In this document: positions 1 to 64,000 of the stretch, in pieces
Position numbering within the stretch: position 1 is the stretch's first letter
Layout of the letters: each line of letters begins with the position of its first letter
Source of the DNA: Pseudomonadota bacterium
GTDB taxonomy: Bacteria; Pseudomonadota; Alphaproteobacteria; Sphingomonadales; Sphingomonadaceae
DNA length: 64,000 bases
Assembly (NCBI GenBank): GCA_029550345.1
Contig: JAKPHK010000015.1
Coordinates: 1 to 64,000 of the forward strand
Reading direction: 5' to 3'
Made by a program: the position numbers and the translations under genes
The notes under the pieces: generated by a model
What the model was told of the DNA's origin: nothing
Database searches by the model: none
Seen by the model: the letters and a program-made list of their open reading frames with translations, nothing else

Positions 1-120
1 CGCCTGCGGCTCGGGGCGGATGAAGCGATAGCGGCCATAGCGTTCCAGCTTACGCCCGCCGCCACTGTCGATCAGGCCGAAATCGGCCCAGGGTTCGCCG
101 ACGAGCGTCGTCAGCGCCAT
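1..120 (-). CDS. N-terminal fragment of a protein truncated by the window edge, possibly a class I SAM-dependent methyltransferase
   Basis: Reverse strand reads MALTTLVGEPWADFGLIDSGGGRKLERYGRYRFIRPEPQA and runs off the window; start is 3 nt after the thrC stop. Family is a weak recollection. Confidence 0.45.
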   Translation of the reverse strand, partial: MALTTLVGEPWADFGLIDSGGGRKLERYGRYRFIRPEPQA

Positions 121-123
121 CGT

Positions 124-1518
124 TCAGCGGCCCGCATTGGCCAGCACGAAATCGCGCACCGCCGCATAGTCGCCGGGCAGGCTGACGCAGCGCTCCTCGC
201 GCTCGAACAGGCTACCGACGCGGGCGGGCAGCGCCGGGCGGCGGCCGGTCGCGCGCTCCACCGCGTCGCGGAACTTGGCCGGATGCGCCGTGGCCAGCGT
301 CACCATCGGGATCGACGCATCACCGTCGTCCACGCGCGCGGCGGCTAGGCCGACGGCGGTGTGCGGATCGATGATCTGCCCGGCATGCTCCCACGCCCAG
401 CGCATCGCGTCCGCCATGCCATCAGCTTCGACGCGCGCGCTGGTGAACAGCCGCGCCGCGCCTTCGCGCTGGGCGTTGGTCAGCCGCATCGCCTTGGTCG
501 CCTCGAACCCGCGCATCTGCTCCGCCATCGCCGCGCCGTCGCGCCCGCCGGCATCGAACAGCAGCCGCTCGAAATTGGAGCTGACCTGAATGTCCATGCT
601 CGGCGTCGCGGTGGGCACCACCTGCCCCGCGCTGTAATCGCCGTCGCTCAGCGCGCGGTAGAGAATGTCGTTGACGTTGGTGGCAACCACCAGCCGCGCC
701 ACCGGCAGGCCCATCTGCGCCGCGACATAGCCGGCGAAGATGTCCCCGAAATTGCCGGTCGGCACACTGAAGGCGATCTTGCGATGCGGCGCGCCAAGCT
801 GCACGCCGACCGCGAAGTAATAGACCACTTGCGCCATCAGCCGCGCCCAGTTGATCGAATTGACCGCGCTGATGCGGAAGCGGCCGGTCATCGCCGTGTC
901 GCCGAACATGCGCTTCACCATCGCCTGCGCGTCGTCGAAGCTGCCGTCGATGGCGATGTTGTAGACGTTGGGCGCCAGCACCGTGGTCATCTGCCGGCGC
1001 TGGACGTCGCTGACGCGGCCCTTGGGATGGAGCATGAAGATGTCGACCCGCGCCCGGCCCGCCACCGCGTCGATCGCGGCCGAACCGGTATCGCCCGAAG
1101 TGGCGCCGACGATGGTCAGCGGATCGCCGCCGCGCCCGAGGAACTCTTCGAACAGCAGGCCGAGCAGCTGGAGCGCAACGTCCTTGAACGCCAGCGTCGG
1201 GCCGTGGAACAGTTCCAGCAGCCACTGCTGCTCATCCAGTTGCTTGAGCGGGGTCACCGCCGCGTGGGCGAAGCGGCCATAGGCCTGGGTGGTCAGCTCA
1301 AGCAGACGCTCGGGCGTCAGGCTGTCGCCCACGAAGGGCTGCATGATCCGCGCCGCCAGCTCGGCATAGGACAGCCCGGCCATGGCCGCGATCTCGTCCT
1401 CGCTGAAGCGCGGCCACTCGCGCGGCACGTAGAGCCCGCCGTCGCTGGCGAGGCCCGCCAGCGTCGCGCCTTCGAAATCGAGCGCCGGAGCGCTGCCACG
1501 GGTGCTGATATAGTCCAT
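124..1518 (-). CDS. thrC: Threonine synthase
   Basis: MDYISTRGSAPALDFEGATLAGLASDGGLYVP... with PLP motif LAFKDVALQ and GATSGDTGSAAI; start moved inward from the ORF-track start at 1578. Confidence 0.95.
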   Translation of the reverse strand: MDYISTRGSAPALDFEGATLAGLASDGGLYVPREWPRFSEDEIAAMAGLSYAELAARIMQPFVGDSLTPERLLELTTQAYGRFAHAAVTPLKQLDEQQWLLELFHGPTLAFKDVALQLLGLLFEEFLGRGGDPLTIVGATSGDTGSAAIDAVAGRARVDIFMLHPKGRVSDVQRRQMTTVLAPNVYNIAIDGSFDDAQAMVKRMFGDTAMTGRFRISAVNSINWARLMAQVVYYFAVGVQLGAPHRKIAFSVPTGNFGDIFAGYVAAQMGLPVARLVVATNVNDILYRALSDGDYSAGQVVPTATPSMDIQVSSNFERLLFDAGGRDGAAMAEQMRGFEATKAMRLTNAQREGAARLFTSARVEADGMADAMRWAWEHAGQIIDPHTAVGLAAARVDDGDASIPMVTLATAHPAKFRDAVERATGRRPALPARVGSLFEREERCVSLPGDYAAVRDFVLANAGR

Positions 1519-1611
1519 CAGGCGGGCCGTTACCCCCGGTGGCGCAAAAATGAAACCCTGCGCGGGAATGGGGGGCAAATTTGGGGGCTTGCGAGAGCGC
1601 CCGCGCCCACA

Positions 1612-2193
1612 TCAGCCCTTCAGACGCTTGCGCAGCACCAGCGCGTAGATCGTCAGGGCGACGCCGGCGAACAGGAACCACTGCACCGCATAGGACCAGT
1701 GGTTGTTGGGAACGCTGCGCGGATCGGGCGCGGCGTTGGCATCCAGTCCGGCCAGCGGAGGATCGGCGACGAGCCGCACGGCCTTCCCCGCCCCCGGGGC
1801 GATCGTGCCGGCGGCCATGCCCCCGGCCCATTGGCGCGGAGCCAGATCGCGCGCCCAGCCCAGCACCAGGTCGGCCTTCTGCCCGCCCGGCAGCACGCAG
1901 GCCTGGACATGAGCCCAGCCGGTTGCGCCGCGCGCGTTGTGGCCAGCCATCGGCTGCGGTGCCCCGTCGGGCCGGCAATCGAAGCGGCTGCGCCGGAACA
2001 GCAGGTCTTGCGCGGCGGCAGGATCGGCAGGCCAGGCCACCTCGCCCCCCTGCCCCTCGCTGCTGGCATAGCGGGCGAGCAGCGCTTCCTTCTGGTGCAT
2101 CCGGCCAAGCTGCCAGAAGCCCAGCGCAATCATGACGGCCACCGCGCCCAGCACGATGATTGTCGGCAGGATGGGAATCCGCCTGGCGGTCAT
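1612..2193 (-). CDS. SURF1 family cytochrome oxidase biogenesis protein
   Basis: MTARRIPILPTIIVLGAVAVMIALGFWQLGRMHQKEALL...NNHWSYAVQWFLFAGVALTIYALVLRKR; N- and C-terminal TM helices; ATGA overlap with the upstream gene. Confidence 0.88.
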   Translation of the reverse strand: MTARRIPILPTIIVLGAVAVMIALGFWQLGRMHQKEALLARYASSEGQGGEVAWPADPAAAQDLLFRRSRFDCRPDGAPQPMAGHNARGATGWAHVQACVLPGGQKADLVLGWARDLAPRQWAGGMAAGTIAPGAGKAVRLVADPPLAGLDANAAPDPRSVPNNHWSYAVQWFLFAGVALTIYALVLRKRLKG

Positions 2194-2585
2194 TCGCCGC
2201 GCACGTCCTTGTCGGTGGCCTCGCGCGCCTTGCGCTGGAACTCGGCGGCCAGCAGCGCCGCCTTGGTCACGCGCAGGCCCCACAGGGTCGACCCGAACAC
2301 CATCGGAATCCACAGCAGTGCGTGGACCCAGACCGGCGGGTGAAACCGGAATTCGGTCCACAGCGCCAGGCCGACGACCACAGCGCCGATCACCATGGTC
2401 AGGAAGGCGGCCGGGCCGTCGCCCACGTTGAACTGAGCATTGTCGAGGCCGCAGGCGCGGCAGCGCGGCGCGAACTTCGCATAACCCGCGAACAGGGTCT
2501 TTGCGCCGCACTGGGGGCAGAGACCGAAAAGGGCAGCCTCGGCTAGGCCGGGCTGCCCCTTCGAACCGTTACCGGTGTCGTCCAT
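2190..2585 (-). CDS. DUF983 family membrane protein
   Basis: LCPQCGAKTLFAGYAKFAPRCRACGLD zinc-ribbon-like start, two TM helices, cox cluster context. Confidence 0.85.
   Translation of the reverse strand: MDDTGNGSKGQPGLAEAALFGLCPQCGAKTLFAGYAKFAPRCRACGLDNAQFNVGDGPAAFLTMVIGAVVVGLALWTEFRFHPPVWVHALLWIPMVFGSTLWGLRVTKAALLAAEFQRKAREATDKDVRGE
2527..2560 (-). terminator. Terminator-like hairpin inside the 5' coding end of the DUF983 gene, after ctaE
   Basis: Minus strand GGGCAGCC-CGGCCTAGCCGA-GGCTGCCC followed by TTTTC. Confidence 0.5.
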
Positions 2586-2588
2586 CGA

Positions 2589-3410
2589 TCAGTGAACCGG
2601 ATAGCCCCATCCGCCCCAGACGTAGACTGCGACGAACAGGAACAGCCACACCACGTCGACGAAGTGCCAGTACCACGCGGCAGCTTCGAAACCGAAGTGC
2701 TGGCGCGGGGTGAAGTCGCCCTGGTACGAACGCACCAGGCAGACGATCAGCATGATCGTACCGACGATGACGTGGAAGCCATGGAAGCCGGTCGCCATGT
2801 AGAAGGCCGACCCATAGGTGTTCTCGCCGAAGGGGAACGGCGCGTGCATGTATTCGTAGGCCTGGATCGCCGAGAACAGCAGGCCCAGCACGATGGTGGC
2901 CCACAGGCCCTTCTTCAGGCCTTCGCGGTCACCGTGGATCAGCGCGTGATGCGCCCAGGTGACGGTGGTGCCCGAAGTGAGCAGGATCAGCGTGTTGAGC
3001 AGCGGCAGGTCGAACGGATCCATGACCGCTTCGATCGCCTTGGGCGGCCACTGCCCGGCCACCGCGTCCGACAGTTCGCTGGGGAACAGCGAGAAGTCGA
3101 AGAAGGCCCAGAACCAGCCGACGAAGAACATCACTTCCGAAGCGATGAACAGGATCATGCCATAGCGCTGGTGCAGCTGCACCACCGGCGTGTGATCACC
3201 GGCGCGCGCTTCGTGCACGATCTTGCTGAACCACTGGTACATGGCGAACAGCAGCAGTGCGAGGCCCGCCCAGGGGACGACGTGTCCGCCCGGCAGCTTG
3301 TGCATGAACAGCACCATGCCGCTGGTGAAAGTCAGCGCGCCGATGGTGGTGGTCAACGGCACGAGATCGGGCGGCAGGATGTGAAAATCGTGGTTCTTGG
3401 TACCGGCCAT
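2589..3410 (-). CDS. ctaE: Cytochrome c oxidase subunit III
   Basis: MAGTKNHDFHILPPDLVPLTTTIGALTFTSGMVLFMH...GFHGFHVIVGTIML...AAAWYWHFVDVVWLFLFVAVYVWG. Confidence 0.97.
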   Translation of the reverse strand: MAGTKNHDFHILPPDLVPLTTTIGALTFTSGMVLFMHKLPGGHVVPWAGLALLLFAMYQWFSKIVHEARAGDHTPVVQLHQRYGMILFIASEVMFFVGWFWAFFDFSLFPSELSDAVAGQWPPKAIEAVMDPFDLPLLNTLILLTSGTTVTWAHHALIHGDREGLKKGLWATIVLGLLFSAIQAYEYMHAPFPFGENTYGSAFYMATGFHGFHVIVGTIMLIVCLVRSYQGDFTPRQHFGFEAAAWYWHFVDVVWLFLFVAVYVWGGWGYPVH

Positions 3411-3508
3411 TATGCTTCAATCCCCGTTTGTCCCTGCCCGGCAGCGCTGGCCGGAGGCGAAAATTCGAGTTGCCCTTATCGCGCCGGACCGGACCGGTCC
3501 AGTGCCTT

Positions 3509-4069
3509 TCAGTCCTGATCCGCAGCCATGTGGAAGGTATAGCTCAGCGTGATCTGTTCGATGTCCTTCGTGTCCGGATCATCAAGGATTGCCGGATCGA
3601 CATAGTAGATCACCGGCATGTCGACCTTCTGCCCCGGCTGGAGCGTCTGCTCCTGGAAGCAGAAGCAGTCGATCTTCTTGAAATACTTGCCGACCTGATC
3701 GGGCGAGACGTTGAAACTGGCCACGCCCTTGATCGGCTTGTCGCTCAGGTTCTCGGACCGGTAGAAGGCCTGCTTGCGTTCACCGATGCGCATTTCCTGC
3801 GTCACCTGCTCGGGCGCGAAGGTCCACGGCAGATCGCGGTCGATGTTGGCATCGAAGCGCACCGAGATCGTGCGGACCGCCGTCTTGACCGTTGCCGCCT
3901 CGGCCGCGCTGGCGCGCATCGTCGTGCCGCCGAATCCGGTCACCTGGCAGAAGATGCGGTAGAGCGGCACCGAGGCGAAACCCAGCCCCAGCATGGCCAG
4001 GGCCCCGCCGGCCGCCAGGACCGCGGTGCGCGCCTTGGGGTCGTTCGGAAGAAAGGCTGCAAGCGCCAT
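3509..4069 (-). CDS. ctaG: Cytochrome c oxidase assembly protein CtaG/Cox11
   Basis: ASVPLYRIFCQVTGFGGTT ... KIDCFCFQEQTLQPGQKVDMPVIYYVDP. Confidence 0.96.
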   Translation of the reverse strand: MALAAFLPNDPKARTAVLAAGGALAMLGLGFASVPLYRIFCQVTGFGGTTMRASAAEAATVKTAVRTISVRFDANIDRDLPWTFAPEQVTQEMRIGERKQAFYRSENLSDKPIKGVASFNVSPDQVGKYFKKIDCFCFQEQTLQPGQKVDMPVIYYVDPAILDDPDTKDIEQITLSYTFHMAADQD

Positions 4070-4071
4070 GG

Positions 4072-4209
4072 CTATGCCCTCACCCTCGCGATGGTGATGA
4101 AATAGAACAGCACGACCAGGCCCAGCAGCAGCAGGCCAACCGCGATGTTCCGCCCGCGCTGGATGCGCTTGCGCTCTTGTTCGGGATCGGGCGTCGAAGG
4201 CAGTGTCAT
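4072..4209 (-). CDS. 45-aa single-TM protein in the cox cluster
   Basis: MTLPSTPDPEQERKRIQRGRNIAVGLLLLGLVVLFYFITIARVRA; between ctaB and ctaG with near-zero spacing. Confidence 0.75.
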   Translation of the reverse strand: MTLPSTPDPEQERKRIQRGRNIAVGLLLLGLVVLFYFITIARVRA

Positions 4210-4213
4210 CGGA

Positions 4214-5128
4214 TCATCCCACCAGATAGCGGTCCGCCACCAGCGCGGCGAACAGGGCAAAGAGGTATAGCACGGAATAGGCGAACAGGCGCTTTTCGGG
4301 GCGCATGTCCATGTCCGCCGCGCCGCCGCGGAACACCGCGACGCGCAGCGCCAGCAGCAGGAACACGCCCGACAGCAGCAGCGCCGAGGCGCCATATAGC
4401 CAGCCCGCCACTTCCAGCCAGAACGGCGCCAGGCTGATTGGCAGCATCAGCACGGCATAGACCAGGATCTGGCGGCGGGTGGACTTGTGCCCCGCCACGA
4501 CCGGCATCATCGGAATGCCGGCCGCCGCATAGTCCGTCTCGACAAACAGGGCGAGCGCCCAGAAGTGCGGCGGGGTCCAGAAGAAGATGATGGCGAACAG
4601 CAGGATCGGCATCAGCGTGATCTCGCCGGTCGCCGCGATCCAGCCGATCATCGGCGGAAATGCCCCTGCCCCGCCGCCGATCACGATGTTCTGCGGCGTG
4701 CGCGGCTTCAGCCAGATAGTGTAGACCACCGAATAATAGACGATCGACAGCGCGAGGATCACGGCGGCCAGCCAGCCCACCGCGACGCCCATGATCAGCA
4801 CCGACGCGGCGCCCAGGGCGATCCCGAAGTCCCGCGCGGAGGTACGGTCCATCCGCCCCGCCGGCAGTGGCCGGTTGGCGGTGCGCTTCATCTTGGCGTC
4901 GAGGTCGGCTTCCCACCACTGGTTGAGCGCGGCCGACCCGCCCGCCCCCAGCGCGATGCACAGGATCGCGGTGAAGCCGATGATCGGATCGACGTGGACC
5001 GGCGCGGCCAGCAGGCCGCACAGGCCGGTGAAGATCACCAGGCTCATCACCCGGGGCTTGGTCAGCGCGAAGAAATCGCGCCAGTCGGCCGGAAGCGGAT
5101 GGGCGGCAGGGGCAGCGGAAGCAGTCAT
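4214..5128 (-). CDS. ctaB: Protoheme IX farnesyltransferase (heme o synthase)
   Basis: [26 protein letters not shown] ... [24 protein letters not shown] ... [12 protein letters not shown]. Confidence 0.96.
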
Positions 5129-5151
5129 GTCGCGCGCCCTATAGGGCCTGG

Positions 5152-6123
5152 TCAGAGTCGCTTCAACCAGTCGATCAGCAAAGCGTTCACTTCCCTTGGC
5201 CGTTCCTGCTGGGTCCAGTGGCCGCAGCCTTCCAGAATGTGCCCTTCGACGCGCGGCGCGAACAGCCGCATCATGGCAACCGGGTCGGTCACGCCGCCGA
5301 ACAGGTTGGTCGCCGGATCTCGGCTGCCCCCGATGAACAGGCACGGCTGTTCGAGCTGCTTTCCGGCCCACGCCCTGAGATACTCGTAGTCCGCCTCGTG
5401 GTTGCGGTAGCGGTTGAGCGGGCCTCGAAAGCCCGAGGCCTTGAACTCGCCCGCATAGAACGACAGGTCGGCATCGTTCAGCCAGAACGGCAGCCCTTCC
5501 GGGTCGGCAACGTCGGGCAGTCCTTCCAGGAAGGTCGCTCCGGCGGGCTTCGACCAGTAGTCACCCTCCGGCACGTCGCCCGAAATCGAATACATCATCC
5601 GCCGCACGAAAGCGCGCGGGTCGGCCTCGGCCTCGGCTTCGGCAATGCCGGGCTGCTGGAAATATTCCTGGTAGAAGAACCGGCCCTTGGCGGTGAAGGC
5701 TTCGCGGAACACTTCGGTAAAGGGACGCTGCGGCGCTCCTGCAAACGGCACCGACAGTCCGGCAACCGCACGGAACCGGTCGGGGCGGGTAAAGGCCGAA
5801 TTCCAGACGATCGGCGCGCCCCAGTCATGCCCAATCAGCACCACCGGCTCACCCGGGGACAGGACATCGGCGAGGCCGACGAGGTCACCGATCAGCCGCT
5901 CCATGGCATAGGCCGCAACCGGCTCGGGCTTGTCCGACCCGCCATAGCCGCGCACGTCGATCGCGCAGGCGGTGAAGCCGGCTTGGGCCACCGGGCCGAT
6001 CTGGTGGCGCCACGAATACCAGCTTTCGGGAAAGCCGTGGACCATGATCGCCAGCGGGCCGGAGCCTTCGATAGCACAGCGCAGGGTCACTTCGCCGACG
6101 TCTATGGTGCGAAATTCGGGCAT
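5152..6123 (-). CDS. Alpha/beta hydrolase, epoxide hydrolase-like
   Basis: [41 protein letters not shown] ... [15 protein letters not shown] ... [15 protein letters not shown]. Confidence 0.88.
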
Positions 6124-6300
6124 GGCTCTCTCCTCCTCGTCGTGCGGGATTTCAGATCCCGTCATCGCGGTCCGCGTCGGCAATGCGGGCGGCGCTGCCG
6201 CGCACCAAATTATTCCGTTCGCTCGCCCCTGATTGCTTAGCCGCCGCACTCCTAGCAACGACGAAATGCAATCCGGCAATTGAAATGCCCTGCCCAACGC

Positions 6301-6328
6301 AAAACGCCCCGGCTGTGGGCCGGGGCGT
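6301..6328 (-). terminator. Rho-independent terminator downstream of ctaD
   Basis: Minus strand ACGCCCCGGC-CCACA-GCCGGGGCGT followed by a T-rich stretch; 10-bp perfect stem about 28 nt after the ctaD stop. Confidence 0.85.
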
Positions 6329-6355
6329 CTCGTTGTTCGGTGGCTACCGATCCAA

Positions 6356-8041
6356 TCAGTGGTGAGCCTTGTCGTCGATGACGGGCAGGGTCTCGAACTG
6401 GTGGAACGGCGGCGGGCTCGACAGGGTCCACTCGAGCGTGGTCGCGCCTTCGCCCCAGTAGTTGTCGTCCGCCTTCTTGCCCACGGTGTAGGCGTAGATG
6501 ATGTTGATGAACCACACCACCAGCGAGGCCACCATGACCATGTAACCGATGGTCGCGATCTCGTTCCAGTAGGCGTAGGCCGGGGTGTAGTCCGGATAGC
6601 GCCGCGGCATGCCCTGGAGGCCCAGGAAGTGCATCGGGAAGAAGATCAGGTTCACGCCGACGAAGAACACCCAGAAGTGGACGTGGGCGAGGAACTCGGA
6701 GTGCATCCGGCCGCTCATCTTCGGGAACCAGTAATAGAAGCCCGCGAACAGGCCCGTCACCGCGCCCAGCGACAGAACGTAGTGGAAGTGACCGACCACG
6801 TAGTAGGTGTCGTGCAGCACGTCATCGACGCCGCCGTTGGCCAGGACCACGCCGGTCACGCCGCCCACGGTGAACAGGAAGATGAAGCCCAGCGCCCAGA
6901 CCATCGGCGACTTGAACTCGATCGAGCCGCCCCACATGGTCGCGATCCACGAGAAGATCTTGATGCCGGTGGGCACCGCGATGACCATGGTCGCGGCGGT
7001 GAAGTACATCTTCGTGTCGACCGACAGTCCGGTCGTGTACATGTGGTGCGCCCAGACGATGAAGCCGACGACACCGATGGCGACCATCGCGTAGGCCATG
7101 CCAAGGTAGCCGAACACCGGCTTCTTCGAGAAGGTCGACACGATCTGGCTGATGATGCCGAAGGCCGGCAGGATCATGATGTAGACTTCGGGGTGGCCGA
7201 AGAACCAGAACAGGTGCTGATAGAGGACCGGATCGCCGCCGCCGGCGGGATCGAAGAAGGTGGTGCCGAAGTTGCGGTCGGTCAGCAGCATGGTGATCGC
7301 GGCGGCAAGCACCGGCAGCGCCAGCAGCAGCAGGAAGGCAGTGACCAGCACCGACCACACGAACAGCGGCATCTTGTGCAGGGTCATGCCCGGCGCGCGC
7401 ATGTTGAGGATGGTGGTGATGAAGTTGATCGCGCCCATGATCGACGAGGCGCCGGCGAGGTGGAGCGAGAAGATCGCGAAGTCCACCGCCGGATTGCCGA
7501 TCTTGTCCTGGGTCGACAGCGGGGCATAGGCGGTCCAGCCGATGCCGGCGCCGTTGCCCGCGCCGCCCGGCACGAAGGCCGAGATGAGCAGCGAGATGAA
7601 GCCCGCCACGGTCAACCAGAACGAGATGTTGTTCATCCGCGGGAAAGCCATGTCGGGTGCGCCGATCATGATCGGCACGAACCAGTTTCCGAACCCGCCG
7701 ATGATCGCCGGCATGACCAGGAAGAACACCATGATCATGCCGTGGGCGGTGATCAGCACGTTCCACAGGTGCAGCTGGGCTTCGAAGCTGGGGTCCTTGG
7801 TCCCCAGGAACGAGGCGACCGAGCCGAGATACTGGATCCCGGGATGGGCCAGTTCCATCCGCATCACGCCCGAAATCGCACCGCCGACAAGACCGGCGAA
7901 GATCGCGAAGATCAGATAGAGCGTGCCGATGTCCTTGTGGTTGGTGGACATGAACCAGCGGGCAAAGAAGGCCGGCTTGTGATCATGATCGTGGTGACCA
8001 TGTTCTTCGTGAGCCTGGAAGTGTTCGGCGGTGGTAGCCAT
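6356..8041 (-). CDS. ctaD: Cytochrome c oxidase subunit I
   Basis: [18 protein letters not shown] ... [24 protein letters not shown] ... [19 protein letters not shown]. Confidence 0.98.
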
Positions 8042-8077
8042 GAGTTGCGAACCTCTGTTCGTGTAAATCTATCGGGA

Positions 8078-9148
8078 TCAGGCGGCGGGCTTAGCTTCGG
8101 CAGCGGGAGCGGCCTCGGCTGCGGCAGGCGCTTCGGGCATACCGTCAATCTTGCCGCCCTGTTCCAGAACCCAGCGGTTGAATTCGGCACGCGGCAGCGC
8201 CTCAACCACGATCGGCATATAACCATGCTTGGCGCCGCACAGTTCCGAGCACTGGCCGTAATAGACGCCCGGCTTTTCGATGAACAGCATACGCTCGTTG
8301 ATCTTGCCCGGAACAGCGTCGATCTTGAACCACAGCGAGGGCACCGCGAACGAGTGGATCACGTCGGCCCCGATCACCTGCAGACGGATCGGCTCACCGG
8401 CGGGAACGACCATGCGGTTGTCCACCGCCAGCTGGCGCGGTTCGCCTGCGGCATCGGCCTTTTCATCGGAAAGGATCGTGGAGATCACTTCGACATCGCC
8501 GTTGTCAGGGTACTTGTAGGTCCACAGCCACTGGCTGCCGGTAACCTTGACCGTCACGGCGTCTTCCGGGGCCGGTTCATACTGCTTCTTGATCAGCGCG
8601 ACCGAGGGGACGGCAATGACCACCAGGATCAGCACCGGAATCCCGGTCCACAGCACTTCCAGCAGGGTGTTGTGGCTGGTCTTCGACGGGACCGGATTGG
8701 CCCGCTTGTTGAAGCGGATCATGACATAGAGCAGCAGGACCAGCACCAGAATCGTGATGGCGATCATCACCGGCATCAGGAAAGTGTCATGCATCGCCTT
8801 GGCCTGGTGGCCATTGGGCGAAAACTGTTCCTGCAGGCCGATGCTGCCGGGAACCGGCATACCCTTGCCGATGGTCGGCTTCATCGGGGTGTACTTGCCC
8901 GGAGCAACCTTGAACTTCGGATTGTTGGGATCGACCTTGGCCGTTTCCGCAACCGGAGCGGCAGCCGGCGTCGCAGCGGCAGAGGCGGCAGGAGCCGCAG
9001 CCGCGGCGTCGGTGGCGGTTGCCTCAGCCGGTGCCTTTTCAGCCGCCGGCGCCGTGCTGGCAATGGCCGGCGCGGCAAACAGGGCCAGCGACAGCCCGAT
9101 TGCCTTGATCGCACGTTCCGCGTTGCGGACAGTCTTGCCGATAGTCAT
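8078..9148 (-). CDS. ctaC: Cytochrome c oxidase subunit II
   Basis: VIGADVIHSFAVPSLWFKIDAVPGKINE ... GVYYGQCSELCGAKHGYMPIVVEAL (CuA site); Ala/Pro-rich N- and C-terminal tails. Confidence 0.97.
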   Translation of the reverse strand: MTIGKTVRNAERAIKAIGLSLALFAAPAIASTAPAAEKAPAEATATDAAAAAPAASAAATPAAAPVAETAKVDPNNPKFKVAPGKYTPMKPTIGKGMPVPGSIGLQEQFSPNGHQAKAMHDTFLMPVMIAITILVLVLLLYVMIRFNKRANPVPSKTSHNTLLEVLWTGIPVLILVVIAVPSVALIKKQYEPAPEDAVTVKVTGSQWLWTYKYPDNGDVEVISTILSDEKADAAGEPRQLAVDNRMVVPAGEPIRLQVIGADVIHSFAVPSLWFKIDAVPGKINERMLFIEKPGVYYGQCSELCGAKHGYMPIVVEALPRAEFNRWVLEQGGKIDGMPEAPAAAEAAPAAEAKPAA

Positions 9149-9345
9149 CGTTCCCCTTGCTCTATGCTGTCCCGGCCGAAGGAAGCCCCATAAACGCCCC
9201 CTCCCGCCCCCATGGGAGATTTGGATTCCCCGGGCCTATACGCGCGCTTTACGGGCACCTCAAGCGCCTCTAGGGGAATTTTTGACAGACCTCAATGACA
9301 CGGCGTTCTTGAGGCTCCCGATTTTGACAAGAGGTAAGCACACAA

Positions 9346-9930
9346 ATGCAGGATGAAGAGGTTCTGGCTGAATTCCGTGCCAGCAAGGCATTGCTGGAAG
9401 GGCATTTTCTGCTCTCGTCCGGTCGGCACAGCGCACATTACCTGCAATGCGCGCGGGTCCTGATGGATCCGATGCGGGCCAGCCGCCTGGCCGCGGCGCT
9501 GGCCGCGCGTATCCCCCGCGAACTCAGGAAAGACATCGTCAAGGTGGTCTCTCCGGCGATGGGCGGGGTGATCATCGGCCACGAAATGGGCCGCGCGCTG
9601 GGAGTCGAAGCGCTGTTCGTCGAACGCCCGACCGGAACGTTTGAGCTGCGCCGCGGCTTTGAACTGGAACCCGGTGAAAAAGTGCTGATGGTTGAGGATG
9701 TTGTGACCACCGGTCTCTCCGGCAAGGAAGCGATGAAGGCCATCGCGGAGGCCGGCGGAGAGGTGATCGCCGCCGCGTCGCTGGTCGATCGCTCCGGCGG
9801 TTCGGTCGACATGGGGGTGCCTTTCTTCCCGCTGATCGCCATCAATTTCCCGACCTATGCACCCGATGAACTGCCCCCCGAACTGGCCGGGACCGAGGCC
9901 GTGAAGCCCGGAAGCCGCGCGAAGCCCTGA
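9346..9930 (+). CDS. pyrE: Orotate phosphoribosyltransferase
   Basis: [23 protein letters not shown] ... [23 protein letters not shown] motif. Confidence 0.95.
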
Positions 9931-10661
9931 TGACCCAGCGTCTGCGCCTTGGCGTGAACATCGATCACGTTGCCACGATCCGCAACGCGCGCGGTGGCGA
10001 TCATCCCGATCCGGTCCGCGCGGCGGAAATCGTGGCGGCCTGCGGCGGTGACGGGATCACCGCCCATCTGCGCGAAGACCGGCGCCACATCCGTGACGAG
10101 GACCTGGCCCGGATCCAGGCCGCGACCGACCTGCCGCTCAACCTGGAGATGGCCGCGACCGAGGAAATGCTGGCAATCGCCCTGCGCCACGCCCCTCACG
10201 CCGCCTGCATCGTTCCCGAACGCCGCGAGGAACGGACGACCGAGGGCGGGCTCGATGCCGCAGGCCAGCACAACCGGCTCTACCCGCTGGTCCAGCGCCT
10301 GTCCGACGCCGGGATTCGCGTCAGCCTGTTCATCGCCCCCGAAGAGCGCCAGATCGAAGCCGCGATCAAACTGCGCGCGCCGGTGGTGGAGCTGCACACC
10401 GGCGAATATGCCCACGCCACCGGGGCGGCGCGCGAAGCCGAACTGCGGCGCCTGATCGCCATGGCCGAGCTGGCTGCGGCGGAGGGGATCGAGCCCCACG
10501 CCGGGCACGGCCTGACCTATGACAATGTCACACCCGTGGCGGCGATCCCGCAGCTGGCCGAACTCAACATCGGCCACTACCTGATCGGCGAGGCAATCTT
10601 CTGCGGGCTGGAGCCAGCCGTGCTAAAAATGCGCGAACTGATGGATGCGGCGCGCGCATGA
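9930..10661 (+). CDS. pdxJ: Pyridoxine 5'-phosphate synthase
   Basis: [56 protein letters not shown]. Confidence 0.98.
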
Positions 10662-11059
10662 TCCTCGCCATCGGTTCGGACCTCTGCAATATCGAGCGGA
10701 TCGCCGCCTCGCTTGAGCGCTGGGGCGAGCGGTTCGAGAACCGCGTCTTTACAGAGATCGAGAAGGCCAAGGGCAATTCACGCCCCTTCACCAAGGCCGG
10801 AACCCTGGCCAAGCGCTTTGCCGCCAAGGAGGCCTTTTCCAAGGCGGTCGGCACCGGGTTCAAGGCCGGGGTCTTTATGAAGGACATCGGCGTGATCAAT
10901 GCCCGTTCCGGCGCGCCGACGCTGAAGCTGACCGGCGGCGCCGCCGCCAGGCTGGCCGCCATCACTCCCGCCGATCACGAAGCCGTGATCCATCTGACGT
11001 TAACCGACGACCACCCATGGGCGCAGGCCTTTGTCGTCATCGAGGTCCGCAAACTGTGA
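10658..11059 (+). CDS. acpS: Holo-[acyl-carrier-protein] synthase
   Basis: [35 protein letters not shown] ... [18 protein letters not shown]. Confidence 0.97.
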
Positions 11060-11997
11060 GCGAAGCCGTTACTTCCGAAAACGCCCCTGAAGCCATGCCG
11101 GAAACCGCGCCGGACGAAACCACGCCGCCGCCCGCCCCGGCTGCGCCGCAGGCTGAGGTGATCGACTGGATCGGCGAGATTCGCGGTCTGGCGCTGATGC
11201 TGCTGGCGGTGCTGTTCTTCCACAGCGTCGTGGCCAAGCCGTTCTATATCCCTTCGATCAGCATGATGCCCAACCTGTTGGTGGGGGACCGGCTGGTGGT
11301 TTCGAAGTTCCCCTATGGCTGGAACTGGGCCTCGGCCAGCTTTCACGTCCTGCCGCGCGGCACCTGGCGGGCGCTGCCCGGCACGCCTGACTATGGCGAC
11401 ATCGTGATCGTGGTCCCGCGCGACCGCACCGACGATCTGATCAAGCGCGTGGTCGCCCTGCCGGGGGACCGGATCGCGGTAGTGAACGGGCAGATCGTGC
11501 TCAACGGCAAGCCTGTGCCGCAGACGATCGAACCGAACATCCAGCTGCCGGTCGATCCCAAGCTCTATTGCACCGACCGCAAGATCCCGAAGCACTGCTA
11601 TGACGATTTCGGCCACTATAAGGTGCGCCTGGCATCGGGCCGCGAAGTGCTGGAGCTGCCCACCATGCGCGAGGTCATGCCCAATGGCGCGACCTATCAG
11701 ATCATCAAGGACGGCAGCCGCTTTGATGTGGACAACATGGCCGAGGTCAAGGTGCCAGAGGGCCACGTCTTCCTGATGGGCGACAACCGCAACCATTCGG
11801 CCGACAGCCGGGTGCCGATCGGAGAGGACGGCCTGGGCGGGCCGGTGCCGCTGTCCGACGTCGGCGGGCGAGCCGAATTCATCACCTTCTCGCTCGATGG
11901 CAGCCAGACCTGGAATCCGCTTTCCTGGTGGAACGCCTTGCGTTCGGGCCGATCCTGGACCAGCCTGCGGCCGGTACACCTGACCAAGGACAAGTAA
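11056..11997 (+). CDS. lepB: Signal peptidase I
   Basis: [29 protein letters not shown] ... [20 protein letters not shown]; probable GTG start at 11056 overlapping the acpS stop. Confidence 0.95.
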
Positions 11998-13076
11998 TGG
12001 CCCGCAAACCCGCCCCGTCGGCTGAGCCCGCCCCTCCTCCACCGCCCGCGCGGCACACCGGGCCGACCGACATTTCCGACCCGCTGCTGCGGACCGAGGC
12101 CAAACGCGCGGCGGTCTGGATCGGGATGGCCGCACTGCTGGCACTGACAGTCTATCTGGCCGAGCCGCTGCTGGTGATCTTCGGCGGGATGGTCTTTGCC
12201 GCGATGATTGATGGCGGCGCCCGGCTGCTTGGCCGGGTCCTGCCGATCGGGCGCGGCTGGCGGGTCACGCTGGTGCTGCTGCTGACCCTGGCGTTCTTTG
12301 CCTGGGTGGTGATGTTCGCCGGATCGCAGATCGCCGAACAGGCGGCGCAACTGCCCGGCACGATCGAATCGCAGACCCTCAAAGTCCTTGCCTGGCTCAA
12401 GCTGCAGGGCGTGCATTTCGATATCGAATCGATGCAGGGCCTGATCGAAAAGGCGCTGGGCGGCGTCGGCCAGATCACCAGCGCATTGGGCGGCGTGATC
12501 GGCGGGTTCACCACGGCGTTCCTGATCGCGGTGATGGCGATCTATTTCGCGGCCGAGCCGCAGCTTTATCGCCGCGGCTTTGCCTGGCTGCTGCCGGCGG
12601 AACAGCGTGAACACTTCGAAGGCACCGCCACGATCATGGGCCGCACCCTGCGCCGCCTGCTGGCCGGGCGCCTGCTGGGGATGGCGGTTGAAGGGATCAG
12701 CACCTGGCTGCTGCTGGCCGCCTATGGCGTGCCGATGGCCGCGCTGCTTGGTCTGCTGACCGGATTGCTGGCTTTCCTGCCCAACATCGGTGCGCCGATG
12801 TCGGGCGCGCTGATGATCATGGTCGGCTTTTCCGGCGGGGTCGATATGGGGATCTACTGCATCATCGTCTATGTCGTGGTGCAAACGGTGGACGGCAACA
12901 TCATCGTGCCGATGGTCGCCAAGAAGACCGCTGATCTGGCCCCGGCGTTGGTACTGGGCGCGCAGCTGATCATGGGCGCGCTGTTCGGCCTGCTTGGACT
13001 GCTGCTGGCCGATCCTCTGGTGGCGATGATCAAGGTTGCGCTCGAACGGCAATCACACAAGAATGAAAGTGCCTGA
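11997..13076 (+). CDS. AI-2E family transporter
   Basis: Multi-TM protein with GLLTGLLAFLPNIGAPMSGALMIM ... DGNIIVPMVAKKTADLAPALVLGAQLIMGALFGLLGLLLADPL; TAATG coupling to lepB. Confidence 0.88.
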   Translation: MARKPAPSAEPAPPPPPARHTGPTDISDPLLRTEAKRAAVWIGMAALLALTVYLAEPLLVIFGGMVFAAMIDGGARLLGRVLPIGRGWRVTLVLLLTLAFFAWVVMFAGSQIAEQAAQLPGTIESQTLKVLAWLKLQGVHFDIESMQGLIEKALGGVGQITSALGGVIGGFTTAFLIAVMAIYFAAEPQLYRRGFAWLLPAEQREHFEGTATIMGRTLRRLLAGRLLGMAVEGISTWLLLAAYGVPMAALLGLLTGLLAFLPNIGAPMSGALMIMVGFSGGVDMGIYCIIVYVVVQTVDGNIIVPMVAKKTADLAPALVLGAQLIMGALFGLLGLLLADPLVAMIKVALERQSHKNESA

Positions 13077-13079
13077 GCC

Positions 13080-14189
13080 TTGGCCCGCAAGTTCCTCTAT
13101 TTCATCGCCTTCTGCATCCTTCTGTTCATCGCCGGGCGGCTTGCCCTGGCCTTCTATCCCGAGCAGTTGACCCGCGCCGGGTTCACGCCCGGCGGCAAGT
13201 TTGAGCCGCAGGCACCGCTTCAGACCAACGCCTATGCCGATCCAAAACTGTGGATCGCCCGGCCCGACATGGCCGGGGACAATCCCGCCAGATGGCTGCC
13301 GCAAGGATACCGGCCCGATGCGGCGCCGGTCGATGCCGCGGTGTTCTTCGTTCACCCGACAACCTATCTGAAAAAAGCCCACTGGAACGCACCGCTTGAC
13401 GATGCGGACGCCAACCGGATCGCCGGTGTGATCACCCGGGCCACGGCCAGCGTGTTCAACGATTCCACCGATATCTGGGTGCCGCGCTATCGCCAGGCGA
13501 CCTTTGGTGCCTTCGTGACCGAGGCACCCGAAGCACGGCAGGCCCACGATCAGGCCTATGCCGATGTCGCCCAGGCCTTTGACGCCTTCATCGCCGCGCA
13601 GCCCGCGGACCGCCCGATCGTGCTGGCCGGGCACAGCCAGGGCTCCTTCATCATCAAGCGCCTGCTGAAAGAAAAGATCGCGGGCACGCCCCTCGCCCGG
13701 CGGATCGCGGCGGCCTATGTGATCGGCTGGCTGGTCGATACCGACCGCGATCTTCCGGCCATGGGGCTTCCCGCCTGCGCCGCGCCCGATCAGGCCGGTT
13801 GCGTGATCAGCTATCTGTCCTTCACCGACGATGGCGATACTGCGATCATGCGCGATGCCTATGAACGCTTTGCCGGAGCAGGCGGCAGCGCAGCCCCGCA
13901 TTACCTCTGCTCGAACCCGCTGACCGGCAGGATCGGCGGCACCGCACCGGCTGCGCAGAACCAAGCAACGCTGGTGCCCGATGCCAAGTTCGAAAGCGCC
14001 AGCCTGGGCAAGGACCTGGCCGGTGCGCGCTGCGCCGAAGACGGCACGCTGCGGATCGGCGCAGGGCCCGATATGGGGCCGTTCGTGATGCCCGGCGGCA
14101 ATTATCACGTCTATGACTACGCGCTGTTCTGGGGCGCCCTGCGCCAGGACTTCGCCCGGCGGGTGGCGGCGTGGCACAAGACGCACTGA
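13080..14189 (+). CDS. DUF3089 family protein, predicted alpha/beta hydrolase-like
   Basis: AAVFFVHPTTYLKKAHWNAPLDDADANR ... RPIVLAGHSQGSFIIKRLL (GHSQG nucleophile-elbow-like); TTG start. Confidence 0.8.
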   Translation: MARKFLYFIAFCILLFIAGRLALAFYPEQLTRAGFTPGGKFEPQAPLQTNAYADPKLWIARPDMAGDNPARWLPQGYRPDAAPVDAAVFFVHPTTYLKKAHWNAPLDDADANRIAGVITRATASVFNDSTDIWVPRYRQATFGAFVTEAPEARQAHDQAYADVAQAFDAFIAAQPADRPIVLAGHSQGSFIIKRLLKEKIAGTPLARRIAAAYVIGWLVDTDRDLPAMGLPACAAPDQAGCVISYLSFTDDGDTAIMRDAYERFAGAGGSAAPHYLCSNPLTGRIGGTAPAAQNQATLVPDAKFESASLGKDLAGARCAEDGTLRIGAGPDMGPFVMPGGNYHVYDYALFWGALRQDFARRVAAWHKTH

Positions 14190-14656
14190 TCACCGCCAGC
14201 GCGATCGATTTCCGCGCTGCGCTCCCTCAGGGCGGCGCACTTCTGGGGCTGGATCTGGGAACCCAGACCATCGGCACGGCCTTTTGCGATGCCGGCTGGC
14301 GGTTCGCCTCGCCCGGCAAGACGCTGAAGCGCGGCAAGTTCGGCGCCGACCGCGAGGCGCTGGCCGCCCTGATTGCAGAGCGCAGCATTCGCGGCATCGT
14401 CCTGGGGCTGCCGCTCAACATGGACGGCAGCGAAGGGCCGCGCAGCCAATCGAGCCGAGCCTATGCCCGCAACCTTGCCGCCGCGCTGGGCCTGCCGGTG
14501 CTGCTGTGGGACGAGCGCTGGTCCACCACCAGCGCCGAGCGCGATCTGATCGGCCAGGACATGAGCCGGGCCAAGCGCGCAACCCGGATCGATTCGGCCG
14601 CCGCCGCGGTGATCCTGCAGGCCGCGACCGACGCGCTGGCGGGCGGGTTCGGCTAG
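14171..14656 (+). CDS. ruvX: Putative pre-16S rRNA nuclease / Holliday junction resolvase YqgF family
   Basis: GGALLGLDLGTQTIGTAFCDAGW ... GLPLNMDGSEGPRSQSSRAYARNL ... LLWDERWSTTSAERDLI; GTG start overlapping the upstream gene. Confidence 0.93.
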   Translation: MAQDALITASAIDFRAALPQGGALLGLDLGTQTIGTAFCDAGWRFASPGKTLKRGKFGADREALAALIAERSIRGIVLGLPLNMDGSEGPRSQSSRAYARNLAAALGLPVLLWDERWSTTSAERDLIGQDMSRAKRATRIDSAAAAVILQAATDALAGGFG

Positions 14657-15552
14657 ACCAGCTCGGCCCGCCGCGCTTTCGCTTCCATCGCCACCAGTCT
14701 GCTGCCTGAGCCTTCGGCGGTTCGCCACAGGGCTTCCCTTAGGGCCGGATCATTCTCACGCGCGGCAAGTGCGTCCCACGCCGTCAGCCGCAGCCGGTCG
14801 CTCGGGTGATTGCGGGCGAAGCGGTGCGCCAGATCCAGCGCCTCTTCCCCGCCCAGCCCGACCGCGACCCGCAGGAACGCCTCGCTCGGCCCGGGCGAGA
14901 TGATCGCGGCGATCTCCCTGCGTTCAAGGTCGAACCGGTACTGGTCGAGCCAACCCTGTGCGCCGCTGGTGTGCATGATGTTGAGCGAGACCGAGAGCGC
15001 GTCTGCCGCACCCTGCGCATGAACATCGCGGTGCGCGCGGTAGAGCATGATCTTTCCCTCCTCCAGCCGCGCCCGTTCGATGAATTTCAGCGAAGGGACC
15101 GGTTCGCCGCGATAGCCGGTCACGGCCTCGTAATCGTATTCGTAATAGTCGCTCCAGTATCCCGGCCCGAAATAGCCGAGCGTCAGGAAGCTGAAGTTGT
15201 GATCGTGCGGCAGGCCAAGGACAAAGGCATCGCCGCCGCTGGCCCGGATCATGTGATCGTCCAGCGCGGGCCAGATGTTCGCGCGGATAAAGAACTGCCC
15301 GTTGGGCGGGGCCAGCATCATCACCTGCGGGCCATAGGCGCTGTCCAGTCCCAGGTCGCGGTTGCGCCGGGCCAGCTCCTCGATCAGCAGGTCGCCCAGG
15401 AAGGTCTTGTTGTTGCCCAGCCGTCGCAACCACCTGGCGGCGTGGTGCAGGCTTTCGTCATCGCCGGGATCGAACCCGGTGGCAGTCAGCGCCTCGACAC
15501 ATTCGTCCAGCGAGGCGCGGCGGTTGTCAGCGATTTCGATCACATGGGGCAT
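14653..15552 (-). CDS. Unknown protein, cupin-like histidine motifs plus C-terminal HEAT-like helices
   Basis: MPHVIEIADNRRASLDECVEALTATGFDPGDDES...LGLPHDHNFSFLTLGYFGPGYWSDYYEYD...EEGKIMLYRAHRDVHAQ...; overlaps the upstream ORF by 13 nt. Confidence 0.8.
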   Translation of the reverse strand: MPHVIEIADNRRASLDECVEALTATGFDPGDDESLHHAARWLRRLGNNKTFLGDLLIEELARRNRDLGLDSAYGPQVMMLAPPNGQFFIRANIWPALDDHMIRASGGDAFVLGLPHDHNFSFLTLGYFGPGYWSDYYEYDYEAVTGYRGEPVPSLKFIERARLEEGKIMLYRAHRDVHAQGAADALSVSLNIMHTSGAQGWLDQYRFDLERREIAAIISPGPSEAFLRVAVGLGGEEALDLAHRFARNHPSDRLRLTAWDALAARENDPALREALWRTAEGSGSRLVAMEAKARRAELV

Positions 15553-16517
15553 GGCTGCACTCCGGCCAGTTGGGGATAGGTTTCAAGCAGTTGTGCCCGC
15601 AGCGCGCCGGCCGGGGCAGCCAGCGGATCGTCCGCGCGCGCCGCGATCCGGCACAGCAGGGCAAAACCATGCGCCGTATCGAGCGCCAGACATTCGCGCA
15701 GCGCCTGCCAGCGCAGCCCCTCGCCCGCCTCCTCCTCGGCCATGGCCGCCAGCAGCGGGGCGGCATCGCTGCGGCCCATCCGTCCAAGCAGCGCCGCGGC
15801 CAGTTCAAGACGGCTTTCACGCGGGGTTCCGGCGGACTGGTGTACCAGCGCTCCGTCGCTCAGCCGGTATTCCCGCGTCGCAATTGCGGACGCGGTCCGG
15901 CGCTGCAACTTCAGAGTGACCAGACTGCCAGGGACGGAGAGCAGGAACTGGGTCTGATCGAGCCCGATCCGGTGATGAACCGGACCCGGCGCAAGCGTGG
16001 TATCCTGCCCGCGCAGTTGTGCCGCGGCGGACCGCTGCCCGGTGATCGTGACCCGCCTGGCCAGCCCGGTTCCGGCCAGCACTCGTTCATAGGTTTCAAC
16101 CGCGGCAAAACTGACCGATACCGGGGCCGGTCTGCGCGCCAAACCGCTGCCTTCGACCGACTGCAACAGCAGCGTTGCGGTATCGTGGCGGGCCAGAACC
16201 AGCGAGGCGATGGCATCATCGGCGGAATAGCGCAGCGGGGCCTGCCCCAGCGGATCACCCGCCAGTTGCGCCAGCAATCGTTCGACCAGATCCATCACCA
16301 GCCGCCGCGCGCTATCCCCTTCCGGCGCGAACAGCGCGGCCAGCATCGGCAGGTCCTCCAGCACCGCGCCTTCGGCGAAGGCGGCCATTTCCGTATCGAG
16401 ACCCGCCGCCAGCCCGGCGCGGCGCCAGGTTTCGTAAACCGCCCCGATCGCCCTCTGCGCTTGGCGCTGCGGAGTATCGTCCCCCCGCAGCGCCCGCAGT
16501 TCCGGTCGAATGATCAT
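15540..16517 (-). CDS. Unknown protein with helical (HEAT-like) C-terminus, operon with the small peptide
   Basis: MIIRPELRALRGDDTPQRQAQRAIGAVYETW...; AGGAGG ribosome-binding site before the ATG; coupled to the next gene. Confidence 0.8.
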   Translation of the reverse strand: MIIRPELRALRGDDTPQRQAQRAIGAVYETWRRAGLAAGLDTEMAAFAEGAVLEDLPMLAALFAPEGDSARRLVMDLVERLLAQLAGDPLGQAPLRYSADDAIASLVLARHDTATLLLQSVEGSGLARRPAPVSVSFAAVETYERVLAGTGLARRVTITGQRSAAAQLRGQDTTLAPGPVHHRIGLDQTQFLLSVPGSLVTLKLQRRTASAIATREYRLSDGALVHQSAGTPRESRLELAAALLGRMGRSDAAPLLAAMAEEEAGEGLRWQALRECLALDTAHGFALLCRIAARADDPLAAPAGALRAQLLETYPQLAGVQPCPM

Positions 16518-16532
16518 CCGGAACCTCCTGCG

Positions 16533-16685
16533 TCAGGAAACGAGAACGTCATAGATATAGACCATGATGACGATCGCCGTGTCATCCGACCCCATGGCGC
16601 GAGCCGGATAGGCCATGCTGCCGAACATTCCGGTAATCGTTTCAAGATCAGGCAGCGCCGAGATATCAATCTTGGGCAAATTCAT
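16533..16685 (-). CDS. 50-aa peptide ORF, first gene of a three-gene operon, possible precursor peptide
   Basis: MNLPKIDISALPDLETITGMFGSMAYPARAMGSDDTAIVIMVYIYDVLVS; AAGGGGA Shine-Dalgarno-like sequence upstream; 15-nt gap to the next gene. Confidence 0.72.
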   Translation of the reverse strand: MNLPKIDISALPDLETITGMFGSMAYPARAMGSDDTAIVIMVYIYDVLVS

Positions 16686-16809
16686 GGCAATTCCCCTTGC
16701 TGAGCCGCAGGGCACTGTGCCCCCCGGACCACCTGATCCCGCCGCAATCGGGGCAAATGGGGAAATTAAAAGATTGTAATCGTGGCCAGCGCGCCGCACA
16801 GAACCGCCG

Positions 16810-17277
16810 ATGAGTGAGCCAAAAAGCCTGTACGACGCCCCGCCGGATTTCGTCTTCGATCTGTCCCGCGGCGCCAAGATGATGAGCCGCCATGGCCACG
16901 GCGGCTGGCTGGGGCTGGACTATCACGCCCATGGGCCGGACTGGGTTGAGCTGTCCTTGCCGTGGCGAGAGGATCTGGTCGGCGTGCCCGAAACCGGGGT
17001 GCTGGCATCGGGCCCGATCATCAGCCTGATGGACAACGCCACCTCGATGTCGGTCTGGGCGCTGTGCGGCCGCTTCGTGCCCCATGCCACGCTTGACCTC
17101 AGGGTTGACTACATGCGCTCGGCGGTGCCGGGCAAAACGGTGATCGGCCATGGCGAGTGCTACAAGCTGACCCGGACGATCAGCTTCATCCGCGGCATCG
17201 CCCACGATGGCAATCCCGACGATCCGGTCGCCCACGTCACCGGCACTTTCATGGCAACCCACGGAACCTATTTATGA
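16810..17277 (+). CDS. PaaI-type (hotdog) thioesterase
   Basis: GVPETGVLASGPIISLMDNATSMSVWALCGRFVPHATLDLRVDYMRSAVPGKTVIGHGECYKLTRTISFIRGIAHD. Confidence 0.85.
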   Translation: MSEPKSLYDAPPDFVFDLSRGAKMMSRHGHGGWLGLDYHAHGPDWVELSLPWREDLVGVPETGVLASGPIISLMDNATSMSVWALCGRFVPHATLDLRVDYMRSAVPGKTVIGHGECYKLTRTISFIRGIAHDGNPDDPVAHVTGTFMATHGTYL

Positions 17278-17672
17278 TGGGCATCGGCATTCCGCCCTAT
17301 TCTGACGCGATCGGCGTTGTGGTTGATCACGAAGAGGATGGCCGTCCGGTGATGGCGATGGATTTCGGCACGCAGGTGATGGGCCGCCCCGGCTATCTTC
17401 ATGGCGGGGCGATCAGCGGGCTGATGGAAATGGCCGCGGTTGCCGCCCTGCGCACCGAGCTTGAGCGCCGGGGCGAGGCGATGCGACTCAAGCCGGTCAA
17501 CATCCAGGTCGAATTCATGCGCGGCGGCACCGAACAGCGGACCTTCGCGATGGGTCAGGTGACCCGCGCCGGACGCCGCGTCGCGCTGGTCAATGCCGAG
17601 GCCTGGCAGGAAGACCGGACCCGTCCGATCGCGCTGGCGCAGATGAAGTTCCTGCTCAACCCCGCCGAATAA
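17274..17672 (+). CDS. PaaI-type (hotdog) thioesterase
   Basis: MMGIGIPPYSDAIGVVVD...GRPGYLHGGAISGLMEMAAVAAL...LKPVNIQVEFMRGG; ATGA coupling to the upstream thioesterase. Confidence 0.85.
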   Translation: MMGIGIPPYSDAIGVVVDHEEDGRPVMAMDFGTQVMGRPGYLHGGAISGLMEMAAVAALRTELERRGEAMRLKPVNIQVEFMRGGTEQRTFAMGQVTRAGRRVALVNAEAWQEDRTRPIALAQMKFLLNPAE

Positions 17673-18426
17673 CCACGGTTAGTGGATAGCTGCCGGTCGG
17701 CGGCTCCTCTCCGGTCAGGCAGCGCGCGGCATCGGCGCGCGCCAGGGCCAGCAGCGCGGCGGGCACATCGCGGTCATGGATCACCAGATCGGCGTTGGCC
17801 AGATAGCGCGCTTCGCCCACGGTAAGATCGTCGGGATCATCGCTTTGCAGGCCTATCTCAAACCTGGTGGAGGCCCCGAACAGACCGCCGTGTGCAGCCG
17901 CTTCCAGCCACTCCGCAAACCGCTCTGGCGCGGGATCGTTCAGCGGATCGAGCGGACCGCCGGGCGACAGGGCAGCGTCAATCGCCTTGCGCCGATCCTG
18001 CGCCTGCGGCCAGATCCGCCGCAACTGCTCACGCGCGCCGCCCAGCGCCTCGGCCAGCGCCCCCAGCGATTGCGGCAACAGCGCCTCAAGCCGCATCCGC
18101 AGCGCCTTGGCCAGCCCGGCCGAAACCCCGCCGGTGCCCACCGCAATCAGCACCGGTCCGCGCTCAAGGATGCTGGGCACGGTAAAGTCGCACAGGTCGG
18201 GCCGGTCGGTCACATTCAGCAGCAGCCCGCGCTGGCGCAGCCTTCGGGCAGCGGCTTCGGGATCGGCCAGCGCGATGAAGGCCAGCCGCGCCCCGGCATC
18301 GCCTTCATCAACGATCCGCGCCCCGGCGCGCTCCAGCAGCCGCCGCTTTGCTTCCCCGGCCTCACCCTCAGCCAGCAGGATCACCTTGGTGTCCGCCAGC
18401 CGGTGGTACAGGGGAAGCGAGTGCAT
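17656..18426 (-). CDS. Precorrin-2 dehydrogenase / siroheme synthase N-terminal type protein
   Basis: MHSLPLYHRLADTKVILLAEGEAGEAKRRLLERAGARI...NVTDRPDLCDFTVPSILERGPVLIAVGTGGVSAGLAKALR. Confidence 0.88.
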   Translation of the reverse strand: MHSLPLYHRLADTKVILLAEGEAGEAKRRLLERAGARIVDEGDAGARLAFIALADPEAAARRLRQRGLLLNVTDRPDLCDFTVPSILERGPVLIAVGTGGVSAGLAKALRMRLEALLPQSLGALAEALGGAREQLRRIWPQAQDRRKAIDAALSPGGPLDPLNDPAPERFAEWLEAAAHGGLFGASTRFEIGLQSDDPDDLTVGEARYLANADLVIHDRDVPAALLALARADAARCLTGEEPPTGSYPLTVVIRRG

Positions 18427-18431
18427 GGCGA

Positions 18432-19694
18432 TCAGTCCAGAAAGTCCGGCACCCGTTCGGCCGCGGTGATCGCTTCGGGCAGGATCCGGTCGGCCACCAC
18501 CGCCCACTTGTCACCATCGACCATCACTTCGGCCACGAATCCGCGCGAGTTATAGGAACTCGCCATGGTCGCGCCATAGGCCCCGGCAGTGCGGAACACC
18601 GCCAGATCGCCCGCCGCCACGGCGTCAATCTCGCGGTTCATGGCAAAGGTATCGCCGGTTTCGCAGATCGGACCGACGAGATGGGCGGTCATCCGCTCAC
18701 CCGTAGGCGCAACCGCATCAAAATCGTGCCAGGCGCCGTACATCGCCGGGCGGGCCAGATCGTTCATCGCGGCATCGACGACCACGAACGGCACCTGGTT
18801 CGAACTGCGCTTTACCCGCACCACCCGCGTCAGCAGCACCCCGGCATTACCGCAGATCACCCGGCCCGGTTCGAACATCAGGGTAACGTCCCAATCGGCC
18901 GTGGCCCGCGCCACCATTGCGGCATATTCTTCCGGCGACGGGAACACCTCGCCCTGGCGATAGGGTACGCCTAGGCCGCCGCCCAGATCGGCGTGGGTCA
19001 CGCTCTGCCCGGCAGCGCGCAGGTCCGCGATCAGATCACCGACCTTGGCAAAAGCCTCTTCGAACGGCTCAAGCTGGCTGAGCTGGCTGCCGATGTGGAC
19101 CGCAATGCCGCGCATTTCGATCCCCGGCAGAGCGGCCATACGGCTGTAGATTTCTACCCCGCGATCGATCGGCACGCCAAACTTGTTTTCGGCCTTGCCG
19201 GTGGAAATCTTGGCATGGGTGCGGGCATCGACATCGGGATTGACGCGCAGCGCGCAGTGCGCGGTGAGGCCGCGCTCGGCCGCCAGTGCCGCCAGTTCGA
19301 TCCCTTCTTCCTCGCTTTCCAGGTTGAACTGACCAATCCCGGCTTCAAGCCCGGTGATCATTTCCCGGTGCTGCTTGCCAACGCCGGAGAAGACAATGTC
19401 CCCGGCTGGCATCCCGGCGGCCAGGGCGCGGGCCATTTCCCCGCCCGAGACGACATCGGCGCCGAACCCTTCGCGCTGCATCACCCGCAGAACGGCCAGG
19501 TTGGGATTGGCCTTGATCGCGAAGGCGATGTGCACCCGCGGCAGGATCGCAAGCGCATCCCGAAAGGCCCGCGCGTTGCCTTCCAGCAGGGCGCGCGAAT
19601 AGACATAGACCGGAGTGCCAACGGCATCGGCAATCGCGGTCAGGGGCAGGTCTTCGGCGTGGAGGACGCCGTTCTTGATGGCAAATTGATCCAT
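18432..19694 (-). CDS. lysA: Diaminopimelate decarboxylase
   Basis: VHIAFAIKANPNLAVLRVMQREGFGADVVSGGEM ... FEPGRVICGNAGVLLTRV ... GPICETGDTFA. Confidence 0.97.
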   Translation of the reverse strand: MDQFAIKNGVLHAEDLPLTAIADAVGTPVYVYSRALLEGNARAFRDALAILPRVHIAFAIKANPNLAVLRVMQREGFGADVVSGGEMARALAAGMPAGDIVFSGVGKQHREMITGLEAGIGQFNLESEEEGIELAALAAERGLTAHCALRVNPDVDARTHAKISTGKAENKFGVPIDRGVEIYSRMAALPGIEMRGIAVHIGSQLSQLEPFEEAFAKVGDLIADLRAAGQSVTHADLGGGLGVPYRQGEVFPSPEEYAAMVARATADWDVTLMFEPGRVICGNAGVLLTRVVRVKRSSNQVPFVVVDAAMNDLARPAMYGAWHDFDAVAPTGERMTAHLVGPICETGDTFAMNREIDAVAAGDLAVFRTAGAYGATMASSYNSRGFVAEVMVDGDKWAVVADRILPEAITAAERVPDFLD

Positions 19695-19700
19695 GGAAAC

Positions 19701-19946
19701 TTACTCTTCGTCGGTGGGAGGCAGGTCAAACGGGTCTTGGAGGCGTTCCTCCGACCGTTTTCGAAGCTCGACGCTGCGTTCCGGCGCCGACTGCGGCCCG
19801 GATTTGAGAAGGTTCGGGGCGGTTTCACGCCCCTCGCGGCCATAGGGTGCGACCGGCAATTGCTGCCCCGCGGCCGGTTTCAGCGGCGCACTCTGTCCGC
19901 AGGCGGCGAGGGCGAGAAACAGGGCAGAAGCGGCAAGGCGGCGCAT
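19701..19946 (-). CDS. Small putative lipoprotein
   Basis: MRRLAASALFLALAACGQSAPLKPAAGQQLP...; LAAC lipobox; between lysA and argH. Confidence 0.75.
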   Translation of the reverse strand: MRRLAASALFLALAACGQSAPLKPAAGQQLPVAPYGREGRETAPNLLKSGPQSAPERSVELRKRSEERLQDPFDLPPTDEE

Positions 19947-19951
19947 CGGGA

Positions 19952-21325
19952 TCACTCCAGGCCCAGCGCCAGGCGCGCTTCGGCCACGCGGGCCCTTACC
20001 TGATCCGGCGCAGTTCCGCCATAGCTGGCGCGCGCCGCGACCGAGGCCTCCGCCGACAGCGCATCATAGACCCGCTCGTCGATCCGTTCATCGATCGCGC
20101 GCAGTTCAGAAAGCGGAAGACGATCAATCGCCAGCCCCTTGCTTTCAGCCAGTTTTACGGCCGCACCGGTGATGTGGTGGGCCTCGCGGAACGGAATGCC
20201 CGCCTGCCGCACCAGCCAGTCGGCAAGGTCGGTCGCGGTGGCATAGCCCAGCTCTGCCGCGGCGCGCATCCGGTCGGTGCGGAAGGTCGCCCCCGCGACC
20301 ATCCCGGTCATCGCGGCCAGGCACAGGGTCAGCAATCCGGCAGCTTCGAACACTGGCGGTTTATCGTCCTGCATATCCTTCGAATAGGCCAGCGGCAGGC
20401 CTTTCATGGTGATCATCAGGCTGGTCAGGCTGCCCACGATCCGCCCGGCATGGCCGCGCACCAGCTCTGCCGCATCGGGGTTCTTCTTCTGCGGCATGAT
20501 CGAACTGCCGGTCGAAAGGCTGTCCGGCAGAGTGACAAAGCCGAACGGCTGGCTGGCCCAGATGATGAACTCTTCCGCCAGCCGTGAAAGGTGCAGCGCG
20601 GTCTGCGCCGCCGCCATCAGGTAATCGAGCGCGAAATCGCGATCCGATACCGAATCGAGGCTGTTGCGGGTCGGTTCGGCAAAACCCAGCGCACGGGCCG
20701 TGGCCTGCCGGTCAATCGGAAAGCCGGTTCCGGCCAGCGCGGCTGCACCCAGCGGCGATTGATCGGCCCGCGCCCGGGCATCGGCAAAGCGTGAACGATC
20801 GCGCGCCGTCATCTCGTAATAGGCCATCAGGTGATGCCCCAGCGTGACCGGCTGCGCGGTCTGCAAATGGGTGAAGCCGGGCATGATGCTGGCGGCGTGT
20901 TCCCCGGCGCGGGTCACCAGCGCGATTTGCAGCGCCTTCAGCCCGGCATCGGCCTGATCCATTGCGTCGCGGACCCACAGCCGAAAGTCGGTCGCCACCT
21001 GATCATTGCGGCTGCGCGCGGTGTGCAGCCGCCCCGCCGCCGGTCCGATCAGCTCGGCCAGGCGGCTTTCGGTGGTCATGTGGATGTCTTCAAGGTCCCA
21101 GTCTTCGGGCACGCCTTGCTGTTCGTATTCGGCGGCAACCTGATCGAGCCCACCGGAAATAAGCGCGGAATCCTCCGCCGAGACGATACCCTGCGCGCCA
21201 AGCATCGCGACATGCGCCTTGCTGGCGGCGATGTCCTGCCGCCACAGCGCCTTGTCGAACGGGATCGAGGCATTTATCTCACGCATGATCGCGGCGGGCC
21301 CTTCGGCGAACCGCCCGCCCCACAT
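19952..21325 (-). CDS. argH: Argininosuccinate lyase
   Basis: [32 protein letters not shown] ... [24 protein letters not shown]. Confidence 0.98.
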
Positions 21326-21341
21326 CGAATTGGAGCCACCC

Positions 21342-21914
21342 GTGCTGTCTTCCCGCTTGCTCAACGCCGTAATCCTTGGCTTTGCCGTGCTTGCCTCAGG
21401 GTGCGATAGGCAAAGCGGGGAAGCCGCGCAACCGCAAGCATCAACGAACGCGGCCAGCACCCCTGCCCCGGCCGGAACGATTGACCGTTCGCATAAGGGC
21501 AGTGAGATGCCGGACTTCACCCTGACCGATCCGGCGGGCAAGGAACTGCACCTCAAATCGCTGAAAGGTCAGCCGGTGCTGGTCAACCTCTGGGCCACCT
21601 GGTGCGCGCCCTGCGTTGCCGAACTGCCCGCGCTCGACAAATTGGCCGAGAGCCAGGCGGGCAAGCTCAAGGTGCTGACGGTCAATCAGGATTCGGGCGC
21701 ACCGGAAAAGGCCGGAGCCTTCCTCAAACAGCGCGGCGTAACCCGGCTGGAGCCGTGGCTCGACCCCAAGGGGGATCTGGCCTTTCACTACGAAGCGCCG
21801 AGCCTGCCGATGACCGTGCTGTACGATGCGGCCGGCCGCGAGGTGTGGCGGATCGCCGGCCCGCGCGAATGGGGCGATGCCGAGACGGCAAAGCTGATCG
21901 CCGAGGCGCAGTGA
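21342..21914 (+). CDS. TlpA/ResA-type thioredoxin-like lipoprotein
   Basis: LASGC lipobox; [31 protein letters not shown] start in frame at 21342. Confidence 0.88.
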
Positions 21915-21980
21915 TTTGAAACGGCGCTGGCCGAAACCGGGATTTGAACGCCATAGCGTGCCCCTTCGCTATCGCTCGGG

Positions 21981-22026
21981 AGTTTTCGGGAAGACGTCCC
22001 CCGGACGTCTTCTGATTCCGAAAACT
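21981..22026 (-). other. Long bulged stem-loop immediately 3' of tRNA-Val
   Basis: AGTTTTCGG/CCGAAAACT (9 bp) and GAAGACGTCC/GGACGTCTTC (10 bp), TGATT bulge, 3-nt loop; outermost base is the last base of the tRNA CCA. Confidence 0.75.
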
Positions 22027-22101
22027 GGTGGGCGCTAACGGGCTCGAACCGCTGACCCTCTCGGTGTAAACGAGATGCTCTACCAACTGAGCTAAGCGCC
22101 C
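22026..22101 (-). tRNA. tRNA-Val (anticodon UAC), CCA encoded
   Basis: Minus strand GGGCGCTTAGCTCAGTTGGTAGAGCATCTCGTTTACACCGAGAGGGTCAGCGGTTCGAACCCGTTAGCGCCCACCA folds as a cloverleaf. Confidence 0.95.
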
Positions 22102-22239
22102 CTCGTAAAGGGAGCGCGCCCCATGCCCCGATTGGGATCGCTGGTCAAGCACCCGAACCGATAGCGGTGCGCGGTTGACGATTGTTGCGGCGGCCGGTTG
22201 GCTAACCAGCCAAGTGTGAAACGCCAGCACGGGACATAG

Positions 22240-22416
22240 GGTTCACGCAGAGGCCGCAGAGAAGAAAGAGAGGCGCAGAGATGCTGCGCGAAGCCGCAGG
22301 CTTCTTCTACCATCCCGGCGGTGCGGCAATCCGCGCCGCCGGAGAGTGAAGGCGGCTTCGCCGCAGGCGCTACGCCTCTGCGTCTCTCTTTCTTCTCTGC
22401 GGCCCCTGCGTGAACC
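22240..22416. repeat. Intergenic inverted repeat with ~42-nt arms
   Basis: GGGTTCACGCAGAGGCCGCAGAGAAGAAAGAGAGGCGCAGAG at 22240 mirrored by CTCTGCGTCTCTCTTTCTTCTCTGCGGCCCCTGCGTGAACCC near 22376-22416 (2 mismatches by eye). Confidence 0.85.
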
Positions 22417-22455
22417 CCATCACACTACGCCAACCCGGCAAAGCGACGCCCGCGA

Positions 22456-23460
22456 TCACACCAGCCGCGCGGCCTGGCTGCCGATTTCAGCAAAATAGCG
22501 GGCCATGGCATCCGCCGCCTTGTCGGTCAGGGTGATGAAGGCGCGGCGGCGATCGGCATCGTCCTCCACCCGTTCGAGCAGCCCGGCCTCGATCATCTGA
22601 CCGATCCAGCGCAGTGCGGTGGTGGGCGGCACGCCCGATGCGATACACAGGCTGGTCACCGAAACGCGGGTGTGCTCAGCCCGCGCCGCGGTGAGGTCCA
22701 GCAGCATATCCCAGGCCGGATCGGCGAACAGATCGCCATCGAAGAACCGCGCGCGCAGCTGCCGCTGGCGAATGATCCGCCGGACCAGCCGCGGATCGGG
22801 CAGTGCCGGACGGGTCGCGCGGACCAGCCAGTCTCCCTGATCGCCATCGGGTGCACCGGCAAAGGCCGGACGCGGACTTTCGAACCGGAAGGCGCTGCCC
22901 TCCGTCCCTCCCCCGCTGGCGTCGCTCGGCGGCGAAAGCCGTTCGAGCCGCGCGGCGATCTGGCTGACCTGTTCGGTCAGGCGCAGCAAGGCCAGCCGGT
23001 CCTCATCGGAGAGTTCCCGCACCCGCAGGTTCGGCACCCGCGCCAGCACCCGGCCCAGCGCCAACACCCGCTCTGCCCGCGACGGACCGACCAGGATCTG
23101 CGCGCCGGACTGATCGAGGCAGCCAAACACGTCGTCGAGCGCTGCGACGGTGGTGGAAACCACCAGCTGCGCCCCGGCATGGGCGACCCGCATATCGAGC
23201 CGCGCCAGCGCGGCCAGCGATGCCCCGTCCACCTCCGGACAATCGAGCAGCACCACTTCACCCAGTGGACGCGCCTCTCCTTCCAGCAAGGCCCCGATCC
23301 CTGCAACCTCACCAAGGCGGAACCCCGCCGCCTCCGCATCCTCACGCATCAGCGCGCGGAGGTGCGGGCGATCGGCATAGACCGCCACGACCAGCGGCAA
23401 TTGTGCAGTACCAATGGAATAATCGAGCTCAGCCAAGACCATGATTCCCCCATGTAACAT
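22456..23460 (-). CDS. MarR/winged-helix family transcriptional regulator with N-terminal receiver-like region
   Basis: C-terminal HTRVSVTSLCIASGVPPTTALRWIGQMIEAGLLERVEDDADRRRAFITLTDKAADAMARYFAEI; start could be the internal M at MVLAELDYSIG. Confidence 0.75.
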   Translation of the reverse strand: MLHGGIMVLAELDYSIGTAQLPLVVAVYADRPHLRALMREDAEAAGFRLGEVAGIGALLEGEARPLGEVVLLDCPEVDGASLAALARLDMRVAHAGAQLVVSTTVAALDDVFGCLDQSGAQILVGPSRAERVLALGRVLARVPNLRVRELSDEDRLALLRLTEQVSQIAARLERLSPPSDASGGGTEGSAFRFESPRPAFAGAPDGDQGDWLVRATRPALPDPRLVRRIIRQRQLRARFFDGDLFADPAWDMLLDLTAARAEHTRVSVTSLCIASGVPPTTALRWIGQMIEAGLLERVEDDADRRRAFITLTDKAADAMARYFAEIGSQAARLV

Positions 23461-23771
23461 TGGAACAAATACGGAACACAGTACGCTCTGTCAAGCCGGA
23501 TTGGCATACCACCGGCCTTTATCTTTCAGACGCTGGTCATTGCGCCTGTCTTTCCAGTCTGCGAACTTGGGTTATGGCGGGCGTGGCAACGCCAGATTGA
23601 TAGCAGCTCAAGTAACGCCCCCGCAAACTTGAACCCTCCGGAGCTATGGCTAATCCGCCTCATTCGCCACACCAGCTTGGACGGCGATGCGATGGCGGTC
23701 CACGCGTTCCAGTCGATTAGGCAATTTACCTAGGCAGTGCGGAAATCGGCAAACGCCCAAAATATCCCATA

Positions 23772-24281
23772 GTGCAATTTTGTAATTTTCTGCCTACAAA
23801 TATATCCATTATGGGGGCATTCTCGCAAGATATCAATATTATTCAACAAGTTTATGCACTTAGCTTGCGGCAGCGGCAGTGCATGACGCTGGTGGCGAAG
23901 GGGTTCACGTCGAAGGAGATTGCCAAAGATTTGGCCCTGTCTCCGTCAACCGTTGATAACCACATTCGCGCCGTCGTTGACAGGTTGGGCGCTGCAAATC
24001 GGATTGAGGCCGCTCGATTGATTCAGCTTGTCGAAAGCGGTGCGTATGCGGCAGTGAATCGGCCGGAAATCTCGGCAAATTCGAGTGCGATCGAAACTGC
24101 ACGGAACTCGTCACATCAGCCGTCACAGTCGGGGATTCTTCCCCCGCTCGGCGGTCAGTCAAACCGATTGTCTGCAGGGGCTCGAATCTTCGAGGTATTG
24201 AAGATCGCATTGCTTGGGACGATGATTTTCGCCGCGATCACCGCAACCATTGCGGGTATAGTTAGCCTGTTCCAGCGTTAG
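23772..24281 (+). CDS. LuxR-type HTH regulator with C-terminal transmembrane helix
   Basis: LSLRQRQCMTLVAKGFTSKEIAKDLALSPSTVDNHIRAVVDRLGAANRIEAARL (GerE/LuxR HTH) and C-terminal VLKIALLGTMIFAAITATIAGIVSLFQR; start may be 23811. Confidence 0.82.
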   Translation: MQFCNFLPTNISIMGAFSQDINIIQQVYALSLRQRQCMTLVAKGFTSKEIAKDLALSPSTVDNHIRAVVDRLGAANRIEAARLIQLVESGAYAAVNRPEISANSSAIETARNSSHQPSQSGILPPLGGQSNRLSAGARIFEVLKIALLGTMIFAAITATIAGIVSLFQR

Positions 24282-24335
24282 CCGGTGCGTCAAGAAAGGG
24301 TCACCGCCAGCCCGAGGCGGTGCTTCTTAGGAGTT

Positions 24336-24683
24336 ATGTCCATGCACAATATCAAGCAGCGAGTTGGTGAAGTTGTTGCTGCCGATACTCAAGCCTCTGT
24401 TGCCGCGCTCGATTCTGCGGTGCTGATGCAGACCCGGCTTTGCGCAAGCACAATCGAAGCATCGTCCGATTCAAAGATGCCGATCGCCGCCACGCAGGAT
24501 CTGCTGGAATCGCTGTCGGCCGGGCTCAACGGCCTTGTCCAGAGCCGCGCCGAGCTGGTCAAGGCGGTGCGCCACATCAACCTGATTCAGGCAAAAAGCA
24601 CTCTGCGAACCGTGGGCTTTGGTTGCCCGAATGGATTGCAGCCTATCGGGTACAAGGACGATGTTGCGACCGTCAACGCGTGA
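24336..24683 (+). CDS. Unknown 115-aa helical protein in the LuxR-TM cassette
   Basis: MSMHNIKQRVGEVVAADTQASVAALDSAVLMQTRL...; AGGAG just before the ATG. Confidence 0.68.
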   Translation: MSMHNIKQRVGEVVAADTQASVAALDSAVLMQTRLCASTIEASSDSKMPIAATQDLLESLSAGLNGLVQSRAELVKAVRHINLIQAKSTLRTVGFGCPNGLQPIGYKDDVATVNA

Positions 24684-24713
24684 TACCATGATGCTGCTGG
24701 CAGGGACCGCTAA

Positions 24714-25142
24714 ATGATCGTCGTGATCTCCTATTGGCTGTTCCTGCTTTCAGCCTGCTTGACCATGATGATTTTTGGTCAGACCCTGGAACGTTGGTTT
24801 GCAGCCACGATAGTGGCAGCCACGGTGTTGAGCTTTGTGCTAAACAACTGGCTGGGCATGATCACAGCCTCCCCCTTCATCGTCGCAATTGATGTGGTGA
24901 TTTGGGGCATTGCGATTACCCTGGCGCTTGCAGCAGACCGCTATTGGCCAATCTGGTTTGCAGGATTCCACTTGAATACCATAGCAACCGAAGTCGGATC
25001 TATAGTACTACCAGGGACTATCCCAGCGCTTTACGCAAACCTGGCTGGCGCTTGGGCGTTGCCTGCACTTGGCTTCGCCGCTGCAGGAGTCGCACGTGAC
25101 TTCAAGGCCAGACAATCTGGCTATTATTCCGCGACAAACTGA
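24714..25142 (+). CDS. Unknown 142-aa polytopic membrane protein in the LuxR-TM cassette
   Basis: MIVVISYWLFLLSACLTMMIFGQTLERWFAATIVAATVLSFVLNNWLG...; about four hydrophobic segments. Confidence 0.7.
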   Translation: MIVVISYWLFLLSACLTMMIFGQTLERWFAATIVAATVLSFVLNNWLGMITASPFIVAIDVVIWGIAITLALAADRYWPIWFAGFHLNTIATEVGSIVLPGTIPALYANLAGAWALPALGFAAAGVARDFKARQSGYYSATN

Positions 25143-25279
25143 TGGATCGGACATCGGGTTCACCCCGCATTTCCGGACAAGGATGAGCTGGAAAACATGG
25201 CCTCCTCGCACTCGCACAAGCACTTGGTGACACCAAGATTGTTTGCAAGGCGCGTTTTCCAAGCCAGCGGCCAGGCCAA

Positions 25280-25786
25280 CTAAGGCCGGATTTCGATCGG
25301 GGTGCCATCGGCAACCGCTTCCCATAGCGCTTCGATCTCCGCATTCGAAACGGCGATGCAGCCATCGGTCCAGTCGCCCGGCACCCGGCCTGCGGGCAGA
25401 CTGTTAGGCTGGCCATGGATCATGATCATCCCCCCGGCGCTCCGCCCCTGTCCCTCGGCAAAGGCGCGGTGACTGGCATGGGGGTAATCGATGTGCAGCG
25501 AGAGGTGATAGGCGCTGTTGGGGTTGCCATAGTCGATGGTATAATGCCCCTCGGGCGTCTTCTCATCGCCTTCGAACTGCTTCGCACCGACCGGCGCATC
25601 GCCCAGCTGGATGCCCGGAATCACCGTGACCGAGCCATCCACACCGTAAAGCGTCATCCGCCGCGCGGCCTTTTCAACCAGGATGTGATCGACTGCGGGA
25701 TAGGCCAGCGGCGGCGCAGGGGTGGCTGCGCCTGTCAGGAGCAAGAGGGCCAGAGCCAGAAGACGTGCGCCGCCCAACCTCATCAA
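25280..25786 (-). CDS. L,D-transpeptidase (YkuD) family protein
   Basis: Signal peptide; [27 protein letters not shown] ... [11 protein letters not shown] ... [17 protein letters not shown] (HxG...SxGCIxV-type motif). Confidence 0.9.
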
Positions 25787-27075
25787 TCCACAAACGGATC
25801 GCGGACCAGGATCGTATCCTCACGCTCGGGGCTGGTGCTGACCAGCGCGACCGGGGTTTCGATCAGTTCCTGCACGCGCTGGATGTATTTGATTGCCTGG
25901 GCGGGGAGATCGGCCCAGCTGCGCGCACCGGCGGTGGTCTGTCCCTTCCAGCCTTCCATCTCTTCATAGATCGGCTCTACCGCGGCCTGATCGGCGGCGT
26001 GGGCCGGGAAATAGTCCATCTCGGCCCCGCGCAGGCGGTAGCCGGTGCAGATCTTCACCGTCTCGAAATCGTCGAGCACGTCGAGCTTGGTCAATGCAAT
26101 CCCGGTCACCCCGCTGATTGCGCAGCTTTGCCGGGTCAGGACGGCATCGAACCAGCCGCATCGCCGCTTGCGCCCCGTCACGGTGCCGAATTCGTGGCCA
26201 CGTTCGCCCAGGCGTTGGCCGGTCTCGTCCTCAAGTTCGGTCGGGAACGGGCCTGAACCGACCCGGGTGGTATAGGCCTTGACGATCCCCAGCACGAAGC
26301 CGGCCTGGCTGGGGCCCAGCCCCGATCCGCTGGCCGCGGTGCCGCTGACGGTGTTGGAGCTGGTGACGAAGGGGTAGGTCCCGTGATCGACATCGAGCAG
26401 CACGCCCTGCGCGCCTTCGAACAGAATCCGGCTCCCGGCCTTGCGCGCATCGTTCAGGGTGCGCCACACCGGCTTGGCGAAGGGCAGGACGGAGGCGGCA
26501 ATGTCCCACAGGTCCTTCAGCAAGCGCTCGCGGTCAATCGGCGGCTGGCCGAACCCGGCGCGCAGAGCATCGTGGTGAGCGCAGATCCGGTCAAGCTGGG
26601 GGCCAAGGTCATCAAGGTGGGCCAGATCGCAGACCCGGATCGAGCGGCGGCCGACCTTGTCCTCATAGGCCGGGCCGATCCCGCGCCGGGTCGTGCCGAT
26701 CTTGCCCGCGCCGCTGGCATCTTCACGCAGGGCATCAAGATCGCGGTGGAACGGCAGGATCAGCGGGGCATTTTCGGCGACCTGGAGGTTCTGCGGGTTG
26801 ATATCGACCCCCTGCCCCTTGAGCTTCGCCACTTCATCACGGAAATGCCACGGATCGAGCACCACGCCATTACCGATCAGGCTGAGTGTGCCGGTGACGA
26901 TCCCACTGGGCAGCAGGCTGAGCTTATAGACGTTTTCGCCCACCACCAGCGTGTGCCCGGCATTGTGTCCGCCCTGGAACCGGACCACGGCATCGGCGCG
27001 GCTGGCCAGCCAGTCAACGATCTTGCCTTTGCCTTCATCGCCCCACTGGGCGCCGATCACGGTAACGTTTGCCAT
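25783..27075 (-). CDS. purA: Adenylosuccinate synthetase
   Basis: [45 protein letters not shown] ... [14 protein letters not shown]. Confidence 0.98.
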
Positions 27076-27291
27076 GGATAGAGTCCTACCCCTGCCGGGG
27101 TGATCCGCAAGCGCCCTTCGACAGGACTCGGCGCAAGGGACGGGCCGTGGGGCCGATCTGGCCCGATGTGCGGGAGCGCCCCTAGGGGCAGCAATGGGGC
27201 CGAGTCAAGGCAGCCATGCGACAATGCGCGACAATTTGCGGCTGGAGCCGCAAGATTCCCGCAATAATCTCTCGGGCATAGGGAGTGCATC

Positions 27292-28209
27292 ATGAAGAAA
27301 GCCATCACCTTTTCGATCCTGACCGCGGCCTTGCTGGCCGGAACCATTGCCCAGGCCCGCCCCGGAGATCGCTGGCGCGACCGGATGGCCCAGCGCCAGG
27401 CAGACTCCGGCGCCCCCAAGGCCGAAGGCAAGCAGACCATGTCCTATGGGCCGGACCGGCTTCAGGCGCTGGATTTCTATCCGGCGGCCAGCGGCAACAA
27501 GCGCGCGCCGCTGGTGGTGTTCGTCCACGGCGGCGGGTGGAAGCGCGGTAGCAAGAACACCGCCGACGGCGGCTGGAAAGCCCCGCACTATACCCAGGCA
27601 GGCTATGCCTATGCCTCGATCAACTACCGCCTGGTGCCCGAAGCCACGGTTGAGGACGAAGCAAGCGACGTCGCCCATGCGGTACGCTACCTGATCGACA
27701 ATGCCGCGCGGCTGGGTTTTGACCCGAACCGGATCGTGATCATGGGCCACAGCGCCGGCGCGCATCTGGTTTCGCTGGTCGGCACCGATGAGCAGTACCT
27801 TAAAGGCGCGGGCCTCTCCTTCGCCAATATCGACGGCGTGCTGCCGATCGACGGGGCCGCCTATGACGTGCCCCGCCAGATCGCCGATGGCAATGCCTTC
27901 ATGCACGATACCTACTTGCAGGCTTTCGGCACCGATCCGGTCCGTCAGAAGGCGCTTTCACCCACCCTCCAGGCCGCCGCACCCAATGCCCCGGCCTTCC
28001 TGATCATCCACGTTCAGCGCAAGGACGGGGTTGCCCAGTCAAAGGCCTTGCAGGAGGCCTTGCGCAAGGGCCGGACACCTGCCGAACGGCAGGAATTTCC
28101 CGGACAAGGCCTGCAAGGCCACGCCGAAATCAACCGTAGTCTGGGCGATCCCAGCTATGCCGCCACCCCCGTGGTCGATGCCTGGCTGAAGAAGGTGTTC
28201 GGAGGCTAA
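27292..28209 (+). CDS. Secreted alpha/beta hydrolase (esterase, HGGG type)
   Basis: Signal peptide; LVVFVHGGGWKRGSKNT ... IVIMGHSAGAHLVSLVGTD. Confidence 0.88.
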   Translation: MKKAITFSILTAALLAGTIAQARPGDRWRDRMAQRQADSGAPKAEGKQTMSYGPDRLQALDFYPAASGNKRAPLVVFVHGGGWKRGSKNTADGGWKAPHYTQAGYAYASINYRLVPEATVEDEASDVAHAVRYLIDNAARLGFDPNRIVIMGHSAGAHLVSLVGTDEQYLKGAGLSFANIDGVLPIDGAAYDVPRQIADGNAFMHDTYLQAFGTDPVRQKALSPTLQAAAPNAPAFLIIHVQRKDGVAQSKALQEALRKGRTPAERQEFPGQGLQGHAEINRSLGDPSYAATPVVDAWLKKVFGG

Positions 28210-29318
28210 AGCCGAACCGCCTCACCGGCTTCAAGCCGGTGGGTGCAGCCCAGCGCCGACGCATCGTCAGCGTCGGACAGCGCGGCCAGGGTCCGCCAGC
28301 CAATCGCACGCAGCCGCTCGGCCTGGGCCGGATCATGGCCCAGCGGTAGAAACAGCGTGTCGCGCCGTGCCTCGGTTTCGGCCAGGCCGTCAATCAGGGC
28401 ATCGGGGAACAGCGAAAAGCCGATCGCCGGTTCATCGAGCCCGAGAATGCGATAGGAACCACCCCGCCCCAGCGTGCCCGGCACCTTGTCGGCATAGATC
28501 GTGAAGCCGAACCACGACTGGTATTCGAAGCCGTGGCGTTCGCTGGGATCCAGCGTCAGCCGCGCCTTTCCGCCAACCCGCGCGGCGACTTCGCGCAGGC
28601 CCGCGATCCGTGAAGACAGCGCCCCGCCCGCGTCGATCGCGGCGAGCCGCTCGATCGCGGTTTCGAACGGGCCGATCGCGGTCAGCAGCGGCAGATAGGC
28701 CTCGCCCCCGGCATCGACCAGCCCGCCAGCATCCTTGGCGTCAAGTTCGCGCCGAACCGCCTCGATCCGTTCGGGGGCAAGCGGCAGAGCCTTGGCGGCC
28801 AAAGTATCGACCAGATCCGGCAGCGTGAAATCGACCGAAAGCCCGGTTACTCCGGCAGCACTCAGTGCCTCGATCGCGACCGCCACGATCTCTCCGGCGG
28901 CGGCGACGCTATCGCTGCCGATCAGTTCCGCGCCAAGCTGCAACCTCTCGCGCGTGGGATCGAGCCCGTCACCCTTGATCGTCACCACCTGCCCGGCATA
29001 GCACAGCCGCAGCGGGCGGGCCGCGCCGGACAGGCCGGTCGCCGCGATCCGCGCGACCTGCGGGGTAATATCGCCGCGCAGCGCCATCATCCGCAGGCTC
29101 AGCGGATCGGTAAAGCGGAACATCCGGCGGGGCTGGACCCCGGCCATCCGGCTGGCGAGCGACTTTTCAAATTCGATGCTCGGCGGCTGGACCCGGTTGT
29201 AGCCATTGGCGTCCAGCACATCGATCACCGCCCGGGTCACGCGCGCGGCGGCGGCGGCGGCGGCTGGGAGCCGGTCTTCAAGGCCTTCGGGCAGCAGATC
29301 GCGGTCGGTGTCCATCAT
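28206..29318 (-). CDS. hisZ: ATP phosphoribosyltransferase regulatory subunit
   Basis: HisS-like lacking tRNA-synthetase completeness: LLPEGLEDRLPAAAAAAARVTRAVIDVLDANGYNRVQPPSIEFE ... FRFTDPLSLRMMALRGDITPQVARIAAT. Confidence 0.88.
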   Translation of the reverse strand: MMDTDRDLLPEGLEDRLPAAAAAAARVTRAVIDVLDANGYNRVQPPSIEFEKSLASRMAGVQPRRMFRFTDPLSLRMMALRGDITPQVARIAATGLSGAARPLRLCYAGQVVTIKGDGLDPTRERLQLGAELIGSDSVAAAGEIVAVAIEALSAAGVTGLSVDFTLPDLVDTLAAKALPLAPERIEAVRRELDAKDAGGLVDAGGEAYLPLLTAIGPFETAIERLAAIDAGGALSSRIAGLREVAARVGGKARLTLDPSERHGFEYQSWFGFTIYADKVPGTLGRGGSYRILGLDEPAIGFSLFPDALIDGLAETEARRDTLFLPLGHDPAQAERLRAIGWRTLAALSDADDASALGCTHRLEAGEAVRL

Positions 29319-29348
29319 TCAAGCCCCGAAGGTGGCTTCCCCCTGTCC

Positions 29349-29448
29349 CCCCTCCCGCTGGCGGGAGGGGTCGGGGGAGGGCCTGTTATCCATACCTCGC
29401 GGACAATGCAACAGCCCCTCCCCTGGCCCCTCCCGTAAACGGGAGGGG
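29349..29448. repeat. Paired REP-like palindromes in inverted orientation
   Basis: CCCCTCCCGCTGGCGGGAGGGG (29349-29370) and CCCCTCCCGTAAACGGGAGGGG (29427-29448), with extended complementarity GGGGGAGGGCCTGTT / AACAGCCCCTCCCC. Confidence 0.85.
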
Positions 29449-29481
29449 AATTCAAAGAACTCCGGCTGCGCGGAGCGGGCC

Positions 29482-31065
29482 TTAGAACGCCAGGGCCATC
29501 GCCCGCTTGACGCCGGGCAGGGACTTGACCTGATCGAGCACCGCGCCGGGCAGCGCGCTGTCGAGCGAGAGCAGCAGCACCGCTTCTCCGCCCGCTTCGC
29601 GGCGGCCAAGGTTGAAGGTGCCGATGTTGATCGCGTTTTCGCCCAGCAGGGTGCCGATCCGGCCGATGAAGCCGGGAGCGTCCTCGTTGACGATATACAT
29701 CATGTGCCCGGCCAGCTCGGCTTCAACCTTGATCCCGAACAGCTCGACCAGCCGCGGTTCGGCGTTGGAGAACAGCGTCCCCGCGACCGAGCGTTCGCCT
29801 GCGTCGGTCTTCACCGAAACGCGGATCAGGGTGTGATAGTCCCCAGCCTTCTCGGTCTTGACCTCACGCACCTCGATCCCGCGTTCCTTGGCCAGGAACG
29901 GCGCGTTGACCATGTTGACCGTGGCCGACTGGACCCGCAGGAACCCGCACAGCACGGCGGCGACGATCGGCTTGATGTTCAGCTCTGCCGCGGCGCCTTC
30001 GGCGTGGATCGAAATCCTCGGGATCGCTCCGGTGGTAAGCTGGCCCACCAGGCTGCCGAGCTGTTCGGCCAGCGCCATATAGGGCCTGAGCTTCGGGGCT
30101 TCCTCGGCCGAAAGGCTGGGAACGTTTAGCGCGTTGGTCACGCCGCCGTTCACCAGATAGTCTGACAGCTGTTCAGCCACTTGCAGCGCCACGTTGACCT
30201 GGGCTTCGTTGGTGCTGGCACCAAGGTGCGGGGTGCAGATGAAGTTCGGCGTGCCGAACAGCGGCGATTCCTTGGCCGGCTCGACCGCAAACACGTCAAG
30301 CGCCGCGCCCGCGACATGGCCGCTGTCGAGCGCTTCCTTCAGTGCAACCTCATCGATCAGGCCGCCGCGCGCGCAGTTGATGATCCGCACGCCCTTCTTG
30401 GTCTTGGCGAGGTTTTCCATCGACAGGATGTTGCGGGTCTGGTCGGTCAGCGGGGTGTGCAGCGTGATGAAGTCCGCCTTGGCCAGCAGGGTATCAAGGT
30501 CGGCCTTCTCGACGCCCATTTCCACCGCGCGTTCGGGGGTCAGGAACGGATCGAAGGCGACAACCTTCATCTTCAGACCAAGCGCACGGCTGGCGACGAT
30601 CGAGCCGATATTGCCGGCCCCGATCAGGCCCAGGGTCTTGCCGGTAACTTCGACGCCCATGAAATCGTTCTTGGGCCATTTGCCGGCCTGGGTCTGGGCA
30701 TTGGCTTCAGGGATCTGGCGGGCCAGCGCGAACATCAGCGCGATGGCGTGTTCAGCGGTGGTGATCGAATTGCCGAACGGGGTGTTCATCACCACCACGC
30801 CCTGCGCCGAGGCGGCCGGAATATCGACATTGTCAACGCCGATCCCGGCGCGGCCAATCACCTTCAGGTTGGTCGCGGCGGCCAGGACTTCCTTGGTCAC
30901 CTTGGTCGAGCTGCGGATGGCAAGGCCATCATAATCGCCGATCCGGGCGATCAGCTGTTCGGGGGTTTCACCGGTGATGACATCCACATCACAGCCGCGT
31001 TCTTCAAAAATCTTGGCGGCGTTGGGGTCCATCTTGTCGGAAATGAGTACGCGGGGCTTGGTCAT
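29482..31065 (-). CDS. serA: D-3-phosphoglycerate dehydrogenase (with ASB and ACT domains)
   Basis: MTKPRVLISDKMDPNAAKIFEERGCDVDV...GLIGAGNIGSIVASRALGLKMKVVAFDPF...IVNEDAPGFIGRIGTLLGENAINIGTFNLGR. Confidence 0.97.
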   Translation of the reverse strand: MTKPRVLISDKMDPNAAKIFEERGCDVDVITGETPEQLIARIGDYDGLAIRSSTKVTKEVLAAATNLKVIGRAGIGVDNVDIPAASAQGVVVMNTPFGNSITTAEHAIALMFALARQIPEANAQTQAGKWPKNDFMGVEVTGKTLGLIGAGNIGSIVASRALGLKMKVVAFDPFLTPERAVEMGVEKADLDTLLAKADFITLHTPLTDQTRNILSMENLAKTKKGVRIINCARGGLIDEVALKEALDSGHVAGAALDVFAVEPAKESPLFGTPNFICTPHLGASTNEAQVNVALQVAEQLSDYLVNGGVTNALNVPSLSAEEAPKLRPYMALAEQLGSLVGQLTTGAIPRISIHAEGAAAELNIKPIVAAVLCGFLRVQSATVNMVNAPFLAKERGIEVREVKTEKAGDYHTLIRVSVKTDAGERSVAGTLFSNAEPRLVELFGIKVEAELAGHMMYIVNEDAPGFIGRIGTLLGENAINIGTFNLGRREAGGEAVLLLSLDSALPGAVLDQVKSLPGVKRAMALAF

Positions 31066-31135
31066 GAAAGCCTCTTCAAATTGAATTGGAAACGGGGTGT
31101 GGGCGGACGCGCATGGTCCGCCCGGGATTGCAGGC

Positions 31136-32263
31136 TCAGGCCGCCTTGGTCGCGGCGTAGGCCCAGTCGAGCCACGGGCCGAGCGCCTCGACATCGGCGG
31201 TTTCCACCGTGGCACCGCACCAGATCCTGAGGCCCGGCGGGGCATCGCGGTAACCAGCGATGTCAAAGGCCGCGCCTTCCTTTTCGAGGAGGCCGGTCAT
31301 CGCCTTGATGAAATCGGCGTCCGCGCCTGCGACCGAGAGACAGACCGAGGTCTTGGACCGGATGCCGTGATCGACCGCGAGGTGGCTGAGCCAGTCGCGC
31401 TCGGCGACGATCTTGTTCAGGGCATCGGCATTGGCGGTGCAGCGGTGCTTCAGCCCCTCAAGCCCGCCAACCGACTTGGCCCATTCGAGCGCGAAGATCG
31501 CGTCTTCGACCGCCAGCATCGACGGGGTGTTGATCGTTTCGCCCTTGAACACGCCTTCAGCCAGCTTGCCCTTGGAAACCAGGCGGAACACCTTGGGCAG
31601 CGGCCAGGCGGGGGTATATTCTTCAAGCCGCTGGACCGCGCGCGGGCCCAGGATCAGCACGCCGTGGCCGCCCTCGCCGCCCAGCACCTTCTGCCAGGAG
31701 AAGGTGGCGACGTCGATCTTGTCCCACGGGATGTCATAGGCGAAGACCGCGCTGGTGGCATCGGCGAAAGTCAGCCCTTCGCGGTCATCGGGGATCCACT
31801 CGCCGTCAGGCACGCGCACGCCGCTGGTGGTGCCGTTCCAGGTGAACAGCACGTCATCACTGAAATCGACCTTCGACAGATCGGGCAGCTGGCCATAGTC
31901 GGCCCGGTGCAGCTTGGGTTCCAGCTTGAGCTGCTTGACCGCATCGGTCACCCAGCCTTCGCCAAAACTTTCCCACGCCAGCATCGAAACGCCGCGGGCG
32001 CCGAGCATGGTCCACATCGCCATTTCGAAGGCGCCGGTATCGCTGCCGGGGACGATCCCGATGCGGTGCGTATCGGGCAGGCCCAGCACTTCGCGCATCA
32101 GATCGATGCACAGCTGCAGGCGCGCCTTGCCGATCTTGGCACGGTGCGAACGGCCCAGCGAATCGGTAGCGAGTTTTTCGGGGGAATAGCCCGGCGGCTT
32201 GGCGCAGGGACCGGAAGAAAAGAACGGGCGCGCAGGTTTGCGAGCCGGAATCGTATCAGTCAT
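31136..32263 (-). CDS. serC: Phosphoserine aminotransferase
   Basis: [79 protein letters not shown]. Confidence 0.96.
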
Positions 32264-32382
32264 GTCTGACTCTCCTCACAGAGAGCACGCGCGGCGTTGG
32301 GACCGCGTGGCCCGGCGCCGCTCCTAAAGGCGGGCACCGGCAAGTCAAGCGAAACCAAACACGGCTTATCGGTTATCCCCGC

Positions 32383-32412
32383 GTTAACCGGATTTGGACC
32401 GATCCGGTTAAC
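32383..32412. promoter_or_regulatory. Perfect inverted repeat in a divergent promoter region, candidate operator
   Basis: GTTAACCGGAT-TTGGACCG-ATCCGGTTAAC: 11-bp arms, 8-nt spacer, 25 nt before the extensin-like gene. Confidence 0.6.
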
Positions 32413-32436
32413 CAAGTTCGTGGCAATCCCTTGGCC

Positions 32437-33105
32437 ATGCGCAAGGCGATTCAGATTGTCCCCCTGCTGGTACTGTTGAGTGCCTGTTCAGTGCTGCCTG
32501 AAGGCCGTGCACCGGACCGTCAGGTGGCGGTGCGCCAGTCAGCGCAGACCCTCCCTCCCCGCCCCGAAACCCGCGCCTGTCTGGCCGACCTTGGCGCGAG
32601 CAAAGCCAGTTTCACGCCCCTGCCGGACAAGTACTACGGCGCCGGATGCTCCACCCTGGGCACGGTCCGCCTGTCCAGTCTGAAAAGCGACGATGCCAAG
32701 CTGGCGCTGTCCAACCTTGGCCCGGTAACTTGCCCGCTGGCCGAAACCTTTGCCGCCTGGGCGCGGTTCGGGGCGGACCGGGCCGCGCAGCAAATCCTTG
32801 GCAGTCCGATCGTCCGGATCGAAACCATGGGCAGTTACAACTGCCGCAACGTTGCCGGAACCAGCCGCCGCAGCGCCCACGCCACCGCCAACGCGATCGA
32901 CATTTCGGGCTTCGTCCTGGCCGATGGACGGCGGATCACCGTGGCGGGCAACTGGAACGACAAAAGCCCGCAGGTCCGCCGGTTCTTCGCGGCGGTCCAC
33001 GCCAGCGCCTGCAAGCGCTTCGGGACGGTACTTGGCCCGGCTTACAACGCGGCGCACCGCGATCATCTGCACGTCGAGCTGGGCGGAAGATCGTACTGCA
33101 AGTAG
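32437..33105 (+). CDS. Extensin-like family lipoprotein
   Basis: MRKAIQIVPLLVLLSACSVLPEG (lipobox); AARDHLHVE-type C-terminus AYNAAHRDHLHVELGGRSYCK; RRSAHATANAIDISGFVL. Confidence 0.87.
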   Translation: MRKAIQIVPLLVLLSACSVLPEGRAPDRQVAVRQSAQTLPPRPETRACLADLGASKASFTPLPDKYYGAGCSTLGTVRLSSLKSDDAKLALSNLGPVTCPLAETFAAWARFGADRAAQQILGSPIVRIETMGSYNCRNVAGTSRRSAHATANAIDISGFVLADGRRITVAGNWNDKSPQVRRFFAAVHASACKRFGTVLGPAYNAAHRDHLHVELGGRSYCK

Positions 33106-33175
33106 CCGAGCCGGTTCGATTTACCGCTTGAAGGGCAAGGCCCTGCCATTACTCTGGCCCCGTTGAAACAGGGGG

Positions 33176-34633
33176 ATGGAAATGATTCGACGGCTTGGTT
33201 TTGCGGTGCTGCTGGCACTCGGGCTGCTCACTTCGCACCCGGCCTTGGCCGACAAGAGCGACAAGAAGACCGGCAAGAATGCCGCCCAAAGTACGCAGGC
33301 GGATCTCGATGCCGGGGTCGATGCCTTCAACGCCAAGGACTATTCCGAAGCCCTGCGGCTGTTCACCCAGACCTGCGAAGCGGGAGACACGCTGGGCTGC
33401 GCCAATCTGGGGATCATGTATTCGCGCGGCTATGGCGTGCCGGTGGACAAGGCGCGCGCCGCCACACTTTATCGCCGTGCCTGCGATGACGGTGACGGGA
33501 TCTCCTGCTCAAACCTCGGCACCTTCTATGAACGCGGGACCGGGGTTGAGCGGGATCTGCCGGCGGCAGCCAAACTCTATGCCCAGGCCTGCGATGGATC
33601 GGTGCTGCTGGGCTGCGCCAATCTTGGCGTTTTCTATGAGGAAGGGACGGTTTTTCCGCGTGATTATGCCCGCGCCTTTTCGCTCTATTCGGCCGCCTGC
33701 GAAGGGGGTGAAACGCTGGGCTGCAACAACCTGGGTGCCCTCTATGACCGGGGCAAGGGCGTCCCGGTCAACGATGCCCGCGCGGTCGAGCTCTATACCC
33801 AGGCCTGCGGCAAGGATGACCAGCTGGCCTGCGCCAACCTGGCCCTGCACTATTCGAATGGCACCGGGGTCGTTCAGGACAAGCCGCGCGCGCTGAAGAT
33901 GTTTGACGCAGCCTGTAACGCCGGTGAGCCGATCGGCTGCTACGGCCTGGGCAAAGCCTATAGCCACGGTGATGGCGTAACCAAGGACAAGACCCGTGCC
34001 GCCGCGCTCTATTCAATGGCCTGCGATGGCGGAGATATGGTGGCCTGCAGCGATCTTGGCCTGCTTCACCAGAACGGCACCGGGGTGCGGCAGGATTATG
34101 CCAAGGCGCTGTCGCTTTACACCATGGCCTGTGATGCCCGGATCGCGCTGGGTTGCTCCAACCTCGGCACGCTCTATGCGGACGGAAAGGGAACCGCCAA
34201 GGACGATGCGCGCGCGGTCAAGTTCTATCGTCAGGCTTGCGACATGGGTGAGCCGCTGGGCTGTTCGAACCTTGGACTGCAATACCAGTACGGCGCAGGC
34301 GTGCCCAAGGACCTGGCCGAGGCCGTGCGGCTGCAGCAACAGGCCTGCGACGCCAAGGAACCGCTGGGGTGCTATAACCTGGGGGTCCATGCCGAAAACG
34401 GTCTGGGCATTCCGCGCAATTACGGCCGGGCCGCCAACCTTTATCGCCAAGCCTGCGACATGGACGATTCCTGGGCCTGCTTCAATCTGGCGGTGCTTTA
34501 CTACAAGGGCCGGGGCGTGAAGGCGGATCGCGATCAGGCCATCGCCCTGTTCCGCAAGGCGCTTGTGCTTGATCCGACGATGGATGACGCCCGCAAGGCG
34601 TTGGTGGCATTGGGGGCAAAGCCCCAGGGCTAA
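33176..34633 (+). CDS. Secreted Sel1-repeat protein with paired cysteines per repeat
   Basis: Signal peptide then about 11 repeats of type LYxxACDxGDxLGCSNLGxLYxxGxGVxxDxARA. Confidence 0.92.
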   Translation: MEMIRRLGFAVLLALGLLTSHPALADKSDKKTGKNAAQSTQADLDAGVDAFNAKDYSEALRLFTQTCEAGDTLGCANLGIMYSRGYGVPVDKARAATLYRRACDDGDGISCSNLGTFYERGTGVERDLPAAAKLYAQACDGSVLLGCANLGVFYEEGTVFPRDYARAFSLYSAACEGGETLGCNNLGALYDRGKGVPVNDARAVELYTQACGKDDQLACANLALHYSNGTGVVQDKPRALKMFDAACNAGEPIGCYGLGKAYSHGDGVTKDKTRAAALYSMACDGGDMVACSDLGLLHQNGTGVRQDYAKALSLYTMACDARIALGCSNLGTLYADGKGTAKDDARAVKFYRQACDMGEPLGCSNLGLQYQYGAGVPKDLAEAVRLQQQACDAKEPLGCYNLGVHAENGLGIPRNYGRAANLYRQACDMDDSWACFNLAVLYYKGRGVKADRDQAIALFRKALVLDPTMDDARKALVALGAKPQG

Positions 34634-35118
34634 CCCTCAAGGCCGCGCAGCGCGCCGCGCAGCAGGATCCGCGAATAGAGGCGGTGAAAGCCGAGCAGCG
34701 CGTTGAAGACGATCCGGTCTGCGGTGGTCCTGGCCGGGACCACCGCTGAGCCGAAGTGCAGGCGAGTCCCCTCCGCGATCGGGCAGACTTTCAACCAAGA
34801 GCGGGTCTTGCCCTGGAAATCGCACAGCAGCAGTTCGTCGCCGCGCCGCGCCTCAACCGACCAGGCTGAAAACCGCTCCGTTTCCCCGTTGGCGAGTCTG
34901 GTTGCATCCTGATCATCGGCGCGCTTGCCCAGCACCGCGCCAAGCAACCAGCGCTCCGGACGGAAGGCCCGGCTGGTATAGAACGCGGTGACGAATGTAG
35001 TGAGGCTGATCGTGCCCGGCACCTCTGCGGTCCAGCAATCGACATAGCCGCCCTCCACCCGATAGGCCTGTAGCAGAGCCTGATCGGGCAGTTCAGCCGG
35101 GACGACCTGACGCTCCAT
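34630..35118 (-). CDS. Unknown 162-aa protein, possibly SRPBCC/DUF2867-like
   Basis: MERQVVPAELPDQALLQAYRVEGGYVDCWTAEVPGTISLTTFVTAFYTSRAFRPERWLLGAVLG...; start overlaps the Anbu stop region. Confidence 0.7.
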   Translation of the reverse strand: MERQVVPAELPDQALLQAYRVEGGYVDCWTAEVPGTISLTTFVTAFYTSRAFRPERWLLGAVLGKRADDQDATRLANGETERFSAWSVEARRGDELLLCDFQGKTRSWLKVCPIAEGTRLHFGSAVVPARTTADRIVFNALLGFHRLYSRILLRGALRGLEG

Positions 35119-35861
35119 CAGTTATAGAAGCTGTAATCCGGCAGCGAATGGAACGCGCTTTTCAACGCCTCTCCCCATCCCGCCGAAACCGCGAGATAAT
35201 AAGGATCGACCGCCTCGATCCGGCGTTGATGCGCGGGCTCGAAACCATCCTTCTCAATCACCAGCAGGTCGAGCGGCAGACCGACCGAAAGGTTTGCCTT
35301 GATCGTCGAATCAAAGCTCACCATCAGCAGCTTGACCGCGTCCTCAAAACTCATGTCACGGTCATAGCCACGGATCAGGATCGGGCGACCATACTTGGTC
35401 TCACCGATCTGGAAAAACGGGGTATCGAAGCTCGCCTCGATGAAATTGCCTTCGGGATAGACCAGGAACAGGCGCTGTTCTCCGTTCCCGATCTGCCCGG
35501 CGACGATCATCGAAGCGGTGAACGTTCCCGATCCCGCCTCCTCGCCATTCTGGGCGTCGCTGGCGGCGATGGTATCGCGCAGCAATTTGCCGACATGGGC
35601 CGCCACCTGAAACATCGTTTCGGCCTCAAGCAGCGAATTGTGGCGATCGTCGTGCGCCTTGTTGCGCTCTTCGATCTGGCTGATCACACTTTGGGTGGTG
35701 GCCAGATTGCCCGCAGTCATGATCGTGACGATCCGCTCTCCGGGTACTGACCAGCAATGCATCTTGCGGAAGGTGGAGATGTTGTCGACGCCGGAATTGG
35801 TGCGGGTATCGCTCATCAGCACCAGGCCGCGATCCAGCAGCATTCCAACACAATAGGTCAC
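35118..35861 (-). CDS. Proteasome-type protease (Anbu / bacterial proteasome homologue)
   Basis: MTYCVGMLLDRGLVLMSDTRTNSGVDNISTFRKMHCWSVPGERIVTIMTAGNLATTQSVI...; transglutaminase/alpha-E/ATP-grasp neighbourhood. Confidence 0.93.
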   Translation of the reverse strand: MTYCVGMLLDRGLVLMSDTRTNSGVDNISTFRKMHCWSVPGERIVTIMTAGNLATTQSVISQIEERNKAHDDRHNSLLEAETMFQVAAHVGKLLRDTIAASDAQNGEEAGSGTFTASMIVAGQIGNGEQRLFLVYPEGNFIEASFDTPFFQIGETKYGRPILIRGYDRDMSFEDAVKLLMVSFDSTIKANLSVGLPLDLLVIEKDGFEPAHQRRIEAVDPYYLAVSAGWGEALKSAFHSLPDYSFYN

Positions 35862-35887
35862 TTGGCCGTCCCCCTCTTTCGCCCTGC

Positions 35888-36703
35888 CTACTGTTCCGAA
35901 ACCTGCTGTTCAACCGCCAGCCGAACTTCAAGCAGACTTTCCCCAGCTCCGTAAGACATTCCGGTGATCGGCGCCGCCTCGCCATAGTCACGCCCGGTGG
36001 CAACGCGGACATACCGTTCGTCCGGGCTAATCCCGTTCGACACATCGAAGCCAACCCAGCCGAGGTTGGCGACGTGCGCCTCAACCCAGGCGTGGCCGGC
36101 TTCCTGCTCGATCCGGTCATCCATCATCAGATAGCCGGAAACATAGCGTGCCGGGACACCCAGTGCGCGGGCCGCGCCGATGAAGATATGGGCATGGTCC
36201 TGACAGACCCCGACACCCAGGGCTGCCGCCTCTTCGGCGCTGGTTTCAACCGTGGTTTCACCGGGCACATAGGCCACCGCATCAAGCACGAGGCTCGAAA
36301 GACGGTGCAGCAAAGCCAGCGGCTCATCACGCGGGACATCAAGTCCGGCCATGATCGCCCGCACCTTTGGTCCCGGCCGGGTCAGGGGCGACTGGGCCAG
36401 AAAGGCCCACAGCGGCATATGCCCGGAATGGTGCCCGATCACGCCATGATTGTCGGCAGTGACCACCACGCCTTCGCAGTGCACCTCGACCAGGCTGGTC
36501 CCCGGCTCGACCGAAACCAGCGTGGTCCGGTTGTGGTTGTGATCCTCATAGCTGACTTCGGCAGTCGCTCCGGTCAGGTCCATTTGCCAATCGACGACCT
36601 TCTGGCCCTGGGTCGATTTGGGCATCAGCCGCAACCGTTGCAGCCCATGGGAAACGGGCCGTGCGAATTCGTATCGGGTCGTATGACTGATCCTGAGCCG
36701 CAT
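35888..36703 (-). CDS. Transglutaminase-like family protein
   Basis: MRLRISHTTRYEFARPVSHGLQRLRLMPKS...EEAAALGVGVCQDHAHIFIGAARALGVPARYVSGYL...AGHAWVEAHVANLGWVGFDVSNG (Cys-His-Asp triad). Confidence 0.94.
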   Translation of the reverse strand: MRLRISHTTRYEFARPVSHGLQRLRLMPKSTQGQKVVDWQMDLTGATAEVSYEDHNHNRTTLVSVEPGTSLVEVHCEGVVVTADNHGVIGHHSGHMPLWAFLAQSPLTRPGPKVRAIMAGLDVPRDEPLALLHRLSSLVLDAVAYVPGETTVETSAEEAAALGVGVCQDHAHIFIGAARALGVPARYVSGYLMMDDRIEQEAGHAWVEAHVANLGWVGFDVSNGISPDERYVRVATGRDYGEAAPITGMSYGAGESLLEVRLAVEQQVSEQ

Positions 36704-37650
36704 TACGCATAGAACCGATAGTCTTGCTCGATCGCCTGGGCAACCTGCTGGTTGGCGGCGATGAAATCTTGGATGAATTCGTGCAGGCCCTGTTCGAACA
36801 CCGCCTCGATCCCGATCTCGTGGAATCGGGTACCAATTTCGCGCAGCAGTTCGTGGGCCGAAGTTTCGGTCCCGTATTCGTGGGCCAGGCCGGCAAGGTT
36901 GGAGCGCAGCTTGTGGATGCAGAAATGCAGCGAGCGCGGGAAGCGCCGGTCCAGCACCAGAAATTCGGCGATCCCGCGCGGATCGATCGCCCCGGCGTTG
37001 AGCCAGCGATAGGCCCGGTCGCCCGAGACCGAGCGCAGCACGCTTTCCCACTGCACGTTATCAAGGCTGGACCCCACCCAGGCGAGCGAAGGCAGCAACA
37101 CATAGTATTTCACGTCAAGGATCCGCGCGGTGTTGTCGCCGCGTTCGATGAAGGTCCCGAGCCGACTGAAGTTATAGGCTTCATTGCGCAGCATGGTGCC
37201 ATCGAAAGCGCCGCGCACCAGCGTAACCTGGCGCCGTACCATGGCCAGAACCTCGCCCAGCATTGCTTCGCGCACCGGCCGGACCAGCGCATCCTTCAGG
37301 ACCATCCAGCTCTCGTTGACCGCCTCCCAGACCTCGCGTGTCAGTGCGGTGCGAACCGATCGCGCATTGCTGCGCGCCGCATCGATCATGGCGAAGACCG
37401 AACCCGGGTTGGCACGGTCGCGCAGCAGGAAATTCCAGACCCGTTCGCCCGAATAATCCTGCCCGTAAAGCGCCTCGAACTGCCCGCTCTGGCCAACGGT
37501 TGAAATCACCGACCGCCACTCTTCCCGGGCGGCATCGGCATCGCGGGTCAGGGTCATGCGCAGTCCGGCCTCGATCAGCCGTGCGGTGTTCTCCGCCCGC
37601 TCAAGGTAACGCGCCATCCAGAAGGTGCCATTGGCGGTGCGGCCTAGCAT
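36703..37650 (-). CDS. Alpha-E domain-containing protein
   Basis: MLGRTANGTFWMARYLERAENTARLIEAGLRMTL...EAYNFSRLGTFIERGDNTARILDVKYYVLLP. Confidence 0.92.
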   Translation of the reverse strand: MLGRTANGTFWMARYLERAENTARLIEAGLRMTLTRDADAAREEWRSVISTVGQSGQFEALYGQDYSGERVWNFLLRDRANPGSVFAMIDAARSNARSVRTALTREVWEAVNESWMVLKDALVRPVREAMLGEVLAMVRRQVTLVRGAFDGTMLRNEAYNFSRLGTFIERGDNTARILDVKYYVLLPSLAWVGSSLDNVQWESVLRSVSGDRAYRWLNAGAIDPRGIAEFLVLDRRFPRSLHFCIHKLRSNLAGLAHEYGTETSAHELLREIGTRFHEIGIEAVFEQGLHEFIQDFIAANQQVAQAIEQDYRFYA

Positions 37651-37666
37651 GAGGAATCCCTGCCCA

Positions 37667-39094
37667 TCAGTCTTCCAGTACCCAGCTATCCTTGGTTCCG
37701 CCGCCTTGCGACGAATTGACCACCAGACTGCCCTTCTTGAGTGCAACGCGGGTCAGCCCGCCGGGCGTAATCTCGATCCCTTGCGGCGAAACCAGCACAA
37801 AGGGCCGCAGATCGACATGGCGGGGGGCCAGCCCGGCCTTGGTGAAGATCGGCACGGTCGAAAGTGCCAGGGTCGGCTGGGCGATGTAGTTCGCCGGCCT
37901 GGCCTTCAGCTTGACCGCGAAATCGGCGATTTCCCGCTTTGACGCGGTCGGCCCGATCAGCATTCCGTAACCGCCCGAACCGTGGACCTCCTTGACCACA
38001 AGATCGGAAAGATTGTCCAGCACATAGGCCAGACTGTCCTTCTCGCTGCAGCGCCAGGTCGGTACGTTGGATAGGATCGGCTTTTCGCCGGTGTAGAATT
38101 CTACGATGTCCGGCATGAAGGAATAGATCGCCTTGTCGTCGGCAATTCCGGTGCCCGGGGCATTGGCGATGGTGATCCCGCCCGAACGATAGATATCCAT
38201 GATCCCCGGCACACCCAGCGCTGAAGCGGGATTGAAGCTCAGCGGATCGAGGTATTCGTCGTCAACCCGGCGATAGATCACATCGACCGGCTTGTAACCG
38301 CTGGTGGTGCGCATCGCGACCCGCCCGTCGATCACGCGCAGGTCACTGCCCTCAACCAGTTCAGCACCCATCTGATCGGCCAGGAAGGCGTGCTCGAAAT
38401 AGGCCGAATTGTAGATCCCCGGGGTCAGCACCGCCACGGTCGGCCGCCCCGTGGCACAGGCCGGGGCACAGGCTGCCAGGCTCTTGGCCAGACGGCGCGG
38501 ATAGTCCTGCACCGGGCGGACCTTTACCCGGCTGAACAGTTCCGGGAACATTGCCATCATGGTCTCGCGGTTTTCGAGCATATAGGATACGCCCGACGGG
38601 GTCCGCGCGTTATCTTCCAGCACCATGAATTCGTCCGGTCCGGTGCGGACCAGATCGATCCCAACGATATGGGTAAAGACCCCGCCGGGCGGCACCATGC
38701 CGACCATCTGCGGCAGAAAAGCGTCATTCTCGGCGATCAGCCGTTGCGGCACGCGCCCGGCGCGAACGATTTCCTGACGGTGATAGATGTCATGCAGGAA
38801 AGCATTGAGCGCCCGCACCCGCTGTTCGATCCCGCGGGTCAGCTTGCGCCATTCGTTGGCGGTGATGATCCGTGGCACCATATCGAACGGGATCAGCCGT
38901 TCTTCACCGGCATTGTCGCCATAGACGTTGAAGGTGATCCCGGTGCGCCGAAAAAAACCTTCCGCCTCGGCCCCCTTGCGGCGGAGCAGTGAGGGGTCCT
39001 GCTCGTTCAGCCAGCCCTGATAGCCCGCATAGGCCGGGCGCACGGAACCGTCTGCTGCGAACATCTCGTCAAAGCAAACGGTCGGCTTGGTCAT
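37667..39094 (-). CDS. Circularly permuted type 2 ATP-grasp protein
   Basis: CFDEMFAADGSVRPAYAGYQGWL...GITFNVYGDNAGEERLIPFDMVPRII...DLVVKEVHGSGGYGMLIGPTASKREI...YIAQPTLALSTVPI. Confidence 0.94.
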   Translation of the reverse strand: MTKPTVCFDEMFAADGSVRPAYAGYQGWLNEQDPSLLRRKGAEAEGFFRRTGITFNVYGDNAGEERLIPFDMVPRIITANEWRKLTRGIEQRVRALNAFLHDIYHRQEIVRAGRVPQRLIAENDAFLPQMVGMVPPGGVFTHIVGIDLVRTGPDEFMVLEDNARTPSGVSYMLENRETMMAMFPELFSRVKVRPVQDYPRRLAKSLAACAPACATGRPTVAVLTPGIYNSAYFEHAFLADQMGAELVEGSDLRVIDGRVAMRTTSGYKPVDVIYRRVDDEYLDPLSFNPASALGVPGIMDIYRSGGITIANAPGTGIADDKAIYSFMPDIVEFYTGEKPILSNVPTWRCSEKDSLAYVLDNLSDLVVKEVHGSGGYGMLIGPTASKREIADFAVKLKARPANYIAQPTLALSTVPIFTKAGLAPRHVDLRPFVLVSPQGIEITPGGLTRVALKKGSLVVNSSQGGGTKDSWVLED

Positions 39095-39214
39095 ACGAAG
39101 TACGTCCCCTTCATGACAATGACTGCCGTATGACGAGGAAGAGTCAAGCAGCAAAATGCTGCAAATGCGAAAGGATGCCGGGACGGGACCTGGTTGGCGG
39201 TCCGACTTCGGCCT

Positions 39215-39619
39215 TCAGCGATATAGTCCGCCATAACAGGTCATGGTCCCGTCCCGGCTGGTTGCCTTGTATTGATAGAGACCTCCGCAAGCCACTGCGT
39301 TGCCGTTCCTGCTCTCAGCAAAATAGTTGTAACGGCCCCCGGCGCATACAGCATTGCCATCTCGGCTTTCGGCTTTGTAATCGTAACGGCCGCCACACGC
39401 GACCGAGTTGCCGTTCCTGCTTTCGGCATGGTAGTCATACAGGCCGCCTGCGCAGACATGATTGCCGTCGCGACTTTCTCCCTTGTAGTCATAGAGTCCG
39501 CCACAGGCGACCATCGTCCCATCGCGGTTTTCGGCCTTGTAATTATAACGCCCGCCCGCGCAGACGCTTGAACCATCAAGACTTTCGGCCTTGTAGTCAT
39601 AACCGCAGCCGCACACGAC
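39215..39619 (-). repeat. Tandem repeat tract, 54-nt (18-aa) period, about 7.5 copies
   Basis: VCAGGRYNYKAENRDGTM / VACGGLYDYKGESRDGNH / VCAGGLYDYHAESRNGNS / VACGGRYDYKAESRDGNA / VCAGGRYNYFAESRNGNA / VACGGLYQYKATSRDGTM / TCYGGLYR. Confidence 0.9.
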
Positions 39620-40228
39620 GTCGGAATTGCCAATCCGACGGTAATAGTTGCTGCCCGCTTCGCAGCCCTGATACAGGTTTCTGGCACGCGGCGCCGCGGT
39701 TTGTAACGACGCCTGGCTGGCGGGGGAAACGCCCAAAGCCGGCGAACTGCCCGCAGCCGGGCTTGCCGAAACCGGCGACGGAGCGACATTGCATTGGCTG
39801 GTAAAGGCCTGCGCGCGGACCGGATCGAGCGTGCACAACTTGCTCTCCGCATAATATGAAACAGCAGCCTTCAGATCGCTGTCTATCGGGGTCAGGCGGA
39901 TTATGAAAACGTTCCACCAATCGGCATTTTCCGGCCCTTGCGGCAGCTCAACTCCAACCAGGGCAATCATCCTATCGGCATAGTTGGGGTCAAGCACCAT
40001 CTGGCGATGGATAAGGGTGGTCCGCCCGCCAAAACCGTGTTCGCCATCGAACCCCGGGGCTTGCGGCAACAGGCCGAAGGTATTGAATGCCCCCGCGATC
40101 GTATCTCTGAACGGACCGATTTCGTGCGCGTCACCGATGAACAACGACCGGTAGGCAAGGAACAAGGCCAAACCCGCGCCGAGCCACAGTTTCCAGCGCG
40201 CTCTGCCCGCTGCCTTCTCCTCAACCAC
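39215..40228 (-). CDS. Membrane-anchored protein with C-terminal 18-aa tandem repeats
   Basis: N-terminal TM WKLWLGAGLALFLAYRSLFIG; C-terminal repeats; probable GTG start (VVEEKAAGRARWK) just after the upstream gene. Confidence 0.72.
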   Translation of the reverse strand: MVEEKAAGRARWKLWLGAGLALFLAYRSLFIGDAHEIGPFRDTIAGAFNTFGLLPQAPGFDGEHGFGGRTTLIHRQMVLDPNYADRMIALVGVELPQGPENADWWNVFIIRLTPIDSDLKAAVSYYAESKLCTLDPVRAQAFTSQCNVAPSPVSASPAAGSSPALGVSPASQASLQTAAPRARNLYQGCEAGSNYYRRIGNSDVVCGCGYDYKAESLDGSSVCAGGRYNYKAENRDGTMVACGGLYDYKGESRDGNHVCAGGLYDYHAESRNGNSVACGGRYDYKAESRDGNAVCAGGRYNYFAESRNGNAVACGGLYQYKATSRDGTMTCYGGLYR

Positions 40229-40247
40229 TCCGCCGCCCCCCAGGCTG

Positions 40248-41222
40248 TCAGTGCGCGGCGTAAACCCGGCCTGACTGAGCCAGACGCTGGCGCGAGGTGT
40301 TAACCGGCACCGCGATCGCCGTGCCCGGATCATAGACCTTGCCGACGCCCTGGCTGCCCTTGGGCACCCAGATTTCGACCCAGGTGTTCGAATAGCCATT
40401 GGGCTTGTAGCGCACCCAGTAGCCATCGGGGTGCTTGCTCCAGCGGGTTGCCGGCACGTCGATGCTGCCTTCGCCGCGCGGCGCCACGCCGCCCAGCACC
40501 GCGACCCGCTCGATATCGGCATAGCTTGATCCCGGGGTGCTCATCAGCCCGCGAATCCGGCTTTCCGCCTCGATCACGGTGCGCACAGGACCGGGCATTC
40601 CGCCGGTTACGCTGTTGAGCTGCGCGTTTGTCAGCACGGAAAGCGCGCTGCGGTTGAGCGAGAGCAGCATCTTCTTGGGCAGCAGCACCGCCGCCACGCC
40701 CTTGAGCCGGGTATCCAGATCCTCAAACTTGGCGCGGGCGACTATCGCCCACAGCAGCAACTGGATATCGCGCTGAGCGATTTCCGGATGGGCTACGGAG
40801 TTTTGCAGGATCGTGGTCACCGCCACCTTGGCCGAGCCCTTGACCGGACCAAGCAGATAGCCATCGCCGCCGCCAGGTCCATAGGTCCCGGCGTGGAGGC
40901 AATAGGACTGGGCGTGCATCTTGTAATAGCCCGGCGCCAGCACGAACCCGCCCTGGGCGGTGCGTGGCAGCGTGGTCAGGTCGAGCGCGCCGACCGGCGG
41001 AGTGTAGCCATCGGTGCTGGCATCGCCCCAGATCGCGTCCTTGATGCTGGTCGAGATCGGAGCAGGACCCGAAAGCAGATCGGGAACCTTGGGCGTCTTG
41101 ACCGGAAGATTACGCACCACCGTGCCCCCCAGCCCGCCCAACTGGGCATCGGCGCTGGTGGTCACCATCAAAGTACCAGACAGGACCAGCAGCATCGGCA
41201 TCAGCACTTTGATCGGTTTCAT
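40248..41222 (-). CDS. Unknown secreted 324-aa protein
   Basis: Signal peptide MKPIKVLMPMLLVLSGTLMVTTSADAQ; upstream in tandem with the repeat protein. Confidence 0.75.
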   Translation of the reverse strand: MKPIKVLMPMLLVLSGTLMVTTSADAQLGGLGGTVVRNLPVKTPKVPDLLSGPAPISTSIKDAIWGDASTDGYTPPVGALDLTTLPRTAQGGFVLAPGYYKMHAQSYCLHAGTYGPGGGDGYLLGPVKGSAKVAVTTILQNSVAHPEIAQRDIQLLLWAIVARAKFEDLDTRLKGVAAVLLPKKMLLSLNRSALSVLTNAQLNSVTGGMPGPVRTVIEAESRIRGLMSTPGSSYADIERVAVLGGVAPRGEGSIDVPATRWSKHPDGYWVRYKPNGYSNTWVEIWVPKGSQGVGKVYDPGTAIAVPVNTSRQRLAQSGRVYAAH

Positions 41223-41344
41223 GGCGGATCCTCTTGAGCGAAAAGGCTTACAAAACAGGGCGGAGCAAACCGCCGCGCGAACCTTTCTCTATAATAGGCG
41301 GCGCAAGGCTGTCTTGGCAAAAAACGTCAAGACCTGCGAAATGA

Positions 41345-42148
41345 TTACGGCGCGCTCCACCGCAGTGACATACAGGTGAACCCGGCGTCGATCATCGCAA
41401 TCGCGGCGTTTTCCAGCGGCATGACATTCAGCCCGTGGGCATCAAGCGCCTCCAGAATGCGCGGATAATGCGCCCCGGCCAGCACCCGGTCATTAACCCG
41501 CAGCACATTGGCCCCGCCCTCTTCGCCGTCAGGCACCTCGATCACGCGCAGGCCAGCGAAGATCCCGGTCGCAGCAAGGGCGCGGGTGGACAGGACCGTC
41601 TCTTCGTCCAGCAGCGAACTGGCGGTCTTGAGGTGGAGCACTTCGCGCGGGGTTTCGGCGATTACGCCGCGATAGCCGATGGTCGCCAGAACCGCGATCA
41701 GCGCCTCTGCCCCTTCGCGGTCGGTGCGGGCGGACAGGCCGATCAGTACCTTGTCCGGCAGCATCAGCACATCGCCGCCATCGGCATGGCCGACCGGCAG
41801 ATCGATCACCTGTTCGAACAATTGCTCGAGTGTCGGACGCAGGAACGCCCCCTCGCCAGCCCGGCTCGGCGCACCGGGGCGCAGCACGATCGCGGCTTCG
41901 GGAAAGACCAGCGCCGGATCCTCGACAAAGAGCGCATCCGGGTATTCTTCCAACGGATCGAGCACGGTCAGCGAAAGGCCCGCATCGGCCAGCGCCGCGG
42001 CATAGGCAGCGTGTTCTGAGGCGACATCGGCGAATACAGGATCACCGCCCGCTCCCGCACGCAGCCCCTTGACCACGCTGGCACCGGGTTTGCGCAGGAT
42101 TGCGCGGTTGAAGGAATGGATCTGGCTCAACGGCTGAAAGCTCCCCAA
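41345..42148 (-). CDS. Dimethylarginine dimethylaminohydrolase / amidinotransferase-family protein
   Basis: DPLEEYPDALFVEDPALVFPEAAIVLRPGAPSRAGE ... HADGGDVLMLPDKVLIGLSARTDREGAEAL ... GANVLRVNDRVLAG. Confidence 0.87.
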   Translation of the reverse strand: MGSFQPLSQIHSFNRAILRKPGASVVKGLRAGAGGDPVFADVASEHAAYAAALADAGLSLTVLDPLEEYPDALFVEDPALVFPEAAIVLRPGAPSRAGEGAFLRPTLEQLFEQVIDLPVGHADGGDVLMLPDKVLIGLSARTDREGAEALIAVLATIGYRGVIAETPREVLHLKTASSLLDEETVLSTRALAATGIFAGLRVIEVPDGEEGGANVLRVNDRVLAGAHYPRILEALDAHGLNVMPLENAAIAMIDAGFTCMSLRWSAP

Positions 42149-42150
42149 AG

Positions 42151-42182
42151 AAAAGGGCGGAACGCCGCATGGCGCCCCGCCC
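42151..42182 (-). terminator. Rho-independent terminator downstream of the GlsB/YeaQ-type gene
   Basis: Minus strand GGGCGGGGCGCCATGCGGCGTTCCGCCC then TTTTCTTT. Confidence 0.75.
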
Positions 42183-42204
42183 TATTTACTGCTTCAAGGC
42201 ATTA

Positions 42205-42459
42205 TTACATCGAGAAGCCGAACTTGCGCGCGACGAAAATCACCACCAACGCACCGACCAGCGACCACAGGAAGCCCGCCGGCTTCATCTGCGTGCCCGG
42301 CTGCTTGTCCATCATGGTGCCGACGGTGCCGGCCAGGAACGAGCCGACCACGCCCAGAATGGCGCTCATGGCCCAGCCCATCGGAACTTCACCGGGATAA
42401 ACGAACCGCGCCAGAATACCGACGATCAGGCCCGTGATGGCCATGCTGACATACTTCAT
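42205..42459 (-). CDS. GlsB/YeaQ/YmgE (transglycosylase-associated) small membrane protein
   Basis: MKYVSMAITGLIVGILARFVYPGEVPMGWAMSAILGVVGSFLAGTVGTMM. Confidence 0.87.
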   Translation of the reverse strand: MKYVSMAITGLIVGILARFVYPGEVPMGWAMSAILGVVGSFLAGTVGTMMDKQPGTQMKPAGFLWSLVGALVVIFVARKFGFSM

Positions 42460-42561
42460 TGCGCTTCCCCTTTGCCTGCAGGTGGGGTCATGTCCCGCCT
42501 GCTCCTAATGGCTGCAGGCGACACCATTGCACCTGCAAAGTCAAGCATCTGACCGTAGGGC

Positions 42562-43110
42562 CTAGGCCTTGCAGTCACCGACCCGTTCGGTGGTGACGGT
42601 CTGCTCGATGTGCATCGTCTTGCCGCCCGGACCGGTCATTTCGGCCTTGGCGTCAACCACCGATCCGGTTGGCGCATAGGTGCCGTGCGATGCCACCTTC
42701 ATCGCCATCCCTTCCTTGCTCTTGCAGGTGAAGGCCGAATCAATCGTTCCGCCGCTCGCCTCGAACTTTTCGAACTGGCAGTCCCCCTTGGCCATCTGCT
42801 CTTTCATCACCTCGACGCCCTTGGCGGCGTGTTCGGGCGTAATGCAGCTTTCGGTACTGGCGGCCTTGCTCATCGATTCCTTCATCTTCTCCATCAGCTG
42901 CGGAGGAAGACCGGGAATCTCTGCCTTGGTGACGTTGATGGTGGTGCGATAGAGCCCCGGCTCCATCTTGAAGGCCACTTCCGCTGCTGCGGCCACCGCC
43001 TTGTCGGCCGGCGCGGCGGACGTTTCGGCATCGCTGCCCGACTTGCCGCAGGCAGAAAGCGATGCGGTGCCGACAACGATCAGGGCGGCGGAAAGAACTT
43101 GGCGTTTCAT
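42562..43110 (-). CDS. DUF3617-like lipoprotein
   Basis: MKRQVLSAALIVVGTASLSACGKSGS lipobox; MEPGLYRTTINVTKAEIPGLPPQ...STESCITPEHA...GDCQFEKFEASGGTIDSAFTCKSKEG. Confidence 0.82.
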   Translation of the reverse strand: MKRQVLSAALIVVGTASLSACGKSGSDAETSAAPADKAVAAAAEVAFKMEPGLYRTTINVTKAEIPGLPPQLMEKMKESMSKAASTESCITPEHAAKGVEVMKEQMAKGDCQFEKFEASGGTIDSAFTCKSKEGMAMKVASHGTYAPTGSVVDAKAEMTGPGGKTMHIEQTVTTERVGDCKA

Positions 43111-43173
43111 GGCTGGCTCCCGGGAGACTGAAATCGGGAGCCAGCCTATCAGCGGGTGAGAAGGGTTCAAGCG

Positions 43174-43548
43174 CTAAGCGGCAAAGCGCAGAGCAGCGTG
43201 CGGCTTGCCTTGCCATTCGCCATGCAGAAAGCTGCGGAATGTCCGGTGCAGATGATCGACCACCGCCGGATAGAGCGGCCGATCGAAAGCAATACCGGCC
43301 GAGTGGCCCTTGACCCAGCGGATCACTCCGCCCAGCCCCTCGATCCTTTCAGGGTGGACCACCACCAGATCGTCCACGCCCATCACCAGTGCCATGCTGT
43401 CGATTCGGCAACCGCCCTCCGAGATGTCGGAGATCACCACCCGGTCAGCAAAGCCCGACCGGCTGCGGCAACGCGCCGGCAGCACCAGTTGCAACCGGGG
43501 TGAACGGCGCAGCAGATAAAGTCGGTCCGGTTCCATCGCATCCTCCAT
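43174..43548 (-). CDS. PilZ domain protein
   Basis: RRSPRLQLVLPARCRSRSGFADRVVISDISEGGCRID...IRWVKGHSAGIAFDRPL. Confidence 0.85.
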   Translation of the reverse strand: MEDAMEPDRLYLLRRSPRLQLVLPARCRSRSGFADRVVISDISEGGCRIDSMALVMGVDDLVVVHPERIEGLGGVIRWVKGHSAGIAFDRPLYPAVVDHLHRTFRSFLHGEWQGKPHAALRFAA

Positions 43549-43717
43549 CCCGGGCTGTGCCGCCTTGCCGTAACGGCAGCGGCGCCGGCGCCACGAATAA
43601 CGGCGGAGCGGCCATGACGTTTAAGGGGCGAACTGCTTTACGATTACGTCAAGTTCCCCTTGCGATAGGCGGAAAACCGGGCCAATCTGGCCACGATAGC
43701 GATAGTGGAGAGGCGCG

Positions 43718-44911
43718 ATGGATCTGGAATTCAGCCCCGAAGAGATCGCCTTCCGTGAGGAAGTGCGAACCTTCATTGCCGAAAATTACCCCGCGGAATT
43801 GCGCGGCAAGCAGGACGAAGGCGACGAGCTGACCAAGGAGGATTTCCTCTCCTGGCACAAGGCGCTTTACAAGAAGGGCTGGATCGCCCCGGCCTGGCCG
43901 GTCGAATACGGCGGCACCGGCTGGTCGGTCACCCAGCGCTATATCTTTTCGGAAGAAGCCGCCCGGGCGGACTGCATCCGCCTGCTGCCCTTCGGCCTGA
44001 CCATGGTCGCTCCGGTGATCTACACCTTTGGCACGCCCGAACAGAAGGCCCGCTTCCTGCCCCGGATCCTTTCGGGTGAGGACTGGTGGTGTCAGGGCTA
44101 TTCCGAGCCGGGATCGGGTTCCGACCTCGCCTCGCTGCGGACCAAGGCGGTGCGGGACGGCGATCATTATGTGGTCAACGGCCAGAAGACCTGGACCACC
44201 CTGGCCCAGCACGCCGACTGGGGCTTTTTCCTGGTCCGCACCGATCCCGATGCCAAGCAGCAGGAAGGCATCTCGTTCCTGCTGATCGACATGAAGTCGC
44301 CCGGCATCGAAGTGCGCCCGATCATCACCCTGGGGGGTGAGCACGAAGTGAACGAGGTGTTCCTCGACAATGTCCGGGTGCCGGTTGAAAACCGCGTCTT
44401 CGAAGAGAACAAGGGCTGGACCTGCGCCAAGTTCCTGCTCGCCCACGAACGCGTCGGGATTGCCGGGGTCGCCAGCTCCAAGCGCGGGGTTGAGCGGATC
44501 CGCGCGATCGCCAGCACCGAAATGGATGGCGAAAAGCCGTTGCTGGCCAACCCGTTCTTCCGCCGCAAGGTGGCCGAACTGGAAATGGACCTGGCGGCGC
44601 TGGAATATACCGAGCTGCGCACCCTTTCGGGCATGGCCGCCGGCAAGGGGCCGGGGCCGGAAAGCTCGGTGCTCAAGATCAAGGGCAGCGAGATCCAGCA
44701 GCGGCTGACCGAACTGACCCTGGAAATGGCCGGCCACTATGGCGCGCCCTATTTCCGCAGCTTTGGTGAGGGCGACAACGAACACGCCGTCGGACCGGGC
44801 TGGGCCAACCGCGCCGCACCGACCTATTACAACGTACGCAAGACCACGATCTATGGCGGGTCGAACGAAATCCAGCGCAACATCATCGCCAAGATGGTTC
44901 TTGGGCTCTGA
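43718..44911 (+). CDS. Acyl-CoA dehydrogenase
   Basis: WPVEYGGTGWS ... GYSEPGSGSDLASLRTKAVRDGDHYVVNGQKTWTTLAQHADW ... TIYGGSNEIQRNIIAKMVLGL. Confidence 0.95.
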   Translation: MDLEFSPEEIAFREEVRTFIAENYPAELRGKQDEGDELTKEDFLSWHKALYKKGWIAPAWPVEYGGTGWSVTQRYIFSEEAARADCIRLLPFGLTMVAPVIYTFGTPEQKARFLPRILSGEDWWCQGYSEPGSGSDLASLRTKAVRDGDHYVVNGQKTWTTLAQHADWGFFLVRTDPDAKQQEGISFLLIDMKSPGIEVRPIITLGGEHEVNEVFLDNVRVPVENRVFEENKGWTCAKFLLAHERVGIAGVASSKRGVERIRAIASTEMDGEKPLLANPFFRRKVAELEMDLAALEYTELRTLSGMAAGKGPGPESSVLKIKGSEIQQRLTELTLEMAGHYGAPYFRSFGEGDNEHAVGPGWANRAAPTYYNVRKTTIYGGSNEIQRNIIAKMVLGL

Positions 44912-44923
44912 GGAACTGACGAC

Positions 44924-46054
44924 ATGGATCTGAGCTATACCGAAACGCAGGACATGCTGCGCGACACCCTCGCGCGGTTCCTGGCCGACACCTATGATTT
45001 CGAAACCCGCAAGAAGATGCTGGAACGCCCCGAAGGCCGCGATCCCGGCATCTGGAAAGCCCTGTCGAGCGAGCTGGGGCTGACCTGCGCCCCCTTTGCC
45101 GAGGAATATGGCGGGATGGGCGGCGGCCACCTTGAAAACGCGATCATGATGGAGGAACTGGGCAAGGTCATCGCGATCGAGCCGTGGTTGCAGACCGTGG
45201 TGATCGGCGGCGGCGCGCTTCAGGCCGTTGGCGGCGCGGTCGCGGCAGAGGTGATCCCGCAGATCATCGGCGGCACCTGCACCATCGCATTCGCTTACGC
45301 AGAACCCAAGGGCCGCTATGACCTGACCGACATCGAAACCACCGCCAAGGCTGACGGTGCGGGCTATGTCCTCAATGGCCACAAGGCCGCGGTCTATGCC
45401 GCACCCTGGGCCACGCACCTGCTGGTAACCGCCCGCACCGGCGGCAGCCGCCGCGAACGCGCCGGGGTTGATCTGTTCCTGGTCGATGCCAAGGCCGCCG
45501 GGATCACCATGCGCGAATACGCCATGGTCGATGGCTTCCGCGGCGCCGAGGTCTATTTCGAGAACGTTGCCGTTCCGGCCGAAGCCCTGCTGCCCGGCGG
45601 GATCGATCTGATCGAGCGGGTGGTTGACGAAGCCACCGTTTCGATCTGCGCGGAAGGCACCGGGATCGCCCGCAAGCTGCTCGAAGGCACGGTCGAATAT
45701 ACCAAGCAGCGCAAGCAGTTCGGCCAGCCGATCGGCCGGTTTCAGGCTTTGCAGCACCGCATGGCCGATATGTTGGTCGATGCCGAACAGATCGCCTCGA
45801 TGGCACTGATGGGCACACTCAAGCTCGACCTGCCCGCCGATCAGCGCAAGGCCGCGGTCAGCCAGGTCAAGGCCAAGGTCGCGCGCAGCATCAAGGCAGT
45901 CGGCCAGAGCGCGATCCAGACCCACGGCGGGATCGGCATCACCATGGAACTGGGCATCGGCCACTACTTCAAGCGCAGCACCATGATCGAAAACCAGTTC
46001 GGCAGCCCCGACTGGCATCTTGAACGGTATGAGGCACTGACTCTGCCAGCCTGA
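44924..46054 (+). CDS. Acyl-CoA dehydrogenase
   Basis: FAEEYGGMGGGHLENAIMMEELGKV ... QFGQPIGRFQALQHRMADMLVDAEQIASMAL ... IQTHGGIGITMELGIGHYFKRSTMI. Confidence 0.93.
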   Translation: MDLSYTETQDMLRDTLARFLADTYDFETRKKMLERPEGRDPGIWKALSSELGLTCAPFAEEYGGMGGGHLENAIMMEELGKVIAIEPWLQTVVIGGGALQAVGGAVAAEVIPQIIGGTCTIAFAYAEPKGRYDLTDIETTAKADGAGYVLNGHKAAVYAAPWATHLLVTARTGGSRRERAGVDLFLVDAKAAGITMREYAMVDGFRGAEVYFENVAVPAEALLPGGIDLIERVVDEATVSICAEGTGIARKLLEGTVEYTKQRKQFGQPIGRFQALQHRMADMLVDAEQIASMALMGTLKLDLPADQRKAAVSQVKAKVARSIKAVGQSAIQTHGGIGITMELGIGHYFKRSTMIENQFGSPDWHLERYEALTLPA

Positions 46055-46161
46055 TCGAACAGCGGGGCATGGCTTCCGGGGATTGAATTGAAGGCGGTAC
46101 GGTCAGGCTGTACCGCCTTCTCCCCATTGCAGAACAAACCATAAACCCCCATAGTCTCCCC

Positions 46162-48354
46162 ATGGCCGAACTGATCATCCGCCGGGGACTCGACGAACCC
46201 GATACCTCGGGCAGCTTCACACCGCACAAGGCCGCGCGGCCGGAAAAGCATCCCGATCAAAAGCCGTTCCGGATCGTCAGCGACTATGCCCCCGCCGGCG
46301 ATCAGCCGACCGCGATTGCCGAACTGACCCAGGGGATCGCCCAGGGCGAAGCAACGCAGGTGCTGCTTGGCGTCACCGGCTCGGGCAAGACCTTCACCAT
46401 GGCCCAGGTGATCGAGGCGACCCAGCGCCCCGCCCTGATCCTTGCCCCAAACAAGATCCTGGCCGCGCAGCTCTATGGTGAGATGAAGAGCTTCTTCCCC
46501 GAAAACGCGGTGGAGTATTTCGTCTCGTACTACGACTATTACCAGCCAGAGGCCTACGTCCCGCGCAGCGATACCTATATCGAGAAGGAAAGCTCGGTGA
46601 ACGAGGCGATCGACCGGATGCGCCATTCGGCCACCCGCGCCTTGCTCGAACGCGACGACGTGATTATCGTCGCTTCGGTCAGCTGCCTTTACGGGATCGG
46701 CTCGGTCGAAACCTATTCGGCGATGATTTTTGACCTCAAGCGTGGCGACACGCAGGACCAGCGCGAGATCATACGCAAGCTGGTAGCACTGCAATACAAG
46801 CGCAACGATGCAGCGTTCAGTCGCGGCACATTCCGGGTTCGAGGCGACAATCTGGAAATCTTCCCTTCGCACTATGAGGACATGGCCTGGCGGATCAGCT
46901 TTTTCGGCGACGAGATCGAGGAGATTGCCGAATTCGATCCGCTGACCGGCAAAAAGGGCAGCGCGCTCGATCAGGTGCGGATCTATGCCAATTCGCACTA
47001 TGTCACGCCCGGCCCGACGATGAAGCAGGCCACCGAAGCGATCCGCTTTGAACTGGCCGAGCGGCTGAAAGAGCTGGAGGCCGAGGGCAAGCTGCTGGAG
47101 CATCAGCGGCTGGAACAGCGGACCAATTTCGATCTTGAGATGATCGCCGCCACCGGCAGCTGCGCCGGGATCGAGAACTATTCACGCTTCCTCACCGGCC
47201 GCCTGCCGGGCGAGCCGCCGCCGACGCTGTTCGAATACCTGCCCGAAAACGCTCTGCTGTTCGTCGATGAAAGCCACCAGACCGTCCCGCAGATCGGGGC
47301 GATGAGCAAAGGCGATCATCGCCGCAAGATCACCCTGGCCGAATACGGCTTTCGCCTGCCCTCCTGCATCGACAACCGCCCGCTGCGCTTCAACGAATGG
47401 GACGCGATGCGTCCGCAGACCGTTGCCGTTTCCGCCACGCCGGGATCGTGGGAAATGGAGCAATCGGGCGGGGTCTTTGCCGAACAGGTGATTCGTCCGA
47501 CCGGCCTGATCGACCCGCCGGTGCTGATCCGCCCGGTTGAGGATCAGGTGCAGGACTGCATCGAGGAATGCCGCAAGACCGCAGCCGCCGGATACCGCAC
47601 CCTCGTCACCACCCTGACCAAGCGGATGGCCGAAGACCTGACCGAATTCATGCACGAGGCGGGGCTGCGGGTGCGCTATATGCACTCAGACGTCGAAACG
47701 CTGGAACGCATCGAACTGATCCGCGACCTGCGACTCGGTGTCTATGACGTGCTGGTGGGGATCAACCTGCTGCGCGAAGGGCTGGATATTCCCGAATGCG
47801 GGCTGGTCTGCATCCTCGATGCCGACAAGGAAGGTTTCCTGCGCAGCGAAACCAGCCTGATCCAGACGATCGGCCGCGCCGCGCGCAATGTCGATGGGCG
47901 GGTGATCCTCTATGCCGACCGGATCACCGGATCGATGGAACGGGCGATGGCCGAAACCGACCGCCGCCGCGAAAAGCAGGCCGCCTATAACCTCGAACAC
48001 GGGATCACCCCCGAAACCATCAAGCGCAACATCCACGATATCGTCGCCGATACCGCCAGCCGCGACGGCGTGCTGGTGGAGATCGAGGATGACGAGCGCA
48101 ACAACCTCGTCGGCCACAACCTGCGCGCCTATATCGAGGAACTGGAAGGCCGCATGCGCGCCGCCGCAGCCGACCTGGAGTTCGAGGAAGCCGGCCGCCT
48201 GCGCGACGAAATCCGCCGGCTGGAAGCCACCGAACTCGGCCTGCCCGTGGGTGAGCGCGTAGCTCCAGTGGTGGGGCGCAGTAACGAAGGCAAGCCGGGG
48301 ACGCGGAAGGGCCGGTTCGGGCGAGAGACGCGGAAGGGGAAATGGGGGCGTTGA
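46162..48354 (+). CDS. uvrB: Excinuclease ABC subunit B
   Basis: [88 protein letters not shown]. Confidence 0.98.
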
Positions 48355-48671
48355 TGGCAACGATCATAGTAGTATTGGCAAGTTCAAAGCCCGTCGAGGA
48401 ACTTAGCAGTTTCAGGAAGGACGTCGCTGCATTTTGGCGATGCCAGATTTCCGACTCTGTATGGCTGATAGACTCAGAGCTGCCTATCGATGAAATTAGA
48501 GATGAGTTGACCAGGAGCTTGAGCGAGAATGATGGCCTCTTTCTTGGCTACCTGTATCCGCGTTGGCTCGCCTGGAAGATGCGAGGCCCTAAACAATGGC
48601 TATTACGCCCTACACGTCGTTGGCTAAGGCGCGCCAATGTGCCTTTTCTGAAACGATTTTTCGGCGAATAG
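48354..48671 (+). CDS. Small protein with Cas2/SinR-like N-terminal fold (tentative)
   Basis: [67 protein letters not shown]...; TGATG coupling to uvrB. Confidence 0.55.
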   Translation: MATIIVVLASSKPVEELSSFRKDVAAFWRCQISDSVWLIDSELPIDEIRDELTRSLSENDGLFLGYLYPRWLAWKMRGPKQWLLRPTRRWLRRANVPFLKRFFGE

Positions 48672-48738
48672 AGTTGTTAAATCTATGGACTCTGTGATTT
48701 CAGTTTGACCATATATTTAGCTCGAATCAATAAGAGCC

Positions 48739-48990
48739 ATGATTAAGTCCTCCAAGCTCTACGCCCGACTTCTAGCATCTCGCAACGCAATGAAATTCCG
48801 CGATTTCCAGCGGGTACTGGAGGCGTTCGGTTTTACGCTGGATCGCGTCAACGGCAGTCACCATCAATACGTCCATCCTTTGGCCACCCGCCCGCTTTCC
48901 ATCCAGCCCAAGGGCAATATGGCAAAGCCCTATCAAATCGATCAGTTCCTTGATATGGTGGAGGAGCATTCACTGACGCTGGAAGACTGA
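48739..48990 (+). CDS. hicA: HicA-type toxin
   Basis: MKFRDFQRVLEAFGFTLDRVNGSHHQYVHPLATRPLSIQPKGNMAKPYQIDQFLDMVEEH; start may be internal at 48790. Confidence 0.87.
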   Translation: MIKSSKLYARLLASRNAMKFRDFQRVLEAFGFTLDRVNGSHHQYVHPLATRPLSIQPKGNMAKPYQIDQFLDMVEEHSLTLED

Positions 48991-49226
48991 TGGATCAGCA
49001 TTATCACATCAACCTGTTCTGGTCCCCGCGCGACGAATGCTGGGTGGCCGATGTGCCGGACCTGAAATCTTGTGCTGCGTTCGGCGACACCCCTGAGGAG
49101 GCGATTGCCGAGGTTCGTCTGGCGATCGAAGGCTGGATCGAAACCGCCCAGGCCAATGGCATGGAAGTGCCCAAGCCGCGTTACCGGCCCGCGATCTACG
49201 CCGCTCGCATTCCTGAGGCTGCCTGA
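48990..49226 (+). CDS. hicB: HicB-type antitoxin
   Basis: YHINLFWSPRDECWVADVPDLKSCAAFGDTPEEAIAEVRLAIEGWIETAQANGMEVPKPR; overlaps the hicA stop. Confidence 0.88.
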   Translation: MDQHYHINLFWSPRDECWVADVPDLKSCAAFGDTPEEAIAEVRLAIEGWIETAQANGMEVPKPRYRPAIYAARIPEAA

Positions 49227-50467
49227 CACTTCCCCTCACTCGCCGCTCTTTCGGACTTGGCGCCGCGATGCTTGGCGCAGCGCCACTGCGTGCAGCAACA
49301 TCTGTGACGCAGCTCCGCACCGGGCTTGACCTGCTAGCGGCGGGCAAAGGGCAGGCCGGTCTCGGCCAGCGGGTCGCGCTGCTCACCCATGCCGGGGCGG
49401 TTGATGCGCGGGGGCGGCGCTCGGTCGATGTCGTGCATGGGCTGCTGGGGGATCGCTTGACCGCCCTTCTCTCGCCCGAACACGGGTTGGCGGGCAAGGT
49501 TGCCGCCGGGGAAAAAGTGGCAGATGACCGCGACGCGGCTTCGGGACTGCCGATTATCAGCCTTTATGGCGCACGGCGCGAACCGCCGTCGGAGCTGCTC
49601 GAACGGATCGACACACTCGTGATCGACCTGCAGGACGTGGGGCTACGCCCGTTCACCTATGCCGCGACAATGGCCGATTGCCTGCGCGCCGCCGCCCGGC
49701 ACAAGCTGGCGGTGCTGGTGCTCGATCGCCCCAATCCGCTCGGCGGGGTGAAGATCGACGGGCCGCTGGTCGATCCCGCGCTGACCTCCAACGTAGGGGC
49801 GCTGCCCGCGCCATTCCGGCACGGGCTGACCATGGGTGAGCTTGCTCGGTTGATTCAGACCAGCGAACGGCTGGAATGCAACCTCGCCGTGGTTCAGATG
49901 GATGGATGGCGCCGCACCATGGGCAGCGCTGCCTTCCGTCGTGGCGGGGTGCCGTTTGCGCCCCCTTCCCCCAATCTGCGCGCTCCCGGCGCCATACTGG
50001 CCTATGCAGCGACGGTACTGATCGAAGGCACAAACCTGTCCGAAGGACGCGGCACCGCACGGCCGTTCGAAACGGTCGGTGCGCCCTGGTGCGATGGCAA
50101 GGCACTTGCAAAGACGATGTCCGATCTAAAACTGCCCGGTGTTCGCTTCGCCCCTGTGCGGTTTACCCCGACTGCATCCAAGCACAGCGGCCAGGCTTGT
50201 GGCGGCATCGGATTCACTGTGCGGGACGAGGCAGCCTATGATCCGCTGCTGACCGGCCTGTCACTGATCGCCGCTGTGCGCCGCCAGCACCCGCAGGACT
50301 TCGCGTTCCTTGAAGGCAAGCGTCCTTTCTTCGACCTGTTGATCGGGCAAAGCTGGGTGCGAGCGGCGCTGATTGCGGGTGACCCTCCGGCGAGAATCGT
50401 TAGCCGCTGGCAAGAGGATGCTGCGCGCTTTCGCCGGATCGTCCCGCGTTTTCAGATTTACACCTAA
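49223..50467 (+). CDS. DUF1343 family, exo-beta-N-acetylmuramidase NamZ-like, probable Tat-type signal
   Basis: LTLPLTRRSFGLGAAMLGAAPLRAAT then LLTHAGAVDARGRRSVDVVHGLLGDRLTALLSPEHGLAG...IDTLVIDLQDVGLRPFTYAATM; ATG at 49268 is internal to the signal-like region. Confidence 0.85.
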   Translation: MTLPLTRRSFGLGAAMLGAAPLRAATSVTQLRTGLDLLAAGKGQAGLGQRVALLTHAGAVDARGRRSVDVVHGLLGDRLTALLSPEHGLAGKVAAGEKVADDRDAASGLPIISLYGARREPPSELLERIDTLVIDLQDVGLRPFTYAATMADCLRAAARHKLAVLVLDRPNPLGGVKIDGPLVDPALTSNVGALPAPFRHGLTMGELARLIQTSERLECNLAVVQMDGWRRTMGSAAFRRGGVPFAPPSPNLRAPGAILAYAATVLIEGTNLSEGRGTARPFETVGAPWCDGKALAKTMSDLKLPGVRFAPVRFTPTASKHSGQACGGIGFTVRDEAAYDPLLTGLSLIAAVRRQHPQDFAFLEGKRPFFDLLIGQSWVRAALIAGDPPARIVSRWQEDAARFRRIVPRFQIYT

Positions 50468-51117
50468 ACCTTCCCGAACCGCTCCTCGAACCCCGCCACG
50501 TCCCCGGCGGCGAGGAGTTTCGCCTGTTCGACCCAGCTGTCCTTGGCCGGACGTCCGGCGAACGGCCCCAGCTTTGTATCGAGATCGGTGAGGTCGGCAT
50601 CGGTCAGCGCGGCGATCTGGGCGAAAGTGGTGATGCCCAGTTGCGGCAGCAAGGCCTGCAGCTTGGGCCCCAAGCCCTTGATCCGCGAGAGATCGTCTGC
50701 CCCGGCGGGTTCAGCGGCGGGCGGCGCAGGTTCCGGTTCGGGTACAGGCGTGGGGGCCGGTTCCGGCGCGGGCATTTCAGCCGGCGCTGGGGGCGGTGCC
50801 GCTGGTTCGGACGGAGAGGGCGGCGGTGCGGCAGCCTCTGCTTCTTCAACCACATCCTGCGCGCCGACAGCCACGGCTTCAGCCAGTCCGGCCATGGTTC
50901 CGGCCATCGGCGCCGGGGTGATCTGCGCGGCGGGCGCTGCATCGATCAGCGCCTGGTTGCGGTGGACCGATGCCGCGCCTTCATCCAGCACGTCGGGTTT
51001 GTATTCGCGCCGCGGCGGGGCCTTGCTGGCCCGGCCGAACAGGTACCAGCCGACCAGCAGCGCAGCCAGCAGGGCCAGGCCGAAGATCATCCAGTTGGCT
51101 TCGATCGTCTCGATCAT
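50464..51117 (-). CDS. Membrane-anchored helix-hairpin-helix protein with Pro/Ala-rich linker
   Basis: N-terminal TM; PEPAPTPVPEPEPAPPAAEP linker; DDLSRIKGLGPKLQALLPQLGITTFAQIAALTDADL HhH-like domain. Confidence 0.82.
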   Translation of the reverse strand: MIETIEANWMIFGLALLAALLVGWYLFGRASKAPPRREYKPDVLDEGAASVHRNQALIDAAPAAQITPAPMAGTMAGLAEAVAVGAQDVVEEAEAAAPPPSPSEPAAPPPAPAEMPAPEPAPTPVPEPEPAPPAAEPAGADDLSRIKGLGPKLQALLPQLGITTFAQIAALTDADLTDLDTKLGPFAGRPAKDSWVEQAKLLAAGDVAGFEERFGKV

Positions 51118-51139
51118 CGCAAGCACTCCCCAATCGCAG

Positions 51140-52624
51140 TCAGGTGCCGACGTTGCGGCGGAACAGCATCCGGTCTTCCGGGCCGAAACCCTTGTGCCAG
51201 ATGACGTAAAGATAGGTCAGCAGGATCGCCGGGGCGCCGATCGCCAGTTCGGCCCATTCCGGCATGAAGCGGGTGAAGAACCATCCGACCAGTGCGGCAG
51301 GCGCCGCCGCAACCAGCAGCGACCAGCGCCAGGGATTGGTCGATTGACCCAGAAATGCCGCCAGCATCACCGATTTGACCAGCGATGCGAAAGCCAGCGC
51401 GATCAGCAGTCCCATCGCTGCCCCCGCCGCCCAGAACGGTTCACCCAGGCCCAGCCGCTGTGCCGCCATGATCAGGCCTACGCTGGCCAGCGCCTGAACC
51501 GCCACTGTTGCCAGTGAAATCCACATGTTGAGCATCCGCCGGACATAGATCAGCGCGGCTTCGCTGACGACCGCTGCCGAAGCGATCACTTCCGCCGCCA
51601 GCAGCGCCAGCAGTGCGCCAGTGCCCGCCACGAAGGCCGGTCCAGTCAGCCCCATCACCCCGCGCCCCGGCAGCCCCAGCGCCAGCGCCACCCCGAACTG
51701 CGCAGCAGTGATCCAGAAACCGACCTGACAGACCTGCTTCGAAATCGCGGCGTAGTTCTTTTCCTTGAGATTGCGGGTGATCACCGGGCCGAGCACCGGC
51801 TCGAAGCTCGATTTGAACTTCTGCGGGAGCGAGGCGATCTGCTGGGCAACGTAATAGATCCCCACCGTCGCGGGCGAAGCGAAGATCCCCAGGATCGCCA
51901 GATCGAGCCGCCGCGTGCCCCATTCCACCACATCGGCCACGGCCAACGGCAGATTGGCAATCGCCAGCTTGCCCAGCCGCAACGGGTGCGGCTGCCAGGC
52001 GCGTGGCAGGCCATAGGTGCGATAGACCGGCAGAAGCGCGACAACCGCCGCGGCCAGAACCGAGCCGATATAGGCCAGGATCATCCCACTTTCGGGCACC
52101 ACGAACCACAGCAGCCCGGCCAGGATCGAGAGCACCCAGGGTTCGACCAGCGCGCGCGAACGCACCGATGTCGCCACATCGAAGCGGTACGCCTGGGCGG
52201 AAAGTGCGATCTCTGTCAGGGTTAGCGGGACCAGCGCCAACGGGATCAGCCGGTCGAGCGCGGAATATTCGCCGCTTGGAAATATCGGCTGCGGGAACAG
52301 ATAGAACCCAACCCCGAGCACTGCGGCCAGCGCCCCGCTGAGCAGCATCGCATCGCCGACAACATTGGCCGGGTGGGCATCTTCGCGCGCAAGTTCCTGT
52401 GCCAACCCGCGCTTCTGCCCCAGGGTGCAGAGCTGAGCGGAAAGTTCGATGATCGCCAGGGCGAAGGCAAAGCGGCCCAGCGCCTCTGCCCCATACATGC
52501 GCCCGGCAATGAACAGGAACGGGATCCGCCCGATCAGCCGCAGCGCAAAGCCCAGCACGTTGGTGCGCCCGCCTTTGGCGAGGGCCTGAATATCCTGCTG
52601 TTCGCTGCGCGGAGCCGCACTCAC
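51140..52624 (-). CDS. Oligosaccharide/lipopolysaccharide flippase family protein (MATE/MVF-like)
   Basis: GRTNVLGFALRLIGRIPFLFIAGRMYGAEALGRFAFALAIIELSAQLCTLGQKRGLAQELA; about 12 TM segments; GTG start at 52622-52624. Confidence 0.82.
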   Translation of the reverse strand: MSAAPRSEQQDIQALAKGGRTNVLGFALRLIGRIPFLFIAGRMYGAEALGRFAFALAIIELSAQLCTLGQKRGLAQELAREDAHPANVVGDAMLLSGALAAVLGVGFYLFPQPIFPSGEYSALDRLIPLALVPLTLTEIALSAQAYRFDVATSVRSRALVEPWVLSILAGLLWFVVPESGMILAYIGSVLAAAVVALLPVYRTYGLPRAWQPHPLRLGKLAIANLPLAVADVVEWGTRRLDLAILGIFASPATVGIYYVAQQIASLPQKFKSSFEPVLGPVITRNLKEKNYAAISKQVCQVGFWITAAQFGVALALGLPGRGVMGLTGPAFVAGTGALLALLAAEVIASAAVVSEAALIYVRRMLNMWISLATVAVQALASVGLIMAAQRLGLGEPFWAAGAAMGLLIALAFASLVKSVMLAAFLGQSTNPWRWSLLVAAAPAALVGWFFTRFMPEWAELAIGAPAILLTYLYVIWHKGFGPEDRMLFRRNVGT

Positions 52625-53619
52625 AGGCGCAGCCCCTCTGCCTTGAGCGGGCGGGCCAGCAGTTCGGCCACGACGGCTTTGGCCGGTGCCTCCCCGCACA
52701 GCAGGCGGTTCACCGCATCGACGATCGGCATGGCGATGCCATGCTTGTGGGCCAGATCGGCCAGAACCGGGGCGGTGTGTGCGCCTTCGGCCACGCTGGT
52801 CTTGCCCGCCAGAGCCTCGGTCGCGCTCATCCCCTCGCCCAGCGCCTTGCCGAGCGAGAAGTTGCGGCTGGAGGTAGAGGAACAGGTCAGCACCAGATCG
52901 CCCAGCCCGCACAGACCCGCCAGAGTTTCCGCCCGCGCTCCGCGCGCCAGGCCAAACCGGGTCATCTCGGCATAGCCGCGCGCGATCAGCGCAGCGCGGG
53001 CATTCTGGCCCAGCCCCAGCCCGTCCACCACGCCGCAGGCGATCGCCAGCACGTTCTTGACCGAGCCGCCGATTTCCGCCCCCGTCACATCGTCCGAATA
53101 ATAGGGCCGCAACATCGGGCGCGAAATTGCCGGGGCGAGCCGCTGCCACTGCGCCTCACCCCCGGCGCAGGCCAGGGTCACCGCGGTCGGCAGCCCGGCG
53201 GCGACTTCGTGAGCAAACGTCGGACCCGAAAGCACCGCCAGGCTGGCGGCAGGTGCAGCCTCAGCCGCAACGTCGGCCATCAGCCGCCCGGTTCCGGCCT
53301 CGATCCCCTTGGAACACAGCACCAGATCGCGCTGCCCGTCGGGCAGGCCGGACAGCACCCGCGCCAAATGTTGCGCCGGGGTGACCACCAACAGCACCGG
53401 CAGCTCAGCCAGATCAGCCAGATCGCCGGTCGCCCGGACCTGATCGGCCAGCCGGGCGGAAGGCAGGAACAGGCCGTTGGTGTGGGCCGTGTTGATTTCC
53501 GCGACCAGTTCAGCCTCGCGCGCCCAGATCAACACCTGCGACCCGTCGCTGGCCATGGCCTGCGCCAGCGCCGTGCCCCAGGCCCCCGCGCCAATAACGC
53601 CAATCGCCGGGCCGCTCAT
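52621..53619 (-). CDS. gpsA: Glycerol-3-phosphate dehydrogenase [NAD(P)+]
   Basis: [30 protein letters not shown] ... [14 protein letters not shown] ... [32 protein letters not shown]. Confidence 0.97.
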
Positions 53620-54644
53620 GCTTTCACCCCCGCACCGCGCACCGGAGCGGCATCCGGATCGAGCGGCCAGCGCGGCCGCGCCGCGAAATCGAGCGGGTCT
53701 GACTGGCCAAGCCGTTCCACCCCGGCCCAGGCGATCATCGCGGCATTGTCGGTGCACAGCGGAAGCGGCGGGGCAACGAAAGGCAGGCCGAATTCAGCCG
53801 CCAGCCCTTCCAGCGCCGCGCGCACCGCCTTGTTGGCGGCAACCCCGCCCGCGACGACAAGCGCGGTGGGCGCCGTAACCAGTTCAAGCGCCTTGCGGCT
53901 GCGATCGAGCACGCAATCGATAGCGGCCTGCTGGAACGAGGCGGCGATGTCCGCATCGGCGTAGCGCCCGCTTTCCTTGGCCCGCAGCACCGCGCTTTTC
54001 AGCCCCGCGAAAGAGAAATGCGGTTCAGCGCTGCCCAGCAAGGGGCGCGGCAAGGGCACGTTTGCGGCCTGCCCTTCTGCCGCGAGCCGTTCAACCGCCG
54101 GACCGCCGGGAAAACCCAGACCCAGTATCTTGGCGGTCTTGTCAAACGCCTCACCCAGCGCATCGTCGATCGTGGTGCCAAGCCTCTTGAAGCGCCCCAC
54201 GCCCTCTACCAGCAGCAACTGGCAGTGCCCGCCAGAAACCAGCAGCAGCAAATAGGGAAATTGCAGCTCAGGATCGGCCAGCCGCGGCGAAAGCGCGTGG
54301 CCTTCCAGGTGGTTGATCGCGATCAGCGGCTTGTCTCCAGCCATGGCCAGCGCCTTGGCGGTGACCAGCCCGACCATCACCCCGCCGATCAGCCCTGGCC
54401 CGGCGGTGGCGGCAATCGCATCGACATCGCCCAGCTCCATCCCGGCGTCCGCCAGAGTCGCGGCGATCAGCGGTGCCAGCCGCTCGGCATGGGCGCGCGC
54501 GGCAATTTCTGGCACGACCCCGCCATAGGGCCGATGGGCATCGTCCTGCGAGGCGATGCGCTGCGCAAGGATACGGCGCCCCGAATCAACCAGAGCCGCT
54601 GCGGTTTCGTCGCAAGACGATTCAATTCCGAGGACAATCCCCAT
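53616..54644 (-). CDS. tsaD: tRNA N6-adenosine threonylcarbamoyltransferase
   Basis: [56 protein letters not shown] ... [13 protein letters not shown]. Confidence 0.98.
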
Positions 54645-54687
54645 CTTGGCTTTCCCTTAGCCGGATTGCGCAATAGGACAAGCGGCC

Positions 54688-55614
54688 ATGCCAGACCGTC
54701 CCCCGCTGAAACTTGGCACACGTGCCTCTCCCCTCGCCATGGCCCAGGCCCATGAAGCCCGAGACCGGCTCTGCGCGGCCCATCCCGGGCTGGCGGTGGA
54801 GATCGTTCCGGTCACCGCCAGTGGCGACAAGGTGCTCGATCGTCCGCTGGCCGAAATCGGCGGCAAGGCGCTGTGGACCAAGGAGCTGGATGCCTGGCTG
54901 CTGACCGGCGAGATCGACTTTGCGGTCCATTCGCTGAAAGACGTCGAAACGATCCGCCCGGCCGAGATCGCCATCGCCGCGATCCTGCCGCGTGAGGACG
55001 TGCGCGATGTGCTGGTCGGTGCGGCATCGCTGGCCGAACTGCCGCCGGGGGCGCGGATCGGCACCAGCGCGCCGCGCCGTGCCGCGCAGGCGCTCCACGT
55101 CCGGCCCGATTGCCAGGTCGTGGGGATACGCGGCAACGTCCAGACCCGGCTGGCCAAGCTCGAAGCGGGAGAGGCCGACGTCACCCTGCTGGCACTGGCC
55201 GGTCTGAACCGCCTGGGGATGAGCCATTTCGGCACGCCGCTCGATCCCGAAGCCTGGCTGCCCGCACCGGGACAAGGAGCGATCGCGATCGAGGCCCGCG
55301 CCACCGATCAGCAGGTGCTTGATCTGCTCGCCGCCATCGACCATCAGCCCAGCCGCCATGCCGTTCTGGCGGAACGCGCGCTGCTGGCCGCGCTGGGCGG
55401 GAATTGCCACAGCCCGATCTCGGTCCTGACGACGCCGCAGGGCGAGCTGCTGGCCATGCGCGCAGAGCTGCTCAGCCCCGATGGCGCCGAGCGGGTTGAG
55501 GGCGAGGCAGTTTTTGATCCCGCAGACCTTGACGGACCGGCCCGGCTGGCCGAACAGTTGCTGGCGCAGGCAAGCCCTGCGATCCGCGCGCACTTCGATC
55601 CTCCAAGGGGGTAG
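54688..55614 (+). CDS. hemC: Hydroxymethylbilane synthase
   Basis: LKLGTRASPLAMAQAHEARDRL ... IDFAVHSLKDVETIRP ... GIRGNVQTRLAKLEAGEADVTLLALAGLNRLG. Confidence 0.97.
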   Translation: MPDRPPLKLGTRASPLAMAQAHEARDRLCAAHPGLAVEIVPVTASGDKVLDRPLAEIGGKALWTKELDAWLLTGEIDFAVHSLKDVETIRPAEIAIAAILPREDVRDVLVGAASLAELPPGARIGTSAPRRAAQALHVRPDCQVVGIRGNVQTRLAKLEAGEADVTLLALAGLNRLGMSHFGTPLDPEAWLPAPGQGAIAIEARATDQQVLDLLAAIDHQPSRHAVLAERALLAALGGNCHSPISVLTTPQGELLAMRAELLSPDGAERVEGEAVFDPADLDGPARLAEQLLAQASPAIRAHFDPPRG

Positions 55615-55617
55615 AAT

Positions 55618-56322
55618 TTGGCCGTACCGCTGATAATCGTCCGTCCTGAACCCGGCTGCTCGGCCAGCCTGGCTTCGGCTCGGGGGATGCCGGGGGTAGA
55701 GGCTCACGGATTTCCGTTGTTTGAAATGGCCGCGCGCAGCTGGGAAGCCGTCCCGCCTGAACGCTTCGACGCCCTGTTGATCGGCAGTGCGATGGTGTTC
55801 CGCTTTGGCGGGCGCGGACTTGGCGCACTGAAAGGGCTGCCGGTCTATGCCGTCGGCGATGTAACTGCCGCTGCCGCGCAAGAGGCTGGCTTTGCCGTCC
55901 ATTGCAGCGGTACAGGTTCGATGCAGTCTTTGCTCGGCCAACTTGATCCGGCCCATCGCCGTCTGCTGCGTCTCGCCGGGGAAGAGCGTGTGCCACTGAC
56001 CCTGCCCAAGGGCGTGATCATGGAAGAGCGGATCGTCTATGCTGCCCAATCGCGCGAGATGCCGGGTGAGCTGATCGCCCTGCTGCGCAGCCCCGCGATC
56101 ATCGCCGTCCACTCAGCCGATGCGGCCCGCCACCTGACGTCGCAATGCGTCAGCCACGGCATTCGCCGCGCACCTTTGCGGATCGCAGCGCTTTCCCAGC
56201 GGATCGCCAATGCCGCCGGGGATGGCTGGGGTGAGGTTGCGACGATCCCGTTCCCCGATGACAAGGCCCTGCTGGCCTTGGCCCGCCAGATGTGCCAAGA
56301 CCCCTGGCACGGAGCCAGTTAG
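55618..56322 (+). CDS. hemD: Uroporphyrinogen-III synthase
   Basis: PLIIVRPEPGCSASLASARGMPGVEAHGFPLFEMAARSW...; adjacent to hemC. Confidence 0.87.
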   Translation: MAVPLIIVRPEPGCSASLASARGMPGVEAHGFPLFEMAARSWEAVPPERFDALLIGSAMVFRFGGRGLGALKGLPVYAVGDVTAAAAQEAGFAVHCSGTGSMQSLLGQLDPAHRRLLRLAGEERVPLTLPKGVIMEERIVYAAQSREMPGELIALLRSPAIIAVHSADAARHLTSQCVSHGIRRAPLRIAALSQRIANAAGDGWGEVATIPFPDDKALLALARQMCQDPWHGAS

Positions 56323-56337
56323 GAATACCCAGGCCGA

Positions 56338-57249
56338 ATGCCCGAAGACTATTACAGTTCCCCCACCACCCCTGCCCGCAAGTCTGGCGGGACTGTCCGT
56401 ACCGTGCTGGGCACCGCCGTGCTGGCCTTTCTGGGCGGCGGCGCGCTGGTGATGTGGCTGCTGTGGAACGGCCAGATTGCACTGCCGGGCGTCAGCGACG
56501 CTCAGACGCCGCCAACCGCCATGGCGATCCCCAGCCCCACGACCAGCGCCGCCGCGGCGAACAACGCCCTGATGGAGCAGCAAATTGCGGCGCTGGAACA
56601 GCGGCTGGCCCGGATCGACCTTCAGGCCGCCGCAGCCGAGGGCAATACGGCCCGGGCCGAGGCGCTGCTGGTCGCACTGGCAGCGCGCCGCGCGATCGAG
56701 CATGGAACCGAACTGGGCTATCTGGAAGATCAACTGCGCTTGCGGTTCAGCGCCGCGCGGCCCGCGGCGGTCAATACCGTGATTGAGGTGGCCAAGGCCA
56801 AAATCACGTTGGACAGTTTGCTGGAAGAGCTTGAGCAACTTGCCCCGCAACTGACCGGGAGCGGACCGGAAGACACCGGCTGGGTGAGGTTCAAGCGTCA
56901 GTTCACCGGCCTGTTCGTGATTCACCGCGACAATCCCGGCGCTGACGTTCCGGAAACCCGCCTGGCCCGCGCACAACTGCTGCTGCGAACCGGTCAGATC
57001 GACGAAGCCGTAGCCGAAATCGCCAAATTGCCCGGCGCCAAGATCGGCGAGGAATGGATCGCCAAGGCCCGCCGTTATTCCGAAGCGATGCAGGCGCTTG
57101 ACCAGATCGAGCAGGCCGCTCTGGCTGAGCCGGAAAAGCTGAAAGCCGGCACCGGTGAAGACGTTCGCCAGCCCGGCCCGGCGGTCAGCCCCTCACCCAC
57201 CGGAACGCCTGCACCTGCGCAGACTCCGGCCCGACAGGCGACGTACTAG
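56338..57249 (+). CDS. Membrane-anchored coiled-coil protein, mitofilin-like position after hemD
   Basis: N-terminal TM VRTVLGTAVLAFLGGGALVMWLLW, long helical region; stop TAG falls in the left end of the 57246-57515 element. Confidence 0.7.
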   Translation: MPEDYYSSPTTPARKSGGTVRTVLGTAVLAFLGGGALVMWLLWNGQIALPGVSDAQTPPTAMAIPSPTTSAAAANNALMEQQIAALEQRLARIDLQAAAAEGNTARAEALLVALAARRAIEHGTELGYLEDQLRLRFSAARPAAVNTVIEVAKAKITLDSLLEELEQLAPQLTGSGPEDTGWVRFKRQFTGLFVIHRDNPGADVPETRLARAQLLLRTGQIDEAVAEIAKLPGAKIGEEWIAKARRYSEAMQALDQIEQAALAEPEKLKAGTGEDVRQPGPAVSPSPTGTPAPAQTPARQATY

Positions 57250-57515
57250 GCCGCAAACTCATAAATGACGCCATCGAGGTTTGAGTCAGAATGGCTCAGT
57301 GCCAGGAGAAAAGGCGCAGGAATATGTCGATATTTTCAGTCTTTTCGACGCAGCAATGGGCCATTCTGACCAAGTCCCTGCGGGACGTCCAAATGGCTTC
57401 CATCTCAGCCAAAGCCGCCCTTGGAAAGGCAACCAGCCTTCCCGGCGGGCGCCTTCGCCCGATAAGTTCGCCATTTGGGCGCCTCGATGGCGTCATTTAT
57501 GAGTTTACGGCCTAG
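57246..57515. mobile_element. 270-bp MITE-like element with ~34-bp inverted ends
   Basis: Left CTAGGCCGCAAACTCATAAATGACGCCATCGAGG (57246-57279); right CCTCGATGGCGTCATTTATGAGTTTACGGCCTAG (57482-57515); one mismatch by eye; no transposase. Confidence 0.75.
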
Positions 57516-58741
57516 GCTTTCAGCAGCGCGGGCAAATCGCCCGACATTCCGCGTGCCTCGTCCATGAAGAAGCGTTTGAGCCAGCCCGAGCGCTGAACCG
57601 CACCCATCCCGATCCGCCGGACCAGGCTGGGCAGTTTCCCGGGCACCCCGAACAGGCGGACGATAGCATCGGTGGTGGCCATCACCGTGGTGCTGTCCAG
57701 ACTGCGCCAGCGTTCATAGCGGGCGAGAACCTGGGCATCGCCCGGATCAAGCCCGAGCCGCATCCCTTCGGCCAGCACCTCTACCAGTACGCCGACATCG
57801 CGCAGTCCCAGGTTGAGGCCCTGCCCGGCAATCGGGTGCATCCCGTGCGCGGCATCGCCGACCAGTGCCAGCCGTTGATCGACAATCCGGGCGGCGTGAT
57901 GGAAGTTGAGCGGATAGCTCATCCGCGGCGCGGCGAGTTCAATCCGCCCGAAGACCCCGTCGAGCCGCGCCGCCATTTCACCGATGAACACCGCATCGCT
58001 GAGTGCTGAAATCCCGGCAGCGTCCTTTTCATCAAAAGTCCAGACCACCGCGCTGCGGTGCCGCCCGTCGGGCAGATCGAGCAGCGGCAGCAGTGCCAGC
58101 GGCCCGGCCGGATAGAAAATTTCCCAGGCGACGCCGCCATGCGGTTTTTCGTGGGTGATCGCGGTCACGAAGGCGCGGTGGCTGTAATCCCATTTCGCCG
58201 ATTTCAGGCCGGCCTCGATCCGGGTCGGGCTTTGCCGCCCTTCCGCGCCGATCAGGACACTACCGCTGACGGTCCGCCCGTCACTGAGCGTGACGGAGAC
58301 CCCGTGTTCACCGCGCTGCCGCTCCACCGGTTCAACCCCGCTCGACCAGGCGATCGCCGGTTCCTCGCGCGCAGCCTCGAACAAGGCCAGGCGAATGTCG
58401 CGGTTGGCATACATCCGGCCGAGCGTACCGTCGCCCGGTTTGGGCTTGAAGTCGATCCGCCCAGGCTTCATCCCGTCGGTTACCGCGATCGCCTCGATTC
58501 TGCAGCCAAATGGGGCCAGCCGGTCCTCCAGCCCGATGTTGCACAGCAGGTTCCAGCTGGCGGTGGAGATCGCGGAGGCACGCCCGTCCACACCCTCAGC
58601 GGTCAGCTCTTCAGGCCGGGCCTTGTCGATCACGTGGCTGGTTATACCCTGCCGCGCTGCGGCCAGGGCCAGCGTCATCCCGACCAGCCCTCCGCCCAGG
58701 ATGACCAGATCGCGCCTGTCGGTTGCGGTATCGCTCATCAT
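57512..58741 (-). CDS. UbiH/UbiF/Coq6-type FAD-dependent hydroxylase
   Basis: RRDLVILGGGLVGMTLALAAARQGI ... RIVDQRLALVGDAAHGMHPIAGQGLNLGLRDVGVLVEVL. Confidence 0.93.
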   Translation of the reverse strand: MMSDTATDRRDLVILGGGLVGMTLALAAARQGITSHVIDKARPEELTAEGVDGRASAISTASWNLLCNIGLEDRLAPFGCRIEAIAVTDGMKPGRIDFKPKPGDGTLGRMYANRDIRLALFEAAREEPAIAWSSGVEPVERQRGEHGVSVTLSDGRTVSGSVLIGAEGRQSPTRIEAGLKSAKWDYSHRAFVTAITHEKPHGGVAWEIFYPAGPLALLPLLDLPDGRHRSAVVWTFDEKDAAGISALSDAVFIGEMAARLDGVFGRIELAAPRMSYPLNFHHAARIVDQRLALVGDAAHGMHPIAGQGLNLGLRDVGVLVEVLAEGMRLGLDPGDAQVLARYERWRSLDSTTVMATTDAIVRLFGVPGKLPSLVRRIGMGAVQRSGWLKRFFMDEARGMSGDLPALLKA

Positions 58742-58745
58742 GGCC

Positions 58746-60422
58746 TCACTTGTCGCAGGTATTGCCCGCGCCGCCATCCAGATCGAGGCAGCGCCCGTCA
58801 AAACTGCCTTCCGGCACCTTGAGGCCCAGAATCGCCGCCAGGGTCGGCGCGATATCGACCGTTTCAACCGGCTGCGGCTGCTCGAACCCGTTCATGCCCT
58901 TGCGCCAGAACAGGATCGGCACACGCCGGTCATAGTCATAGGCGCTGCCATGGGTGGCGACATAGGCGCCCGGAATCGGGTTGGGGATCGGGGTCACGGT
59001 CCGTTCAAGCAGCAGGATCACATCACCCGAGCGGCCCTTCTGATAGGAAGCACGGGCACGGTCCTTGAAGCTCCAGTCCTGCGGATTGCCGGTCGGCAGC
59101 GGGGTCTTTTCCAGTTCTTCGCCAGTATAGACCGCAGCAACCTGCGGGTGTGCTTTCAGGATCGAGACGAGCGCCGCCGTCGCCCGCGCCCGCTGCGCCG
59201 GATCGAGCGCGCGATTGATATAAAGATCGCCCATCGGACCATCGCCGATCACCAGTTGACCATCCAGCAGCACGATCCCGGTCTTGATGCCGACCGCCTT
59301 GGAAAGCGCCTCTGGCGTCAGTGCAGGATCAACCCGCTCGGCGCGCGGAAAGGCCTGTTCGTCCATCCGCTCCGGCATATCGAGCCCGCCGTGATCGGCG
59401 CTCAGCACTACCATGTAATCGATCCCGAGCGAATCGAGATGCGCGAACAGTTTGCCCAGACTTTGGTCGAGCTGGTTCTGCAGGATGCACATCTCCGCCC
59501 CGGCGACCCCGGTGGCATGGCCGACATAGTCGGTCGCCGAAAGCGAGACCGAGAGAACATCGGGCGCAGGGCCGCGGCCCAGTCCCATTTCATCGATCAG
59601 CCCGATCGCCAGATCGACCGTTGCGGCATCCATCCGCGGCGAAACGCGGAACTGCGGCTCCTTTCCGGCCTCGATCGGGAACCGGCCGGTGCCGAGCGTG
59701 GTCTTGCCGACCGCAACCGGGTGATCGTTAGCCGCGCACCAGGCGGGGATCGGCAGGGCCGGTGCACCGGACTTGATCGTGGCGGCGGCGGCGGCGTTGA
59801 CCTTATCAACCGCAGGCGTGGTCGTGCGCCCGTTCAGCGTAACGAAGGCCCCGCCCTTCCACCACCAGGCGGCGTCGATATTGTGCCCGCCCATCATCAT
59901 CACGGCGCGGTCCTTGGCCGAAACGGCGACGTTGCGGGTGGCCGGGTTGGCGCTCTTCATCCATTCGCCAAGGGTCGGCACCTTGAGGTGGTAGGGCGAA
60001 ACCACCGGATTCTTGGCAGAACTGGCAGGATCGCGATCATCCTCTGCGCAATAGATCGGCTTCACCCCGCGCGGACCGCCCGGTTCGTACCAGTTGTTGG
60101 CGATGATGCCGTTGCGCGCCGGGCGCGCCCCGGTCAGCAGGGTGGAGTGCCCCGGGCAGGTTTCCGTTGCGGCGTGTGACTGGAACCCTGACGGGAAGAC
60201 CACGCCATTGATCAGCCGCACGAAACCGCCGCTGTAGTGCTGACGGTACTGGGCAAAGGTATCGGCGCTGAACTGATCGATCGAAACCGCGACGATCAGA
60301 CGCGGCGGCCCCTGCGGCGCGGGCGTTTCGGCCACACTTGCCGGTGCCTTGGCCGGAGTACCGGCACAGGCAGCAAGCGACAGGGACAGGGCAAGAACGA
60401 TCGGGGTAACGAGGCGGCGCAT
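58746..60422 (-). CDS. Alkaline phosphatase family lipoprotein (PafA/SPAP-like)
   Basis: LSLAACAG lipobox; RLIVAVSIDQFSADTFAQYRQHYSGGFVRLINGVVFPSGFQSHAATETCPGHSTLLTGARPARNGIIANNWY. Confidence 0.9.
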   Translation of the reverse strand: MRRLVTPIVLALSLSLAACAGTPAKAPASVAETPAPQGPPRLIVAVSIDQFSADTFAQYRQHYSGGFVRLINGVVFPSGFQSHAATETCPGHSTLLTGARPARNGIIANNWYEPGGPRGVKPIYCAEDDRDPASSAKNPVVSPYHLKVPTLGEWMKSANPATRNVAVSAKDRAVMMMGGHNIDAAWWWKGGAFVTLNGRTTTPAVDKVNAAAAATIKSGAPALPIPAWCAANDHPVAVGKTTLGTGRFPIEAGKEPQFRVSPRMDAATVDLAIGLIDEMGLGRGPAPDVLSVSLSATDYVGHATGVAGAEMCILQNQLDQSLGKLFAHLDSLGIDYMVVLSADHGGLDMPERMDEQAFPRAERVDPALTPEALSKAVGIKTGIVLLDGQLVIGDGPMGDLYINRALDPAQRARATAALVSILKAHPQVAAVYTGEELEKTPLPTGNPQDWSFKDRARASYQKGRSGDVILLLERTVTPIPNPIPGAYVATHGSAYDYDRRVPILFWRKGMNGFEQPQPVETVDIAPTLAAILGLKVPEGSFDGRCLDLDGGAGNTCDK

Positions 60423-60514
60423 CGGGCTTCCTTGAAATATGTTCGAGTTGGCGGCACAGCCCTGTTGCGCCCACCGCGCGCCAAGCGCAAGGGGAGCCGC
60501 AAGGAGAATCCCGC

Positions 60515-62542
60515 GTGCCGCGCATCTATCGCCGCCTTGTTTCGCTGATGTTGCAGCTGTGCGCTGTGCTGCTGACCACTCCGGCGCTTGCCGCGCCGAC
60601 CCATATCACGCCCGAGCTGCTGGTCGAAGGCCCGGCTGCGCCCGGCGGCACGGTGACGCTGGCCTTTCTGATGAAGCCTGAGAAAGCCTGGCATGGATAC
60701 TGGTACAACCCCGGCGACGCTGGCCTCGGCCTCTCGCCCGAATGGGGCCTCCTTGCTGGCACAAAGGTGGGTGAACTGGCCTATCCGGTGCCGCAGACGT
60801 TGCTCGTCTCGGGCCTGATGAATCATGTTTACGAGCATGACTATGCCGTGCTCGTCCCGCTGACCCTGCCCGCCAATGCCGCGCCCGGCGCACGCCTGCC
60901 GATCCGCGTCCATCTCAAATGGCTGGCCTGCACCGACGAAGTCTGCGTTCCCGAAGAGGCCGATCTGGCCGCCGAAGTCACCGTCGGACAGCCCCGATCG
61001 CCCGATGCGCGTTTTGACGCCTGGCGTACCGCCCTTCCCGCTCCGCTCGGCGCGAACGGGCAATTTGCGATCGAAGGCGGCAAGGTCCGAATCGCGATTC
61101 CCTTGCCGCGCGGCGTAGCGCTCACCCGGCCGCACCTGTTTCTGGGCGAACACCGGGTGGTCGATTATGCCGCGTCGCAGGTCTTCTACCGTGACGGTGA
61201 TCGGCTGGTCGTGGAGCTGCCGCGCGCAGAGTTTGAGCCAATCACCCCGGATCGCCTCACCGCCGTGCTGCGGTTTGACGAGGCCGGAAACGGGGTAAGT
61301 CTTGCGGCTCAGCCGGGAGCCGTTCCCGCCGGCGGCACCCCGCTGCAAAGTGGCCCCACCGTTCCTGCATTGTGGGTGCTGCTGCTTTCGGCGCTGGCCG
61401 GGGGGCTGTTGCTCAACGTCATGCCATGCGTCTTTCCGATCCTCAGCCTCAAGGCACTAAGCCTGGCCCGCGCCGGAGAGAGCGAAGCGCAGGCCCGCAG
61501 CGAGGGGCTGGCCTATACCGCCGGGGTGGTGCTGGCCTGCCTGGCGCTGGGCGTGCTGCTGCTGGCGCTGCGCGCGGCCGGGCAGGAAGTGGGCTGGGCC
61601 TTTCAGTTGCAAGAGCCGCTGGTCGTGGCCGGGCTGCTGCTGCTGGCGGTGGCGATCACCGCCAACCTGCTGGGGGTGTTCGAATTCGCCGTGCCCGGCT
61701 TCGCCTCCGCCGGTTCGCCCAAGGGAGCCTTTGCTACCGGGCTGCTCGCCGCCTTTGCCGCTACCCCCTGCACCGGGCCGTTCATGGCCGCGGCAATGGG
61801 TGCTGCGCTGCTGCTGCCTGTGGTCCCGGCACTGCTGCTGTTTGCTGCCCTGGGACTGGGGCTGGCATTGCCGTTTCTTGCCGTAGCCTGGCTACCCCGG
61901 CTGCGCGCGCTGCTGCCGCGCCCCGGTGCATGGATGGTCACATTCCGCAAGGTGATGGCCGTGCCGATGGGGCTGACCGCGCTGGCACTGGTCTGGCTGG
62001 CGAGCCGTCTGGCCGGCAGCGGCTTTGCCTTTGCCGCCGCACTGATCGCGCTGATCGTGGTGGCGCTGCTGGTCCTGCTGGGGCGGCGGCAGAACCATGG
62101 CCGTGCTGCGGGTGAACGGTGGTGGGTCATGCTGGCTGTGGTCGTGGCCTTTGGTGCTATCGGTCTGCCCGGTATGGTGCGCGAAAGTGTGGGTGAAAGC
62201 AGCTCGATCCTGCCCAGCCAGCCGTTCAGCGAAGCCGCGCTTGCCAAGGCCCGGACCGAGGGCAAGCCGGTGTTCGTCTATATGACCGCCGACTGGTGCC
62301 TGACCTGCAAGGTCAACGAGGCCACCGCGATTGAGCGTGAAGATACCCGCGCTGCTTTCGAAAAGGCCGGAGTGGTCGTGCTGCGCGGGGACTGGACCCG
62401 GCGCGATGCGGCGATCACCCGCTATCTGACCGCGCGGGGCGCGGCCGGGGTGCCGCTCTACATCTGGTATCCCGCCGGGGGCGAGGCGCGGCAATTGCCG
62501 CAGGTTCTGACCGTGGAAACGCTGACCGGACTGGTCAAATAA
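60515..62542 (+). CDS. dsbD: Protein-disulfide reductase DsbD family
   Basis: N-terminal DsbD-alpha-like domain; NVMPCVFPILSLKALSLARAGES; AATPCTGPFMAAAMGAAL; C-terminal MTADWCLTCKVNEATAI thioredoxin-like motif. Confidence 0.92.
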   Translation: MPRIYRRLVSLMLQLCAVLLTTPALAAPTHITPELLVEGPAAPGGTVTLAFLMKPEKAWHGYWYNPGDAGLGLSPEWGLLAGTKVGELAYPVPQTLLVSGLMNHVYEHDYAVLVPLTLPANAAPGARLPIRVHLKWLACTDEVCVPEEADLAAEVTVGQPRSPDARFDAWRTALPAPLGANGQFAIEGGKVRIAIPLPRGVALTRPHLFLGEHRVVDYAASQVFYRDGDRLVVELPRAEFEPITPDRLTAVLRFDEAGNGVSLAAQPGAVPAGGTPLQSGPTVPALWVLLLSALAGGLLLNVMPCVFPILSLKALSLARAGESEAQARSEGLAYTAGVVLACLALGVLLLALRAAGQEVGWAFQLQEPLVVAGLLLLAVAITANLLGVFEFAVPGFASAGSPKGAFATGLLAAFAATPCTGPFMAAAMGAALLLPVVPALLLFAALGLGLALPFLAVAWLPRLRALLPRPGAWMVTFRKVMAVPMGLTALALVWLASRLAGSGFAFAAALIALIVVALLVLLGRRQNHGRAAGERWWVMLAVVVAFGAIGLPGMVRESVGESSSILPSQPFSEAALAKARTEGKPVFVYMTADWCLTCKVNEATAIEREDTRAAFEKAGVVVLRGDWTRRDAAITRYLTARGAAGVPLYIWYPAGGEARQLPQVLTVETLTGLVK

Positions 62543-64000
62543 ACCAGAAGCCGTTTACGCCGCCCTCACCCTCCTCGATCCGCACTGCTCTGCCGCCAAC
62601 CTTGCCGCTACGCAGCTCGGCACAGATTGCCGGGTCGGTGCTGTTGGCCAGCACCCGTGCCTGGCCGACCCGGGCGACCAGCGTGGCGGTTTCGCCATGT
62701 TTGCCGGGCTGGATCGTGAAAGTCTCGGCCACCGCCTCGCCGTCGTAAGCATCGAGCACGGCAAATTCGCCCTTGATCTTGGGCAGGCTGCGCCAGCGGT
62801 TTTCGTTCCAGCCCGCCGGGGTCGTGGAATAGATCCCCGCTGCATATTTGCTCATGATCCCGCCGTTGGCGCCGACCAGCGCATAGCTGCCCGGGGCCGC
62901 TCGGCAGCGCTTTACCGCTTCGGCAATCGCGTGACTGGAATAGTTGTTCCCGGCCCCGCCGAAGAACGGCAGCCCCCCGGTCAGCGTCCAGCCGCGCGGA
63001 TCGTCGCGGTCAAGCCCGAAGGCGTCGAGCAGGTTGAAAACGGGGATCGCAAAGCACGAATAGAGATCGATCGCGGCCATGTCTTCCCAGCGCAAACCGG
63101 AAACTTCAAGCGCAGTTGAGATTGTAGCAACCGCAGCCGGGCTCTGCTCAAGATTGGCGCGCGTAAGCATTGACGGTTCGGGGCAATCGGCCACACCGTG
63201 AATGTGAACCCAGCGATCCTCCGGCACACCCAGCCGCCGCGCCTCGGCCACGCTGGCCAGCACGATCGCGGCGCCCTGGTTGACCTGATCGCGCGCCACC
63301 ACCAGCCGCCCGTAAGGCTCAGCCACCAGCCGGTTGCGCTCGGTCAGCGCGGCGAGTTCATCGGCGCTACGCATGGTCGGGGCGGCGCTGTGCGGATTGG
63401 CGGCTGCAATTTCGGTAAAGGGAGCGAACAGGCGTCCTATTTCCGCCCGGTAATCCTTCAGCGACAGCCCCAGCCGCTCCCGCCTGACATTCTCGGCCAG
63501 GGCATAGCCGCCGATCGGCGCGCCGACCCCGTGGCGGATCGCAGTCATATCGACCACGCCCTCATACCCAGGGCTGCGATCCTCCTGGCTGCCGCGCCGC
63601 CGTTCGGCCCAGTTGCGCTTTTCACCCCGGGCGAGCAGCGCCCGCATGGTCGAGATCGCCTCTGCCCCGACAATCGCCGCCAGGTTCGATCGGCCCGCAG
63701 CAATCTCTGCCGCCAGCTCCCCCACCAGCCGCTGCGGCCGGTCTCCGCCGACCACTTCATGAATCGCGCGGGCCGGATTGGCCCCGACCCGCCGGGCAAT
63801 CGCGCGCGGGACATTGTTGGCGCAGCCGAACGGCGCGGAATAGCGCGTCGCGGACTGTTCAAACTGACGGATCGCCGCCAAGGTATCGAGCGCCCGTGGC
63901 AGACTGCGCCTGGCCCCGGCATCGGCAAAGGCCGCCTTCAGCGCCTCACCCGCCAGATCCATGTGGCTGAGTTCGCGGTAGCCGGGTTCACCAACCCGTT
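62535..64000 (-). CDS. Acetyl-CoA acetyltransferase-like (thiolase family), 5' end beyond the window
   Basis: Frame stays open to the window edge (NGLVNPGYRELSHMDLAGEALKAAFADAG); NQGAAIVLASVAEARRLGVPEDRWVHIHG; LDAFGLDRDDPRGWTLTGGLPFFGGAGNNYSSHAIAEAV. Confidence 0.85.
   Translation of the reverse strand, partial: RVGEPGYRELSHMDLAGEALKAAFADAGARRSLPRALDTLAAIRQFEQSATRYSAPFGCANNVPRAIARRVGANPARAIHEVVGGDRPQRLVGELAAEIAAGRSNLAAIVGAEAISTMRALLARGEKRNWAERRRGSQEDRSPGYEGVVDMTAIRHGVGAPIGGYALAENVRRERLGLSLKDYRAEIGRLFAPFTEIAAANPHSAAPTMRSADELAALTERNRLVAEPYGRLVVARDQVNQGAAIVLASVAEARRLGVPEDRWVHIHGVADCPEPSMLTRANLEQSPAAVATISTALEVSGLRWEDMAAIDLYSCFAIPVFNLLDAFGLDRDDPRGWTLTGGLPFFGGAGNNYSSHAIAEAVKRCRAAPGSYALVGANGGIMSKYAAGIYSTTPAGWNENRWRSLPKIKGEFAVLDAYDGEAVAETFTIQPGKHGETATLVARVGQARVLANSTDPAICAELRSGKVGGRAVRIEEGEGGVNGFWFI

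Follow-up and report, generated by a model that had tools for sequence, protein, structure and literature searches.

Gene arrangement and the peptide A

What is made, or done, by three closely packed genes that open with a peptide of only 50 residues? The question is raised by a locus of the window, the stretch of 64,000 nucleotides of contig JAKPHK010000015.1 (Sphingomonadaceae) that was analysed here. The genes are named A, B and C in their order on the minus strand, and they probably constitute an undescribed route to a modified peptide. The features of the locus are as follows.

16692-16698, minus strand: AAGGGGA, Shine-Dalgarno-like site of gene A (from the sequence; almost every homologous peptide start has a purine-rich site ahead of it)
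16533-16685, minus strand: gene A, 50-aa peptide ORF with an ATG start (from the sequence; MNLPKIDISALPDLETITGMFGSMAYPARAMGSDDTAIVIMVYIYDVLVS)
16524-16529, minus strand: AGGAGG, Shine-Dalgarno site of B (from the sequence)
15540-16517, minus strand: gene B, 325-aa ORF (AF2, Foldseek, histidine columns, weak HEAT_2)
15540-15552, minus strand: overlap of B and C, 13 nt (from the sequence and homologous loci)
14653-15552, minus strand: gene C, 299-aa ORF (AF2, Foldseek, alignments, hhalign)

The positions and lengths of the ORFs, their Shine-Dalgarno sites, the 15-nt spacing between A and B and the 13-nt overlap are all as given in the preliminary description. So are the unrelated genes that bound the trio: ruvX (convergent) on one side and two thioesterase-like genes (divergent) on the other. 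No transporter or protease gene adjoins the trio at this locus. The overlap of B and C is common to most homologous loci, is also present on an Alteromonas plasmid and is consistent with translational coupling.

The preliminary description had made its proposal depend on the peptide being conserved together with the two larger genes, and this is the case: A lies upstream of B in 78 of 78 sphingomonad relatives with usable upstream sequence. Two loci where A was not found (L050 and L068) are not counted, as a contig edge cuts their upstream region. Among 40 close pairs, the substitutions in A at codon positions 1, 2 and 3 number 269, 114 and 667, and the median dN/dS is about 0.18; these values indicate that A is a translated gene under purifying selection. 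A spurious ORF is ruled out by the conservation and the codon-position statistics. The frame stays open further upstream, as a 114-aa ORF with a TTG start, but the 50-aa start is preferred on account of its conservation and its ribosome-binding site.

The N-terminal block, MNLPKIDLSxLPDLDTLTGxFGSL, is the most conserved part of A; P4, P12 and G22 are invariant and L11, L14, G19 and F21 nearly so. The linker (about residues 25-33) and the tail, which often has a PPxxGLF-like ending, are variable, yet the acidic-hydrophobic C block between them, DD[T/S]hhhhMhhhY[D/E], has D35 and Y45 in 77 of 78 sequences. The window peptide contains no cysteine, and Pfam and NCBIfam searches with the peptides gave nothing convincing. 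On this pattern, A seems to combine a leader-like N block with a core-like C part, whose conserved block varies less than the cores of typical antibiotic RiPPs (ribosomally made, modified peptides).

Predicted folds and active site of the two larger proteins

According to the preliminary description, neither large protein matches a known family. This holds by sequence: the lone match of B, and likewise of C, to Pfam and NCBIfam is a weak HEAT_2 at the C-terminus. It does not hold by structure, as the AlphaFold models that the description had called for (AF2, pLDDT 95 for B and 89 for C) have the recognisable fold of thiol-dioxygenase-like cupins. Neither protein falls into a characterised pathway, the other outcome held in advance to count against the proposal. 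Searches of PDB sequences with the B and C profiles gave no matches, CDO_I or a related Pfam model does not match C at E<=1, and CDO_I has no match in the window's own genome.

The model of C is closest to thiol (cysteine) dioxygenases (Foldseek 4tlf_D, E 3.7e-7), with other matches to mercaptosuccinate dioxygenase, CDO, ADO and PCO; C is thus predicted to be a thiol-dioxygenase-like cupin with a HEAT-like C-terminal tail. In the family alignments every sequence has H116 and H118, and 97-100% have H178. A weak hhalign alignment to CDO-like sequences (P 0.039) places the motifs H116-D-H118 and D176-V-H178 on the dioxygenase HDH and D-I-H, the two iron-binding motifs of thiol dioxygenases. The hallmark of these enzymes, a cupin fold with a three-histidine site, thus appears to be present in C, judging by the AF2 model, Foldseek and the histidine columns. 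In the same weak alignment (P 0.039) the dioxygenase segment SIHVY becomes SLNIM (S189, N191, M193), so the Ser-His-Tyr triad is replaced by Ser-Asn-Met and is lost as a catalytic triad; the serine after the third histidine is kept. We regard C as a putative non-heme iron oxygenase, for which A would be the substrate.

The model of B comprises a helical N-terminus, a cupin-like double-stranded beta helix and a HEAT-like helical C-terminus. The beta fold is the same as in C (Foldseek to the thiol dioxygenase 4tlf_C, E 6e-6). Any relatedness of B and C is undetectable by profile comparison, and the likeness is in fold only. Across the B family there are no conserved histidines. Because the cupin fold is present but the histidine triad is not conserved, B is likely to be a pseudo-enzyme, a non-catalytic peptide-binding partner, with C as the enzyme.

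The known thiol dioxygenases (cysteine dioxygenase, 3-mercaptopropionate dioxygenase and ADO/PCO; Pfam CDO_I) are therefore like C in their cupin fold but differ in several respects. C has no CDO_I match, carries Ser-Asn-Met in place of the triad, has an additional HEAT-like tail and is constantly accompanied by B and by a peptide, which in the window has no cysteine. The presence of the N-terminal cysteine dioxygenases ADO and PCO among the Foldseek matches might suggest a peptide-dependent or oxygen-sensing regulatory role, in which B-C would sense O2 or thiols and control the stability of A in the manner of the plant and animal N-terminal cysteine oxidases. The locus is also conserved like a housekeeping gene. 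This explanation is nevertheless very improbable, given that A has no N-terminal cysteine, that no regulator gene is linked and that the distant loci described below look biosynthetic.

Distribution in sphingomonads and beyond

When 85,462 species genomes were searched with C, 80 loci were obtained. Every one of them carries a Sphingomonadales label or is compatible with one, and the taxa include Novosphingobium, Erythrobacter, Qipengyuania, Aurantiacibacter and Croceibacterium. In a sample of 301 genomes, C is present in 99 and B in 92, almost always adjoining, and the profile matches within the sampled class are confined to the window's family. The co-occurrence of the trio in other genomes had been proposed as a check: A, B and C occur together in sphingomonads, and the combination peptide-B-C is also found outside the class.

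The order lysA - siroheme synthase - (two thioesterases) - A - B - C - ruvX is kept across much of the family, and the distances of C correlate with those of ruvX (r = 0.80). Because of this conserved order and correlation, the trio of the window is best described as old, vertically inherited and often lost, a stand-alone chromosomal unit at a syntenic site. A mobile antibiotic cluster is ruled out for this locus by the synteny (lysA, siroheme synthase, ruvX) and the C-ruvX correlation.

Divergent loci of the same family have a peptide ORF of 43-57 aa at or just upstream of B, for example MPLPAIDIDEVPMLGTAVGLFGSFAGESAINNPGVFEVTVTVVTIIYD (L096) and MTKIDISSVPEIRTPVGIHSSSQQREVAGAFCVGGIIAVAILIFG (L104). 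Some sphingomonad genomes (G149 and G075; L088, L089) carry second, divergent A-B-C copies at another site. C is shortened at L024, and B is incomplete or undetected at L014, L047 and L058, which suggests decay or sequencing errors.

Distant homologues were collected with a broader C profile, which reached two families outside the class but in the same phylum, and by tblastn, which located C on Alteromonas stellipolaris and Vibrio plasmids. The homologues in the two families keep the order peptide-B-C. Many distant relatives have a short peptide before B-C, for example MERKSVVLEDLLDDVAPTTNTTTELGIVITIAVVIL (L126), MDLMIEAVNALGNFDVAMFDPQVLDPVFVIPIIIILTKTL (L127) and the related MSVVELVVDVVNTLGNFDVQLFESHALDPVFVIPIIIVA (L134), and the peptides occur in tandem at L138 (three) and L149 (two). 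At L136 and L137 the leader MKELTLEDAEFVSGGG ends in ELTLEDAEFVSGGG and was judged by eye to be of the double-glycine type. The core at these two loci is proline-rich (GGGIPPFIGYQEPPIEEL), unlike the hydrophobic cores elsewhere. The C-terminal halves of the peptides differ strongly between subfamilies, some of which (L104, L138, L149) have cysteine in the core. Two PmbA/TldD (TldD-like protease) proteins follow B-C at L135.

These distant loci bear on the possibility that A is a small permanent subunit, or a strand-donating micro-protein, of a complex of B, C and A that oxidises a free metabolite, A itself never being the product. Such a role would suit the conservation of both halves of A in sphingomonads, the syntenic, vertically inherited locus without an exporter, and the activity of the fold relatives of C on free thiols. 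We consider it unlikely in view of the tandem A-like peptides, double-glycine leader, TldD-like proteases and exporters of the distant homologues, and of the strong differences between the C-terminal halves.

MacB/HlyD/ABC exporters together with a second ABC transporter are found at L138, L149 and L132. L138 and L149 are organised alike, as HlyD - ABC ATPase - MacB/FtsX permease - peptides - B - C - ABC ATPase. After the last ATPase comes an ABC-2 permease in L149 and, in L138, a protein without an assigned family. The L149 locus, a complete exporter-linked version, is part of the Alteromonas stellipolaris plasmid pASTE61-200 (CP013927.1:59122-78018) and contains two unannotated features.

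7621-7737 of the L149 locus: precursor-like peptide
7836-7961 of the L149 locus: precursor-like peptide

Three B-C pairs lie within about 15 kb at L132 (G1262:C1:341000-360900), which also holds MacB, HlyD and ABC-2 systems, a Yip1 protein and an S49 peptidase and is apparently a multi-product cluster.

Class II bacteriocin-like MacB/HlyD clusters share with L138, L149 and L132 the short leader peptides, HlyD with an ATPase and an FtsX permease, and the second ABC transporter; they differ in having no B or C, and the window locus differs from them in having no exporter. This resemblance, together with the hydrophobic C-terminal stretches, would be compatible with A being an unmodified bacteriocin or signal peptide and B and C its chaperones or immunity proteins. 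That is quite unlikely, as the conserved three-histidine site of C implies catalysis, to judge from the alignments, and the separate ABC transporter genes beside B-C at L138 and L149 could supply immunity.

L142 and L147 code for a C-like protein of 244 aa with a 228-aa neighbour, and the very divergent C is preceded by MNQNEIEEVMPPQNQSSTELADFDDMMLPPQDQRPALMFRAEA, a peptide in which an MPPQ-like motif is repeated; they are perhaps a different subclass. A clear peptide was not found for the distant B-C pairs L139-L141, L143-L145 and L150. Pfam and NCBIfam searches with the distant members tested gave nothing convincing.

Proposed function and relation to known systems

The reading that we favour, with moderate confidence, is that A-B-C is a compact RiPP-like system consisting of a precursor with leader and core, an oxygenase (C) and a catalytically dead partner (B). 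It is supported by the distant clusters with their tandem precursors, double-glycine leader, TldD-like proteases and MacB/HlyD exporters. A short precursor gene conserved beside dedicated enzymes, one hallmark of such systems, is present in the sphingomonads and also outside the class. Another, export and/or a leader protease in the cluster, is found at L132, L135, L138 and L149 and is absent at the window locus.

The N-terminal half of A would serve as a recognition leader bound by B or by the B-C pair, and the C-terminal half (acidic, then hydrophobic, with a variable tail) as the core to be modified. B and C, both HEAT-tailed, would form a complex in which B, structurally similar to C, binds A and presents it to C. 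With mononuclear non-heme iron at its three-histidine site and O2, C would oxidise residues in the C-terminal half of A. Plain thiol oxidation does not appear to be the general chemistry, because cysteine is present in some cores but not in the window peptide. In the exporter-linked clusters the product would be exported; in the sphingomonads its release would require a transporter and a protease encoded away from the trio, unless it stays inside the cell.

Several observations count against this reading. The window trio has no exporter or protease and is chromosomal and vertically inherited, unlike most antibiotic RiPPs, and the putative core of sphingomonad A is conserved at D35 and Y45, unlike hypervariable cores. 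Several distant B-C pairs come without a clear peptide. In addition, the window peptide lacks cysteine, the usual substrate of thiol dioxygenases, and C lacks the Ser-His-Tyr triad.

There are two published systems with which the trio can be compared. The crocagin proteins CgnA, CgnB, CgnC and CgnE likewise combine a short precursor with a single iron dioxygenase and with peptide-binding partners that are homologous to each other, one of which has lost its metal site; CgnB and CgnE resemble M29 aminopeptidases, and CgnC depends on 2-oxoglutarate (PMC10070186). The likeness is in outline only and the folds are unrelated; membership of the crocagin system is ruled out, B and C both being cupin-like and CgnB and CgnE M29-like (PMC10070186). 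In the biphenomycin-type RiPPs, PbsQ is a cupin-like, JmjC-related hydroxylase that tailors the peptide after an MNIO has modified it (PMC12257519). This pathway also combines a cupin-fold oxygenase with a TldD-type protease, whereas in A-B-C the cupin pair is the sole candidate enzyme. No description of the trio was found in the open-access papers searched.

The proposal of a new class of peptide modification remains the best reading and is partly supported: comparative genomics and the oxidase-like C speak for it, but the window locus has no exporter or protease. A RiPP-type system with a new enzyme pair is probable on the comparative sequence evidence. More tentatively, at somewhat less than even probability, A-B-C may be the first representative of a RiPP class not yet described, defined by the action of a three-histidine cupin oxygenase and its pseudo-cupin partner, both HEAT-tailed, on hydrophobic cores, and domesticated in sphingomonads as a stand-alone chromosomal trio that makes a conserved peptide signal or cofactor.

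If the favoured reading is true, a thiol-dioxygenase-like oxygenase that acts on ribosomal peptides and is guided by its dead twin would be a new pair in peptide biosynthesis. Pipelines based on Pfam and NCBIfam would miss the B and C families, because no such model was found to cover them. The Sphingomonadaceae, including the relatives of Novosphingobium and Erythrobacter, would gain a conserved and widespread small peptide amenable to testing.
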